Shown piece after piece: positions 1-64,000 of a stretch of DNA of 64,000 bases. The DNA comes from Nitrosococcus watsonii C-113 (GTDB lineage: Bacteria > Pseudomonadota > Gammaproteobacteria > Nitrosococcales > Nitrosococcaceae): NCBI RefSeq assembly GCF_000143085.1, contig NC_014315.1:1-64000 (forward strand), in the 5' to 3' direction. The notes under the pieces were generated by a model that saw nothing but the letters and a program-made list of their open reading frames with translations, was not told the DNA's origin and did not search any database. Each line of letters starts with the position of its first letter. Position 1 is the stretch's first letter. A program made the position numbers and the translations under genes.

Positions 1-141
1 TTTCTCTAGGAACACTATTATGGCAGAAATTCTCAATCCTAAACATACGAGGTCATAAAACTGCCCTTCTTTCTTGCCATATCTCTTTTAATGTTAGGCT
101 TTAATCACAACCCCTCGATTGTTTAAAGGAGTATGCAGTCT
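1..141 (+). promoter_or_regulatory. dnaA upstream region
   Basis: This AT-rich leader lies directly before dnaA and no gene is visible in it. An AAAGGAG Shine-Dalgarno sequence sits at 125-131. It is only one base from the ATG at 133 but ten bases from the in-frame GTG at 142, which favours the GTG as the dnaA start. No convincing -35/-10 pair could be assigned by eye. The rpmH/rnpA genes that usually lie divergently upstream of dnaA in gammaproteobacteria would be outside the window. Confidence 0.4.
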
Positions 142-1491
142 GTGCCATCCTCGCTTTGGAAGCATTGCCTCAACCACCTAGAGGGGGAACTCGACCCCCA
201 AGAGTTCAACACCTACATTCGTCCCTTGCAAGCAATACAACAAGATACTAGTTTGCGGCTTTATGCGCCGAATCAATTTGTCATTGATTGGGTACAAAAC
301 TGTGCTGAGAACCGTATTAATACATTGTTATCCCACTATAGCAGTGGTCGTATCGAAAAGGCACTTCTTGAAGTAGGTTCTTGTAGCTTGCAGCCACAGA
401 CCCATATCCAAACGGTTGAATTAACTTCAAAACCTACGCGCTCTTCCTCTAGAGTAATTGATCGGATACCTGAATCCCGACTTAATAAAAACTATACCTT
501 TGATAGTTTTGTGGAGGGTAAATCCAATCAATTACCCCGCGCTGCTTCCCATCAAGTTGCGGAAAACCCCGGGAGTGCCTATAACCCCCTTTTCATTTAC
601 GGAGGGGTAGGCTTAGGAAAAACCCATCTAATGCATGCGGTAGGCAATTATATCCGGAGCCTTAATCCTAGTGCTCGGGTAGTCTACCTGCATTCGGAAC
701 AATTCGTCGCTGAAATGATTAAAGCCTTACAGCTTAATGCTATTAACGAATTTAAAACTCGTTATCGCTCGGTAGACATTCTGCTTATTGACGATATCCA
801 ATTTTTTGCGGGAAAAGAGCGTTCTCAGGAGGAATTTTTTTATACTTTCAATACCTTACTTGAAGTTCAGCACCAAATAATCTTAACCTGTGACCGTTTT
901 CCAAAAGAAGTCAATGGATTAGAGGAGCGACTAACATCACGTTTTGGCTGGGGGTTAACAGTTGCTGTCGAACCGCCAGAATTAGAAACGCGAGTCGCAA
1001 TCTTGATGAATAAAGCCAGCATCGAAAATATCATCCTATCGGATGATGTAGCGTTTTTTCTAGGGCGTCTCATCTATTCCAACGTCCGAGAACTAGAGGG
1101 AGCATTGCGGAGAGTGATTGCTTACTCTCGATTTACTCACCGTCCGATTACAATGGAATTAACGCGCGAAGCTCTAAAAGATCTGTTAACTCTACAAGAA
1201 AAGCTAGTCACTATAGAAAACATCCAAAAAACAGTAGCTGAATACTATAAAATTAGGGTTTCTGATTTATCATCAAAACGGCGCTCACGGACAATAGCTC
1301 GACCTCGGCAAACCGCAATGTTGCTATCCAAAGAATTGACGGATCACAGTTTAACGGAAATCGGAAAATTCTTCGGTGGCAGGGATCATACTACCGTTCT
1401 GCATGCTTGCCGTAAAATTAACGAGCTTAAGGGTACTGATCGTCGAATGGCCGAAGACTATCAAAATCTGCTCAAAAGGTTATCAACTTAA
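142..1491 (+). CDS. dnaA: Chromosomal replication initiator protein DnaA
   Basis: DnaA is an AAA+ ATPase that binds DnaA boxes at oriC, opens the duplex and helps load the replicative helicase. With the GTG at 142 as start it has 449 residues. The N-terminal domain I begins [15 protein letters not shown]. The Walker A motif GGVGLGKTH is at about residue 154, Walker B LLIDDIQF at about 214, and the DnaA-box-binding signature [13 protein letters not shown] lies near residue 413. The ATG at 133 is also in frame, but it is too close to the AAAGGAG site. The E. coli gene also starts with GTG and has a similarly short N-terminus. The gene is followed by a box-rich origin and then dnaN, the usual bacterial arrangement. 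Confidence 0.97.
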
Positions 1492-2045
1492 CTGTGGATA
1501 AGTAGGTGGATAAGTTATGTATAAACCGTGGATAATATTTACATCCAACTTTATCCACTATCTATACACAGTTTATACACAACTTATATACAGAGTTTTC
1601 AACATTATAAACTATTGGTTTATAAATAAGAAATTGAGTTATCCACGCTTTTTTAAATGATGCACTATCACTATTATTTATATATATTTTTAATATAAAT
1701 TAGTAGAGTAACCCTAAAAATTAATGATTTAATGTAAAATTAAGCTAAAATCATACGCCATAAAAATAAGGTAATGCAGTTGATTTTAATTAAGTATAGT
1801 AGGGCTGATGTGGGCTAAAATAAATTCGAATAGATGCAGTAACCCCCCTCAAGCGTTATACTAGCTTTTACAGAAGATCCCGGTACCATAGCAATTATGA
1901 GGAATTCGGAGAGTAAACTTGCGGAAAAAATGGTTGAGCTATTCTGAGTAAAGATTAAAAAAACAAAGAGTAGTTTTGTATAAAGTCATGATAAACAATG
2001 TTACATATCCTTCATCCTTAGCTTATAAAAAAGAAAAAGCAATTA
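1492..2045. other. oriC: Probable chromosomal origin oriC between dnaA and dnaN
   Basis: This 554-bp gene-free stretch has a dense cluster of DnaA-box-like 9-mers at 1493-1647. Two match TTATNCACA perfectly: TGTGGATAA at 1493-1501 (minus strand) and TTATACACA at 1573-1581. Six more have one mismatch, at 1505-1513, 1527-1535, 1551-1559, 1562-1570, 1584-1592 and 1639-1647. A very AT-rich tract follows at about 1665-1765 and could be the unwinding element. The rest, up to dnaN, probably holds the dnaN promoter; no further structure was assigned. Confidence 0.85.
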
Positions 2046-3149
2046 ATGCGCTTTTCCATTAAAAGAGAAGAAATTGTTAGACACTTAGTAACTATTTGCG
2101 GCGTAGTAGAACGGCGGCATACGCTGCCTATACTCTCCAATGTTCTCCTTTCGGTTAAAGATTCACGGCTTTCCCTGATGGCAACAGATCTTGAAATTGA
2201 AATAAAAACTGCCTTTGATATTTTATCTCCAGAAGAAGGTAAAATAACCATCTCGGCAAGGAAGTTTTTAGAAATTTGCCGTGCCCTCCCTTCTCAATCT
2301 GCGCTAGAAGCTCAGTATAAAGAAGGACAATTTTATATCCATTCTGGTCGTAGTCGGTTTACGCTTAGCACTCTTCCTGCTGAGGATTTTCCAAGTATCG
2401 ATAGCATTGATGCGGTAGCAGAATTAGAACTGACCCAAGCAGAGTTAAAAAAATTATTGTATCGGACGGTTTTTTGTATGGCTCATCAGGATGTCCGTTA
2501 TTATCTTAATGGTTTATTATTGGAGCTGACTGAGGAAGCTATCCATGCGGTTGCTACAGATGGGCATCGCCTTGCACTGGCTTCTTTAGCGAAAGGATCA
2601 CAACAAGCGGGGACAGAAATCCAATCTATCATTCCCCGAAAAGCGATATTAGAGTTAGTGCGTTTGTTAGAGGAATCAAATGATTCGGTGCGGTTAAAAT
2701 TTGGCACTAACCAGATGAGGGCGGAATTTCAAGGATTATCCTTTTCTACTAAGTTAATTGACGGACAATTTCCCGACTATAAACGAGTAATACCTGTAGG
2801 TTGCGAGAAACAATTCGTTGCTGATCGAGAAAAATTTAAACAGGCTTTAGTGCGGGTAAATATTCTTACTAACGACAAGTATCGTGGAGTGCATTTGCAT
2901 TTGTCAGCTTTAAAGCTGCAAGCTATAGTTACCAACCTAGAACAGGGGTCTGCTGAGGAAGAATTAGATATAAAATACCAAGGGGAAAATTTGGAAATCG
3001 TCTTTAATAACTTTTATCTTATTGATGTACTTAGTATTATTGATACAGAAGAAATTAAATTAACATTTACTAATGCTAATAGTAGTTGCCTAATTACCCC
3101 TATTGATAAGGCTGATAGTAAGTATGTTGTCATGCCCATGAGATTGTAG
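2046..3149 (+). CDS. dnaN: DNA polymerase III beta sliding clamp
   Basis: DnaN is the ring-shaped processivity clamp of the replicative polymerase. At 367 residues it has the family's usual length (E. coli 366). The N-terminus MRFSIKREEIVRHL, the internal ATDLEIEI and ATDGHRLALAS segments and the C-terminal PMRL ending are typical of the three-domain clamp fold. The start ATG lies in AT-rich sequence without a strong Shine-Dalgarno site. In most relatives recF follows immediately. Here transposon debris begins within a few bases of the stop codon. Confidence 0.97.
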   Translation: MRFSIKREEIVRHLVTICGVVERRHTLPILSNVLLSVKDSRLSLMATDLEIEIKTAFDILSPEEGKITISARKFLEICRALPSQSALEAQYKEGQFYIHSGRSRFTLSTLPAEDFPSIDSIDAVAELELTQAELKKLLYRTVFCMAHQDVRYYLNGLLLELTEEAIHAVATDGHRLALASLAKGSQQAGTEIQSIIPRKAILELVRLLEESNDSVRLKFGTNQMRAEFQGLSFSTKLIDGQFPDYKRVIPVGCEKQFVADREKFKQALVRVNILTNDKYRGVHLHLSALKLQAIVTNLEQGSAEEELDIKYQGENLEIVFNNFYLIDVLSIIDTEEIKLTFTNANSSCLITPIDKADSKYVVMPMRL

Positions 3150-3446
3150 GCAACTTTTTTTGGAGTTTGCGTCTAATACTTGCTTGACTGTTCCCGGCAG
3201 TAGCGCTCACCGTGGTGTTCTTCGCGTCTCGATGGAGTCCTTTGGCAAGTCCTACAACTGCCTTCGGTTGATATGTTCCTACACGCGCATCACTTCCGGT
3301 CCTCTCAACCGTAGCGAACATCAAAATATTTCTGGCCGCGTTGATATCACGGTCATGGACAGTCTGGCAGTCCGAGCAGGCCTATTCACGAACCTTGAGC
3401 GGCATGTTCTTTTGCACCGCGGCGCACCCAGAGCAGGTTTTACAGT
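3150..3446 (-). pseudogene. IS605-type tnpB, C-terminal fragment (piece 3 of 3)
   Basis: The minus strand encodes the C-terminal zinc-finger and last catalytic segment of a TnpB (OrfB, RuvC-like RNA-guided nuclease) protein: KTCSGCA, then NMPLKVRE, an in-frame TAG where a Trp codon is expected, then CSDCQTVHDRDINAARNIL. The CxxC pairs and DRDINAARNIL are hallmark TnpB sequences. The fragment is broken at its 5' side by an IS630-family element at a TA dinucleotide near 3447. Its missing parts lie at about 7740-7905 and 8815-9296 on the same strand, so this is one dispersed dead gene. Confidence 0.8.
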
Positions 3447-3461
3447 AATTTGCGTTAAGAA

Positions 3462-4010
3462 TTAAGAGATTACAAGTTGGTCAATTGTTGAGCCTTCTGA
3501 CAAGGATTGCCGCCTTTTTTTCATGGCGCCGAATGTTTTTTCAATGGGGTTGACATCTGGGGAATATGGCGGCAAGGGGCTCAGGTCATGATAAGCAGGA
3601 GCAATAATATCTTGAATACGCTTATAATTATGGAAGGATGCGTTATCCATCACGATGATGGTGGGCTCATACAGTTCTTTCATCAAACACTGCTCGATCC
3701 CTGTTTCCACCAGTGCGGTTGTGCATGAGCCTTCAAAGAGTATCGGCGCAAGCCATTCTTTCTTGCCGCTTCTGAGGCCATGTCTTTGCGCCATAATCAG
3801 ATGGGTGCGGGTGCGGCGTTTGCACTTCCCTCTCACAAGACGGGTTTTTATACCCAAGCCCATATCGCGGTGACAATGGTCATCAAAGCCACTCTCATCA
3901 ATGTAAATCAGGTTCTTGAACCCAAATATCCGGTGTTCGGCAGCCAGTTTCTCAACAAACTCCTGCCTTTTCATAGTATAGCTTTTCTCATTTAAGTTAG
4001 GGACAGAGTC
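3462..4010 (-). pseudogene. IS630-family transposase orfB, damaged (copy A)
   Basis: The product is closely related to the intact orfB at 7914-8447. It shares LIYIDESGFD, MDNASFHNYK and YSPDVNPIEKTFGAMKKRR, which carry the DDE-type catalytic residues. The segment around MGLGIKTRLVRGKCKRR has a small deletion relative to the other copy, and the end reads QLVIS before the terminal repeat. A second element (4011-4990) separates this orfB from its orfA remnant at about 5022-5200. The copy is therefore unlikely to be active. Confidence 0.75.
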
Positions 4011-4990
4011 CACAATGCTTAAAGTAGGCTTGACAGTTTTGGGGTGAAATCAGCGTGAACTCTTCGCTGAGGGCCTGATAAAGTTGCTCTTTTGTCCGGG
4101 CGGCTTTTTTCTTTAGGGCATATTTTAGCTTAGACCAGGCGTACTCAATGGGATTGAGTTCAGGGTAATAGGGCGGTAAAAAGATCCCTTTGGCGCCGGC
4201 CTGCTCGATCTTCTCGATCGCCTCTTCCTATCGGTGCGCAGCGGCATTGTCTAAAATGACCCCTTTCCCTTCTTAGAGGTGAGGCCAGAGGAAATGTTCG
4301 ACATAATAGAGGAAAACCGCGCCATTGAGCGTGCCTTCAAAGCACATCGCGGGAAGTGCCCCCGTCAGGGATAGGGCGCTGATGCGTTTGCCTTGGGTGG
4401 TCGGTTTTTCCCCGTAGGTTCTTTGCCCTTGAGGTGCCCGTCCATAGGCGGGGGTCAGATTCAATACCGCCCTGGTTTCATCGAGCACAATGAACTCTTC
4501 GGAAGAACACGGGCTTACTTTGATCCCATACTCAAGCCAGCGTTAGTGAACCCGGGCGTGTGTTTTTTGGGATCGTGGAACGTTTTTTTTCGCGTGATCC
4601 GCTGCTTTTTCAGCCCTCAGTCCATGGCCGAGGTGCTTATCGTTTCGCCAAAGCGGACTTCAAATCGCTGACACCATTCCTGGAGCGTTAAATCGGGTTC
4701 GCGCTGGAGCACCTCGGCCATGGACTGAGCTCTCGGCTCATCCATCTTTGCCAGATGTTCCACCCCTTCCCTGCGTTTGGGATGGACCGTCCCCGTCTCC
4801 CGAAGGCGCTTCAGAAAACCACTGACCGTGTTCTTCGACAGTTTAAATCGTGTCGCCAACTGATGAATCGAACCCTCTTCGTTCGCATAGACTTCAATGA
4901 CTTTTTGGCGTAGGTCCAATGAGTAAGGCGCAGGCATCACATTTAAACCCATCAACCTGGTTGAAGAAAACAAACTATTTTAACATTGTG
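4011..4990 (-). mobile_element. Second IS630-type element nested in copy A, decayed
   Basis: Short inverted ends CACAATG (4011-4017) and CATTGTG (4984-4990) bracket about 980 bp. Matching extends partly inward as CACAATG-n-TTAAA-n-TAG. On the minus strand an N-terminal helix-turn-helix part (from about 4937, MPAPYSLDLRQKVIEVY) is followed by a catalytic-region fragment with LDETRAVLNLTPAYGRAP. Frameshifts and stops separate these pieces. It is a different IS630-family lineage from its host element. Exact ends and target-site duplication are uncertain. Confidence 0.65.
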
Positions 4991-5021
4991 CCTAATGAAA
5001 ACAGGAGGTGCTATACAGCGA

Positions 5022-5200
5022 TCTTTTTTTTTACGATGCCCAATGTCTTTAAGGCTCTGTTGATCGAACTGGTGTGAACACCGAATTCTTCCGCCTGTTC
5101 ATGCAAAAACATATCGGGATATACTTCCACGTGGCGACGTGCAACGCAGCTTTATCAATTTTGCGATGGCGAAGATCATGAACTTTGGGATGTAATACCA
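5022..5200 (-). pseudogene. IS630 copy A orfA remnant
   Basis: The minus strand resembles the C-terminal half of the intact orfA at 8461-8772: an RHRKID-like segment, a DMFLHEQ-like segment and an A-rich stretch before the orfB junction. It is truncated upstream near 5200, where the next element begins. It is the other half of the IS630 element whose orfB is at 3462-4010, split from it by the nested insertion at 4011-4990. Confidence 0.6.
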
Positions 5201-5285
5201 ATCCCAGATTTTAGGGCTCTATTGTGAGTAGAGCGTGGAGTATGCTAGATGGACTATAGGCGTGAGAAGCTGGAGTGATAAAACG

Positions 5286-6303
5286 ATGCCAACGGTTGTG
5301 CAGAGGCCCCCTCAGCTGAATGCCCCCGATTTTGTGGCCTTAGCCCGAAGTGAACTTGATGGCCGGGTGCGGCTCCGGTTATTGGCCTTGGCCCATTTGA
5401 AGGAGGGCAAAAGCCTGCGGGAGATCGGGGCGATGTTGAAGGTGCACCCCAAGACGGTATTGAAGTGGCTGCGACGCTTTCGGGCGGGAGGTATAGGGGG
5501 GCTGGCTGAGCAACCGGGCCGAGGGGCGAAGTGACGGTTGCCGGAGGAGCAGGAACCGGCCTTGAAGGCGTTAATGGAGCAGGGGCAAGCGCAGCGTGGC
5601 GGAGCACTTTGGGGTGAGCTACTCTCTCAGCGGTCTCTACGAGGTGTTGCGCCGGGCGGGGCTGTCGTGGGTCAGTGCCCGCTCCAGGCACCCGCAGCGC
5701 GATGGGCAGGTGCAAGAGGCGTTTAAAAAACTTCGCCGAGCGGGTAGCGGCCGTATTGCCCGAGGGGGTGGAGCCCCAGAAGGTGGATATCTAGTTTCAG
5801 GATGAAATGCGCGTTGGCCAGCAAGGGACGCTGACACGACTATGGGCGCCGACAGGGACCCGGCCCCGAGGGGTCCGTCAGCAGCACTATGCCTACGCCT
5901 ATGTCTTTGGGTCGGTGTGCCCGGCGTGCGATAAGGCCGTTGGGCTGATCTTAGCGCATGTCAATACGGCCGCCATGGCCCTGCACTTACAGGCCATTGC
6001 TGAAGCGGTCCCCGAAGGACGTCATGCGGTGGTGGTAGTCGATGGGGCAGGCTGGCACAGCCCAGCTGCTGCCGAGGGGCTGGACAACCTCACGTTACTG
6101 AAGCTCCCCCAGCTTCGCCAGAGCTTAATCCGGTTGAACAACTAGGGCAGCCATTACGCCAGCGCTCTCTGGTCAATTGCTGCTTTGAGAATTATGAAGG
6201 CATGGTGCAGGCCTGTTGCTGCGAGGCCTGGAATGCCTTCACCGAACTGTCCGGTTCGCTCCGTCGGTTATGCTCCCAGCAGTGGGCAACTTTGGAGCCG
6301 TAA
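5286..6303 (+). pseudogene. IS630-superfamily transposase, third type, frameshifted
   Basis: A winged-helix IS630-type transposase is readable across several frames. The first piece (from ATG 5286) has LREIGAMLKVHPKTVLKWLRRF and stops at 5534. The next piece has LSGLYEVLRRAGLSW. A third, from about 5807, has YAYVFGSVCPACDKAVGLIL and VVVDGAGWHS. The C-terminal piece, including LNPVEQLWQ-type sequence and CCEAWNAFTELSGSV, runs to a stop near 6303. At least three frame disruptions make it nonfunctional. It is more GC-rich than the flanking chromosomal genes. Confidence 0.7.
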
Positions 6304-6349
6304 ATATTAGGATTGGTATAACACTCTTCTGCCAAACTGGGATAAAGGC

Positions 6350-7665
6350 TTGAAAAGTATTCATAATCTCTTTCAAGGTCATGAAGCCGGTGTGAAGCCC
6401 CGGGAGGTCGAAGATTTGCAACCAGGGATGGAGCAGGCATAAGGTTGGATAATCAGGCGTAGATTGTTGAGCATGTTTTCCAACCTTTGCCCCTATCCCA
6501 CCAGCGATGTCGGCAAAACGGCTCGGGCGGGTTGGCGGGAGCCGTGGTTAGCTGGCGCTCGCTCAGCCTAGGAGAGGGCTGAGTAGCGTTGCTTTCGGTG
6601 CTTGCGTGGTGGTCAGGGGTCGTCTAAAGACGGAGGTCTGTAGGCTAACCATCAGATAGGCACTACAAACGATTTCCCACCATTTCTCGATCGCAGAGTA
6701 GTCAGTGAGCCGAAAGTCAGCCCATCCCAGTTCATTTTTGTTTTGCTTAAAGCCGTATTCGATCCAGGTCCGCAACCCATAGAGATTGCCCACCTGCGTT
6801 TGGATCTAGCCTGGGAGATGGGTCATCACAAACCAGGTACTCTCGGGAGGGAGTTTCTCCTGATCGGTGGTGATCTGATAGTAGCGCACAGGGCCACGGC
6901 GACCGAAGATCGCCTCACGAATGTAGCGCCTCTTGGTTTCGCCATGACGGAACAACCGATCAAAGGTGTGCCAGCGGTTGGCGCGTACCCGCTGCCCCCG
7001 CAGCAGCCACGCACCATGGTTTTCCCGCATCGCGACTACGTAGTGGAGCCCCCGATCGCTGAGCGCCTGGATGAAATCACCGCTTTCACCATAGAGACTG
7101 TCGGCCAGCACGAGCTCAAAGCGAAAGCCGTATTGGCAGAGCTCATCGATTAGCACCACCGCTAGTTGGGGTTTACTCTGATACACATCGTCTGCTTTCA
7201 GTCGCTTTTGCGGTTTAAAAACCCCAAAGATGAGCGGAAAAGTGTCTCATCGAGTACGCCATAGGCGTTGGCCGACACCCGCCCGTTGTCCACCTTACCT
7301 AGATTACCGATGTACTGACGGGCCACATAATCGGTGCTCTTGCCTTTTTTCCGATCACCCGTCTCATCAAGACACAGCACAAAGGCCCGGCCCCCCAGAG
7401 CCTGTCTCAGTAATCCAAGCCGTTGCTCGCGCAGTGCCTGCGCCTGCCAAGGCGAATCGCTCAGAAAATGATGCGGTGCTTGCTCCTGTCCACCCACCGC
7501 ACGGGCAATCGCCGGCAGCGTCTTTCGGGGCAACTCCGCTAGCAACCCCAGGTGCAACAATTTGAACTGCTCAAAGCTGCGAACCTCAGCAAAGAGTCCT
7601 TGGGACGGGGCGCAATACTGATCAACAAAATGAACCGTCGCTTTCGGTTCCCGAAACAGGCTCAT
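6350..7665 (-). pseudogene. IS701-family transposase, frameshifted
   Basis: Minus-strand pieces together span about 438 codons, matching the usual length of IS701-type (SRSO17-like) DDE transposases. The N-terminal piece 7198-7665 has VLCLDETGDRKKGKSTDYVARQY. The middle 6806-7186 has LVLADSLYGESGDF and VVAMRENHGAWL. The next piece 6563-6793 has RTWIEYGFKQNKNELGWADF. The last part (about 6350-6480) has a LNNLRLIIQP-like stretch and then LPGLHTGFMTL. Frame breaks near 7190, 6800 and 6480-6560 show it is dead. Terminal repeats were not resolved. Confidence 0.75.
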
Positions 7666-7741
7666 CGGCAGACCCTCCTCACCTCTAGATGAGAGAATCA
7701 GCTTACCGCTTTTATACTAAAAGTGACAGAAGAGGGATACT

Positions 7742-7905
7742 CGTGGACGTCCAGCTATCTACTTGCACTAACTCGCGGCCATACCAGGCGGCCTTGTAGA
7801 CCAGTTGCCGCTTGAGGTTCGTGCATCCCGACATCACCAAGCACGTTAGTCATACGCCCCGGTTGGTCATAATGCCCCTGACGTTCAAATCTCCCATGGC
7901 AGTGA
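7742..7905 (-). pseudogene. IS605-type tnpB, middle fragment (piece 2 of 3)
   Basis: Between the IS701 remnant and the intact IS630 element the minus strand reads AMGDLNVRGIMTNRG, then after a frame slip LKRQLVYKAAWYGRELVQVD. This is the conserved TnpB stretch containing the catalytic region EDLNV and the segment just before the zinc finger. It joins logically to KTCSGC in the fragment ending near 3446, and to the N-terminal fragment starting near 9296. About 130-150 residues expected between DLPARL and DLNVRG are missing. Confidence 0.75.
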
Positions 7906-7913
7906 AACTATAG

Positions 7914-8447
7914 TCATTTCATTGAATTATAAGACAATATAAGTTGGTCGATTGTTGTGTTTTGAGGGATGGATTTTCTCCTTTTTTTCATGGCGCCGAA
8001 TGTTTTTTCTATGGGGTTAAAGTCTGGCGAGTAAGGCGGCAATGGTATGACCATGTGATAAGCCGGCGCCACGAACTTCTGAATACGTTTATGCTTGTGG
8101 AAGCTGGCGTTATCCATGACGATGATGGTGGGTTCATCCAGCTTTTTCATCAGGCATCGCTCAATCCATGTTTCCACAAGAGCTGCTGTACATGAGCCTT
8201 CAAAAAGGATGGGAGCCAGCCATTTTTTCTGACGTCCCGATGCATTGTGACGTTGCGCCATGATCAGATTGGTTCTGCGCTTGCGTTTTCCGCTCACAAG
8301 ACCAAGAATTTTTTGCCCCTTTGTTACCCAGCCCATATCTCTATAGCAAGGCGCATCAAAGCCAGTCTCATCAATGTAAATCAGGTTCTTAAAGCCCCTC
8401 ATGCGATGCTCGGCGCGGAGCTTTTCCAAATACTCCTGCCTTTTCAT
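7914..8447 (-). CDS. IS630-family transposase orfB (catalytic)
   Basis: This 177-residue product has the DDE catalytic core of IS630 transposases: LIYIDETGFD (first Asp), IIVMDNASFHKHK (second Asp) and YSPDFNPIEKTFGAMKKRR (Glu). Its stop codon lies inside the left terminal repeat. It lies 13 bp past the stop of orfA. The two reading frames can be joined across an A8 run (8475-8482 on the plus strand) by a +1 shift, giving KKERGYSERCTMKRQEY. Alternatively orfB may start at its own ATG at 8447. Confidence 0.85.
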   Translation of the reverse strand: MKRQEYLEKLRAEHRMRGFKNLIYIDETGFDAPCYRDMGWVTKGQKILGLVSGKRKRRTNLIMAQRHNASGRQKKWLAPILFEGSCTAALVETWIERCLMKKLDEPTIIVMDNASFHKHKRIQKFVAPAYHMVIPLPPYSPDFNPIEKTFGAMKKRRKSIPQNTTIDQLILSYNSMK

Positions 8448-8460
8448 AGTACAGCGCTCG

Positions 8461-8772
8461 CTATACCCGCGCTCTTTTTTTTACGATGCCCAAGCGCTTG
8501 AGCGCATAGTGCATTCCGCTCACAGCAACGCCAAAAATCTCAGCACGCTCATGCAAGAACATATCGGGATGGTCCTTAACATGTTTCTTTAAAGCCTCTT
8601 TATCAATCTTGCGATCTCTCGAACCATGAATTTTCGGGGTTAAATCTTCCATATCAAGCCATCTGTATAGAGTAGAGCGGGAAAAACCGAAAAGACGGGA
8701 TGCTTCAACCTTACTGCCGCCGTTTTTTATGTACGAGAGCGCGGCCTCTCTCAAATCAAGTGAATAAGTCAT
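8461..8772 (-). CDS. IS630-family transposase orfA (DNA-binding)
   Basis: This is the helix-turn-helix part of the transposase, about 103 residues from the ATG at 8772 (MTYSLDLREAALSYI). Two winged-helix segments are visible: SKVEASRLFGFSRSTLYRWL and HERAEIFGVAVSGMHYALKR. It ends KKRARV just after the A8 run that allows a shift into orfB. An upstream in-frame Met (8787) is possible, but MTYSLDLRE matches the usual start of this family. Confidence 0.8.
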   Translation of the reverse strand: MTYSLDLREAALSYIKNGGSKVEASRLFGFSRSTLYRWLDMEDLTPKIHGSRDRKIDKEALKKHVKDHPDMFLHERAEIFGVAVSGMHYALKRLGIVKKRARV

Positions 8773-8814
8773 GCTAAAGCATAACATGTCCCATAATTAA
8801 ATGAAATAACTATA

Positions 8815-9296
8815 GCCTGGCTGGCAAATCAGCACCGTGCTTGCTGAGTTTGGGTAGAACGAGCTTACCCTCTATCCACGCTTTCGACTTGCCCGCGTGG
8901 CGATGGTCGATCGAAGCTGTAGCGGATGCCTTTGGGTATGCGCCCTTTTTTGAACTTTGGATAGTTAGTTGGTCCGGTCTGCAAAAGAAGTTCCTAAAGG
9001 CCGCATCCTGGTCCCTAAGCGTTTGCATGAAGCAATCGCCTGTAGCCTTGCCCAGCCAATCGTAAGGCACTAACTTTTTTAGAGACGTGAGCTGGCGGCT
9101 AACTAAAACTAAAGTCAACGCCGCTAACGGACTTGTCGTGAATCTTGTATTGACGGCCCTGCCAGGTTAAACAGGTATTCCACACCCAGCAGCGGGCATG
9201 GCCAAATTTAATCGCCAATTGCTGGCGCTGGACGCCGGTGGGGTAAAAACGGAATGTATAGGACCGCTGAATTTTGCTAGAATCACCGTCGGTCAT
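8815..9296 (-). pseudogene. IS605-type tnpB, N-terminal fragment (piece 1 of 3)
   Basis: The minus strand starts near 9296 with KIQRSYTFRFYPTGVQRQQL, the typical TnpB N-terminus, followed by HARCWVWNTCL. After a frameshift near 9110 it continues RQLTSLKKLVPYDWLGKAT, FMQTLRDQDAAFRNFF and IEGKLVLPKLSKHGADLPARL. It ends exactly where the IS630 copy B is inserted. The region 9297-9500 between this fragment and recF has no recognisable gene and probably holds the end of the IS605-type element plus the displaced recF leader. Confidence 0.8.
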
Positions 9297-9500
9297 GGCC
9301 TCAATACTTTTCCTATTAGGTCGGTAGCAAGCGGCTAGGTAATGCTTCCAACAATGGCTAGCCGCGCCCAGTATACCGCCAATTTTGCCCGCCACCAACA
9401 TCACTTTATGTGGGCCTTCGGCCCCTGGTGCGCCGCCTACGCTTCGCGTTTCGGCTAGGGGGCATCGTACATCCTTATATTCCTTCCTGAAATTATTATA

Positions 9501-10589
9501 ATGTATATTACTCACCTTGACGTACGCAACTTCAGAAATTTAAAACATACTGAATTGCACCCTGCCAAAGGAGTCAATGTTCTTTCGGGTGCTAATAGCA
9601 GTGGAAAAACTAGCTTTCTAGAAGCCATTTATTTACTTGGATTAGGACGTTCTTTCCGCACTGTCCAATTAATTTCAACCGTTCAAACTGGTATGGAATC
9701 GCTCCGCGTTGTGGCCAAAGTGAAGCAGGCAGGTGGTTCCTATATCACAGGAGTAGAGTTTGGTCCTAACGGTTTTCGAGCACGTACCAATGGGAGTACG
9801 GTAAAGAAACGTTCCCAATTGGCCACTCAATTACCCTTGTTATATATGCCCTCTTATAGTCATATTATGCTCGATGGAGGACCTCGCTATCGCAGGCAAT
9901 GGCTTGACTGGAGCTTATTCCACCTGGAGCCTGGGTTTCACGACCTATGGTGGTGTTATCAACGAACGCTTAAGCAGCGCAATCATGCATTGAGGGTTCA
10001 TAAGCCTAGCTGGCGCCAAGAAATTAATGTCTGGAATAAGAAACTCTCTACTTACGGGGAGCAAATTACTTCGCTGCGAGAAGCTATTCTTTTTAAGCTA
10101 CGGGATAGCGTATCCCAGCTATTTATGGCCTTGGTCCACCAGCCTCTTGCTCGTGTTACTATGGAATTTAAGCAAGGTTGGACTCGCACAGCGGGATTGG
10201 AAGAAATTCTAAACGAAACGTTGAACTACGATCGAGTAACGGGTTATACGAGATATGGACCTCACCGTGCAGAAGTAGCATTCTACGTGGATGGAAAGGA
10301 TGTTAGGGAAATTTTATCTAGAGGCCAACAAAAAATATTTTGCTATTCTCTTGCGTTGAGTCAGGCGGATCTATTATGCAGAATTAAAGAACAAAACTGT
10401 GTTTTTCTAATGGATGATTTTGCTTCGGAACTTGATATTGATCATCGAAAGCGATTTTTAGCATTATTGAATAAGTTAGGCATTCAAGTTTTTGCCACCA
10501 CTATAGAATCATTAAGTGGTGAAATGAAGGCATATTCTGGCATTAAGGAGTTCCACGTGGAACTGGGTAGGGTACAAGAGATGGTATAA
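9501..10589 (+). CDS. recF: DNA replication and repair protein RecF
   Basis: RecF is an SMC-like ATPase that recognises ssDNA-dsDNA junctions and helps RecO/RecR load RecA at gaps. It has 362 residues, the normal length. It starts MYITHLDVRNFRNLK. The Walker A motif GANSSGKT is at residues 30-37, the signature ILSRGQQK lies in the C-terminal half, and the Walker B-like FLMDDFASELD follows. No strong Shine-Dalgarno sequence precedes the ATG. In relatives recF is often co-transcribed and coupled with dnaN. Here about 6.35 kb of insertion sequences separate them, so it needs its own promoter. Confidence 0.96.
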   Translation: MYITHLDVRNFRNLKHTELHPAKGVNVLSGANSSGKTSFLEAIYLLGLGRSFRTVQLISTVQTGMESLRVVAKVKQAGGSYITGVEFGPNGFRARTNGSTVKKRSQLATQLPLLYMPSYSHIMLDGGPRYRRQWLDWSLFHLEPGFHDLWWCYQRTLKQRNHALRVHKPSWRQEINVWNKKLSTYGEQITSLREAILFKLRDSVSQLFMALVHQPLARVTMEFKQGWTRTAGLEEILNETLNYDRVTGYTRYGPHRAEVAFYVDGKDVREILSRGQQKIFCYSLALSQADLLCRIKEQNCVFLMDDFASELDIDHRKRFLALLNKLGIQVFATTIESLSGEMKAYSGIKEFHVELGRVQEMV

Positions 10590-13039
<2,450 letters not shown>

Positions 13040-13040
<1 letters not shown>

Positions 13041-13094
13041 TAGGAAAAAGAATTTTAGAATTTGATGAATTAACCTTTTTGCTCTTTTTCCTAT
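13040..13094. repeat. Inverted repeat downstream of gyrB
   Basis: A perfect 11-bp inverted repeat, ATAGGAAAAAG at 13040-13050 and CTTTTTCCTAT at 13084-13094, encloses a 33-bp AT-rich loop. It begins at the last base of the gyrB stop codon. It could act as a weak terminator or RNA-stabilising structure. The stem has few G-C pairs and there is no classical U-run after it, so termination is not assured. Confidence 0.4.
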
Positions 13095-13112
13095 GCACCG
13101 TATCATTATAGT

Positions 13113-13817
13113 ATGAGTTGTTGGCTAGCTAGTGTGCGCAATCTGGAAGAGATTAGCTGCCTGCTTGCTGAAGGGCCAGATATCATTGATTTTAAGGAGC
13201 CAAAAGAAGGAGTCTTGGGTGCCTTACCTTTAGAAACTGTTCGCGAAGCTGTAGCCCTGATCGGAAGACGTTGCCAAACGAGTGCTGCCATCGGCGATTT
13301 TCCCGTGGATTCCCCGCAAATTTATCAGCGTGTATTAGAAATGGCGGCTACCGGCGTGGACTATGTGAAAATCGGCCTGCCCTCCAATATCCAGCAGGCA
13401 GCCGCTTGCCTGCTATCCCTCCGACCGTTAGCGGACCAGGGGGTTTCCATGGTAGGAGTAATCTTTGCTGATAAGCGGCCTGATTTTTCTTGGACATACC
13501 TAATAGGACAAGCGGGATTTAAAGGAATTATGCTAGATACAGCTATTAAAGATGATTTTGGTTTACTGAGCCATCTTTCTCTTTCTGAGTTAAATAATTT
13601 CGTTAAGTTAGCCCGTAGCGTTAGGCTCATCAGCGGTTTAGCCGGTTCTCTTAGCATACAAGATATACCTAAGCTGCTTCCTTTAAGGGCTGATTACCTA
13701 GGATTTCGAAGTGCTTTATGCGTTGCTGCTAGGAATAGGTGTTCCCGTCTCGATCCAAAAGCCGTTTTGTTAATTAAACAGGCTATGAGAGAGAATCTTA
13801 GAATATTTGAAATCTAA
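13113..13817 (+). CDS. mfnB: (5-formylfuran-3-yl)methyl phosphate synthase MfnB
   Basis: MfnB (DUF556 family) makes the furan precursor of methanofuran from two glyceraldehyde-3-phosphate molecules. The 234-residue product has the family's TIM-barrel signatures: DIIDFKEPKEGVLGA with Lys28, SAAIGDFP, GVDYVKIGL with Lys86, MLDTAIKD, and LISGLAGSL near the C-terminus. The two barrel lysines correspond to the catalytic lysines known in archaeal MfnB. Its presence supports methanofuran synthesis for the fhc enzymes at 16871-21645. It lies 72 bp after gyrB, separated by the inverted repeat. Confidence 0.9.
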   Translation: MSCWLASVRNLEEISCLLAEGPDIIDFKEPKEGVLGALPLETVREAVALIGRRCQTSAAIGDFPVDSPQIYQRVLEMAATGVDYVKIGLPSNIQQAAACLLSLRPLADQGVSMVGVIFADKRPDFSWTYLIGQAGFKGIMLDTAIKDDFGLLSHLSLSELNNFVKLARSVRLISGLAGSLSIQDIPKLLPLRADYLGFRSALCVAARNRCSRLDPKAVLLIKQAMRENLRIFEI

Positions 13818-13953
13818 AAAAGAGAAGGAGGGCATTCTCACTGCCTCGAAGTAGAAAGAAGTACATTACACAGGATGAAACGACAATGATACTGTTTGTT
13901 CCGTCTCCTCTAAGAGTATTTAGAGGTAAAAATTTTCGGAAGATGGTGAAATT

Positions 13954-14604
13954 ATGTTGCTATTTGATGCACTTAGCCCTGGTCCCCGTACGGTACGAAT
14001 GTACCTATTAGAAAAAAAGTTATCGATACCCTTGAAAAATATTGATGTTTTCAAGGGTGAAAATCGCCAAATGCCGTACCTTGACTGCAATCCAGCAGGC
14101 CAAGTACCTGCGTTGAAGCTTGGTGATGGCTCCTGTTTGTCCGAGACGGTAGCGATTTGGGAATACCTAGAAGAGAAATACCCTAATCCGTCGCTCATCG
14201 GTACGACGCCCGAGGAACGCGCTGAAACGCGTCAATGGCAACGTCGGTTGGAACTCAATATTACAGAAAATATTCACAACGCTTATCACTATGCAGAGGG
14301 CATTGAGCGTTTTAAAACACGGATTCCAGTGGCTCCAGAAGCAGCAGTGGGACTTAAGCAGGTTGCGCAAGATCGGATCAGATGGATTGATGAGATGATC
14401 GCAGGGAGCGATTATATTGTTGGAACGCGCTTCACGGTAGCGGATATATGGTTATATTGCTGGCTAGATTTCGGTATATCGGTTAATCAGCCTTATGATT
14501 CTTCATTAAAGCACGTAGATGCATGGTTCACCCGAGTCGAAAAAAGGCCCAGCGCGTTGAATAGCCTTCATCCCAATTGGAGTAAAGTTGGGATACGCGG
14601 TTAG
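13954..14604 (+). CDS. Glutathione S-transferase family protein
   Basis: This 216-residue protein has the two-domain GST layout. The N-terminal thioredoxin-like domain includes PYLDCNPAGQVPALKL and the glutathione-contacting LSETVAIWEYLEEKYP. The helical C-terminal domain includes FTVADIWLYCWLDF. The substrate cannot be read from sequence. It lies 136 bp after mfnB and directly upstream of the IS5-family insertion, which begins only 22 bp past its stop codon. Confidence 0.85.
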   Translation: MLLFDALSPGPRTVRMYLLEKKLSIPLKNIDVFKGENRQMPYLDCNPAGQVPALKLGDGSCLSETVAIWEYLEEKYPNPSLIGTTPEERAETRQWQRRLELNITENIHNAYHYAEGIERFKTRIPVAPEAAVGLKQVAQDRIRWIDEMIAGSDYIVGTRFTVADIWLYCWLDFGISVNQPYDSSLKHVDAWFTRVEKRPSALNSLHPNWSKVGIRG

Positions 14605-14626
14605 CCCAGTTAAATTATGCTTCTAG

Positions 14627-15491
14627 GGCGTGTGGACAATTAATTTAATTTTTTGGATTCACAGAAGGATCGTATTGTGATTCACTGTTTGTAAGCTGCA
14701 GGAGGTGCTTATAACTGGTGAGGCGTTATGGATTGCGTGATGATCAGTGGCAACGGATTGAAGGCTTTTTGCCGGGACGGGAAGATACGGTTGGCGTAAC
14801 GGCAAAGGACAATCGCTTGTTTGTGGAAGCGGTTATCTACCGCTACCGTGCCGGGATTCCATGGCGTGATTTGCCGGAACGCTTTGGAGATTGGAACAAT
14901 ATCGCACGCTGTCACAAGCGCTGGTCGGATAATGGTGTATGGCAACGGGTTTTTGAGCATCTGGCTGCCGATGCCGATAACGAATACGCGATGATCGATT
15001 CCACAATCGTCCGCGCCCACCAACACGCCGCAGGCGCAAAAGGGGGGACAGGACCACGGAACGCATCGGGCGCTCAAAAGGCGGGCTGAGCACAAAAATG
15101 CATGCAACATGCGATGCTTTGGGCAATCCGACGGGCTTTCATCTAACACCAGGGCAAGCCCATGATCTTCAGGGCGCAGACGCTTTGCTGCCCGCTATTC
15201 TTGAAAATATTGAATCGCTTCTGGCGGATAAAGCCTATGATGCGCGGGAAAAGGTTCTTGAATTGCTCGAACAGGCGAGAGTTGAAGGGGTTATCCCGCC
15301 CAAATCAAACCGCATAAAGCAACGCGATTACGATGAAGACATGTATAAATGGCGCCATCTCATCGAAAACTTCTTCGCCAAACTCAAACAATACCGAGCC
15401 ATTGCCACACAATACGATAAGCGCGCCTCAACTTCCCTTGGCGCCAATCTACATGGCCGCTTCCGTTATCTGGCTCAATTGACCACACGCC
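14627..15491 (+). mobile_element. IS5-family (IS427-like) insertion sequence
   Basis: Terminal inverted repeats GGGCGTGTGGACAATT (from 14627) and AATTGACCACACGCCC (to 15491) differ at one position. The element is flanked by the four-base sequence CTAG on both sides (14623-14626 and 15492-15495), fitting an IS427-type target duplication. It carries one transposase expressed through a programmed -1 shift. It lies between the GST gene and fbp and disrupts no obvious gene. Confidence 0.88.
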
Positions 15492-15505
15492 CTAGCATGA
15501 AATAA
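14718..15505 (+). CDS. IS5-family transposase (orfA/orfB, -1 frameshift)
   Basis: The first frame (GTG at 14718 to 15089) carries the N-terminal part, RNA-rich GIPWRDLPERFGDWN and the first catalytic Asp in MIDSTIVRAHQH. The second frame (to 15505) carries LLADKAYDARE and the Glu-bearing YKWRHLIENFFAKLKQ. An A4G6 run at 15040-15049 sits exactly where a -1 shift would join AKGG to DRTTERIGRSKGGLSTKMH, restoring the usual family sequence. The stop codon lies 14 bp beyond the right terminal repeat, so the last residues come from host sequence. Confidence 0.85.
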
Positions 15506-15583
15506 ATATCCATAGGGATAGAGGGGGTTGTTTATGAGAAAAAATACACAAATTTTTCCCAATTGCGGATTAATTGTTTGTAA

Positions 15584-15620
15584 GTAGTGCGCCCTCATTA
15601 AGGGATAAGGGCGCAGCTAC
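15584..15620. repeat. Hairpin between the IS5-family element and fbp
   Basis: TGCGCCCT (15588-15595) and AGGGCGCA (15608-15615) form an 8-bp perfect stem that extends imperfectly with GTAG/CTAC. No T-run follows on either strand. It lies past the end of fbp on the minus strand and could be a weak terminator or a 3'-end stabiliser. No gene is visible in the surrounding 15506-15655. Confidence 0.4.
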
Positions 15621-15655
15621 ATATTGCTTGTTCTGAATGAAGTATTTATTAAAAT

Positions 15656-16663
15656 TTATGTTTCCTGATGATAAGCAATTACACGTTCTACCTCGTTCTT
15701 AGAACCTAGGATAACAGGTACCCGTTGATGAATACCTTCTGGATTAATCTCTAAAATACGTTGATCACCGGTGGAGCTAATACCACCAGCTTGCTCTACA
15801 ATAAAGCTCATAGGATTAGCTTCATACATTAAGCGCAATCGTCCTGGCTTACCTGGATCTCTGCTATCCCAGGGGTACATGAAAATTCCACCGCGAGTAA
15901 GTATTCGGTAGACCTCCGATACCATAGAGGCTACCCAGCGCATATTAAAATTCTTGCTTCGACATCCTTCTTTCCCTTGTAAACAGTCTTCAATATACCG
16001 TTGCATTGGTGCTGCCCAAAAACGTTGGTTAGACATATTGATGGCAAACTCCATGGTGTCCTCTGGAATGGTCATATCAGGATGAGTAAGAATAAACTCC
16101 CCAATATCTTGATCCAGAGTAAAGCCATTGACCCCATGACCCGTCGTTAACACCATCATGGTGGTAGGACCGTAGACACAGAATCCAGCACACACTTGCT
16201 GGGTACCTGGCTGCAAAAAATCTTCTTGGGTAGGCTCGGATACATCGTCGGGGCAGCGCAGGATGGAGAATATAGTGCCTACCGAGATATTGATATCGAT
16301 ATTGGAAGATCCATCTAACGGATCAAAGAGTAGAAGGTATTTGCCCTTGGGATATTGGTCAGGAATTGGAATAATTTCTTCAATTTCCTCGGAGGCCATC
16401 GCGCTTAGATGCCCCGTCCATTCCAAGGAGTTCACCATTACGTCGTTGCTGATTACATCGAGTTTTTTCTGGCCTTCGCCTTGGATGTTTTCGGTACCCG
16501 CAGTCCCCAATATGTCGATAAGGCCGCCCCGGTTAACGAGATGGGAAATGGTTTTACATGCGGTCACAATGTCGTTGAGCAGACCGGTAAAATCACCGGT
16601 AGCATTGGGAATACTACGCTGCTCCTCAAGAATAAATTGAGTTAGAAAAGGGTTACTATGCAT
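15656..16663 (-). CDS. fbp: Class I fructose-1,6-bisphosphatase
   Basis: The enzyme hydrolyses fructose-1,6-bisphosphate to fructose-6-phosphate in gluconeogenesis and, in autotrophs, the Calvin cycle. The 335 residues match class I enzymes. The metal and phosphate binding signature [16 protein letters not shown] and the C-terminal [20 protein letters not shown] are clear. The start ATG at 16663 is unambiguous. It lies on the minus strand downstream of the fhc operon, with 207 bp in between, and may have its own promoter there. Confidence 0.96.
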
Positions 16664-16870
16664 GGATTAATTATCCTTACGTTTGTTTAATAAAAAATAA
16701 TTAGAGAAGGAAAAGGGCGGTATTTTTCAGGCTAAAAAGCAGCCCCTATAATACATCCAAGATTTATTTATAAGTTGTTAGGTGTTTTCTGGAGCCTAAT
16801 TTTAGATAGGTTCAGATATCCCTCTGGGCGCAAAATAAGGCTATTATAGCAATAACAGAAAATGAAATTT

Positions 16871-17689
16871 TCACGGAACCAGGATTAAAATTTCACCACG
16901 GCCTAGACTAGCCATATCACCGCAAAATCGGCGTGCTCGACCAGTAGTTTTAGGGAGAAAGGCAAAACGGGTCTCCAGGCTACGGTAGGATTCTAGCAGG
17001 AGAGGCAAAAACCCCAGAGTGTGACAGCCGCAGTCATTAAAGGTCGCACCTAGCTTATTAGGGGAATGCCACAGTAAAAGAGTTCCGCGCTTCATGCCAT
17101 ATCCTGGGTAATTTCCAGTTTTACCTAATATTGCAATTGTACCTGCTAACATGCGCGAACCCGCATAATTACCCGCGTTTCCCTCAATAAGCAGTGTTCC
17201 TCGGCGCATCTGATCTCCAACACGGGCACCCGCATTTCCAGTAACAATAACCATTCCCCCCATCATACCGATTTGATTACCGGGGCGGGCAGCCCCTAAA
17301 AAATCGCCGCCATCTCCCTCTATCCGGACTAATCCCCCCCGCATCTCACAGGCGGTAAAAGCGCCGGTATTCCCATAGATATTAATTTGCCCGCCCTTCA
17401 TACCCATTCCTGTATAGGCACCGCAAGATCCTTGAACATTGATTTGACCAATAGAACAATTTTTACCAATGTAATCCAACTTAGTAGTTTCTCCTGTAAA
17501 AATTAACCGTTCTGGATCGTCTCCGGAAATAGTGAAAATAGTATCTGTTCGCACGTGCTGATTACCCGTTACCAGGATAATCGCACCTATCTCAGGTTTC
17601 GATAGGTCGGTTAAATTCTCTGGGATGAGAGGCGACACATCCACCTGCTGTGTAGGAGTTTTTTTTAGAATGAGAGTTAGAGCGCTCAA
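16871..17689 (-). CDS. fhcC: Formyltransferase/hydrolase complex subunit FhcC
   Basis: FhcC is homologous to archaeal formylmethanofuran dehydrogenase subunit C, a right-handed beta-helix protein. It is part of the bacterial complex that converts formyl-methanofuran to formate. The 272 residues contain the glycine-rich repeats GMKGGQINIYGNTGA, GGMVIVTGNAGARVGDQMRRG and YGMKRGTLLLW. The start is a TTG at 17689, supported by the family-typical opening SALTLILKKTP. It is the last gene of the fhcB-A-D-C run, 89 bp after fhcD. Confidence 0.93.
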   Translation of the reverse strand: MSALTLILKKTPTQQVDVSPLIPENLTDLSKPEIGAIILVTGNQHVRTDTIFTISGDDPERLIFTGETTKLDYIGKNCSIGQINVQGSCGAYTGMGMKGGQINIYGNTGAFTACEMRGGLVRIEGDGGDFLGAARPGNQIGMMGGMVIVTGNAGARVGDQMRRGTLLIEGNAGNYAGSRMLAGTIAILGKTGNYPGYGMKRGTLLLWHSPNKLGATFNDCGCHTLGFLPLLLESYRSLETRFAFLPKTTGRARRFCGDMASLGRGEILILVP

Positions 17690-17778
17690 AGAAAGAATTT
17701 CAGGAATTGAGATAATGGATAAGAAAATATGCTTTTTTCTCTCAGAACAGAGTATTTAAGGATGTGGCTATTTCACCT

Positions 17779-18687
17779 TCAGGCCATTCGTCCCATCATG
17801 ATTTCTTGGAGATGAAAATGAATTGGGCCTAGTTTTCCTCCGTAATTGCCCGCGCTGATACGGCAAATCCCGTTTTGGGCTCCAAAATTGCAGACAGCAG
17901 AAATTCCAGCACGCATAGCCTTTTGGATGTCTTCTTTAGAAAGGCCATCAATAACGATTTCCAATACAGATTCGATTTCGGCCGAGAGATTAGTGCGCGT
18001 TTGGCCTTTAAGCGTTGGGCAAAAAACCTCATTGGTGGATGCTTTCAGCCCTGGGTATTTAGAACCTACCTTTGAGCCCGCACGCACGATACCGCCAGGA
18101 AAGGGCATAATAATGTTAGGAATTTTTTTCATGGCTGTAATAGCGGCTTCGCAGGCGGCTAGCGCCTGAGGCTGAGATCGGGCGAGAACAAAAAAATTGC
18201 CACCACCAATCGCTGGGATCATACCTACCTTCTCTTCGGTAAGAAATTCGCCCTCCATGACGGGAATTCGCCAATAACGGCGGCCATTGATGATCTTCGA
18301 TATTTGAAAGCCATCACCGAAAAAGCGGAGATTCTTCCCTAACGGGATAAGTTCACCCTCATAGATTCCAGCAAATAATGCGGAAGTGGGTGAAGTGAGC
18401 ACACACTGGCTAACCCGGGCTTCAAGCTGTTGAGCTAATCCTTTGCCCCCTATGGCAAATAGTAAAACGGCGACTCCAGGGCGCCCATCGGGTGTCTCAG
18501 AAGGATCTAATTCTCGTTCAATACCTGCTTCGCAACCACAAGCAATTATCGAAGTGGCAAACCCGGTCATGGTTTGGGCCGAATGATAGGCCCACTTTAG
18601 ATCTTGAGCTGTAATAAGTATGCGAGTGGCTTTCATGGGAAAGGCTTCGGCAAAGGCGGGGTCGATTTTGACACCATTAATAATCAG
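17779..18687 (-). CDS. fhcD: Formylmethanofuran:H4MPT formyltransferase, probable CTG start
   Basis: This subunit moves the formyl group between tetrahydromethanopterin and methanofuran. Key stretches are TGFATSIIACGCEAGIERE, SETPDGRPGVAVLLF and FPGGIVRAGSKVGSKYPGL. The first in-frame ATG (18636) would cut off the conserved N-terminus IINGVKIDPAFAEAFP, which is fully encoded upstream. The only plausible start is CTG at 18687, which overlaps the fhcA stop as CTGA in the way ATGA overlaps usually do; an in-frame TAG lies two codons before it. From that start it has 302 residues, close to family length. The ATT codons just after are an alternative. Confidence 0.92.
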   Translation of the reverse strand: MIINGVKIDPAFAEAFPMKATRILITAQDLKWAYHSAQTMTGFATSIIACGCEAGIERELDPSETPDGRPGVAVLLFAIGGKGLAQQLEARVSQCVLTSPTSALFAGIYEGELIPLGKNLRFFGDGFQISKIINGRRYWRIPVMEGEFLTEEKVGMIPAIGGGNFFVLARSQPQALAACEAAITAMKKIPNIIMPFPGGIVRAGSKVGSKYPGLKASTNEVFCPTLKGQTRTNLSAEIESVLEIVIDGLSKEDIQKAMRAGISAVCNFGAQNGICRISAGNYGGKLGPIHFHLQEIMMGRMA

Positions 18688-20351
18688 GAGCTATTCCTTT
18701 CCCGACAGGGATGAACTTGGATATGACCTTGCCCGAAATAAATCATTTCCTCATCGTGTATTTTAAAATTGCCAAGCTTCATGGGAAGATAACGATCAAA
18801 GTAGTTGGAAAGCTCCTTTTCTATACTATTATCGAATTCCGGCCGGACTACATGGGTTGTGCCCCAGGTGACCTTGATGATCTCCCCGTTTCTAACGATG
18901 AGCTCCCCATCCTTAAAGACATAGTCAGGTTTAGAAAACATTTTCTCCTTGTCTTCCTGCTTCGTGTAGACGGTAATATCGGCGGCTGCCCCAATGCCCA
19001 GATGCCCCCGGTCTGAAAGTCCAAGCAGTTTAGCCGCTCCAGCCCGGGTCATGACAGCAATTTCATAAAGAGAATATTCCCGCGTGATAGCACCTAACGT
19101 GCTTGCCCGCGCGGCATCCGGGTGGATGGTGGCTAGCATATCATTACGGAAACTCCGGTCCATCAATAGCCGAATAAGATGAGGATAAGAAACAAAGGGG
19201 GCACCATTAGGATGATCAGTCGTAAGAAAAACTCGCCAGGGATCATCTACTAAAAGAAAAATTTCTAGGCCAATGGTCCACTGGAGAGCATTAACAAAAT
19301 TTTTGTCTAGGTACTTGAAAGGAACAATACCGCAGCCAGCGTCACATTCAATATCCACGAAGGCCCATTTTTTAGGATAAGCATGGAGGTGGTTGGCATA
19401 TTGCTGCATGCTGTCGCTGGAAACGGTTACTGTTTGCCCAAACAGAATTTGACCAACATCAACGGTAATATTCGGGTTCCTATTTACCGCTTCCGCAATT
19501 TGGGCAGCCCCCGAGGAGAATTTCCGATCACCTTCAGCACCGTAACTATGAAACTGAATATGGGCGAGATGCATAGGGAGACCCGCGATTCCCTCAATGG
19601 TGCTTAAAGTGGTTTCTAGATTGCCCGGTACTCCCAAGTTACAGCCATGGACATGAAGAGGGTGAGGAACATCTAATTCATGTAATGCACGTGCGAGGCG
19701 AAGCAATATTTGCCGTGGCGTAACTCCATAGTAGGGGCCTGGTTCATCCAGATGGAGGCGGCGCTGGTTGAATTTGAAAGCATTAATTCCACCTGGATTG
19801 ACCACTTTGATACCTAGACACTGGCTAGCTCTAAGAATCCAGGCCACGTAATCGTTAAAGGCTTTTTGATCCTTATTAGCTGCCAACATCCGCAACCCAT
19901 AATCATCATTGCCCAATAAGGCATAGCCGCCTTTATCTATCAAGGGAATATCCCCCATTTCCATGTGGGCTTGGCGGGCATTCATAGGTAATACGGCAGG
20001 TTCGAAGACCGCCGTATAACCCATTTCCGCGTAACGATAACCGGTAGCAAAGGTACTGGGAATTATGTGGCCAGATCCCGCACGCAGTAATTCAGTATGA
20101 GGTAGCGGATTAGCCCAATGATCCTCCGGCAGCAATGTTCGGGCGATATTAACGTTACCTCCACCGATATGACTATGGATATCGATCGCTCCGGCCATGA
20201 CAATTTTATTATTCAAGGAATAAACTTGATGGATGGGCATATCGTTGGGAGGATCGGTAATGCGTCCATCTTGGATATAAATATCGCGAACTTCGCCATT
20301 AATACCATGCATGGGATCATAGACAGTACCGCCGGTGAGTTTGATGAGCAT
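18684..20351 (-). CDS. fhcA: Formyltransferase/hydrolase complex subunit FhcA
   Basis: FhcA is an amidohydrolase-superfamily enzyme related to archaeal FwdA/FmdA. It hydrolyses formyl-methanofuran to formate and methanofuran in the bacterial Fhc complex. The 555-residue protein starts MLIKLTGGTVYDP and shows the metal ligands DIHSHIGGG near residue 57, LHVHGCNLG, LAHIQFHSYGAEG and FLTTDHPNGAPF. It lies between fhcB (16 bp upstream) and fhcD (four-base overlap), so translation of fhcA and fhcD is probably coupled. Confidence 0.95.
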   Translation of the reverse strand: MLIKLTGGTVYDPMHGINGEVRDIYIQDGRITDPPNDMPIHQVYSLNNKIVMAGAIDIHSHIGGGNVNIARTLLPEDHWANPLPHTELLRAGSGHIIPSTFATGYRYAEMGYTAVFEPAVLPMNARQAHMEMGDIPLIDKGGYALLGNDDYGLRMLAANKDQKAFNDYVAWILRASQCLGIKVVNPGGINAFKFNQRRLHLDEPGPYYGVTPRQILLRLARALHELDVPHPLHVHGCNLGVPGNLETTLSTIEGIAGLPMHLAHIQFHSYGAEGDRKFSSGAAQIAEAVNRNPNITVDVGQILFGQTVTVSSDSMQQYANHLHAYPKKWAFVDIECDAGCGIVPFKYLDKNFVNALQWTIGLEIFLLVDDPWRVFLTTDHPNGAPFVSYPHLIRLLMDRSFRNDMLATIHPDAARASTLGAITREYSLYEIAVMTRAGAAKLLGLSDRGHLGIGAAADITVYTKQEDKEKMFSKPDYVFKDGELIVRNGEIIKVTWGTTHVVRPEFDNSIEKELSNYFDRYLPMKLGNFKIHDEEMIYFGQGHIQVHPCRERNSS

Positions 20352-20367
20352 GGCGAGAGCTAAGAAT

Positions 20368-21645
20368 TTAGCAACGGTATTCGAGCATGGCGTAAAGGAT
20401 CTCGGCGGCGCTAGGAAGTCTTGATTCTCGTAATTTATGCAGCGGTACAGCGATCACATTGTCGGTACGATAGGCGTGTCCACCATGGTCGATTCCCGGT
20501 GTGCCTATGGGGATAAAAACCTCTGGCACCTGAGTGAAATTCATACCAGCCCGCCCCAATACTACCGTAGGGATAGAAGTTATTGGTGGCCTGTCATTTT
20601 GGTCAAGGGCAGAGATCCAAATCAAGGCATCTGCTTCTCCTGATTCGAGAAGGCGCTTAGTATTATAGTGGTAAGGATCGTAGTCTGGATAACCTCGAGC
20701 AAAGCTAATGGGTATAGGATAACCTGTTTGCCAAGTGCAAACCTGATTAGCCGTGACCTGTCCATTCCGCCCGCCTAGAGGAAGTCCCGAGCAACGGGTT
20801 GTTTTATTAAGTGCCATAATGATTTCACCAAGCATCTGGATAGTAAGTTCGGCATGGGGAAAATTCCATTGTTCCGCCGCCCAGGTAATCACGCCATATT
20901 GTGCTTGTTTTAATCTATTTACTAACGTGGCTAATTTCTCCATCGTAATTCCCGCCACTGATTCGGCTTGCAGGGGATGGCCAACGGCCTGGGCCCGCAG
21001 CACGGCCACTACTTCTGGAAGTTCTTCCTGCTTGCAGGAGAGGATCAACGGAGCGCGGCCATCCGGTCTGCAGGCTGCCTGCCCACTAGGGGATTGGCCT
21101 AAATAGATGATTTTCCGCTGGGCAGTATCCTGGCCGAAGAGTGTTTCCGAATTCCAGATATAGCGTTCAAAAAAGCGGGGGAGGCAGGACTCAATATCGC
21201 TGCCTACCACCAGCAAGAGATCGACCCGGTTTCTCACTTCTCCAAGGGTGGTCGTTATCCAGCCACCGGTTTGGAGGGCCAACATGTTACGTAGGGTCGC
21301 TTTAGAGTCCATATGATCGATTACCGCTCCGTAATAATCAGCAAGTGCTAATGCGGCTCGAACACCCTCCACATCGGTGGCGAGGCCAGATATCAGGGGA
21401 AGCCGAGAGTGGCTGAGAAGTTTATTGGCCCGTGCAATTGCTGTCTCTAGGCGAGTTGCTTTACCTTGAATCTGGGGAGTGCTATCGCCTATTGCCTGCT
21501 CAAAAGCGGGTTGGGTTACTGGGCAGCCGTTTTCTATAATTGTGAGGCGATTATCCTCTACTTTTACCTTAAGATCATCGGCTGCAATACCGCAAAAGGG
21601 GTTTGGAACTTCCTCCCAGATTCCCGTTTGGGTATGGTAGAACAT
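20368..21645 (-). CDS. fhcB: Formyltransferase/hydrolase complex subunit FhcB
   Basis: FhcB is homologous to the molybdo/tungstopterin subunit B of archaeal formylmethanofuran dehydrogenase. Bacterial forms lack redox activity. Only one cysteine remains in the N-terminal NPFCGIAADDL, where archaeal enzymes have a multi-Cys iron-sulfur motif, matching a non-redox role. The ATG at 21645 has AAGGA six bases upstream and starts MFYHTQTGIWEEVPNPF, giving 425 residues. A TTG at 21666 is in frame but less likely. It is the first gene of the fhcB-A-D-C set. Confidence 0.93.
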   Translation of the reverse strand: MFYHTQTGIWEEVPNPFCGIAADDLKVKVEDNRLTIIENGCPVTQPAFEQAIGDSTPQIQGKATRLETAIARANKLLSHSRLPLISGLATDVEGVRAALALADYYGAVIDHMDSKATLRNMLALQTGGWITTTLGEVRNRVDLLLVVGSDIESCLPRFFERYIWNSETLFGQDTAQRKIIYLGQSPSGQAACRPDGRAPLILSCKQEELPEVVAVLRAQAVGHPLQAESVAGITMEKLATLVNRLKQAQYGVITWAAEQWNFPHAELTIQMLGEIIMALNKTTRCSGLPLGGRNGQVTANQVCTWQTGYPIPISFARGYPDYDPYHYNTKRLLESGEADALIWISALDQNDRPPITSIPTVVLGRAGMNFTQVPEVFIPIGTPGIDHGGHAYRTDNVIAVPLHKLRESRLPSAAEILYAMLEYRC

Positions 21646-21685
21646 GGTTTTCCTTAGCAGCACCAAGGGTGTCTTTGGGATGGCA

Positions 21686-21736
21686 TCATGGCTGATTAAA
21701 TTCAGTATGGATTATCTCTTTCCCTTGTTCGGTCAT
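21686..21736 (-). other. Possible leader ORF upstream of fhcB
   Basis: A 16-codon ORF (MTEQGKEIIHTEFNQP) starts at 21736 behind a strong AAGGAGG site and ends at a TGA that overlaps two ATG codons. The second small ORF starting there ends just before the fhcB Shine-Dalgarno site. It could be a leader peptide that couples ribosome flow to fhcB, or the decayed end of another gene. Nothing homologous is recognised. Confidence 0.3.
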
Positions 21737-21835
21737 GAATGCCTCCTTCTTGGAATCAGTTGATACCATCGTCTAAGAAGCCTGTTTAAGAGTTATGCAG
21801 TCGGAAGAGGATTTATTTACTTATTTTTTTATCAA

Positions 21836-22441
21836 TTAGGATTTGACTTTAAATAGCTGGCATTCTATTTGATTCTCGCGCAGCCGTTGACGGATCTGCT
21901 GAAGTTTAGTGAGATCAGTGCTCGGACCAACCCGGACTCGGTGCCAGGCTTTACTGTTATCAATGGTTACAGTTTGAATGGCGGCTTCCACACCCATTAG
22001 AGCCAGATCAGCCTTGCGTTTATCAGCTTGGGAATAGCTGCGAAATGAGCCTGCTTGTATCACATAAGCTTCTTGGGATATTGATTTGGATGGCGATGGT
22101 TGGGGTTTTGGGGAAGGTTCGGCTAGCTTTTTGGGCGGAGGCTTCGACTGCTGGCGGGAAGGCGGAAGTTTAGGTTCCGATACCGCCACCTCCATTTCCG
22201 GTAGTAAGGAATAAAATTCAAAATGGGGTGGTGGCGGCTCTGTACTAGCCGTTTCCTTCGCTTGGGCACTACTCTGGATTATTGGGTTGTTATTCTCGTT
22301 TTTATCCACCCAGAAAAACCAGTCCTGAAGCATGGGTAGAAGGACCACCGAAGCGCCGATTAGCAATCCGGCAATAAGCCATGGCCAGGGCTTTGGCGTT
22401 TGCTTTGGAGAAATATACTGTCTGCGTTTATTAGGAGGCAT
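21836..22441 (-). CDS. SPOR-domain membrane protein (FtsN-like)
   Basis: This 201-residue protein has a short basic cytoplasmic tail, one membrane segment (WPWLIAGLLIGASVVLLPML, about residues 19-38), a long Pro/Lys/Ser-rich periplasmic linker and a C-terminal SPOR domain. The SPOR domain starts around AYVIQAGSFRSYSQADKRK and includes WHRVRVGPSTDLTKLQQIR. SPOR domains bind denuded septal peptidoglycan glycans. It lies 3 bp after argS on the same strand, an arrangement also seen for ftsN-like genes in other gammaproteobacteria, and is probably co-transcribed with it. Confidence 0.88.
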   Translation of the reverse strand: MPPNKRRQYISPKQTPKPWPWLIAGLLIGASVVLLPMLQDWFFWVDKNENNNPIIQSSAQAKETASTEPPPPHFEFYSLLPEMEVAVSEPKLPPSRQQSKPPPKKLAEPSPKPQPSPSKSISQEAYVIQAGSFRSYSQADKRKADLALMGVEAAIQTVTIDNSKAWHRVRVGPSTDLTKLQQIRQRLRENQIECQLFKVKS

Positions 22442-22444
22442 GAA

Positions 22445-24202
22445 TTACATGGACTCCGGCGCTGAGACGCCTAGTAAGGTTAGACCATTTTTTATCACTT
22501 GCCGGGTTGCCGCAATTAATGCCAGCCGAGCATCCCGCAGTTCAGGAGTATCTACAAGAAAAGTATGGGCATTATAGTAGGTATGAAAATCCCTAGCTAA
22601 ATCCAGAAGGTAATAGGCCAATAGGTGGGGCGCACTTTGGGTAGCAGCACCTTCAACGACTTCTGAATAGCAAGATAAACGATCTAGGAGCGTAACTTCA
22701 TGGGATTCATTAAGCTTCCCCAGGTGTTTTCTGCCTTGCTCCGAATTCCAAACGAATTCCCGTGCTTTAAGTTGGTGAAAAACGCTACAAATACGGGCAT
22801 GAGCGTACTGTACGTAATAAACTGGGTTTTCATTGCTTTGGGATTTGGCCAATTCCAAATCAAAATCCATATGCTGCTCAGCACCGCGCATGACGTAAAA
22901 AAAGCGGGCTGCGTCTTTCCCTACCTCTTGGCATAATTCCCGCAGAGTTACGAATTCCCCACTACGCGTGGACATTTGTATTTTTTCTTTGCCTCGATAA
23001 AGAATCGCAAATTGGACTAGCCGGACATCGAATTGTTGGAGATCAGCCCCCAGGGCCTGGAGGGAAGCTTTGATCCGCGGTATGTAGCCATGGTGATCAG
23101 CGCCCCAAACGTCAATTATTTTATGATAACCCCGTTCCAATTTGTTTAAGTGGTAAGCGATATCCGAGGCGAAATAAGTAGGCTGACCATTTTCCCGTAT
23201 GACAACCCGATCCTTCTCATCGCCGAAATTAGTAGCACGAAACCACCAAGCACCGTCCTTTTGGTAAAGATAGCCCGCAGCCTTGAGCCGCTCTATTGCT
23301 ATCTTTACCATACCCATCTTAGTGAGTTGGCGTTCGGAAAACCATTCGTCGTAGGTGACATTAAATTTAGCCAAATCCTCGCGGATACCTGCCAAAATTG
23401 TATTAAGCGCTTGCTCAAAAACCTTTCGATAATTATTTTTTCCCAGCAGGTTTTTCATCTTTAGAATAAGTGCATCAAGATATTTCTCTCGATCTCCCTC
23501 TGGAGCATCTGCCGGTAGTCCAGCTAGGATTTCTTTTGCTGAATGATGGGGAAGATCTCCTTCCTCGATCTTAAGATATTGGCCAATATTACAAACGTAT
23601 TCCCCTTGATAACCATTACTAGGAAAGGGTAGGGTTTCGCCACATAATTCTAAGTACCGCAACCAGACACTAACGGCAAGAATGTCCATTTGGCGTCCGG
23701 CATCGTTAACATAGTACTCCCGGTGAACTTGATAGCCTACAGCCGTCAATAGGCGGGCTAGGGCATCGCCATAAGCAGCCCCCCGGCCATGGCCTACGTG
23801 GAGAGGCCCGGTGGGATTAGCGGAGACGAATTCTAAGTGCACCGTTTTCCCTTGCCCTGTTTGGCATCTGCCAAAGAATTCTTTTTGCTCTAGTATCTGG
23901 GAAACGACTGCCTGAAAGGCAGGCAAAGCTAGGGTAAAATTAATAAAACCGGGACCAGCGATATCGACTTTTTTCACCCAAGGATGCTCTGGCAAGCGAG
24001 CAACGATGAGATCGGCTAGTTTCTGCGGTTTTTGCCGGGCTTCCTTGGCTAGTACCATGGGAATATTGCTGGCAAAATCCCCATGGCTTTTATCCCGGGT
24101 CCGCTGGACTTGGATTCTATCTTTATCCCAACTGGACAATATCCCCTCTTGCTGCAAAGAGGAGAGGGCAGCGGCAATAAGGTTCCAAATGTGTTCTTTC
24201 AA
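22445..24202 (-). CDS. argS: Arginyl-tRNA synthetase
   Basis: This class I synthetase charges tRNA-Arg. It has 585 residues, the usual length. The HIGH-like motif appears as [15 protein letters not shown], and the KMSKS-equivalent is [14 protein letters not shown]. The C-terminal anticodon-binding domain ends [12 protein letters not shown]. The start is a TTG at 24202 (LKEHIWNLI); no in-frame ATG lies nearby upstream. It is followed closely by the SPOR protein gene. Confidence 0.95.
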
Positions 24203-24306
24203 AATGAAGGTCTTTTTTTAGTGATTGTCTTTTCGAAAAATATAAAATTCTAACCTGCCCGTTATTGAACGAAAAGAGGTTGGCTAGTCTGCTTATTATT
24301 AAAAGT

Positions 24307-26517
24307 CTACATGAGATCGACAGGATCCACATCTAATGACCATCGTACCCTCCGTGCTGCTTGGAGGCGTTCCAATGCAGGTACCCAGGCAGTCAATAAT
24401 CGTTGCAGCGGGGCACGAGCACTTCCCTGGAGTAAAAGCTGGGCGCGGTAGCGGCCGACTCGACGTTCCATGGGAGCAGGCACGGGTCCTAGCAAGGTCA
24501 CGCCATGAGAATTAAGCGCCGTAGCCATGCTTCGCGCTATTTCAAGAAATTTCATGGGAGATTCAGGGGATACAGCTCTTGCACGAAGTAGGGCGAGGTA
24601 ACCGTAGGGAGGGAAACCAATTTGGCGGCGTTCTTCCAAGAGTATCTCGGCTACGTGCGGATATCCATGGCTTACTAAGGCCCTTAGTAAAGGATGTTCA
24701 GGATGATGAGTCTGGATCAATACTTCACCAGGTTTATTACCCCGGCCGGTCCGTCCTATTACTTGAAGAATAAGCTGAGACATATATTCTCCGGCTCGAA
24801 AATCACTGCCAAACAGACCTTGGTCGGCGTCCAGAATTCCCGCTAAAGTGATATTGGGGTAGTGGTGCCCTTTTGCTAACATCTGAGTTCCAACCAGGAG
24901 ACGGTATTTTCCATTATGGATACCATCGAGTATTTTATTCAAGGTTCCTGCGCGACGGGTAGTATCCCTGTCGACACGCGCGATCTCAATTTCTGGAAAA
25001 AAACGCTTGAGGCCGGCTTCTATCTGTTCTGTACCTAACCCCCGGGGGCGCAAAAGCAGATTTCCACACTGGGGACAGGAGGTGGGCGGGGGACATTCTG
25101 CCCCACAGTGGTGGCAACGCAATCGGCTAGTATATTGATAAACGGTCATGTACGCGTCACAGCGGTGGCAAGGCACGGCAAAGCCACATTCATGGCAGAT
25201 TAAAGTTGGAGCGAAACCACGCCGGTTAAGAAATAGTAGAGCCTGATTTCCCTGTCCTAAATGATATCTCAGTGCTGCAAGCAGAGGAGCAGAAAGTCCA
25301 GACTCTAACGGACGCGAGCGGACGTCAAGCAGTTGAATCCGAGGTGTTTGTGCTACCCCTGCTCGTTGTAATAGCTGTAATAAATGGTAGCGCTGCCGCT
25401 TGACATTATCGAGACTTTCCAAGGAGGGCGTCGCGCTGCCTAAGACAATGGGTATTTTGGTTTGATATGCTCGCATGATAGCGAGATCCCGAGCATGGTA
25501 GTGAAATCCTTCCTGTTGTTTAAAGGAGGAATCGTGTTCTTCATCAATAATAATGATTCCAAGCTGCGGGAGAGGAGCCCATACTGCTGAACGAGTACCA
25601 ATGACTACTGGAGTTTTGCCCTCGTAAGCAGCGAGCCAGGCAGCTAAACGCTCTCGGTCACTGAGAGCGGAATGCAAGACCGTGATAGGAGTTTGAAGAT
25701 AGTGATAAAAGCGTTCCACGATTTGGGGGGTCAGTCCAATTTCTGGAATGAGCACCAGAGCCTGCCGGTTTTTAGCAATGATCTCTTCGATGGCTCGTAG
25801 ATAGACTTCTGTTTTACCGCTGCCTGTCACGCCTTCTAGCAGGAAAGGCTGGAATTTCTTCTGAGCCTTGAGAACAGCAGTAACAGCCGTTTTCTGAGCG
25901 CTATTGAGTGGATGCTTAAGATGCTCTTTGGGAGGAGGAAAGCTCTTATAGATAGGTTTCTCTCGAGAATACACCCATCCCTTAGCGATTAGACTACGAA
26001 GGCTGCTTTGATAGCTACCCAGCTGAACCCGGACTTGAGATGAGGTTAAACCTTCTGGGTGATAGCGTAATAATTCCACAAGCTGCTGCTGCCGGGGGGC
26101 TCGGCTAAGAATCGCTGCATCTGTAGCGCAGCCTTTAGAGCTTAGAAGCCATCGCCGATAGGTAGGATGGACGGCAGGCTTACCTTGACGTAGAAGTTGG
26201 GGTAAGGCAGAAAAAAAGACTTCTCCGGGGGAGTGGTGGTAATAACTAGCAGCCCAAGTGAGAAGCTGGAGTAGAGAGTTGGGAACGATAGGGGTTTTGT
26301 CCAGGCAGTATTGAGCCCGCCTTAGTTTACTGGTTTCGATCTCGCTTTGAGATGTAATGGTTACTAAGATACCGATCACAGTGCGTCTGCCAAAAGGAAC
26401 CTGTAAACGTATACCTGGTTGCAGCCGTTGGTACGGAGTGTTAGCTGGCGGGAGATAATCAAAATAGCGTCGCAGGGGGGAAGGAATGGCTAAACGTAGG
26501 ATAGGAGGGGCTACCAT
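24307..26517 (-). CDS. priA: Primosomal replication restart helicase PriA
   Basis: PriA rebuilds replisomes at stalled or repaired forks. The 736-residue protein has Walker A GVTGSGKTEVYL, the DEEH box in IIIDEEHDSSFKQQ, and the zinc-binding insert with paired cysteines CHECG, CHRC, CHHCG, CPPPTSCPQCG. The conserved VIGRTGRG segment (motif VI) also follows. The length and motif order match E. coli PriA (732). The gene is monocistronic or reads toward argS with a 104-bp gap. Confidence 0.96.
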   Translation of the reverse strand: MVAPPILRLAIPSPLRRYFDYLPPANTPYQRLQPGIRLQVPFGRRTVIGILVTITSQSEIETSKLRRAQYCLDKTPIVPNSLLQLLTWAASYYHHSPGEVFFSALPQLLRQGKPAVHPTYRRWLLSSKGCATDAAILSRAPRQQQLVELLRYHPEGLTSSQVRVQLGSYQSSLRSLIAKGWVYSREKPIYKSFPPPKEHLKHPLNSAQKTAVTAVLKAQKKFQPFLLEGVTGSGKTEVYLRAIEEIIAKNRQALVLIPEIGLTPQIVERFYHYLQTPITVLHSALSDRERLAAWLAAYEGKTPVVIGTRSAVWAPLPQLGIIIIDEEHDSSFKQQEGFHYHARDLAIMRAYQTKIPIVLGSATPSLESLDNVKRQRYHLLQLLQRAGVAQTPRIQLLDVRSRPLESGLSAPLLAALRYHLGQGNQALLFLNRRGFAPTLICHECGFAVPCHRCDAYMTVYQYTSRLRCHHCGAECPPPTSCPQCGNLLLRPRGLGTEQIEAGLKRFFPEIEIARVDRDTTRRAGTLNKILDGIHNGKYRLLVGTQMLAKGHHYPNITLAGILDADQGLFGSDFRAGEYMSQLILQVIGRTGRGNKPGEVLIQTHHPEHPLLRALVSHGYPHVAEILLEERRQIGFPPYGYLALLRARAVSPESPMKFLEIARSMATALNSHGVTLLGPVPAPMERRVGRYRAQLLLQGSARAPLQRLLTAWVPALERLQAARRVRWSLDVDPVDLM

Positions 26518-26623
26518 TGGTTACTGCAGCAGGATTGTCCCGCTTGGTTATTATCCTAAAAAGAAATTATTAAGCTCGGAGTGAGCTTTGAGGGGGCAAT
26601 GTAAATTTTTTGTATGCTGGATT

Positions 26624-27178
26624 TTATACCGGTCGTTGTAAGGTTTCTTCAACTTCTTTGCGGGTTTTCCTGCCAACTAGAATTTCAATCAAAGCCAGAG
26701 CAAAATCCATCGCCGTTCCTGGTCCTTTTGAAGTAACGACGCGACCATCTACCACGACTGCCTGATTTTCCAGGGTGGTGGTAGGCAAGTCAAGCTTATC
26801 AAGGAAACCTGGATAACCCGTTGCGCGTTTGCCAGCAAGCAGTCCCGTATTCGCAAGCACGGTAGGAGCAGCGCAAATGGCTGCTGTAACCTTGCCGCGT
26901 TCTGCGGTACGCTTTAATAAAGCGTGAATGCGAGGGTCTGCATTGAGATTATCAGCGCCTGGCTGGCCGCCTGGCAATACTACCATATCAAATTCTTGCT
27001 GAAATACTTTATCTAAGGAGGCGTCAGGAAGCAAGCGGGTGCCGCGGCTAGCAGTTACCACCTGCTCATCAAGACCCGCTGTGACTACCTGAACTCCTCC
27101 ACGCCTAAGTAAATCAATGAGGGTGACCGCCTCAAGCTCTTCACAGCCTTGGGCTAAGGGAATGAGCACCTTCATCAT
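26624..27178 (-). CDS. DJ-1/PfpI family protein (YajL-like)
   Basis: This 184-residue DJ-1 superfamily protein has the nucleophile elbow AAICAAP with Cys at about residue 102 and the partner glutamates in GCEELEAVTLIDLLRR. VVLPGGQPGADNL is the other family signature. Members act as protein or small-molecule deglycases or chaperones under oxidative or carbonyl stress; the exact activity here is not known. An AGGAGGC-type stretch (GGGGCCTCC on the plus strand near 27181) forms a good ribosome binding site. Confidence 0.85.
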   Translation of the reverse strand: MMKVLIPLAQGCEELEAVTLIDLLRRGGVQVVTAGLDEQVVTASRGTRLLPDASLDKVFQQEFDMVVLPGGQPGADNLNADPRIHALLKRTAERGKVTAAICAAPTVLANTGLLAGKRATGYPGFLDKLDLPTTTLENQAVVVDGRVVTSKGPGTAMDFALALIEILVGRKTRKEVEETLQRPV

Positions 27179-27255
27179 CAGGGGCCTCCTTTTTTATTCA
27201 CAGCAGTTTGTACGGACTTCCCTATCTTTTAGTTCCATACCACCATGATTTTGTT

Positions 27256-28575
27256 TTATTGGTATTGTTGCCCTGCTGCTATGCTTAATCCTTTAAGTAA
27301 ATTTAAAGCTTCATATAAGGGATAGTCTTCCATGGCAAGGGAAGCTTTTTTATCTTCTTCCTTATTTCCTTTTTTCTTTTCCGTTTTATTTCCATTGCTA
27401 AGATGCCGCGAAAGATCCGCCTCTCTAACCGGGTTAATATCGGCGAGGGTAGAAGCTGAAACTTTCACGCTTTCAAGTTCAATATCAGGGGTGATCCCTT
27501 CGGCCTGGATAGAGCGACCCGATGGAGTGTAATAGCGGGCAGTTGTGAGTTTCAAAGCGGTGTTTTCCGTAAGGGGTAAAATAGTCTGCACCGATCCTTT
27601 ACCAAAGGTACGCGAGCCTACTACTATTGCCCGGTGATGATCTTGAAGAGCTCCCGAAACAATCTCAGAAGCGGAGGCCGAGCCTCCATTTACTAGAATT
27701 ACTATTGGCGACCCTTTCAGGGCATCACCTGAGGTAGCCCGAAATTTCTGCTTTGATTCCAGATCCCTGCCCTCTGTATAGACAATGGTGCCTTTTTCCA
27801 AAAAGGCATCTGAAACTTCTATTGCGGCACTGAGAACGCCTCCTGGATTGTTACGTAAGTCTAAAACTAGACCTTTAAGTTTTCCACCGTTTTCCTTTTT
27901 TAATTTTTCAATAGCTTTTTGCAGATTGGATGCAGTTTCGGTTTGGAACTGGCTAATACGAAGATACCCATAACCCTTATCTAGGGTTCGGCTTTTAACG
28001 CTTTTAACCTTGATGATGGCGCGAGTGATGGTGAATTTTAAGGGCTGCTCTTCACCCTCCCGGATAATAGTCAAGTGGATATCCGTACCTGGTTTACCGC
28101 GCATTCGCTGTACCGCGTCACTAAGGCTCATACCCTTTACCGGAGTATCATCAATACGGACAATGAGATCTCCAGCGTTAATGCCCGCCTTCTTGGCAGG
28201 GGTATCATCAATAGGAGCAACCACGCGGACAAAGCCATCTTCCATGCCAACTTCGATACCCAGTCCTCCGAATTCACCAGAGGTTCCAATGCGTAGTTCC
28301 TTGTAAGATTCAGGATCGAGGTAAGCAGAGTGGGGGTCTAAGCCGGTGAGCATACCGCGGATGGAATCTTCAATCAGTGTTTTATCGTCCACATCTTCAA
28401 CGTAACTACGCTTGATTTGCCCAAATACCTCCGAAAAAGCTCGTAGCTCCTCCAGCGGTAAAGCTTCGGATCTATTTTCTGAGCGTTCGGCTAGGACCAT
28501 TGGCCCAAAAACCAGGCTTGCACCTAGAACAAGTCCCAAAGTTACTATCAGTAAATCACGTTTTGAGAAAGGCAT
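27256..28575 (-). CDS. ctpA: Carboxy-terminal processing protease (S41, PDZ)
   Basis: This periplasmic S41 serine protease has 439 residues. An N-terminal signal or anchor segment (LLIVTLGLVLGASLVFGPM) is followed by a PDZ domain with GLGIEVGMEDGFVRVVAP and the catalytic region NGGSASASEIVSGAL (Ser) and VVGSRTFGKGSVQ (Lys). A charged Lys/Glu-rich tail lies near the C-terminus. Such proteases trim periplasmic or envelope proteins, including peptidoglycan enzymes. In many relatives an envC gene lies between gpmI and ctpA; here only 335 bp separate them. Confidence 0.93.
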   Translation of the reverse strand: MPFSKRDLLIVTLGLVLGASLVFGPMVLAERSENRSEALPLEELRAFSEVFGQIKRSYVEDVDDKTLIEDSIRGMLTGLDPHSAYLDPESYKELRIGTSGEFGGLGIEVGMEDGFVRVVAPIDDTPAKKAGINAGDLIVRIDDTPVKGMSLSDAVQRMRGKPGTDIHLTIIREGEEQPLKFTITRAIIKVKSVKSRTLDKGYGYLRISQFQTETASNLQKAIEKLKKENGGKLKGLVLDLRNNPGGVLSAAIEVSDAFLEKGTIVYTEGRDLESKQKFRATSGDALKGSPIVILVNGGSASASEIVSGALQDHHRAIVVGSRTFGKGSVQTILPLTENTALKLTTARYYTPSGRSIQAEGITPDIELESVKVSASTLADINPVREADLSRHLSNGNKTEKKKGNKEEDKKASLAMEDYPLYEALNLLKGLSIAAGQQYQ

Positions 28576-28910
28576 GTATCGCTCCTGCGAGAAAGCGCTT
28601 AATCCAAATAGATAAGAGGATATATTTCGGGAGCCAAATTTATAGCGCCCTCTAGCTTTGAGAATAACTATTTAGTTTTCTAAAGCATGTCTCTAGCATG
28701 CTGTGTAATAGTCGTTCTAGTAGTCATTTGACCGTTCAAATCAAGATGGTTTCATTAGTCAAGACCATAATAATGGTTGGGTAATCTTCCTAGTATCGAC
28801 CTAATCTCCGATTCTCTTAAAAAGCAGCTGGTTATATTCTATAGTAGAGTTGTAGCTGCTGCTGCCCGCTATATAATAGCTCCTCTGGCTATGAGCAATG
28901 TTCGAGAATT
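28576..28910. other. Intergenic region between gpmI and ctpA
   Basis: No gene or clear RNA is visible in these 335 bp. The murein hydrolase activator envC, often found at this position, is absent, and no recognisable remnant of it was seen. The region near 28580-28640 presumably carries the ctpA promoter. Confidence 0.4.
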
Positions 28911-30464
28911 CTATGGAGATGATAATTCTATCAGACGATGTTCGCTCATCTCGGGCGGTGGTTCAATATTCATCAGATAAAGCATGGTTGGGGTCACATC
29001 CGCAAGGCTGCCATTGGTGCTGGCAATAGCGGCTCGCTCGCTGGCAAAGATAAAGGGAACCGCATTATGAGTATGGGCCGTGTGGGGTTGCTGATGCTGC
29101 GTATTGTACATTTTCTCAGCATTACCATGATCGGCGGTAATAATCAACTCACCGCCTACAGACTGGAGGCTAGCCCATACCCGTCCTAAGCATTGATCAA
29201 TGGTCTCAATTGCTTTGACCGTAGCGTTAAAATCCCCCGTGTGTCCAACCATATCTGGATTGGCATAGTTACAGATAATGGCATCATATTTATCGCTTTC
29301 GATTGCCTTTACAAGATTATCCGTAACTTCCACCGCGCTCATTTCTGGTTTTTGATCATATGTAGCGACTTGGGGCGAAGGAATAAGAATTCTATCTTCC
29401 CCCTCAAATGGTTGCTCCCTTCCCCCATTGAAGAAAAAGGTAACGTGGGCGTATTTTTCGGTCTCTGCGATTCGTAACTGATGCAGCCCCAGTTTAGCGA
29501 GCACCTGGCCGAAGGTATTTTGGGGCTTCTCGCTTGGGAATGCTACTGGAATATCAAATTCCTTGCTATATTCCGTGAGGCTCACAAATTGGCCTAGTTT
29601 TGGCCAGTAGGGACGTTCAAAGCCGGTAAAATTAGGCTCAATAAAGGCGCGCGTGATCTGCCGGGCGCGGTCGGAGCGGAAATTCATAAATATGATGACA
29701 TCTCCATCCTTGACTTGTACTGGTGATTTACCGGAAGGCACTATCCGGGTGGCCTGCACGAATTCATCAGTCTCGCCTCGTTCATAGGCCATGGCTAAAG
29801 CCTGTTTAGCGTTTTCGGCTTCATACTCCGCCTGGCCGGTAGCAATAAGATTATAAGCGGCCTGAATACGGGGCCAGCGATGATCCCGATCCATTCCATA
29901 ATAACGGCCAATTAGGGAGGCAAAACGACCCTGGCCAAGCTCGGTAAATTTAGCCTGCATGGCTAGAATAGAGGCTTGGGCGCTCTTGGGAGCGGTGTCC
30001 CGACCATCGAGAAAAGCGTGTAAGTAGACCTGCCGACAGTGGCGTTTTATTGCCAGCTCTACCATGGCATGAATATGGTCTTCGTGACAGTGAATTCCGC
30101 TAGGGGAGAGTAAACCCAGGATATGGATAGCTTTATCTGATTTGACGGCTCTATCAACAGCCTCGGTGAGCGTGTGGTTAGTAAAAAAAGAGCCTGTACG
30201 GAGAGCACGATTGACTCGCGTATATTCTTGGTATACGACACGCCCTGAACCTAAATTAAGATGACCCACTTCAGAGTTACCCATTTGCTCATTGGGTAAA
30301 CCCACTTCAGCGCCAGAGGCGCGTATTATCGTATGAGGATAACGATCCCATAGGGTATCCCAGACAGGCGTGTGGGCAGCGTGGATAGCATTAGAAGCCG
30401 TCTCTTCACTATAACCCCATCCATCTAAGATGATCAAGGCCAAAGGTCTAGGAGGTATTGGCAT
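28911..30464 (-). CDS. gpmI: 2,3-bisphosphoglycerate-independent phosphoglycerate mutase
   Basis: The enzyme interconverts 3- and 2-phosphoglycerate using two Mn ions and a phosphoserine. The 517 residues match the family. LIILDGWGYSEE carries the first metal Asp, and MGNSEVGHLNLGSGR carries the catalytic Ser. ITADHGNAEKM and HTHNAVPF supply the remaining metal ligands. It reads on the minus strand, divergent from the yibN-like gene, keeping the E. coli neighbourhood of gpmI, yibN, grxC, secB and gpsA. Confidence 0.96.
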   Translation of the reverse strand: MPIPPRPLALIILDGWGYSEETASNAIHAAHTPVWDTLWDRYPHTIIRASGAEVGLPNEQMGNSEVGHLNLGSGRVVYQEYTRVNRALRTGSFFTNHTLTEAVDRAVKSDKAIHILGLLSPSGIHCHEDHIHAMVELAIKRHCRQVYLHAFLDGRDTAPKSAQASILAMQAKFTELGQGRFASLIGRYYGMDRDHRWPRIQAAYNLIATGQAEYEAENAKQALAMAYERGETDEFVQATRIVPSGKSPVQVKDGDVIIFMNFRSDRARQITRAFIEPNFTGFERPYWPKLGQFVSLTEYSKEFDIPVAFPSEKPQNTFGQVLAKLGLHQLRIAETEKYAHVTFFFNGGREQPFEGEDRILIPSPQVATYDQKPEMSAVEVTDNLVKAIESDKYDAIICNYANPDMVGHTGDFNATVKAIETIDQCLGRVWASLQSVGGELIITADHGNAEKMYNTQHQQPHTAHTHNAVPFIFASERAAIASTNGSLADVTPTMLYLMNIEPPPEMSEHRLIELSSP

Positions 30465-31096
30465 AGCAGTTTCTTAAATACATCCTCAAATTTATGGTAA
30501 AAAATCCTTACGCGGCAGATAATACATGGTTTTCTAATATCCGTGTATAATAATCGGCTTTGATAAACCAGCGGTTTTACTCAAATTTCAGCCAATAGGA
30601 GTATATATAATAGTAATATTATGTTCCAAAGTCATACGCTAGGCCCGGGGCAACTCTAAGGGCACATCGACCCATCAGTTTTGAACTTCTGAGGCTGCTT
30701 TTCTTATTTTGCCGCAGGAAAAAGGAGTTAGTCCGCATTTATGTAAAGTATTCTCAGTCTCTTAATTTTTCAAAATCGAAAATGATACTCGTATGCCCGG
30801 TTGGTATGCCAGTATGGGGCTAGTGACAGTATTAAGCAGGCTTCTGAAGCGCCCTGCAAGCAGTTTTCTTTTCTTAAATCCACGCCATTTTATAAATAAT
30901 GCAAGATGTCCCATGACAATATCTGCCTTCTTTTAAGGCTATGCTTATTACCTTACCTTGTATTTCAATAATTGAAATGATTAAAGTAGATTTTTTGCCA
31001 TCCACGCCCCTGATACGATGCGACTACAAAATCTCTTAGAGAATTTGCTGATCATCAAAATCTGAGTAGCCGATAGTATAAAAACAGGATAATTAA
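30465..31096. other. Gene-free spacer between gpmI and the yibN-like gene
   Basis: These 632 bp separate two divergent genes and contain no ORF with recognisable similarity. The sequence is AT-rich with a TATATATAAT-like stretch near 30602 and several short poly-T tracts. It must hold promoters for both flanking operons. A small RNA cannot be ruled out but none was recognised. Confidence 0.4.
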
Positions 31097-31861
31097 ATGG
31101 ATACCACTCGCCTTTTCGAATTTCTTACCAACCACTGGACGTTGTCACTGCTGCTTGTAGTTATTTTGCTTGCATTGGTTATTGATCCACTGCTACGCCG
31201 GCTACGCGGGATTAGGACGGTGTCTGCGGTTGAAATCACGCGGTTAATCAATCAGGAAAACGCTCAAGTCATTGATATTCGGGAAGAGAAGGAATTTGAA
31301 AAAGAGCATATTCTTGATTCTTTGAATGTTCCTTTCTCTAAATTTTTTAAGCACTTAGACCGCTTGAAGGATTTTAAAGGTCGTCCTTTAGTGGTGATAT
31401 GGGGGATGGGGCAGCGAGCATTGTATATTGCTGGAAAGCTGAGCCGGCAAGGCCATAAAACTATTTATGTACTCCATGGTGGAATCGAAGCATGGAAACA
31501 GGCAAATATGCCTTTGTTTAGTGGTAGCACTAACGTTAAAGCAAAGACTCAGACTGAAGCACCCGCTCAAACCGAAGTACCTGCTCAAACCGAAGCACCC
31601 GCTCAAACCGAAGTACCTGTTCAAACCGAAGTACCTGTTCAAACCGAAGTACCTGTTCAAACCGAAGTACCTGTTCAAACCGAAGTATCTGCTCAAACCG
31701 AAGTACCTGCTCAAACCGAAGTACCTGCTCAAACCGAAGTACCTGCTCAAACCGAAGTACCTGCTCAAACCGAAGCCAGCAATAAGCCTAGAATTAGCAA
31801 GCATGCTAAACGTAATAAAAAGCCTAAGAGGCGTAAAAAGGCAAAGAGCGGAAGAGGTTAA
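31097..31861 (+). CDS. YibN-like membrane rhodanese-fold protein with hexapeptide repeats
   Basis: The 254-residue protein has an N-terminal membrane segment (WTLSLLLVVILLALVIDPLL, about 13-32), a rhodanese-fold domain (about 40-140; AQVIDIREEKEFEKEHI, IYVLHGGIEAWK) and a long tail. The loop that carries the catalytic Cys in active rhodaneses reads VVIWGMGQRA. Trp stands where Cys is expected, so sulfurtransferase activity is unlikely. The tail is a 13-unit (A/V)QTE(V/A)P repeat and then a very basic C-terminus (KRNKKPKRRKKAKSG). Position before grxC-secB-gpsA matches E. coli yibN. Confidence 0.85.
   Translation: MDTTRLFEFLTNHWTLSLLLVVILLALVIDPLLRRLRGIRTVSAVEITRLINQENAQVIDIREEKEFEKEHILDSLNVPFSKFFKHLDRLKDFKGRPLVVIWGMGQRALYIAGKLSRQGHKTIYVLHGGIEAWKQANMPLFSGSTNVKAKTQTEAPAQTEVPAQTEAPAQTEVPVQTEVPVQTEVPVQTEVPVQTEVSAQTEVPAQTEVPAQTEVPAQTEVPAQTEASNKPRISKHAKRNKKPKRRKKAKSGRG
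31547..31780 (+). repeat. 18-bp tandem repeat inside the yibN-like gene
   Basis: Thirteen 18-bp units, typically GCTCAAACCGAAGTACCT, run without interruption and encode the hexapeptide AQTEVP with A/V and V/A variants. Units 5-8 begin GTT and so form a homogenised block. Because 18 is a multiple of three, copy-number change would keep the frame. The repeat also keeps other frames open on both strands, which creates spurious ORFs. Confidence 0.95.
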
Positions 31862-31864
31862 GCA

Positions 31865-32122
31865 GTGCCAAAAGTTGAGATGTATGCCACCTTACGGTGC
31901 CCTTACTGTATTGGTGCCCGCCGTTTGTTGGATAGTAAAGGAATTGATTATACAGAGATACGCGTCGATCTTGAGCCGGAGCAGCGGGCCATTATGATTA
32001 ATAAAAGTCATCGTCGAACGGTGCCTCAGATATTTATTAATGATCAACCTATTGGTGGCTATGATGAGTTAGCACAACTAGAACAGACAAGGGAACTTGA
32101 TGTCCTACTAGGACTTGCTTGA
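31865..32122 (+). CDS. grxC: Glutaredoxin 3
   Basis: This 85-residue dithiol glutaredoxin has the active-site motif CPYC in MYATLRCPYCIGARRLL, the cis-Pro segment TVPQIFIND and the glutathione-binding GGYDELAQLE. It reduces protein and small-molecule disulfides with glutathione. The start is a GTG only three bases after the yibN-like stop codon, pointing to co-transcription. The order yibN-grxC-secB-gpsA is as in E. coli. Confidence 0.95.
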   Translation: MPKVEMYATLRCPYCIGARRLLDSKGIDYTEIRVDLEPEQRAIMINKSHRRTVPQIFINDQPIGGYDELAQLEQTRELDVLLGLA

Positions 32123-32187
32123 GATTAGGCAATAAGTCTGAGGGAGATATATATGTTAGATATAAGCTACTTTGATAGGATGGACTA

Positions 32188-32682
32188 ATGGCAGAAGATA
32201 GTACAAACCAACCAACCAGCGAGCAAGGCCAGCAAGCCCAGTTCGCTATTCAAAAAATTTATGTTAAGGATCTTTCTTTCGAAACTCCTAATTCCCCTCA
32301 TATCTTTAATCAGGCACAGGAATGGAAGCCTGAGCTCAATCTTCAGCTTAGTAACGAAAATCAACGTATCGCTGACAATATACATGAGGTGGTATTGTCA
32401 CTCACTGTGACAGCCAAGCTTGGTGACCAAACGGCTTTTCTTGCTGAGGTTCACCAAGCAGGTATTTTTATGCTCAATGGTTATAATGATGAGAGCATGG
32501 GATCTTTGTTGGGTAGTTATTGTCCTAACATTCTGTTTCCTTTTGCCCGAGAGGTGGTTGCGGATTTGGTGACAAAGGGTGGTTTTCCACCACTGCTACT
32601 GGCGCCGATCAATTTTGATGCACTCTATGCGCAACAGCAGCAACAGCGTCAATCAGCCGAAGCGGCTGAAGTTCGCCATTAG
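32188..32682 (+). CDS. secB: Protein-export chaperone SecB
   Basis: SecB is a tetrameric cytoplasmic chaperone that keeps preproteins unfolded and hands them to SecA. The 164-residue product shows the conserved [40 protein letters not shown] and [20 protein letters not shown] stretches. A Gln-rich tail ends the protein. It lies 65 bp after grxC and 22 bp before gpsA in the conserved order. Confidence 0.96.
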
Positions 32683-32704
32683 ATTTTAATTAATCGCTCT
32701 ACCT

Positions 32705-33757
32705 GTGGTACTTCAAAAAGATAAGGAAAATTTAAAAACCTTAGTGGTGGGCGGCGGTTCATGGGGTACCGCTTTAGCTATTCTGCTTGCTCGCAATCAG
32801 GTACCTACTCTGCTATGGGCACGGGATCTGGCACAGGTGTCTGCCATGATCCTCACTCGCCGGAATGATCGTTACTTACCACAGGTACCTTTCCCCCCCT
32901 CTCTAGAACCTATTGCTGATTTAGAGGGAGCGTTATCCCAAACGAGGCAGGTGCTTGTGACCGTACCAAGCTGTGGTTTTCGGCCAATATTAGAGCGTTT
33001 GGCTGGGCGTTTATCCAGCCACATTCCTCTAATCTGGGCAACCAAGGGTTTGGAACCGGGCACTGGCCGACTGTTACATGAGGTAGCGGTGGAACTCTTA
33101 GGTTCTGGATGGCCTATGGCAGTGATGTCAGGGCCTACCTTTGCTCATGAAGTAGCTGTAGGGCTACCTACCGCAGTGACGGTAGCCGCTACCGAATCAG
33201 AGATTGCTACCCGTTTCGCCCGCTGTCTTCATGGGGATACCTTTCGAGTTTATACTAGTGATGACCTAATTGGCGTGCAATTAGGCGGAGCGGTTAAAAA
33301 TGTGCTTGCTATTGCGGCTGGGATCAGTGATGGCTTGGGATTTGGTGCAAATACTCGAGCAGCCTTAATTACCCGCGGACTTACTGAGTTGGTGCGCTTT
33401 GCCCTTGCTTGGGGGGGGCAAAAGGAAACCTTAATGGGATTATCAGGATTAGGCGATTTAGTATTAACATGCACCGATGATCAATCTCGTAACCGGCGCC
33501 TTGGCCTAGCTTTAGCCCAGGGGAAACGGTTAGACGAAGCTTTAACGCTTATTGGCCAAGCGGTGGAGGGAGCAGCGGCCGCCAAAGTCGTGGTAGCAAG
33601 AGCCAAACAGCTTGCAGTCGAGATGCCTATTGCAGAGCAAGTCTACCAGGTATTGTACGCTGGGCGGCACCCTCGGCAAGCAGTTGAGCTTCTTTGTCGC
33701 CGGGAACAAAAACCCGAATATGCATATATGGGATATTTGCTTAATGAAAAGCGATAA
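32705..33757 (+). CDS. gpsA: Glycerol-3-phosphate dehydrogenase [NAD(P)+]
   Basis: The enzyme makes sn-glycerol-3-phosphate for phospholipid synthesis. The 350 residues include the dinucleotide-binding VVGGGSWGTALAILLAR, SGPTFAHEVAVGLPTAV, KNVLAIAAGISDGLGFGANT and GLGDLVLTCT. The GTG start at 32705 has no good Shine-Dalgarno site, so the exact start is uncertain. The 3' end overlaps the following lipoprotein gene by 14 bp. Confidence 0.95.
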   Translation: MVLQKDKENLKTLVVGGGSWGTALAILLARNQVPTLLWARDLAQVSAMILTRRNDRYLPQVPFPPSLEPIADLEGALSQTRQVLVTVPSCGFRPILERLAGRLSSHIPLIWATKGLEPGTGRLLHEVAVELLGSGWPMAVMSGPTFAHEVAVGLPTAVTVAATESEIATRFARCLHGDTFRVYTSDDLIGVQLGGAVKNVLAIAAGISDGLGFGANTRAALITRGLTELVRFALAWGGQKETLMGLSGLGDLVLTCTDDQSRNRRLGLALAQGKRLDEALTLIGQAVEGAAAAKVVVARAKQLAVEMPIAEQVYQVLYAGRHPRQAVELLCRREQKPEYAYMGYLLNEKR

Positions 33758-34718
33758 TTGCCGCCAATTTTTGGGGTTAAAATTATCTTTTATTTGCTTT
33801 TTTATTTTATGCTTAGTAGCTTGTGGCGGTAATTCAGTAATTAAAGAGAAAGCTGGTCGCAACGAAGAAGGCCAAATTCTCTGGCAGGCAGGTGAGCAAT
33901 ACGTCCGTCTTAGCCCAAGCGATGGTGCAGTAGGTAATCAGCATCCAGCAGCGGTGACTCCAGAAGAGATGCGCGTTGTGCTGGAATCGCTCTTTGTTCC
34001 CGAGCGGCGTTTTATTAGGAAAAAGTTAAACCCCGTCTTTTCACCGGGCGAGATTCAAGTACTTAGCTCAGCCTTGAGTCAAGGCCTGGCTTTAGCCGGG
34101 CCCAATCAAGACGTTACTTTTGTGACTATTGGCATTCAGCAGGGAACCTTTGCCAAGGTCCGTAAAGCCAATACGGGACGGGTCTTTTTTAGAGATGGCA
34201 AGCTCAATATTATTTTTGGCATGCTTCATGATGAAGTTCGGGACCAGGATCGCCAGACGGGTGAAGAGATTGATCGACGCTTGCACCCCTTTGTCATCGG
34301 TTCTCGCCTGTTTGAGACGAAGCTTTCTGATGTTATAGCTTTGGGAGAGGGTAAAGCATTTTACTTAGATCCAGAAAGCGGTGAGGAACGAGAAGATTGG
34401 CTGGTGCTAGATATTCCCACCCTTGTTGCCAACGCCAAGGCTGATCCTAATACTCCACCAGGGAAGCAGCAGGTTGATTCGCCGCTAGCAGAGGATATTG
34501 AGCGCAGTAAGCAGGAGACTCAGAGCCTCAAGGAAGACCTTGCTAAGGTCAAGGAAGTCTTGTTTGAGCTTAAGGAAGAGTTACTCGAGCTTCAGCAAGG
34601 AGGTAGTTACGCTACGATTGAGGCACGCCTTCAATCATTGAAGAATCTTTATGATAATAAACTTATTAACAGCGATGAGTATCGCCTCAAGCGTGGGGAA
34701 TTGCTGAAGGGGCTATAG
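33744..34718 (+). CDS. Lipoprotein with coiled coil and SHOCT-like C-terminus
   Basis: From the ATG at 33744 the 324-residue product has a lipoprotein signal with lipobox LVACGG (Cys27), so it is probably membrane-anchored in the envelope. The middle part (about 60-230) is not recognised. A Lys/Glu-rich heptad region (ETQSLKEDLAKVKEVLFELK) suggests a coiled coil, and the end LQSLKNLYDNKLINSDEY resembles a SHOCT module. The open frame extends upstream to 33612, but those codons overlap gpsA and lie before the signal peptide. Function unknown. Confidence 0.75.
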   Translation: MKSDNCRQFLGLKLSFICFFILCLVACGGNSVIKEKAGRNEEGQILWQAGEQYVRLSPSDGAVGNQHPAAVTPEEMRVVLESLFVPERRFIRKKLNPVFSPGEIQVLSSALSQGLALAGPNQDVTFVTIGIQQGTFAKVRKANTGRVFFRDGKLNIIFGMLHDEVRDQDRQTGEEIDRRLHPFVIGSRLFETKLSDVIALGEGKAFYLDPESGEEREDWLVLDIPTLVANAKADPNTPPGKQQVDSPLAEDIERSKQETQSLKEDLAKVKEVLFELKEELLELQQGGSYATIEARLQSLKNLYDNKLINSDEYRLKRGELLKGL

Positions 34719-35894
34719 ACGGGACCGCCGATCCCGCAAGCTAAAACCCAGTAGGGGCTGATTAATTCCCCGAGTTAGGGCAAGGGCCTTGAAAAGCTCG
34801 CCCATCTCGCTGGGGAGAACAAGACGCTTGATTTGTTGGCTGGTTTCTAAAGCCTGTTTTCCCCCTGCTGCGATTTCAGCCGCAGCTAATTTATCCAAAC
34901 CGCAGGCCAGCAAAAAATCGGCTTGCGTGCAGTAACCGGCCACCCTAAGCCCGCTACTATAGCCTGCTTCGGCAAGCGCGGTAAAATCCACGTGGGTAGT
35001 GATATCCTGTAACCCCGTCAAGATTAGCGGGTTGGGATGAGCTTGATGGCGATAATGACACATTAGAGTACCCATCACTCGCTCTGGATGATAGTACTCA
35101 TGCCGGGGAAAGCCATAGTCAATGATTAGGAGCATCCCCTTTTGCAAACGATGGGCGACTTCGGTAGTCCAGCCTTCCATAGCCAAATTAATTTCAGATT
35201 CATAATTATTTACATGTTTAAGAAGCAGGCGTATTTTGGCAATGCGATCTTTTAGGAGGGAATGACTTAAAGGGCCTTTTTTCCAGACAAATTTATCTTT
35301 CTCGTAGCCTACGTAGCGTTCCCAGTCGTGCCTGTTTTCAAGTTGGAAGCAATGCGCAGGCATGGCATCGCACACTTCGTTGGCTATAACCAAACCATCA
35401 ATGCTGTCGGGCAGCCGATCTAGCCAGTTTACTCTTGGGGCGAGGAGAGGCACTCGCTGGTAGAGTGTTTCCTGTTGTCGATGGCGCAAATCGGCACTGA
35501 GTTCCAAGATAAAATACCGCTCCGGCAGATGACCGCTAAGGTTTAATTCGCTAAGTAAATCCGCGGCTAGGCGGCCTGATCCAGCCCCAAATTCTAAAAT
35601 ATTGCCTGTTCCAAGCATCTCAAATATCTGCTGGCATTGGCGAGCAATGCAGCGGGCAAAAAGAGGGGATAGCTCCGGAGCGGTAATAAAATCGCCGGAA
35701 GTGCCTAACTTACGGAGCCCCGTCATGTAATAACCTAAACCAGGTGCATAAAGCGCTAGTTCCATAAAGCGAGCAAAGGGGATTTGGCCGCCCGCTTGCT
35801 CAATGGCCGTTTGGATCAAGTTTTCCAATTTTTGGCTATGAGCTAAGGCTGTTGGATCAGGGTAAGGGAAAAAATTTTTTTGAACGCGGCGCAT
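34713..35894 (-). CDS. MidA/NDUFAF7-family class I SAM-dependent methyltransferase
   Basis: The 393-residue protein belongs to the DUF185 family, whose mitochondrial member NDUFAF7 methylates an arginine of complex I. The SAM-binding motif ILEFGAGSGRLAADLL and the family stretches GDFITAPELSPLFA, LVIANEVCDAMPAHCF and LIIDYGFPRHEYYHPER are clear. The substrate in bacteria is not established. It is convergent with the lipoprotein gene and overlaps it by six bases. Confidence 0.88.
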   Translation of the reverse strand: MRRVQKNFFPYPDPTALAHSQKLENLIQTAIEQAGGQIPFARFMELALYAPGLGYYMTGLRKLGTSGDFITAPELSPLFARCIARQCQQIFEMLGTGNILEFGAGSGRLAADLLSELNLSGHLPERYFILELSADLRHRQQETLYQRVPLLAPRVNWLDRLPDSIDGLVIANEVCDAMPAHCFQLENRHDWERYVGYEKDKFVWKKGPLSHSLLKDRIAKIRLLLKHVNNYESEINLAMEGWTTEVAHRLQKGMLLIIDYGFPRHEYYHPERVMGTLMCHYRHQAHPNPLILTGLQDITTHVDFTALAEAGYSSGLRVAGYCTQADFLLACGLDKLAAAEIAAGGKQALETSQQIKRLVLPSEMGELFKALALTRGINQPLLGFSLRDRRSRL

Positions 35895-35982
35895 AGAAAT
35901 TGTGAAAATAGAATCGCTGCTTAGTTTTGTTTTTCTCTAGGCTTTTCTAAGCAGGCCATGATCCGTTAGGCAGAAAAGCGGT

Positions 35983-36471
35983 TTATAGATCCAACTTGAC
36001 TGGCCATAAACGGTTTAAAGGTTTATCGAAAGCAGCCCAGAGATCAGCATAACGTTTGCTTAGCACGGGGTGAGGCAAGTGGGGCGCAATTTCTGCAAGG
36101 GGTTGTAGGACAAAAGCATAGTCAAGTGTATCATCCCGTGGTACTTGGAGTCCCGGCTCATCAATTACCAAGTCATCATAAAGCAAAAGATCCAGATCGA
36201 GAGCCCGCGGACCAAAGCGGGGGCCATCGCGCTTGCGGCCACAGGCTTGTTCAATCTCATGAAGCGCATGGGCAATCATTCGAGGTGCCTCATCCGTATC
36301 GAAACCGACGACTAGATTGTAAAAGTTATCGCCTTGAAACCCCACCGCCTCGCTTTCAAATACCCGTGAGATGATAAGGGGTCCATAGCTGCAGCGCAGC
36401 GCACTGACTCCAGCACGAATATTATTCTCTCGGTTGATGTTGCTGCCAATGCTGACATATGCGCGGGCCAT
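35983..36471 (-). CDS. folK: Hydroxymethyldihydropterin pyrophosphokinase
   Basis: FolK transfers pyrophosphate from ATP to 6-hydroxymethyl-7,8-dihydropterin in folate synthesis. The 162-residue protein has the substrate-binding YVSIGSNINRENNIRAGV and the signature RFGPRALDLDLLLYDD, with the magnesium-binding aspartates. The gene starts five bases after folB, so the two sequential pathway enzymes are probably one transcript. Confidence 0.95.
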   Translation of the reverse strand: MARAYVSIGSNINRENNIRAGVSALRCSYGPLIISRVFESEAVGFQGDNFYNLVVGFDTDEAPRMIAHALHEIEQACGRKRDGPRFGPRALDLDLLLYDDLVIDEPGLQVPRDDTLDYAFVLQPLAEIAPHLPHPVLSKRYADLWAAFDKPLNRLWPVKLDL

Positions 36472-36476
36472 AATAT

Positions 36477-36848
36477 TTAGGGGGGTGAGGTCATTTCTGG
36501 CTGACGCCGTTCGATAATGATTCCTACTCCTTGAGCACCGCGTATGGCGCCTTGCTTATCTACTTTAAGACGTAGCCATGGAACGCCAAATTCAGTTAGG
36601 ATAATCTGTGCCGCCTGTTCTGCCAGTGTTTCCACTAATAAAAATTCGCTACTGCTGACAAAATTTATCAGTCGTTTAGCAATAGCTTTGTAGTCAAGCG
36701 CATCCTCGATATTATCGCTGGCCGCGGCTTTAGCTACATTCGTAGCCATTTCCAAATCTAGGCAAACCGTCTGTTTTATTCGGCGCTCCCAGTCATAAAT
36801 ACCAATGATGGTATCAATACGTAAGTCGTTTAAATAAACGATATCCAT
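36477..36848 (-). CDS. folB: Dihydroneopterin aldolase
   Basis: FolB cleaves dihydroneopterin to hydroxymethyldihydropterin and glycolaldehyde, the step before FolK. The 123-residue protein has LRIDTIIGIYDWERR with the catalytic-site Glu, and LLVETLAEQAAQIIL. The C-terminal LKVDKQGAIRGAQGVGI carries the conserved Lys. It is divergent from plsY across 117 bp, the same plsY/folB neighbourhood as in other gammaproteobacteria. Confidence 0.94.
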   Translation of the reverse strand: MDIVYLNDLRIDTIIGIYDWERRIKQTVCLDLEMATNVAKAAASDNIEDALDYKAIAKRLINFVSSSEFLLVETLAEQAAQIILTEFGVPWLRLKVDKQGAIRGAQGVGIIIERRQPEMTSPP

Positions 36849-36965
36849 TGGATTTAATGCTTAAATAGTAGTATAAGCCGATGGTACGGAGTACCAATAT
36901 ACACGAGCACCTTTAGTTTAGAGAATCTTTAAAAGGCTTCAGCCAAAAAAGCAATTAATCATAAC

Positions 36966-37559
36966 ATGTTGACCGTTTTAGTTCTGGTGATAGTAGGTTA
37001 TTTTGTAGGTTCCCTTTCTAGCGCTATTATTGTGGCACGATTAGCAGGCTTAGGTGATCCACGGACTCAAGGATCGGGAAATCCTGGTGCCACTAATATC
37101 TTGCGTTTAGGCAGTAAGCGGCTTGCGGGGATAGTTCTCTTTGGGGATGCGCTGAAGGGTTTTTTGCCTGTATGGCTAGCGCAGGAAGTCGGTGCTAGTG
37201 CCTGGATAGTTGCGAGTGTAGGGTTAGCGGCTTTTTGGGGTCATCTCTATCCCGTATTTTTCGGGTTTCGTGGTGGTAAAGGAGTGGCCACTGGGTTGGG
37301 AGTTCTGTTAGGCTTTTCCTGGCCCCTTGCCCTAGCAGTGCTAGGAATTTGGCTGTCGGTATTTTGGTGCTGGCGAATTTCATCTCTCTCGGCGTTGTGT
37401 GCTGCTATGCTTGCTCCTTTTTTGGCCTGGTGGCTGGTACCGGATTTTGCAATCCAGTTTGCTGTTGTCCTTCTGGCAACATTTTTATTCTGGCGTCATC
37501 AAGATAATATCCGCCGTTTGCTTAGTGGCCAGGAAGATCGCGCGAGTAAACAGAATTAA
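36966..37559 (+). CDS. plsY: Acyl-phosphate:glycerol-3-phosphate acyltransferase
   Basis: PlsY is a polytopic inner-membrane enzyme that acylates glycerol-3-phosphate with acyl phosphate. The 197 residues contain the family motifs [12 protein letters not shown] and [13 protein letters not shown] and five or so hydrophobic segments. Its end overlaps the convergent tsaD by four bases. Confidence 0.94.
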
Positions 37560-38563
37560 ATTTCCGGCAGTGTATCCAAGGGCCATCTTGCTCGAACGCT
37601 AAATCCGGAGCTGGTTTGTTCTCCCGCTAGCAGGCGTTGACAACCTGCAAAAGCAATCATTGCCCCGTTATCGGTACAAAAAGCTAATCGCGGATAATAA
37701 ATTTGAGCATCTTCTTGGATTCCCATGGCTTTAAGTTGCTGCCGGAGTGCCTGGTTGGCGCTAACCCCGCCGGCAACGACCAAGCGATTGAGTCCTGTTT
37801 GTTGCAGGGCCCGCCGGCATTTGACAGTAAGGGTGTCTACAACGGCATCTTGAAAGGCCCGGGCGATATCGGCGGCAGCTGCGAAGCCATTTTCATGCAG
37901 GGTGTTGAAAGCATAGGTTTTTAGTCCGCTAAAGCTGAAGTTTAACCCTGGGCGATCAAGCATAGGACGCGGGAAATAAAAACGATCGGGATTTCCCTGT
38001 TCAGCAAGTTTAGCCAGGGCAGGTCCCCCTGGATACCCGAGTTGAAGCAACTTCGCCGTTTTATCAAAAGCTTCTCCAACCGCGTCATCCAGGGACTCTC
38101 CGAGTATCTGATAAGCGCCGATACGGTTGACCGTAACCAACATGGTATGGCCACCGGAAATGAGGAGGGCGCAAAAGGGGAAATCGGGGGGGTTAGGTTC
38201 TAATAGAGGGGAGAGCAGGTGTCCTTCCATATGATGGACAGCGATTGCCGGTTTGCCCAAAGCCCAGGCTAGGCTGCGGCCCACGGCAGCACCGACCAAC
38301 AAAGCACCGATTAAGCCCGGTCCTCCCGTATAGGCAATACCATCAATATCCTTCTTGTTAAGGCCAGCTTGGCTTAATACCTCGCGAAGCAAAGGCAGCA
38401 GTTTGCGAATGTGATCTCGAGAGGCCAATTCTGGAACGACGCCACCGTAGTCTGCATGTAGGTCAGCCTGGCTATGGAGGATGTCAGCCAATAGCCCCCG
38501 TTTACTGTCAAAAACAGCTACCCCTGTTTCATCGCAGGAAGTTTCTATTCCAAGTACGCGCAC
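37556..38563 (-). CDS. tsaD: tRNA N6-adenosine threonylcarbamoyltransferase TsaD
   Basis: TsaD transfers the threonylcarbamoyl group to A37 of ANN-decoding tRNAs, working with TsaB, TsaE and TsaC. The 335-residue ASKHA-fold protein has the opening [17 protein letters not shown], metal ligands in [12 protein letters not shown] and the phosphate loop [12 protein letters not shown]. The start is GTG at 38563. It is divergent from rpsU, as in E. coli. Confidence 0.96.
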
Positions 38564-38685
38564 GAGCTAACGAAAGGCTAGAAATAATTAAATGGATTGG
38601 CAATTCCCTTTTGCATTTTCTACTTATTATCCGTAAGATCCGAAAACTTTAACCTATTTTTTAGTAGATTAACAGAGGAGATTAT

Positions 38686-38901
38686 ATGCCAAGCGTACGA
38701 CTAAAAGAAAATGAGCCTTTTGATGTAGCTATCCGCCGATTCAAGCGGACTTGCGAGAAAGCTGGAATTCTATCAGAAGTTCGTCGCCGGGAATTCTACG
38801 AAAAGCCCACGGCTGTTCGCAAGCGTAAAGCGGCCGCGGCAGTTAAGCGTTCAATGAAAAAATTAGCACGGGAACGGGCTCGACGTACCCGCCTCTATTA
38901 A
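38686..38901 (+). CDS. rpsU: 30S ribosomal protein S21
   Basis: This 71-residue, very basic protein matches S21 in full: [20 protein letters not shown], then [17 protein letters not shown] and a basic tail. An AGAGGAG ribosome binding site precedes the ATG. It heads the rpsU-yqeY-dnaG-rpoD macromolecular synthesis operon. Confidence 0.97.
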
Positions 38902-38938
38902 ATTTATTTTGCTTGCAGGGTATAATTGAGGATTTTTT

Positions 38939-39409
38939 ATGATTGCTGATGGGAGTCCACTTAAGGCGCGTTTGCAGGAAGAAGTGAAAATTGCCATGCG
39001 AGCCAAAGATAAGGCTCGGTTGGGAATTTTGCGGATGGTAATGGCGGCCCTCAAGCAATTTGAAGTGGATACTCGCAAGCCTCTAGATGATGCGCAAATT
39101 ATTGCGTTGCTGGATAAAATGCTGAAGCAACGGCGTGAGTCCTTGGCGCAATATGAGGCTGCGGGAAGGACGGATTTGGCTGAAAAGGAGCGCTTTGAGG
39201 AAGAAGTAATTCAGAGTTATATGCCAACGCCGCTTAGTGAAGTTGAAGTCGAGCAGCTCATCGAAGAAGCGATCAGCCAGTGTCAGGCAACCACAGCCAG
39301 GGATATGGGAAAAGTGATGGCGCTACTTAAGCCAAATTTACAAGGCCGCGCTGACATGGCGGTGGTCAGCGCCAAGGTTAAGGCGCGATTAGCAGCAATA
39401 TCCAGTTAA
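38939..39409 (+). CDS. GatB/YqeY domain-containing protein
   Basis: The 156-residue protein is a stand-alone version of the tRNA-binding tail domain of the amidotransferase subunit GatB. It shows LKARLQEEVKIAMRAKDKAR and LGILRMVMAALKQFE. The C-terminal DMGKVMALLKPNLQGRADM is the conserved YqeY ending. Its precise function is unsettled. It lies between rpsU and dnaG, a frequent arrangement. Confidence 0.92.
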   Translation: MIADGSPLKARLQEEVKIAMRAKDKARLGILRMVMAALKQFEVDTRKPLDDAQIIALLDKMLKQRRESLAQYEAAGRTDLAEKERFEEEVIQSYMPTPLSEVEVEQLIEEAISQCQATTARDMGKVMALLKPNLQGRADMAVVSAKVKARLAAISS

Positions 39410-39514
39410 ATTTAAATTAATTCCCTCGACAATTTTTGAATGCTCCGCTATTTTTTAGTAGAGGGGCACTGTTTTATCGTTCTATTGCGCCTATTTCCAT
39501 GCCCAGGTAATTAG

Positions 39515-41242
39515 ATGCCTATGGGAGAGCGGATCCCGCAAGAATTTATTGATGAACTGGTGGCTCGTACGGATATCGTGGAATTAATTGATTCCCGTGT
39601 TCCTTTGCGTAAGGCAAGCCACAATCATGTGGCTTGCTGCCCTTTTCACAATGAAAAGACCCCGTCTTTTACGGTGAGTCCCCAGAAACAGTTCTATTAT
39701 TGCTTTGGTTGCGGTGTTCATGGGACGGCCATTGGTTTTTTGATGGCGTTCGACCGCCTTAGTTTTATCGAGGCAGTAGAAGAGCTGGCGCAACGAGCGG
39801 GAATGATAGTTCCCCAAAGTTCAAAGCAACAAGACTACTACAATCGGCACCAAGGCTTATATGAAGTACTGGCCTGTGCCGCCGAGTTTTATCAGCAGCA
39901 GCTGGAGGCTAATGCCTATCAAGGGCAGGTTAAGGCTTATTTGCGGGAACGAGGTCTAAGCGGCTCTGTTATTGCTGAATTTGGACTAGGTTTTGCCCCA
40001 CCCCGCTGGAATGCTTTATTACATTATACTCAGCCCTCCCTTAAATCTCACCTTCAGGCAGCGGGTTTAGCGATCAGTAAGGGCGAGAATCGTTATTATG
40101 ATCGGTTTCGAGATCGTTTGATATTCCCTATTCATGATTATCGGGGCCGGGTAATTGGTTTCGGCGGTCGTCTTTTGGGTAATGGTTCTCCAAAATATCT
40201 TAATTCACCTGAAACACCATTGTTTCATAAAGGACGAGAGCTTTATGGCTTGTATCAGGTACGCAAGTCCCTCCGCCGCTGCGATAGGTTGTTGGTGGTG
40301 GAAGGATACATGGATGTTTTGGCCCTGGCGGAGCATAAAATTCGCTACGCAGTCGCGACTTTAGGGACAGCAACGACCTCGGATCATTTGACACGCTTGT
40401 TCCGGATAACGCCAGCGGTCATATTTTGCTTTGATGGTGATCGGGCAGGTTACCAAGCAGCCTGGCGGGCGCTAGAAACGGCACTGCCTTTGCTTGGTCA
40501 AGGGCGGCAGGTACAGTTTATGTTTTTACCCCAAGGGGAAGATCCCGATACTGTGGTACGCGCTGAGGGGCAGATGGCTTTTGAAGCGCGGATAACAAAG
40601 GCTATGCCCCTATCTGATTTTTTATTAAATAATTTGCGGCAGAAGGTTGATCTTAGCAGTGTGGATGGACGAGCGCGCTTGGTGGAACTTGCCCAGCCCC
40701 TCCTAGCTCGTATTCCGCCGGGAGTTTATCAAGATATGCTGCTTGCGCATTTAGCGGAACTCGCCCAGCTAGAGCAGGCAACGCTTATTCGCCACTTGAG
40801 GCCAGGAAAAAAACCTATGGCGGTGCCTCCTCTTCAGCGATTGGAGCGAGGTGCGGCATCTCCAACGCGGCGAGCAGTAGCCATTTTGCTTCAACGGCCC
40901 AAGATGATCCAATGGGTAGATAAGAATTTATCGCTTAGGGAACTAGAAGGCGCAGGGGTGGAATTGCTTCAGAAATTAATTAATTTATTGCGAAACAACC
41001 CATATCTAAATACGGCTGCCCTCCTTGAACGTTGGCGGGATTCAGAGATGGGTCGGTATCTGGAGCAACTAGCCGGTTGGGAGTTGCTTTTGACTGATGA
41101 AGATATGGTACTGGAATTACAAGCTGCTTTAGAGCGTTTGCAGGTTCAGGGGGCAGAGCAGCGGATAATAATTCTTTCCAATCAGTCTTCCTTGACGGGT
41201 GCGGAGCAACGAGAGTTACTTGCTCTGCTGGCGGAGAAATAG
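39515..41242 (+). CDS. dnaG: DNA primase
   Basis: DnaG makes RNA primers at the fork. The 575-residue protein has the N-terminal zinc site HVACCPFHNEKTPSFTVS and FYYCFGCGVHG, the TOPRIM core LLVVEGYMDVLAL and FCFDGDRAGYQAAWRALE. A C-terminal DnaB-binding region completes it. It is preceded by yqeY and followed by rpoD. Confidence 0.97.
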   Translation: MPMGERIPQEFIDELVARTDIVELIDSRVPLRKASHNHVACCPFHNEKTPSFTVSPQKQFYYCFGCGVHGTAIGFLMAFDRLSFIEAVEELAQRAGMIVPQSSKQQDYYNRHQGLYEVLACAAEFYQQQLEANAYQGQVKAYLRERGLSGSVIAEFGLGFAPPRWNALLHYTQPSLKSHLQAAGLAISKGENRYYDRFRDRLIFPIHDYRGRVIGFGGRLLGNGSPKYLNSPETPLFHKGRELYGLYQVRKSLRRCDRLLVVEGYMDVLALAEHKIRYAVATLGTATTSDHLTRLFRITPAVIFCFDGDRAGYQAAWRALETALPLLGQGRQVQFMFLPQGEDPDTVVRAEGQMAFEARITKAMPLSDFLLNNLRQKVDLSSVDGRARLVELAQPLLARIPPGVYQDMLLAHLAELAQLEQATLIRHLRPGKKPMAVPPLQRLERGAASPTRRAVAILLQRPKMIQWVDKNLSLRELEGAGVELLQKLINLLRNNPYLNTAALLERWRDSEMGRYLEQLAGWELLLTDEDMVLELQAALERLQVQGAEQRIIILSNQSSLTGAEQRELLALLAEK

Positions 41243-41369
41243 AGATAAGTCTATCGGGTATATTTAATTCATCCTGGATATTAAGGGTATTAATAGCGTA
41301 TAATTAGAAGATTTGGTTTTCGGTTTATCCGGTAGCTATTTTTGGGCCATCAATTGTATGTTGAAAATT

Positions 41370-43166
41370 ATGGAACAAGATCGTCAGTCACAATTGAAAC
41401 TTTTGATCGCAAGGGGTAAGGATCGGGGCTATTTATCCTATAGCGAAGTCAACGATCACCTGCCCGAGGAGGTGATCGATCCGGAACAAATTGAAGACAT
41501 TATTACAATGTTCAACGATATGGGTATCTCCGTGCATGAGGATATGGCGGAAGCCGATGCCCTAGCAATTATGGATACCGCTGTTGCCGACGATGAGGCA
41601 GCTGAAGAGGCTGCTGCTGCTCTGGTCTCTGTGGACGGGGAGTTTGCCCGAACTTCGGATCCGGTCCGTATGTATATGCGGGAAATGGGCAGCGTTGAGC
41701 TTTTGACTCGGGAAGGGGAGATCAGCATCGCTAAGCGAATCGAAGAGGGAATGCGGCAAGTGTATACCGCTCTTTCTCGTTTTCCAGGCAGCGTGGCTGA
41801 ATTATTGCGTCAGTACGAAAAAGTGGAGGTGGGGGAAATCCGCTTGGTTGATGTGATTTCAGGGTTTCAGGAATCAGAGGAAGCGGATTTAAAGGAATCT
41901 GCTGCGGAAGAAGAAGTTTCTGTCTCTTCTGAAGGTAACGCGGAGGAAGAAAATGATAATGGCCTCGATCTAGACAGGGTTCAAGAATACTTTGCTCAGC
42001 TACGGAAATTGTATGAGCGGTGCCAGGCGGCTGATCATAAGGGCAATGATGGAGCGCTAGAGGAGTTGAGCGAGTACTTTCTTCAGCTTAAGCTCATGCC
42101 TCGTTTATCCCAACGGTTGATAGAAAATCTTCGCAGAGTAGTGGCAGAAATTCGTGTGCTTGAACGGAGTATCATGAAGATTGCGGTGAATTCGGCGCAG
42201 ATGCCGCGTAAAGATTTTCTGTCTTCGTTCCAGAAACAGGAAACTAACCTGAACTGGGTAGAAAAGCATATCCGGGCAAAAAAGCATTATTCTTCCGTAC
42301 TCAGAAAACAAGGGGACGCAATTCAGAAAGCCCAAGAAAAGCTCATAGCCTTAGAGCAACGGGCGGGTATGAGTATTACCCAGATTAAGGAGATTAACCG
42401 CTCCCTATCTATTGGAGAGGCACGGGCCCGGCGGGCTAAAAAAGAGATGGTCGAGGCTAATTTGCGCTTGGTCATTTCGATCGCCAAAAAATATACTAAC
42501 CGTGGTCTCCAGTTTCTGGATCTGATCCAGGAAGGCAACATTGGTCTCATGAAGGCCGTTGATAAATTTGAATACCGCCGTGGTTACAAGTTTTCTACCT
42601 ATGCGACTTGGTGGATAAGGCAGGCCATTACCCGTTCAATCGCTGATCAGGCTCGGACCATCCGTATTCCGGTACATATGATTGAAACCATCAATAAGCT
42701 CAACCGCGTTTCTCGTCAGATGCTACAAGAGATGGGTCGAGAGCCCACTCCCGATGAGTTGGCAGAGCGGGTGGAGATGCCGAAAGATAAAGTGCGGAAA
42801 GTTCTTAAAATTGCCAGGGAACCCATCTCCATGGAAACACCTATTGGTGACGATGAGGATTCCCATTTAGGGGATTTTGTTGAGGACGCTGCTGTCATAT
42901 CTCCGCCTGATTCGGCGATCTTCTCCGGGCTGAGGGAAACTACGCAGTTAATATTGGCTGGTTTAACTCCCCGTGAGGCTAAAGTGTTGCGGATGCGTTT
43001 TGGGATTGATATGAATACGGATCATACCTTGGAAGAAGTAGGTAAGCAGTTTGATGTAACCCGGGAGAGAATTCGGCAGATTGAGGCTAAGGCTCTACGT
43101 AAATTGCGCCATCCTTCCCGTTCGGAGCAGCTTCGTAGTTTTTTGGATATAGAAAATAACAACTAG
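41370..43166 (+). CDS. rpoD: RNA polymerase primary sigma factor (sigma-70)
   Basis: This is the housekeeping sigma factor. From the ATG at 41370 ([20 protein letters not shown], matching E. coli RpoD) it has 598 residues. Region 1.2 includes [20 protein letters not shown]. An acidic non-conserved insert follows. Region 2 has [20 protein letters not shown] and [17 protein letters not shown], and region 4.2 has [20 protein letters not shown]. The open frame extends to 41313, but that N-terminal extension is not seen in relatives. The tRNA gene follows after 15 bp. Confidence 0.97.
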
Positions 43167-43181
43167 CAGAAGTTTTTATTA

Positions 43182-43257
43182 GGGCCTATAGCTCAGTCGG
43201 TAGAGCAGGGGACTCATAATCCCTTGGTCGCAGGTTCGAGTCCTGCTGGGCCCACCA
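43182..43257 (+). tRNA. tRNA with CAT anticodon, probably tRNA-Ile2
   Basis: The 76-nt gene folds as a full cloverleaf: acceptor GGGCCTA pairs with TGGGCCC, the D arm includes GCTCAGTCGGTAGAGC, the anticodon loop is CTCATAA and the T loop TTCGAGT. CCA is encoded. The variable/T-stem stretch CTTGGTCGCAGG resembles tRNA-Ile2 (lysidine-modified CAU) more than elongator tRNA-Met, but only a tool such as tRNAscan with isotype models would settle it. It borders the accessory island and may have been an integration target. Confidence 0.9.
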
Positions 43258-43702
43258 AATAAATCAAAAGTTTGCATAAATGTAAGCCTTTTTCTTTTGT
43301 GTTATGGGACACTGTTGGGGCACTCAGTAGTAGCAACTCCCCTAATAACCCACTCTCGTTTTCCTCCCTAGCGTTCTTTCTTTCTCTTTAAAAATAACCC
43401 TTTTGGGATGAAAGTGTCCCATGAGTGTCCATTTTTCTTTTATACCCACTAAATTTTATTAAAAAACAAATCACTATAGAATCGGTACTTTTTCCTCAGT
43501 GATGTGCCGAGATTTCCCAAGAATTGACTACCCATCAACGCGACATTAGGCTCCTATTCTTCGCTCAGCCGCAAAAGCTGCCTCAATGCAGAATTTTTTA
43601 GAATAACAGCAGGTTGATCTTGCCAGGGCATTTTACACATTGATGTTCTGTGGGCGCGGCCGATAAATCCGATAAAACGGATACTGAGCAAAAGAAACGA
43701 CT
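43258..43702. other. Island border: tRNA to brxF, with GGGACACT inverted motifs
   Basis: No gene is recognised in these 445 bp. A perfect 10-bp inverted pair, ATGGGACACT (43304-43313) and AGTGTCCCAT (43413-43422), has further near copies next to each member (GGGGCACT at 43317-43324, and GTGTCC at 43425-43430). Clustered oriented short repeats beside a tRNA 3' end resemble integrase arm sites, but no integrase gene is present. The 3' part must contain the BREX operon promoter. Confidence 0.45.
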
Positions 43703-48195
<4,493 letters not shown>

Positions 48196-48200
48196 CCGCC

Positions 48201-48590
48201 ATGAGTGCATTTCAGCGATTTGAGGACATAGAAGCCTGGCAAAAGGCCCGAGAACTGACAAAGGCGATTTACGCCCTGTCAAACGATGGCCAGTTTTCTC
48301 GTGATTTCGGTCTGCGAGATCAAGTCCGCCGGGCATCGGTTTCCATCATGTCCAACATCGCTGAAGGCTTCGGCAGAGGCGGCAATAAGGAATTCATCCA
48401 GTTCCTTTCAACTGCCAAAGGATCAGCATCCGAAGTCCAAGCCCAGCTCTACGTCGCCCTCGACGCTGGCTACATAAACCAAGATCAATTCCAAAAACTC
48501 TATTCGGAAACCGAAGCAACGGCGCGGATGATCGCTGGACTGTTGCGGTATTTACAGAACAGCGACTTCAAGGGAGCCAAGTACAAATGA
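48201..48590 (+). CDS. Four-helix-bundle protein (23S rRNA IVP/Avd-like family)
   Basis: This 129-residue protein has the family opening FEDIEAWQKARELTKAIY and the conserved VSIMSNIAEGFGRGGNKEF. Relatives are encoded in 23S rRNA intervening sequences or serve as accessory proteins of diversity-generating retroelements; many are solitary with unknown role. No retroelement reverse transcriptase is visible here. It starts five bases after brxC and overlaps pglX by four bases (ATGA), so it is expressed as part of the BREX operon. It is not a core BREX gene. Confidence 0.85.
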   Translation: MSAFQRFEDIEAWQKARELTKAIYALSNDGQFSRDFGLRDQVRRASVSIMSNIAEGFGRGGNKEFIQFLSTAKGSASEVQAQLYVALDAGYINQDQFQKLYSETEATARMIAGLLRYLQNSDFKGAKYK

Positions 48591-51307
48591 AACAGGACGA
48601 GCTTTTCAACTCAGAACACAGAACCCAGAACACAGAACCGCAACCGGTCACCTGTCTCGGCATCGAATTCCCAAGTGATGAAGCGCGACGCCAACACTTC
48701 ACCGAGCTACTACGCGACCGGTTGCGCAACCCAGAGTTCCGCAAGATCGAAGGTTTTCCCATCGGCAGCGACGAGGACATCCTGAACCTGAGCGATCCGC
48801 CGTATTACACCGCCTGTCCGAATCCATGGATGGCCGACTTCATCGCAGAATGGGAGGCTCAGAAGCCGGAGCAGCCTGAAGGCCACCACTACCACCGTGA
48901 GCCTTTTGCGGCAGACGTGAGCGAGGGGAAAAACGACCCGATTTATCGAATCCCAAGTTACCACACAAAGGTTCCACCAAAGGCCATCGAAAACTACATC
49001 CTTCATTACACCGAACCCGGTGACATCGTGCTGGATGCATTTTGCGGAACAGGCATGACCGGGGTAGCCAGCCTTCTCTGCAAACCTGCTAAGCGTAATG
49101 CAATTCTGATCGATTTGTCGCCAACAGCAACTTTCACGGCCTCCATAATGAATTCCCCAATCCTTAATGACCTATCGAAAGGGCAAAAAGGGAGGTTGGG
49201 GGAATTTGTAACAAAGAAATTATTACCACTCTATCAAACAGAATGGGATGGAAAGAAGCAGCCGTTTGATTATGCAATTTGGAGTGATTGGGGCGAGTGC
49301 TCCGAGTGCGCTGAAACTTTCAGACTTTTTGATGTGGTTATTGATTTTCAGAATTCAAAAATGCGCCCTGAATACGAGTGTCCAAAATGTGGAGCTGCTC
49401 TGAGGTCTGACTCACAGAAAAAAGCTTTTAGCACTGATTTCGATCCATGGCTAAATAAGCCAGTGCGGATTGCAAAAAATACGATGGTTATGCTTTCTAA
49501 AAAGGTTGGTAACCGAGCAATTAGAAGGACGGTAACAGATAAAGATAAGTTACTCGCTAATGAAATCGGGAACCGTCCTGTTGATCAAACACCGATGGAG
49601 CTACCGTACTCTCATATGACCCATGAGAGAAACAATTTACCCGAGTATTGGGGGATCACGCACATACACCATTTTTATACACGGCGCAATTACTATGCAA
49701 TCTCAAGGGTTGCAGCTATCGATGACCAGGTACTTAGAAAAGCTGGCTTATTCGCAGTAATAACGTCACTTGAAAACAATGCCACAAGACGTAATCGTTT
49801 CTATGTGGATTCCCGTCGCCCAAATGGCTCTCCGGTAGGCCCCCTTTCCAACACGCTCTATGTTCCAACAGTCCAAGTGGAAACCAACATAGGGATGAAA
49901 ATCCTATCTGTTTTGCGTGACACGAGTAAGAACAAAAGTGGTTGGCCTCGCGGCCGTTCATTAGTTTCTACTCAAAGCGCGACTCAGCTTAACAACATAC
50001 CTGACAATTCAGTTGACTTTGTTTTCACCGATCCACCTTTCGGAGGGAACATTAACTACTCCGAACAAAACATCCTTGCTGAATGGTGGCTGCGACTTTT
50101 TACAAACAATGAATCAGAGGCAATTACAAATAGTGTTCAAAAAAAAGGACTGCCCGAATACCAAGCTCTCATGACACAATGTTTCAAGGAGTATTACCGC
50201 GTCCTAAAACCAGGACGGTGGATGGTCGTTGAATTCCATAATTCCTCAAATGGGATATGGTCTGCTATTCAACAAGCACTTGAGGCATCTGGATTTGTAG
50301 TCGCTACCGTAGCGGTTTTAGACAAGATACATTCTACTCTTCACCAGGATCACAAGGCTGCTGCTGTCGACAAAGATCTGGCCATCACCGTCTATAAGCC
50401 AAACGGAGGTCTTGAGCACCGCTTCGAGATGTCTGCTGGATCTGCGGATGGAGCGTGGGATTTTATTCGAACACACTTGGATCAGTTACCGGTCTTTATG
50501 TCAAAAGACGGCCAGGCCGAGGTCATAGCAGAACGACAAAACTATCTTCTTTTCGATCGCATGGTTGCGTTTCATGTCCAGCGAGGGGCTACGGTGCCAC
50601 TTTCTGCTGCAGAGTTCTATGCTGGACTATCTCAACGCTACTCAGAGCGTGATGGCATGTTTTTTACGCCGGAACAAGTTGCCGAGTATGACAGAAAAAG
50701 AATGACTGTGCGGGAAGTTCTTCAGCTCCAACTGTTTGTTACGGACGAGTCGTCGGCCATTCAATGGTTAAAGCAACAGCTCTCAAAAAGAACTCAAACT
50801 TTCCAAGAACTACATCCGCAATTTCTTAAAGAAATTGGCGGCTGGCAAAAGCATGAGAAATCACTAGAACTATCTGTTCTCCTTGAGCAAAACTTCCTGC
50901 GTTACGATGGCAAAAGCCCTGTGCCCGAACAGATCCACGCCTACCTTTCCACCAACTGGAAAGAGCTGCGCAATCTTCCCAAGGATGATCCGACCCTGGT
51001 CGCTAAGGCCCGCGACCGCTGGTATGTGCCCGACCCCAACAAGGCAGGCGACTTGGAGAAGCTGCGCGAGAAGGCGCTGCTCAAGGAGTTCGAGGAATAC
51101 AAAGAGGTCAAGAAGAAGCTCAAGGTCTTCCGCCTGGAAGCTGTCCGCGCCGGATTCAAGAAAGCCTGGCAGGAACGTGACTACGCCGTCATCGTCGCCG
51201 TGGCCGACAAGATCCCCAACAACGTCCTGGAAGAAGATCCCAAGCTGCTCATGTGGTACGACCAGGCGGTCACAAGAATAGGCGATCGTGAGGGGTACTC
51301 AGTATGA
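48587..51307 (+). CDS. pglX: BREX type 3 adenine-specific DNA methyltransferase PglX
   Basis: PglX marks host DNA so that BREX can discriminate phage DNA. The 906-residue protein has methyltransferase motif I in LDAFCGTGMTGVA (Asp150) and the catalytic motif in FTDPPFGGNINYSE (Asp482). Two CxxC pairs (CSECAETF and YECPKCGAAL) form a zinc-ribbon-like insert. The first 20 codons include the reverse heptamer array. Base composition changes within the gene: both ends are GC-rich and the middle, about 49100-50880, is AT-richer. This pattern suggests a past exchange of the catalytic/recognition part. Confidence 0.9.
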   Translation: MKQDELFNSEHRTQNTEPQPVTCLGIEFPSDEARRQHFTELLRDRLRNPEFRKIEGFPIGSDEDILNLSDPPYYTACPNPWMADFIAEWEAQKPEQPEGHHYHREPFAADVSEGKNDPIYRIPSYHTKVPPKAIENYILHYTEPGDIVLDAFCGTGMTGVASLLCKPAKRNAILIDLSPTATFTASIMNSPILNDLSKGQKGRLGEFVTKKLLPLYQTEWDGKKQPFDYAIWSDWGECSECAETFRLFDVVIDFQNSKMRPEYECPKCGAALRSDSQKKAFSTDFDPWLNKPVRIAKNTMVMLSKKVGNRAIRRTVTDKDKLLANEIGNRPVDQTPMELPYSHMTHERNNLPEYWGITHIHHFYTRRNYYAISRVAAIDDQVLRKAGLFAVITSLENNATRRNRFYVDSRRPNGSPVGPLSNTLYVPTVQVETNIGMKILSVLRDTSKNKSGWPRGRSLVSTQSATQLNNIPDNSVDFVFTDPPFGGNINYSEQNILAEWWLRLFTNNESEAITNSVQKKGLPEYQALMTQCFKEYYRVLKPGRWMVVEFHNSSNGIWSAIQQALEASGFVVATVAVLDKIHSTLHQDHKAAAVDKDLAITVYKPNGGLEHRFEMSAGSADGAWDFIRTHLDQLPVFMSKDGQAEVIAERQNYLLFDRMVAFHVQRGATVPLSAAEFYAGLSQRYSERDGMFFTPEQVAEYDRKRMTVREVLQLQLFVTDESSAIQWLKQQLSKRTQTFQELHPQFLKEIGGWQKHEKSLELSVLLEQNFLRYDGKSPVPEQIHAYLSTNWKELRNLPKDDPTLVAKARDRWYVPDPNKAGDLEKLREKALLKEFEEYKEVKKKLKVFRLEAVRAGFKKAWQERDYAVIVAVADKIPNNVLEEDPKLLMWYDQAVTRIGDREGYSV
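48608..48645 (-). repeat. Heptamer repeat array D (reverse) at the pglX start
   Basis: Reverse heptamers AACTCAG, AACACAG, AACCCAG, AACACAG and AACCGC lie within the first codons of pglX and encode NSEHRTQNTEPQP. They are the same repeat family as the arrays inside brxC but in the opposite orientation to array C. The pglX start ATG lies just upstream, so the repeat has become part of the protein. Confidence 0.75.
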
Positions 51308-52176
51308 AGGTGAATGTAGGTACTGTTCGAAGCGATCATACTGGGTTTAACAGTATTGCCTACATAGCTGAACAGACGCGTGGCGTTTTATTTGATTCTG
51401 TCGAGCTAGATTTTTCCTATTGTGGTTTTTTTGAAGCAAATATGGCTGCGCCATTGTATGCAGTTGTTTCAAGGATTCGAGACGAATTAAATGATGTTTC
51501 CTTAACCAACCTAACGCCTTCTTTGGAAACAATTCTCAGAAAAAACCATTTTCTGACTAAATTCCAAAAGACTTCTCTGATAGACACGAATCATACAACT
51601 GTTCCATTTAAAATATTCAAGCTTCAAGCTGGCGAGCAATTTTTCGAATATCTTGAATCCTACATGGACGGAAAAGGAATCCCTACTATGTCAGAAATTC
51701 TGACTAAGCGCTTTCGACAGAGTCTTTTTGAGATATTCCAGAATGCGGCGATTCATTCCAAGTCATCGTCTGGGGTTTTTACTTGCGGCCAATTTTTTCC
51801 TCAGAAGCATCGACTTGATTTCACGATTGCCGATGCGGGAGTCGGTATACGAGACAATGTTCGTCAATATACAGGAAATACAAAGATGAATTCCTGTATG
51901 GCCATAGGGTGGGCCTTAACTGAAGGCAATACTACAAAGACAGGCGATCAACCTGGCGGTCTTGGACTGAAGCTGCTCAAAGATTTTATTTGGATGAACA
52001 AAGGAAAGCTTCAAATTGTTTCCCGCTATGGTTACTACGAATTCTCTGCTACTGGAGAAAACTGCTTAAAGCTGGATCATGATTTTCCTGGGACATGCGT
52101 GAACATTGAAATTAATACACAAGATACAAGTAGTTACTACCTTAAATCCGAGTTGAGCAGTGACGATATTTTTTGA
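51304..52176 (+). CDS. STAS-like/HATPase (GHKL) protein in BREX cassette
   Basis: The 290-residue protein begins with a STAS-like segment (VELDFSYCGFFEANMAAPL) and continues with a GHKL ATPase domain. Its N-box FQNAAIHS has Asn147, the G1 box DAGVGIRD has Asp177, and the G2 box GGLGLKLLKDF begins at about Gly218. No phospho-acceptor His or sensor domain is seen, so it resembles an anti-sigma-like kinase (SpoIIAB/RsbW type) more than a two-component sensor. It overlaps pglX by four bases and precedes a small STAS-like gene. Composition is AT-rich (19 GC of 60 at 51541-51600). It is not a core BREX gene; its function is unknown. Confidence 0.8.
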   Translation: MKVNVGTVRSDHTGFNSIAYIAEQTRGVLFDSVELDFSYCGFFEANMAAPLYAVVSRIRDELNDVSLTNLTPSLETILRKNHFLTKFQKTSLIDTNHTTVPFKIFKLQAGEQFFEYLESYMDGKGIPTMSEILTKRFRQSLFEIFQNAAIHSKSSSGVFTCGQFFPQKHRLDFTIADAGVGIRDNVRQYTGNTKMNSCMAIGWALTEGNTTKTGDQPGGLGLKLLKDFIWMNKGKLQIVSRYGYYEFSATGENCLKLDHDFPGTCVNIEINTQDTSSYYLKSELSSDDIF

Positions 52177-52191
52177 ATTTTGGAGTTCACA

Positions 52192-52551
52192 ATGAACAAT
52201 CGCATAACTATCAGAGTAGTAGACCTTATTGGATCGCAGCTTTGTATTTCTGCCGAAGATGGACAGAAAGTGTTTGATAAGGTGTTGCCTCTTTTAAAGG
52301 ATGGCAAACCAGTGACCATTTCGTTTGATCATGTGAGTATGGTGATTTCACTCTTTCTTAATGTTGCCATTGGCCAACTGTATGGCTCGTTCAGTGAGGA
52401 TGAAGTAAGAGCTCTGATCAAGGTTGAAGGTCTCTCCGGAGACGACATGGAGCTTCTGAAACGTGTTGTTGACAATGCTAAGAAGTATTATTCGAACCCC
52501 AAAGGTTATGATGCAGCATGGCAAGAAGAAGGGGGCGAAGATGAACAATAA
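52192..52551 (+). CDS. STAS-like protein (DUF4325 type) in BREX cassette
   Basis: This 119-residue protein resembles DUF4325. The core segment VTISFDHVSMVISLFLNVAIG matches the STAS-type strand-helix where anti-sigma antagonists carry the phosphorylated Ser. A Glu/Asp-rich C-terminus follows. The ATG at 52192 has GGAG eight bases upstream; the longer frame from 52180 is less likely. It follows the HATPase gene by 15 bp and overlaps the PIN gene by 11 bp, which suggests that the three work together. Confidence 0.78.
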   Translation: MNNRITIRVVDLIGSQLCISAEDGQKVFDKVLPLLKDGKPVTISFDHVSMVISLFLNVAIGQLYGSFSEDEVRALIKVEGLSGDDMELLKRVVDNAKKYYSNPKGYDAAWQEEGGEDEQ

Positions 52552-53092
52552 GGCCTACGACCTTGCTTCTTATGCATTTTCATCCGGGGAACAGATTTTG
52601 GTAGATACCAATATCTGGCTTTACCTATTTCCAGCTCCGGGAAATCCCCAACAAGTTTTCGCGGGACAATATTCGACCGCTTTTTCGAGGCTTGTCATCG
52701 CCCAAGCACAGCCTGTACTTGATCCCATGGTGTTGAGCGAATATTTGAACCGATATTGCCGAATCGAATGGGAAGGAAACTTTAAATCTCAATATCGGAC
52801 ATTTAAGCAATTTAGGCAATCTGTGGATTTTGGGCCAGTAGTTTCATCTGCCCACGCATTTGCAGCAAAGATCTTAAGTTTTTGCCAAATCCATTCTGTG
52901 TCTGCTGATGAACTGGATCTAAATCAGGCATTAACAGATTTTAAATCCGGGCAGGTTGATTTCAATGATGCGATTCTCATTGATATCTGCAAGAAACGAA
53001 ATTTGAAGTTGATGACCAACGATGCAGACTTTCAATATGGGGGCATTGAAGTACTGACAACGAATCCCCGATTGCTAAAAGCTTGTTTCTGA
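52541..53092 (+). CDS. PIN-domain nuclease (VapC-like) in BREX cassette
   Basis: The 183-residue protein has the PIN acidic residues in order: LVDTNIWLYLF (Asp22), LSEYLNRY (Glu67), DFNDAILIDIC (Asp143) and LMTNDADF (Asp161). PIN proteins cleave RNA and are often toxins kept in check by a partner. Here no VapB-like antitoxin is present. The STAS-like and HATPase proteins upstream would be the only neighbours able to control it. The SNF2 helicase gene follows nine bases later. Confidence 0.82.
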   Translation: MNNKAYDLASYAFSSGEQILVDTNIWLYLFPAPGNPQQVFAGQYSTAFSRLVIAQAQPVLDPMVLSEYLNRYCRIEWEGNFKSQYRTFKQFRQSVDFGPVVSSAHAFAAKILSFCQIHSVSADELDLNQALTDFKSGQVDFNDAILIDICKKRNLKLMTNDADFQYGGIEVLTTNPRLLKACF

Positions 53093-53101
53093 GAATTCAT
53101 T

Positions 53102-56002
53102 GTGGAAATACTACCCTGGCAATACAGCACCGTTCATAACAGCGCCTGTAAGGTCATCGAAGAACAGACCTTATGGGGGCAAACGGTGTGCCGTGTCTGG
53201 TTGCCGAACCAGGACGCGGTGGTGCGCGTGCCCCGCTCCGCTTTGCGGCCGCTGAGTGCCGACCTGCAGCCGGATATCGAGACCGGACGTATTGCCTATG
53301 TGGCCGCTGCAGCCAAGGTGGCGGAGGTGCTCGAAGGCTCCACCAGCGCCACTGACGGTCATGTATTGCTGGCTCCCATGGAGTCCAATGTTATCCCGCT
53401 GCCGCACCAGATCCACGCCTTGTCCCGGGCTATCTCCGGCGACCGTGTGCGCTACCTGTTGGCCGACGAGGTGGGCCTCGGCAAGACCATCGAGGCCGGT
53501 CTAGTCATGCGCGAGCTCAAGCTGCGCGGACTGGTTCGGCGAATCCTGGTCGTCTCTCCCAAAGGCATCGCTACCCAGTGGGTGGCGGAAATGCAGACCC
53601 ATTTCAACGAACAGTTCCAGCTCGTACTGGGCGACGACATCGGCACCTTGCAGCGTCTGGCTACAGGCACGGACCAGCGGAACTCAGCCTGGTCGATGTT
53701 CGATCAGGTCATCGTTTCCCTGGATTCGGTCAAGCCCATGGACAAGCGGCGCGGTTGGACCGCCGAGCGCGTTGCCGACTACAACCGCAGCCGGTTCGAA
53801 GATCTGATTACCGCCGGTTGGGATCTGGTGGTGGTGGACGAAGCGCACCGCCTGGGCGGCAGCACAGATCAGGTCGCCCGCTACAAGCTCGGCAAGGGGC
53901 TGGCGGAGGCCGCGCCCTATGTGCTGCTCCTTTCGGCGACTCCCCACCAGGGGAAGACCGATGCCTTCCATCGCCTGATGAACCTGCTGGATGACGAGGC
54001 CTTTCCGGATATGGACAGCGTCTCCCGTGAGCGGGTGGCCCCGTATGTCATCCGCACCGAGAAGCGCAAGGCCATCGATGCCGACGGCAAGCCGCTCTTC
54101 AAACCCCGGCGCACGCAGATGGCCCCGGTGGCCTGGGAGAGCCGCCATCACCTGCAGCAGCTCCTTTATGAGGCAGTGACCGACTATGTGCGCGAGGGCT
54201 ACAACCAGGCCCTGCGCGAGAAGAAGCGCCACATCGGCTTTTTGATGATCCTGATGCAGCGTCTGGTGGTCTCCAGCGCCCGGGCGATCCGCACCACGCT
54301 GGAACGGAGGCTCGCGGTGCTCAAGGAAGGCGAACAGCAAGCCAGCCTGCGCCTGGCGGAGTTGGAAAACGGCGCGGAGGGATCGGAAAGCCCAGACGAT
54401 GAAATGGCCGAGCTCTACGACATGGACGGCCAGGAGCTGCTCGATGAGCTGCTGAAATCTCATGTGTCGGCTCTGCAGAGCGAAGGCAGCCATGTGGAGA
54501 CCCTGCTCGATGCGGCGGTTCGCTGTGAACAAGCGGGACCGGACGCCAAGGCCGAGGCGTTGATTGAGTGGATCTACGAGCTGCAGGCCGAGGAAAACGA
54601 GCCGGACCTGAAGGTGTTGATCTTCACCGAGTTCGTACCGACTCAGCAGATGCTGAAGGAGTTTCTGGAAGCCCGGGGCATCTCGGTCGTTACCCTGAAC
54701 GGCTCCATGGATATGGAGGAACGCAAGCAGGCCCAGGACGCCTTCCGCAAATCGCACCGCGTGCTGGTTTCCACCGATGCGGGTGGTGAGGGCCTGAACC
54801 TGCAGTTCGCCCATGTCATCATCAACTACGACATCCCCTGGAACCCGATGCGGCTGGAACAGCGAATCGGCCGCGTGGATCGTATCGGGCAGCCCAAGAT
54901 GGTGCGGGCGATCAGTTTCGTCTTTGAAGATTCGGTCGAGTTTCGCGTTCGCGAAGTGTTGGAACAGAAGCTCTCGGTAATCTTTGAAGAGTTCGGCATC
55001 GATAAGACCGGTGACGTGCTTGACTCAGCTCAGGCCGGCGAGTTGTTCGAGGATGTGTTCGCGCAGGCGTTCGCCAACCCTGATGGTATCGATGCCTCTG
55101 TCGATCATACGATGGCTCGGCTTCGGGATGAGATTCAGCAGGTGCGGGAGTCCTCCGCCATCTATGGCATTTCCGAAGAGCCGGATGTGCAAACTGCTGA
55201 GCGTCTGCGTTCCCATCCGCTGCCCCACTGGGTGGAACGGATGACGGTGGGCTATCTCAATTCCCACGGCGGTGCGGCCAGCCGCAAGCGCTCCTGGTGG
55301 GATCTGAATTGGCCGGACGGTCAGGAATACCGCAAGGCCGTGTTCAACGCCCGGGAAGCGGAGCACCTGACCGACGCAACTCTACTCAATCTTGAGAACG
55401 GCCGCGTCCGTGGGCTGGCCCTAAACCTGCCGCAGCTCGCGGCTAGCCAACCTTTGCCTTGCGTAAGCGTGAGTGGGCTGCCAGCCAGCATCTCTGGGCT
55501 CTGGGGGCTCTTTGAGATCCGTCTTCAGGCAGGAATGCACCAGAAGACACAACTCCTGCGCATCCCCAGGGTGCGACGCGGCTATGTCAGTGTGTTTCTG
55601 AGCGAGGAAGGCAAACTGTTTCTGCCCACGGCTCGGCATATCTGGGATGCGCTGCATACCGCTGAAGCCCAGGTGCAGGCAACCCTTGGCCAGGATGAAT
55701 CCATTACCGCCCATGAGAGCCTGCAGATTGCTGCCGAACAGGCCGGACAGGAGCTGTTCGACGCCCTGCAGCAGGCACACCTCGCCTCTGTGGCTCGCGA
55801 GGAGGAACGCGGAGTCGTCTCCTTTGCCTCGCGCCGCAAGGCCATCGAACGGGTTGGATTGCCGGAGGTGCGGCAATTCAGGCTGTCCCGTTGCAATGCG
55901 GACGAATCCGAGTGGCGGCATGAACTGCAATCGGCAAGGCAGATCGTGCCGGAAATCCGGTCGCTGCTGATGCTGCGGATCATCAAGGGAGGTGCTCAAT
56001 GA
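53102..56002 (+). CDS. brxHII: BREX type 3 SNF2-family helicase BrxHII
   Basis: This 966-residue superfamily 2 DNA helicase/translocase has ADEVGLGKTIEAGLV (motif I), VVVDEAHRLGG (motif II, DEAH), LLLSATPHQGK (motif III) and the C-terminal lobe motifs VLVSTDAGGEGLNLQFAH and RIGRVDRIGQ. It starts at GTG 53102 and overlaps pglZ by four bases (ATGA). Type 3 BREX operons carry this helicase between pglX and pglZ. Here the PIN cassette has been inserted before it. The gene is GC-rich like brxC. Confidence 0.9.
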   Translation: MEILPWQYSTVHNSACKVIEEQTLWGQTVCRVWLPNQDAVVRVPRSALRPLSADLQPDIETGRIAYVAAAAKVAEVLEGSTSATDGHVLLAPMESNVIPLPHQIHALSRAISGDRVRYLLADEVGLGKTIEAGLVMRELKLRGLVRRILVVSPKGIATQWVAEMQTHFNEQFQLVLGDDIGTLQRLATGTDQRNSAWSMFDQVIVSLDSVKPMDKRRGWTAERVADYNRSRFEDLITAGWDLVVVDEAHRLGGSTDQVARYKLGKGLAEAAPYVLLLSATPHQGKTDAFHRLMNLLDDEAFPDMDSVSRERVAPYVIRTEKRKAIDADGKPLFKPRRTQMAPVAWESRHHLQQLLYEAVTDYVREGYNQALREKKRHIGFLMILMQRLVVSSARAIRTTLERRLAVLKEGEQQASLRLAELENGAEGSESPDDEMAELYDMDGQELLDELLKSHVSALQSEGSHVETLLDAAVRCEQAGPDAKAEALIEWIYELQAEENEPDLKVLIFTEFVPTQQMLKEFLEARGISVVTLNGSMDMEERKQAQDAFRKSHRVLVSTDAGGEGLNLQFAHVIINYDIPWNPMRLEQRIGRVDRIGQPKMVRAISFVFEDSVEFRVREVLEQKLSVIFEEFGIDKTGDVLDSAQAGELFEDVFAQAFANPDGIDASVDHTMARLRDEIQQVRESSAIYGISEEPDVQTAERLRSHPLPHWVERMTVGYLNSHGGAASRKRSWWDLNWPDGQEYRKAVFNAREAEHLTDATLLNLENGRVRGLALNLPQLAASQPLPCVSVSGLPASISGLWGLFEIRLQAGMHQKTQLLRIPRVRRGYVSVFLSEEGKLFLPTARHIWDALHTAEAQVQATLGQDESITAHESLQIAAEQAGQELFDALQQAHLASVAREEERGVVSFASRRKAIERVGLPEVRQFRLSRCNADESEWRHELQSARQIVPEIRSLLMLRIIKGGAQ

Positions 56003-57993
56003 GTAGTTGGCGAGACGCCATCTTGAACGACTTTGTACCCAACGTCAGCAAGCTGACCCTGGTCGCGGACCCGGATTGCCTGTTGACCGAGGAAAAGCTG
56101 GCCTTGGAACTTCGCGGGCGCGGATTCGATTTGATCGAGTTCAGTGACCCGGTCGAATTTAGATACGCCTATGAGTCCAAGTACCGTTCGATCTGGGACC
56201 GGGGTGAGCACACCGATCTGGTGGTGGCCCTTCGCTTGCAGAATGCGGAGCTGGAGTCACTGCCATACGACCTGCTCCAGGCGGGCCGGAAGCTGTCGTT
56301 CAACCTGGGGAATCTCTTCCCCGATCTGAGCTACCCGGTCATTGAGAAGCTCGACCGGAGTTTGTTGGATTCGCTTTTTAAAGCCCAGCGCAAATCGCCG
56401 CCGGATCGAATGGGTGACAATGCCACTAAGGACTTCATCCTGCGACATGTGTTTGGTATTGCGCCTGAATTGATGGTGAGTGAGGTGGAACTCTTAAGAT
56501 CGCTGCTCCGCTTGCATTACGGCAAAGTCCAGCTTCCTCGTATCTTATCTGATCGGCTTGTGCAGGTGCTTAAGGGGCAGGGTGCTTTCCTTACTTGGCC
56601 GCTAGATGAGATCATGCCGGACGAAGAAGCTTTTTTTGCCTTTCTCCAGGAACGCTGGCCAGTGTTTTTGAGCAAGCTTGATGCGGGCAATGAAGTGCGA
56701 GAAAGATCGCTTAAGGAAATCCTCAACTATCCGGGGCCTAGCGTGCTTCCTTTTGATCATCAGGACATCAGAGTCTATATGGGCAATCTGTTTATTGAAG
56801 GGAAACTTACGCCAATTCAGAAGCCAGAGGTTGCTATTGATGCCGGGTCCTGGATTCGTTGTGGTGTTATCGAAGCCAGCGCCGGTGATGACGAAATGCG
56901 CATTTCCCGTCTTTTCGGGCTGGTGGAGAAGGGCCTGCCTACATCGGAATCCCGGTATTCAGATTGGATCACCTTTGCGCTGAAATGGGCCGAGTTATCT
57001 GCCTTGGTTCATTGTGGCTCCAACAGAGAGGATAAAGCTCGGCTTCTGCAAACCGGCAATGCGCTGAATGCCACCTTTGCCCGGTGGCTGAGTATCCACT
57101 ATGCCAGCCTTATTAATCTGCCTCCGAACAACCCGGCGATGGTGCACCATGTGCCACGGCGTTTAGCCCGGGATCTGGAAAATGCCAAGAATAGCCGCGT
57201 TGCTTTGCTGGTGGTTGATGGGTTAGCGCTGGATCAATGGGCCACCATTCGCCCGATCCTCCAAGAGCGGGACCGCAGCCTTATTATGCGCGAGTCGGCG
57301 GCCTTCGCCTGGATTCCCACGCTGACTTCCGTGTCCCGGCAAGCGATTTTTTCCGGCAAGCCACCGCTCTATTTTCCGTCATCCATTAAGTCGACCCATA
57401 ATGAAGAAAAGCTCTGGAAGCAGTTCTGGGAAGGGGTTGGGTTTTCTCGTCTGGATATTGCCTACCAGCGCGGCCTTGGCGACGGTGATGCTGCGGGCGT
57501 CCTCGACTCGGCAATCCACCCTGGGAAGACCAAGGTGGTGGGGCTGGTCGTGGACAAGGTCGACAAGATCATGCACGGCATGCAGCTTGGCTCGGCCGGG
57601 ATGCACAACCAGATCAAGCAGTGGTGCCGGGGTGGTTTCCTCGGATCACTCATCGGCTACTTACTTGATCACGGCTATGAAGTTTGGATGACATCCGACC
57701 ACGGTAATATCGAGTGCCAGGGCAAGGGTCGTCCCTCTGAAGGAGTCACCGCTGAAACCCGCGGTGAACGGGTTCGGGTTTATCCCACTGCGGAATTGCG
57801 GGCTCAAGTGGCCAGCAAATTTTCTTTTGCCCATGAATGGTTGCCAGTAGGGCTACCATCAGATTATTTCCCGCTTGTTGCCGGTGGCAGCAACGCATTT
57901 GCCACCCCTAACGAAGCCATTGTCGGCCATGGTGGAATTGCCCTTGAGGAAGTTATCGTGCCCTTGGTTAAATTTGAGAGGAAAACACGGTGA
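55999..57993 (+). CDS. pglZ: BREX type 3 phosphatase-fold protein PglZ
   Basis: The 664-residue protein has the alkaline-phosphatase-like fold of PglZ. VALLVVDGLALDQWA holds the first metal-binding Asp and a target Ser/Thr region follows in WIPTLTSVSRQAIFSG. VWMTSDHGNIECQGKG and VGHGGIALEEVIVPLV supply further ligands. PglZ is a core BREX protein needed for defence. It overlaps brxHII by four bases and brxA by one, so the end of the operon is tightly coupled. Confidence 0.9.
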   Translation: MSSWRDAILNDFVPNVSKLTLVADPDCLLTEEKLALELRGRGFDLIEFSDPVEFRYAYESKYRSIWDRGEHTDLVVALRLQNAELESLPYDLLQAGRKLSFNLGNLFPDLSYPVIEKLDRSLLDSLFKAQRKSPPDRMGDNATKDFILRHVFGIAPELMVSEVELLRSLLRLHYGKVQLPRILSDRLVQVLKGQGAFLTWPLDEIMPDEEAFFAFLQERWPVFLSKLDAGNEVRERSLKEILNYPGPSVLPFDHQDIRVYMGNLFIEGKLTPIQKPEVAIDAGSWIRCGVIEASAGDDEMRISRLFGLVEKGLPTSESRYSDWITFALKWAELSALVHCGSNREDKARLLQTGNALNATFARWLSIHYASLINLPPNNPAMVHHVPRRLARDLENAKNSRVALLVVDGLALDQWATIRPILQERDRSLIMRESAAFAWIPTLTSVSRQAIFSGKPPLYFPSSIKSTHNEEKLWKQFWEGVGFSRLDIAYQRGLGDGDAAGVLDSAIHPGKTKVVGLVVDKVDKIMHGMQLGSAGMHNQIKQWCRGGFLGSLIGYLLDHGYEVWMTSDHGNIECQGKGRPSEGVTAETRGERVRVYPTAELRAQVASKFSFAHEWLPVGLPSDYFPLVAGGSNAFATPNEAIVGHGGIALEEVIVPLVKFERKTR

Positions 57994-58760
57994 TGGGAAA
58001 ACGGCACGAGGTCATTGGTATCAAACAGGCCATTCGCTATGAATGGATGCAAAAAGCCGCTCACCTCCTTCTTGCCGGGCTGGATGCTAAGACTATTCGA
58101 CAGGAACTCCATGACTACTTGAGTGATCGCATGGGCAGCGGTGTGCGTGCAGAACGCAGTACAGAAGCGAGGTCATTCGCTGTCACGATTTTAATGAACA
58201 TATGGGTTACCCCCGACCCGGTATTGGACACATTGAGAAATGATGCTCTGCTCTATCTGGCACAGGGCCGAAGCGCTGAACTTGCGGTCCACTGGTCGAT
58301 GATCAGCGCGGCGTACCCCTTTTGGTTCAATGTGGCGCGCCAAACAGGACGTTTGCTAGCGCTCCAAAATCAGGTCACGATGAAACAGGTCTCTAGGCGT
58401 TTGATTGAGGTCTACGGTGAGCGCCAAACCGTGAGCCGCAATGCTCAGTTTGTCGTTCGCTCTTTCGCTTTCTGGGGCGTTCTCAAAGATATTGCACAGC
58501 AAGGTTGCTATCAAAAAATAGTATCAACGCCTATTTCCGATCTTAACTTAGTATCTTTAATGCTCGAGGCAGCCCTACATGCCATCCCCAAGGGCAAGGG
58601 AACTTTAGACCTGTTATTAAATAACCCGGCATTCTTTCCATTCCAGCTCCCGCTGATGACAGGCGACTTTATCGGACAGCGTAGGGAGCATATTGAGATA
58701 ATCCGCTATGGGTTGGATGATGAGCTGTTGATGCTGAAGAAAAAACAAGGAGAGCGCTAA
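57993..58760 (+). CDS. brxA: BREX protein BrxA (DUF1819)
   Basis: BrxA is a small DNA-binding core BREX protein of the DUF1819 family. The 255-residue product contains EARSFAVTILMNIWV, LAVHWSMISAAYPFWFNVARQ and VSRNAQFVVRSFAFWG, which match the family's helical pattern. The start ATG at 57993 overlaps the last base of pglZ (TGATG); a GTG at 57990 is also in frame. It closes the operon in the standard type 3 order. Confidence 0.88.
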   Translation: MGKRHEVIGIKQAIRYEWMQKAAHLLLAGLDAKTIRQELHDYLSDRMGSGVRAERSTEARSFAVTILMNIWVTPDPVLDTLRNDALLYLAQGRSAELAVHWSMISAAYPFWFNVARQTGRLLALQNQVTMKQVSRRLIEVYGERQTVSRNAQFVVRSFAFWGVLKDIAQQGCYQKIVSTPISDLNLVSLMLEAALHAIPKGKGTLDLLLNNPAFFPFQLPLMTGDFIGQRREHIEIIRYGLDDELLMLKKKQGER

Positions 58761-58761
58761 A

Positions 58762-58899
58762 AACTGGGCGGTTATCAGGCAAGGCAGCTTATTGTGGGCT
58801 GTTGCACTTATCAATCGGCATAAGCAGATATTGGGTGTGGATCGTTTGGAAAGAGCGTCTTCTGAGTACTATGGAGCCTTGGAAGCTATAGGGATGTAG
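58762..58899 (+). other. Orphan C-terminal ORF fragment after brxA
   Basis: A 45-codon open stretch without its own start encodes SLLWAVALINRHKQILGVD and RASSEYYGALEAIGM before a TAG. The peptide has natural amino-acid composition and looks like the C-terminal end of a larger protein, but the family was not recognised. It might be left over from the plasmid sequence that carried trfA. The following 58900-59050 contains an AT-rich stretch and no gene. Confidence 0.3.
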
Positions 58900-59054
58900 C
58901 CTCCAGAGTGGACTGAAAGCGGGTGGCAAGGGGCAGGCGCGGGCCGTTACCGGTAAGGGGTTATAGAGGTTAAAGAAGGTTAGCGGTACAAAGCAATAAG
59001 GAAAAATTAAAGCAAAGACAAAGGGTTAATTAGGGAAATAACCTCAGAAGGGTT

Positions 59055-59153
59055 GTTCAAAGGTCAACCATTGGTCGTCCACAAGTCAAGTTTCAGTAGC
59101 TCAACAGTCAAGCCAGGTAGCCCAAAGGTCAACGCTTGGTAGCTCAAAGGTCA
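59055..59153 (-). repeat. Iteron array, probable TrfA-type replication origin
   Basis: Five copies of a 12-bp core like GCTCAAAGGTCA start at 59055, 59077, 59099, 59120 and 59142, so the period is 21-22 bp (two helical turns). On the minus strand the copies read TGACCTTTGAGC, TGACCTTTGGGC, TGACTGTTGAGC, TGACTTGTGGAC and TGACCTTTGAAC. RK2 oriV iterons have the consensus TGACA(C/G)TTGAGGGGC with similar spacing. The last copy overlaps the trfA stop codon, and an AT-rich stretch lies at about 58990-59045. Confidence 0.75.
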
Positions 59154-60278
59154 TGTTTTCTTCTCTGCTCTCACCACATAGACAAGATTGCCTTCTATTC
59201 GCCAGTCGCTCAGAAAGCCCACTGCCTGGAGTTCGTTAAGGGCCCCTTTAAGATTAGCATAGACAAGATTGCCTTCTATTCGCCAGTCGCTCAGAAAGCC
59301 CACTGCCTGGAGTTCGTTAAGGGCCCCTTTAAGATTAGCTTTGAAAGTTTTCAAGAGACCGTCAGCGCTGCCAGACCCTTTCCATAGGTCTCCACCTTCA
59401 TCGGATAGGGTCGAGCATGGCCTAGAATAAAGGCCATGCAGCCACTTGGCTATGGGGCCAAGCTGGTGTCTCATCTCCCATTCAAGCCGAGTGTAGTGGA
59501 CATCCCCAAACAAGACCACCATCTCCGATGAAATCCAAACTTTCCAAGGCCCTCCGCCGTGAGCCCGCCCGAATTTTTGGATAAGAGGTAGAGTCACGCT
59601 TTTCCCTAGCCGGTGACTACTGACGGTCAAGGCTGTGGCGACCATGCGCTCTAGACTGATTTGAAGCCGCTGGTAGCTTTGCCCTTTGATGGCCCAACCC
59701 ACTCCTTTAAGTAGGGCGTAGGGTTTGAACTCCACACACTTACCGAGTGGTCGCGCCTTAGCTTCATGCATGATTTGGAGCCATACATCTTCATCATCCT
59801 GGCGCAGCTCTTGCCCGCGGTAACTGATACGGCCATCTCCCACGACCACAATCGGCACGCCTTCCAAGTAAGCTCTGGCCTGTTTCTTGTTCTTTACCGA
59901 AAAGAGCGCCGAGCGAACCATCTCATTAGGGACACCGCGTTGTTGCCCTTTGTCCCAACAAGGGAGCAAGGGGATGATTTTAGCCGTTTCTGCTTCTCTC
60001 TTGGCTTTGGCTTCACGACGAGTTTTGGCTTCTTGTGCCATCCGAGCGATTTTGTTCGTGATATGCTCCACAGCTTTCTCCAGGCTGCTATTGCCGGTGG
60101 TTTTCCTAAGCGTACAGGGAAGACCGGCTTGAGGAAAGATGAGCAGGGGGTATATAACTCCATCGCGCCGCTTCGCCCCAACTTTCCTCGCCTTGTTAGA
60201 GGGTGGTATAAGGAGAGACATGATAGTCAATAAGGCGCCTTGTCCATAGGCCTGGTAAATGCGGCAGGCCAGATCCAA
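59151..60278 (-). CDS. trfA: TrfA-family plasmid replication initiator
   Basis: TrfA binds iterons and starts replication of IncP/RK2-type plasmids. The product (up to 375 residues) carries the family core VPNEMVRSALFSVKNKKQAR, then VVGDGRISYRGQELRQDDED and GQSYQRLQISLERM. WEMRHQLGPIAKWLHGLYS and the C-terminal ALNELQAVGFLSDWRIEGN end the protein. The last segment is present twice because of an 81-bp tandem duplication. The longest frame starts at 60278; an internal ATG at 60221 is an alternative. It lies immediately upstream of the iteron array, in the layout of a minimal replicon. Confidence 0.88.
   Translation of the reverse strand: MDLACRIYQAYGQGALLTIMSLLIPPSNKARKVGAKRRDGVIYPLLIFPQAGLPCTLRKTTGNSSLEKAVEHITNKIARMAQEAKTRREAKAKREAETAKIIPLLPCWDKGQQRGVPNEMVRSALFSVKNKKQARAYLEGVPIVVVGDGRISYRGQELRQDDEDVWLQIMHEAKARPLGKCVEFKPYALLKGVGWAIKGQSYQRLQISLERMVATALTVSSHRLGKSVTLPLIQKFGRAHGGGPWKVWISSEMVVLFGDVHYTRLEWEMRHQLGPIAKWLHGLYSRPCSTLSDEGGDLWKGSGSADGLLKTFKANLKGALNELQAVGFLSDWRIEGNLVYANLKGALNELQAVGFLSDWRIEGNLVYVVRAEKKT
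59178..59339 (-). repeat. 81-bp tandem duplication in the trfA 3' end
   Basis: Two adjacent, apparently identical 81-bp units (59178-59258 and 59259-59339) encode the 27-residue segment that starts NLKGALNELQAVGF. The unit is a multiple of three, so the frame is kept. It repeats most of the last winged-helix element and may alter DNA binding or dimer contacts. Confidence 0.9.
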
Positions 60279-60349
60279 GGCCGCTAGGTTTTGTCGTCAT
60301 GAGATATTGGCCTAAATAGCGATGCAGCGAATTTGGATGGCGGCGAGGA

Positions 60350-60912
60350 ATGAGCGATGCCGCGCCATCGCTTGAGGTGCAAGAAAGCGTTGCTGCTATC
60401 TATCGAGAAAAGGCTTCGGGAGCTAGAGCCGATCGTCCAGAGCTGCAGCGCATGATTTCTGATTTGCAGCCTGGTGAGCTCGTAGTTTCTGAAAGAATCG
60501 ACCGTATTAGCCGCCACTGCCCCAGGCCCAAGCCCTTATAGATACTATCCATGCAAAAAGCGCTAAGCTATCAATTCCTGGTGTTTTCGACTTTTCTGAT
60601 CTGGTAGAGGAGTCGGAAGGAATAACAAAGATAGTTCTTAAGTCAGTGCAAGAAATGCTGCTGAAATTAGCTTTACAGATGGCTAGAGATGACTATGAGG
60701 AGCATCGCAGGTGGCAACAGGAGAGTTTGAGCTAGCAAAAGAAAAAGGGCTCTTTACGGGAAGGCGTCCGGACAAGATGCTACATGAACGTATCAAGACT
60801 CTGCGCTTAGCGAATTTTTCCATTGCGGAGACGGCCCGTATTGCCGGCTGCAGTGAAGCTTCGGTTAAGCGTGTTTGGTCAAAGCGTAATAATAAGAAAA
60901 GCACTAATAATC
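60350..60912 (+). pseudogene. Serine recombinase/resolvase, frameshifted
   Basis: Three frames together encode a small serine resolvase. The first has YREKASGARADRPELQRM and LVVSERIDRISR. After a shift near 60515 comes LPQAQALIDTIHAKSAK and LQMARDDYEEHRRWQQ. After another shift near 60715 comes ELAKEKGLFTGRRPDKML and a C-terminal helix-turn-helix (FSIAETARIAGCSEASVKRV). The N-terminal residues with the catalytic Ser are missing. It may have served plasmid multimer resolution next to trfA. Confidence 0.75.
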
Positions 60913-60981
60913 CTGCCCGATCGACACGCAACCCGCCACTTCTTCAACGGCTTACGAAGCCCTGCTTGTTTGCTGCTTTTA

Positions 60982-62833
60982 TCAGGCCGAGGCGAGCTCT
61001 GTTAGCCGCTGGGTGTACCAGTTTGTCTTGCAGCTGATTACCAGCAGCCGGCGGCGAGCTCGGGTCATGCCGACATAGAGCAGTCGCGCTTCCTGAGCCT
61101 GCTGTTCCTCGTCGTTGCTCAATGCCCCGAGACCACACAGCAGCACGGTATCGAACTCCAGCCCCTTGCTGCTCTGTCGACTGAGCAGCACCACTTCATC
61201 GGCCTGCGGGTCGTAGCTGTGCTTGTCGGCAGACTGTTGCAGGCAGCGGCTTGGGATGCCGGCTTCGCGCAGGGCGTCATAGAAGAGACGCCCCTGCGAG
61301 TTGCCGGTATAGACCACCGCGATACTGTTCAAGTCGCTACCCTGGCCACGCCACGTCTGGATGCAGCGCACCAGATAGCGTGCTTCATCGCGGGGGCTGT
61401 TGAGGCGACGAAACGCCGGCCTGGGCCCGCTCACCCCAGCCACCTCGGGGGCGATTAAAGGAATATGGTCATCATCGGCATCGTGAGCTTTCAGAAAGTC
61501 CTGGGCGAAATCATAGGCGAACGTCAGGATTTCCCGGGTGTTTCGATAGTTCAGCTTGAGAATAGTGGTGCGCCCGCGGGCTTGGACGCCAGCCGAGGAA
61601 AGCGGGAATTTCAGCGAGCTCTTCTGATAAATGGATTGGGCATCGTCATAAAGCAGCAGCAGCGAGTTGGTATCGGGATCGACCATCTGTACCACTAGCT
61701 TGAGCCAGGCCTGCTCGAAGTCGTGGCCTTCGTCGATCATCACTGCGCCGTATTGTGCCCGGGGAATGCGTGACTGATCGACTGCCCGAATGACGCTTTC
61801 CACCTGACACTCCCAGATAGGGCCTTTTCCCGGTGCCAGGTCGGCCTGATAGGTCTTTAACTGCAGGCTGCACCACTCATGGAAATGGTGCACCTTAACC
61901 TTCTCGCTGATTCCCTTTTCGGCGATGAAGCAGCGCAGGCGCGCTGCCAGGGTGATGTTGAAGCACAGTACCAGGATCGGCTTGCTGATGGCCTGAGCCC
62001 AAATGCAGGCAGCGGTAGCCGAGTATTAGGGTCTTGCCAGAGCCGGCAACGCCATGAATGACCCGGTGGCCGTTGCCCATGCTTCTGGCCAGCTGCTCCT
62101 GATGCAGATCCATGACGCGAACGATATCGGGGACGAGGTTGCTCGCGGGCTTATCCTCCGCGGCTTCATCGTTACCGAAGAGATCCATTGTGGGGGCATC
62201 GATGCGCACTTCCGGGAAGAGCTGCCAGCGGATCCGGTCGAGTTGCGGGACGCTGAGCTGCTCGCCGAACCGGTAGTCGAACATGTCCCAGAGCCGCTGC
62301 TGGAATGCCTCCGGATCGGCGGTGGTGAGCATTTCGTCCTTGCAGATCACGCGATGCGCCGGCAGCAGGATTTCTTGCTCTGCCTCGGGAATAGCTTGGT
62401 TCCACTGCCGACGCGTGATATTGGGAAAGACCACACCGTGCCCATAGGGAAAGCATAGCTTGCTGCGGTAGCGCTTATCGCTCTGAGTCAGCTGAGGGTC
62501 GCGCTTCAGCTGGTCGATGGCAGCAAAGGCGCATTGGCGAGCTTGAGCCAACGGGTTGCTGACCGTCTTGTGCCCCTTCTGGGTATCGATCACGACGCTG
62601 TCAGGGGTGATCGAGCGGATGGTCTCGATCTTCCAGTCCTTGACCTCGAGAAACAGCAGGCCACGGGCGGGATGCAGAATGATGAAGTCGGGATAGCGGT
62701 GCCGGCGTCCCAATGGGATGTCGTACCAGACGAGATAGTCTTCTTCCAGCAGGCTGTCAAGCCGGCGACCGAAACGGCGCTCGCCGCGAGTCATCCGGGG
62801 GATTGTGGTGAGCGCTGGAATGAACGTGGCCAT
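60982..62833 (-). pseudogene. NERD-UvrD family DNA helicase, single frameshift
   Basis: An N-terminal NERD nuclease-like domain (LLFLEVKDWKIETI) is followed by a UvrD-type helicase: Walker A VAGSGKTLILGYR, DEGH in MIDEGHDFEQAWLKL, LLLYDDAQSIYQ, LKLNYRNTREIL, SSKGLEFDTVLLCGL and LLYVGMTRARRRL. The two halves are in different frames. One surplus G in a GGG run (61998-62000) explains this; removing it restores HLAQAISKPILVLCFNI. Apart from this the gene looks intact (about 617 codons from an ATG at 62833), so a sequencing error or recent mutation is possible. Confidence 0.85.
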
Positions 62834-63022
62834 GGTGTCGAAATTCCGGTAGCAGGCGATCCACCCGATGTTAAAGTTCACATTTGCTAAATCACTTTAG
62901 GGGGCACAGCATTCCCCTTCAATCAGAAAAATCGGAAGTGGAGGCGATAACTTGAGCGCGGGACAGGAGTCCCGCGAGACGGCTTTAGAGGCCGTGTCCC
63001 GTGTGTCATATCCATTTCACTT
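62834..63022. repeat. Tandem hairpins downstream of the helicase start
   Basis: GCGGGAC-AGGA-GTCCCGC (62958-62975) is followed at once by ACGGC...GCCGT (62979-62995). Such paired hairpins are typical of IS200/IS605 ends or small structured RNAs, but no transposase is adjacent. The rest of this stretch holds no visible gene. Confidence 0.4.
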
Positions 63023-63215
63023 TATACCCGCGTTTTTTTACGGTGCCTAATGTCTTCACGACTGATTGAACGGGCGTGTACACTCAACATTTGCGCACGC
63101 TCATGCAAAGATATGTCAAGATGTTCCTCAACAAACAGGCTTCTTCAAAGCAGCCTCGTCAATCTTGCGATGGCGCAGGCCATGTTGCTGAAGATGAAGA
63201 TCATTAGTATTAAGC
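63023..63215 (-). pseudogene. IS630 orfA remnant
   Basis: The minus strand contains RHRKIDEAALKK, then HLDISLHERAQMLSV, an A-run and KKTRV-like codons. These correspond to the C-terminal half of orfA in the IS630 copies at 5022-5200 and 8461-8772. It has a frame break and no orfB. It marks the far edge of the accessory island, just before the TDT transporter gene. Confidence 0.65.
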
Positions 63216-63269
63216 CAACGGTAAGGAGTTCTGTCAGCCTATTAAGCTAGAAGGGTTTTTCAATTATTT

Positions 63270-64000
63270 ATGACCTCTATTAACAGGAAGGCATCTACTC
63301 GGCAAATTTCACCAAGCCATCCACTCAAAAATGTAACAGATTTGTCTCCAGCCTCTTTTGGTGTGGTGATGGCAACGGGTATTGTCTCTCTCGCTGCTCA
63401 CCTGCTAGCCATGCCGGTAATCGCGGATATTTTATTTCGACTGAATATCATCATCTACGGAGTGCTATGGTTACTCACCATGGTGCGTTTGGTTTGTTAT
63501 CCGCGTTGCTTTTTTAGTGATTTATTCGATCATTCGAGTGGACCAGGATTTTTCACGATGGTTGCCGGCTCTGGCATTTTGGGAAGCCAGTTTGTGGTTC
63601 TTTCGGGTAATATTCCTATGGGGCTGGCCATGTGGTTTGTCACTATCGGACTCTGGTTCGGGACGACCTATACAATCTTTACGGCTGTTACGATAAAAAG
63701 AGAAAAGCCGCTCCTTGGTCGGGGTCTTAACGGCGGCTGGTTGCTCGCGGTAGTTGCAGCGGAATCGGTAGCGGTACTCAGCGCGTTACTCGCGAAGCAC
63801 GTGGGTCAGTCCTACGAGTTAGAACTGAATTTCCTGGCATTTTTAATGTGGTTGTGGGGCAGTATGTTATATATTTGGATAATATCGCTTATTTTTTACC
63901 GCTATACTTTTCTTCTTTTTTCTCCCAAGGATTTCTCTCCCTCCTACTGGATCAATATGGGAGCAATGGCGATCTCCACGTTAGGGGGCTCTTTGCTGAT
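63270..64000 (+). CDS. TDT/SLAC1-family transporter, truncated by window end
   Basis: From the ATG at 63270 an open frame runs to the window edge without a stop (243 codons). It encodes a polytopic membrane protein with the family opening PASFGVVMATGIVSLAAHLL and at least six hydrophobic segments, for example WLLAVVAAESVAVLSALLA. The family includes TehA and plant SLAC1 anion channels and bacterial sulfite or dicarboxylate exporters. The substrate here is unknown. It appears to be normal chromosomal sequence beyond the island. Confidence 0.8.
   Translation, partial: MTSINRKASTRQISPSHPLKNVTDLSPASFGVVMATGIVSLAAHLLAMPVIADILFRLNIIIYGVLWLLTMVRLVCYPRCFFSDLFDHSSGPGFFTMVAGSGILGSQFVVLSGNIPMGLAMWFVTIGLWFGTTYTIFTAVTIKREKPLLGRGLNGGWLLAVVAAESVAVLSALLAKHVGQSYELELNFLAFLMWLWGSMLYIWIISLIFYRYTFLLFSPKDFSPSYWINMGAMAISTLGGSLL

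Follow-up and report, generated by a model that had tools for sequence, protein, structure and literature searches.

The window analysed here is a stretch of 64,000 nucleotides from Nitrosococcus watsonii C-113 (NC_014315.1, positions 1 to 64,000). It contains a complete BREX type 3 operon, in which PADLOC recovered brxF, brxC, pglX(I), brxH, pglZ and brxA together (Table 1). Between pglX and brxH lie three further open reading frames, vapK, vapS and vapC, all intact and on the plus strand. The genes are tightly packed: pglX and vapK overlap by 4 bp, vapK and vapS are separated by a 15-bp gap, vapS and vapC overlap by 11 bp, and a gap of 9 bp precedes brxH. The original prediction had placed three extra genes at this position of a type 3 BREX operon, and all four junction lengths given there were exact. 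It had missed one additional gene, coding for a 23S-IVP four-helix-bundle protein, between brxC and pglX. The last ~100 amino acids of PglX were conserved from operon to operon.

Table 1 Features of the type 3 BREX operon and of the vapKSC cassette in the window
Feature	Position	Strand	Description
brxF	43703..44200	+	NF033453 8e-59; PADLOC BrxF 1e-69
brxC	44215..48195	+	PADLOC E=0
23S-IVP/four-helix-bundle protein	48201..48590	+	PF05635 7e-39; in the brxC-pglX gap
pglX (PglXI/BrxXI methyltransferase)	48587..51307	+	left edge of the slot; PADLOC PglXI E=0
vapK	51304..52176	+	STAS-like N-terminus and GHKL kinase domain, 290 aa; 4-bp start overlap with pglX stop
VapK codons F42-F43	51427..51432	+	column F42 aromatic; probable counterpart of Escherichia VapK F54 / CapK W68
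vapS	52192..52551	+	STAS (DUF4325) antitoxin, 119 aa counted from ATG
VapS S53 codon	52348..52350	+	phospho-acceptor position corresponding to Escherichia S48 (numbering versus PMC13373217)
vapC	52541..53092	+	PIN-domain RNase toxin, 183 aa; 11-bp overlap with vapS
brxH helicase (type 3 BREX)	53102..56002	+	right edge of the slot; PADLOC E=0
pglZ	55999..57993	+	PADLOC E=0
brxA	57990..58760	+	PADLOC 2e-121

The domain assignments agreed with the families predicted beforehand, a GHKL ATPase with a STAS-like N-terminus, a STAS-like protein and a PIN nuclease. In Pfam, VapK matched HATPase_c (6.4e-6), VapS matched DUF4325/STAS (1.4e-18) and VapC matched PIN (7.5e-9). The N-terminus of VapK showed a weak match to the STAS protein 1sbo (0.0046), and the best Foldseek matches of the VapK AF2 model (pLDDT 85.9, pTM 0.87) included SpoIIAB from SpoIIAB-SpoIIAA complexes. 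No specific PADLOC or NCBIfam model for VapK, VapS or VapC was found; a match of VapK to DrmA (2.4e-5) probably reflects just the common ATPase fold. A system of VapK (STAS and GHKL kinase), VapS (STAS antitoxin) and VapC (PIN toxin) was described in June 2026 for Escherichia sp. E4736 under the name vapKSC, together with the structure of the VapS-VapC complex, PDB 9z7o (Chambers et al., EMBO J 2026, PMC13373217). The window VapS matched the Escherichia VapS (9z7o_A) with 3e-15, and a family profile of the window VapC, from which the Escherichia sequence was left out, matched the Escherichia VapC (9z7o_C) with 9e-13. The identities in the alignments were 38% for VapS and just 18% for VapC, and the RNA target of the window VapC may therefore differ. 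Both systems share the K-S-C gene order, the domain make-up, the phospho-acceptor Ser/Thr, the PIN acidic residues and the VapS/VapC homology, whereas the window set is distant in sequence and located inside a BREX-3 operon, with its first start codon in the pglX stop.

The residues expected for such a system were highly conserved. In VapK, E143/N147, D177/G179/G181 and G219/G221 were invariant in 23/23 family members and G218 was present in 21/23, i.e. the N and G1 boxes are fixed and G2 nearly so. Column F42 was Phe or Trp in 23/23, and F42 is, as judged from this column, the probable counterpart of the ssDNA-stacking residue F54/W68 of Chambers et al. (2026). The S53 column of VapS, a protein with a short C-terminal tail running to residue 119, held Ser or Thr in all 25 family members, and the acidic residues D22, E67, D140, D143, D161 and D163 of VapC were invariant in 23/23. 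At all 13 homologous loci obtained from a kinase-only scan, the kinase gene was directly followed by the STAS gene and then the PIN gene, and the K-S-C order was also kept at further loci from genome searches. The co-occurrence proposed as a check of the prediction was thus found elsewhere, with and without BREX. The dN/dS values against the nearest homologue were 0.06-0.15 for all three genes, indicating that vapK, vapS and vapC are under purifying selection. Together with the conserved order at 13/13 loci, these values argue against a chance arrangement.

Similar to SpoIIAB/SpoIIAA/sigma-F, where a GHKL kinase phosphorylates a STAS serine and alters partner binding, vapKSC combines a kinase with a STAS substrate, and SpoIIAB was a top fold match; in contrast, the partner is an RNase instead of a sigma factor, and VapK has a STAS-like domain of its own. 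No sigma factor gene was found in or beside the cassette; an rpoD-like gene (41313) is located upstream of brxF and does not belong to the operon. The PIN RNase toxin is common to vapKSC and the VapBC type II toxin-antitoxin systems, but a STAS protein takes the place of the VapB-type antitoxin; no VapB antitoxin gene was present next to vapC, whose neighbours are vapS and brxH. CapK/CapS have the GHKL kinase, the STAS substrate and the conserved Ser in common with the window set, and this same switch adjoins immune operons there (Chambers et al. 2026), which raises the question whether VapK and VapS regulate transcription of the BREX operon, with VapC being incidental. However, a HTH in VapK and a winged helix in VapS were absent from the 290-aa and 119-aa proteins in the Pfam scan and alignments, so that the window VapK is like the published VapK and unlike CapK. 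Given also the position of the genes in the middle of the operon, away from the promoter, and the conserved active site of VapC, a role as transcriptional regulators is extremely improbable.

In the Escherichia system the inhibition of VapC is due to VapS alone, and VapK frees VapC; the phospho-mimic S48E abolishes the inhibition. The operon by itself protects E. coli by about 2-log against one phage, Bas42, and this protection is lost in the variants D28A, S48A and F54A. That ssDNA is the trigger of VapK is an inference of the published model (Chambers et al. 2026). The partner switch of the SpoIIAB/SpoIIAA type over a PIN RNase, probably abortive, which had been predicted from the window coincides with this model and with the fold match. 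The prediction had further suggested a novel switch for the sensing of phage: the ATPase and the STAS protein would act together to silence the PIN nuclease until a signal from BREX. Gene contents and order match this description, but the antitoxin of the published homologue is VapS alone and its kinase is an activator, in line with the effect of S48E. A silencing function of the ATPase is not supported, and joint silencing appears very improbable. As for BREX as the trigger, the published model proposes ssDNA, and the module is active in E. coli on its own.

The distribution of vapKSC was not restricted to BREX. The pglX-brxH slot held the cassette in six BREX-3 operons, those of the window, of a second genome of the same genus (G002, locus L042) and of the loci L006, L007, L008 and L010. 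These six examples are uninformative on frequency, because five were found via VapK or DUF4325 searches and the sixth is the window. The brxH of L008 was 94% identical to that of the window; several loci are metagenome bins, and organism names, above all that of L008, may therefore be wrong. Five cassettes were located downstream of hmaA in operons of Hma, a BREX-related system (Rakesh and Krishnan, NAR 2026, PMC12839542), at L011, L012, L015, L080 and L013. At L013 the hmaA-like helicase lies further upstream, while at L015 and L080 hmaB directly follows vapKSC. The Hma proteins scanned with PADLOC gave E=0 for HmaA, 1e-228 for HmaB and E=0 for HmaC, and similarity to these proteins was the basis for naming the remaining Hma loci. 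Restriction-modification genes, named from ORFs alone, were adjacent at L045 (type III-like res/mod and a SNF2 helicase) and L076 (type I-like hsd genes); at L077 an HsdS-like gene is located a few genes upstream. Free-standing copies were detected in several phyla (L005, L009, L014, L016, L017, L044, L053, L074 and L075). A 4-bp overlap between the vapK start and the stop of the gene before it occurred in five of the BREX-3 operons (window, L006, L007, L008, L010) and in four of those of Hma (L011, L012, L015, L080); in G002, pglX and vapK abut without overlap. VapK is rare: at 1e-20 it occurred in 5/398 genomes of the window's phylum, and at 1e-30 in 6/375 genomes of the phylum of L006 and 3/199 of that of L012, each count including the genome used as centre.

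A blind sample of BREX-3 loci was obtained by searching 398 genomes from the phylum of the window for BrxF. Within this sample, the window was alone in carrying vapKSC in the slot (0/4 of the other operons read); two further contigs ended too early for the slot to be read. The slot was empty in L047, with 64 bp between the matches, and contained HEC-03 with an RNA ligase in L048 and L050, the genes of the latter being named by likeness to L048, and an NsnB/NsnC-like pair in L049. BREX thus does not need vapKSC, as most BREX-3 operons are without it, and vapKSC does not need BREX, as it is often free-standing. Two operons contained stacked modules: in L007, vapKSC was followed by HEC-03 and RNA ligase, and in L010 by an AriA/AriB-like (PARIS) pair. 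The modules are separated by scars in which a short brxH-head fragment is joined to a pglX-tail fragment (L007 2081-2200, L010 8040-8200), as expected if the slot had been duplicated through unequal recombination and two cargos had then been held. The brxC-pglX gap represents a second variable slot (L042 7900-9567, L047 4711-6576, L049, L052, L006, L010). Its contents in other operons were commonly AlbA_2/Schlafen-like genes, one assigned by Pfam and the rest by likeness, in comparison to the 23S-IVP protein of the window.

The nucleotide sequences of the window and G002 were mostly 88-100% identical in brxF, most of brxC, brxH, pglZ and brxA. In the region that begins at the brxC end and includes pglX and the cassette, the identity fell to 33-80% in most 200-base bins, except for a conserved island of 94% at the pglX tail, and it returned to 96-100% just inside brxH. 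The DNA match of the window to Nitrosomonas covered the cassette only (51303-53086, 80%). In a tree built on the joined VapK, VapS and VapC proteins, the window grouped with the free-standing Nitrosomonas copy L005 (100/100) and G002 with L074 (93/90). A group of window and G002 was rejected (AU p 1e-73), as was the joining of all BREX-3 copies in a single clade (p 7e-7), the tested groups having been chosen after a first tree was seen. The five Hma copies formed one group (94/96), and the BREX-3 copies fell in one part of the tree. Since the window cassette is nearest to a free-standing Nitrosomonas copy and not to that of its congener, whose backbone is 93-97% identical, vapKSC was exchanged separately from BREX. 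The tree results therefore indicate that the module entered or left BREX repeatedly, with copies still clustering by host system. The GC content of vapK, vapS and vapC was 40-42.5%, compared to 48.5% for pglX and 61.6% for brxH. The count of 19 GC in 60 nucleotides given in the prediction was correct, but as a sign of separate origin it is weak: 40-45% GC was also the range of homologues from Nitrosomonas and from further BREX-3 hosts, and those in Elusimicrobia were likewise below their neighbours. Low GC was rejected as proof of foreign origin because members of the family have a low GC content whatever their context; the real evidence of separate exchange is the tree conflict.

Alternatively, VapKSC might be an autonomous toxin-antitoxin unit that gains only its expression from the BREX and Hma operons and is functionally unconnected to BREX. 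Such a free rider would fit the free-standing copies in several phyla, the free-standing nearest relative of the window cassette, whose homology begins and stops at the cassette edges, and the protection conferred by the Escherichia operon on its own. It is less compatible with the fixed position and with a vapK start that repeatedly overlaps, by 4 bp, the stop of the BREX or Hma gene before it, and chance placement would not give a tree with clustered BREX-3 copies and a single Hma clade. We consider this explanation a serious contender, if somewhat short of probable. More doubtful is a direct wiring of VapKSC to BREX-3 and Hma via a dedicated slot, with PglZ/BrxH-made ssDNA on invading DNA as trigger of VapK, and with VapKSC and other abortive modules swapped by pglX-tail/brxH-head recombination. 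A link between BREX and VapKSC is plausible, because PglZ nicking has been proposed as a signal to second-layer effectors (Rakesh and Krishnan 2026).

Very likely, the cassette is a vapKSC, a kinase-controlled toxin-antitoxin unit that serves as replaceable back-up effector in the pglX-brxH cargo slot of type 3 BREX. By analogy with the Escherichia homologue, VapC would at rest be bound by VapS, with its active site blocked. VapK bound to ssDNA would phosphorylate VapS at S53, and phosphorylated VapS would release VapC, leading to RNA cleavage and growth stop. We infer that the ssDNA could stem from replicating phage or be produced by BREX itself (PglZ nicks, BrxH helicase) as restriction begins or fails. 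BREX would then constitute the first layer and VapKSC the second, which probably kills or stalls the infected cell.

An RNase as second line is also known from PrrC, which is nested in the EcoprrI type Ic restriction-modification system, where the R-M enzyme itself masks the nuclease. The nested RNase in a modification-based defence operon is common to both cases; the proteins are unrelated. Nucleases including PIN RNases were described in core BREX and DUF499/Hma loci as a proposed second layer, but there PIN is paired with OLD-ABC ATPases and a kinase-controlled PIN module is absent; STAS, GHKL and HATPase are not mentioned in the text (Rakesh and Krishnan 2026). In the main texts of PMC13373217 and PMC12839542, no mention was found of a vapKSC located inside BREX-3 or Hma operons. 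The vapKSC system and nucleases nested in BREX are known already; new relative to these texts is the role of vapKSC as a cargo that is exchanged at a constant slot of BREX-3 and Hma operons. This joins two findings of 2026, the kinase-controlled RNase toxin and the BREX back-up effectors, a link not made in the text searched. The operons offer natural material for testing whether the DNA damage of a restriction system itself triggers an abortive layer, and the scars and swapped blocks are a readable record of how abortive layers are exchanged.

Several observations concern individual copies and the surroundings of the operon. In L010, vapK is broken by a stop and ~100 extra nt (6840-7150), while vapS and vapC look intact. 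The Hma-nested VapC of L015 (9133-9792) was 36% identical to the window VapC, compared to 51% for VapK and 45-46% for VapC of sister loci, and a toxin replacement is possible. Viral contigs contained no close VapK relative, and a plasmid search yielded one, on Deinococcus gobiensis P5. A phage search returned a VapK relative with 98% coverage and 38.9% identity in an un-annotated fecal 'Bacteriophage sp.' (MT837343.1 4778-5611) as well as matches in seven Streptococcus phages at about 30% identity. The BREX island starts directly after a tRNA-Met gene (window 43182-43257), downstream of rpoD. In G002 the last 49 nt of tRNA-Met are repeated several kb beyond brxA, in the manner of an attachment-site copy; in the window genome, a second copy within 2 mismatches is absent. 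In-frame 7-bp repeats (CAGAACTC / GGTTCTG type) in brxC (window 47071-47130, 47440-47470, 47780-47820) and at the pglX start (48610-48640) look like intragenic repeat elements. Just past brxA, the end of a minus-strand ORF contains a perfect tandem duplication of 81 nt (59177-59338).
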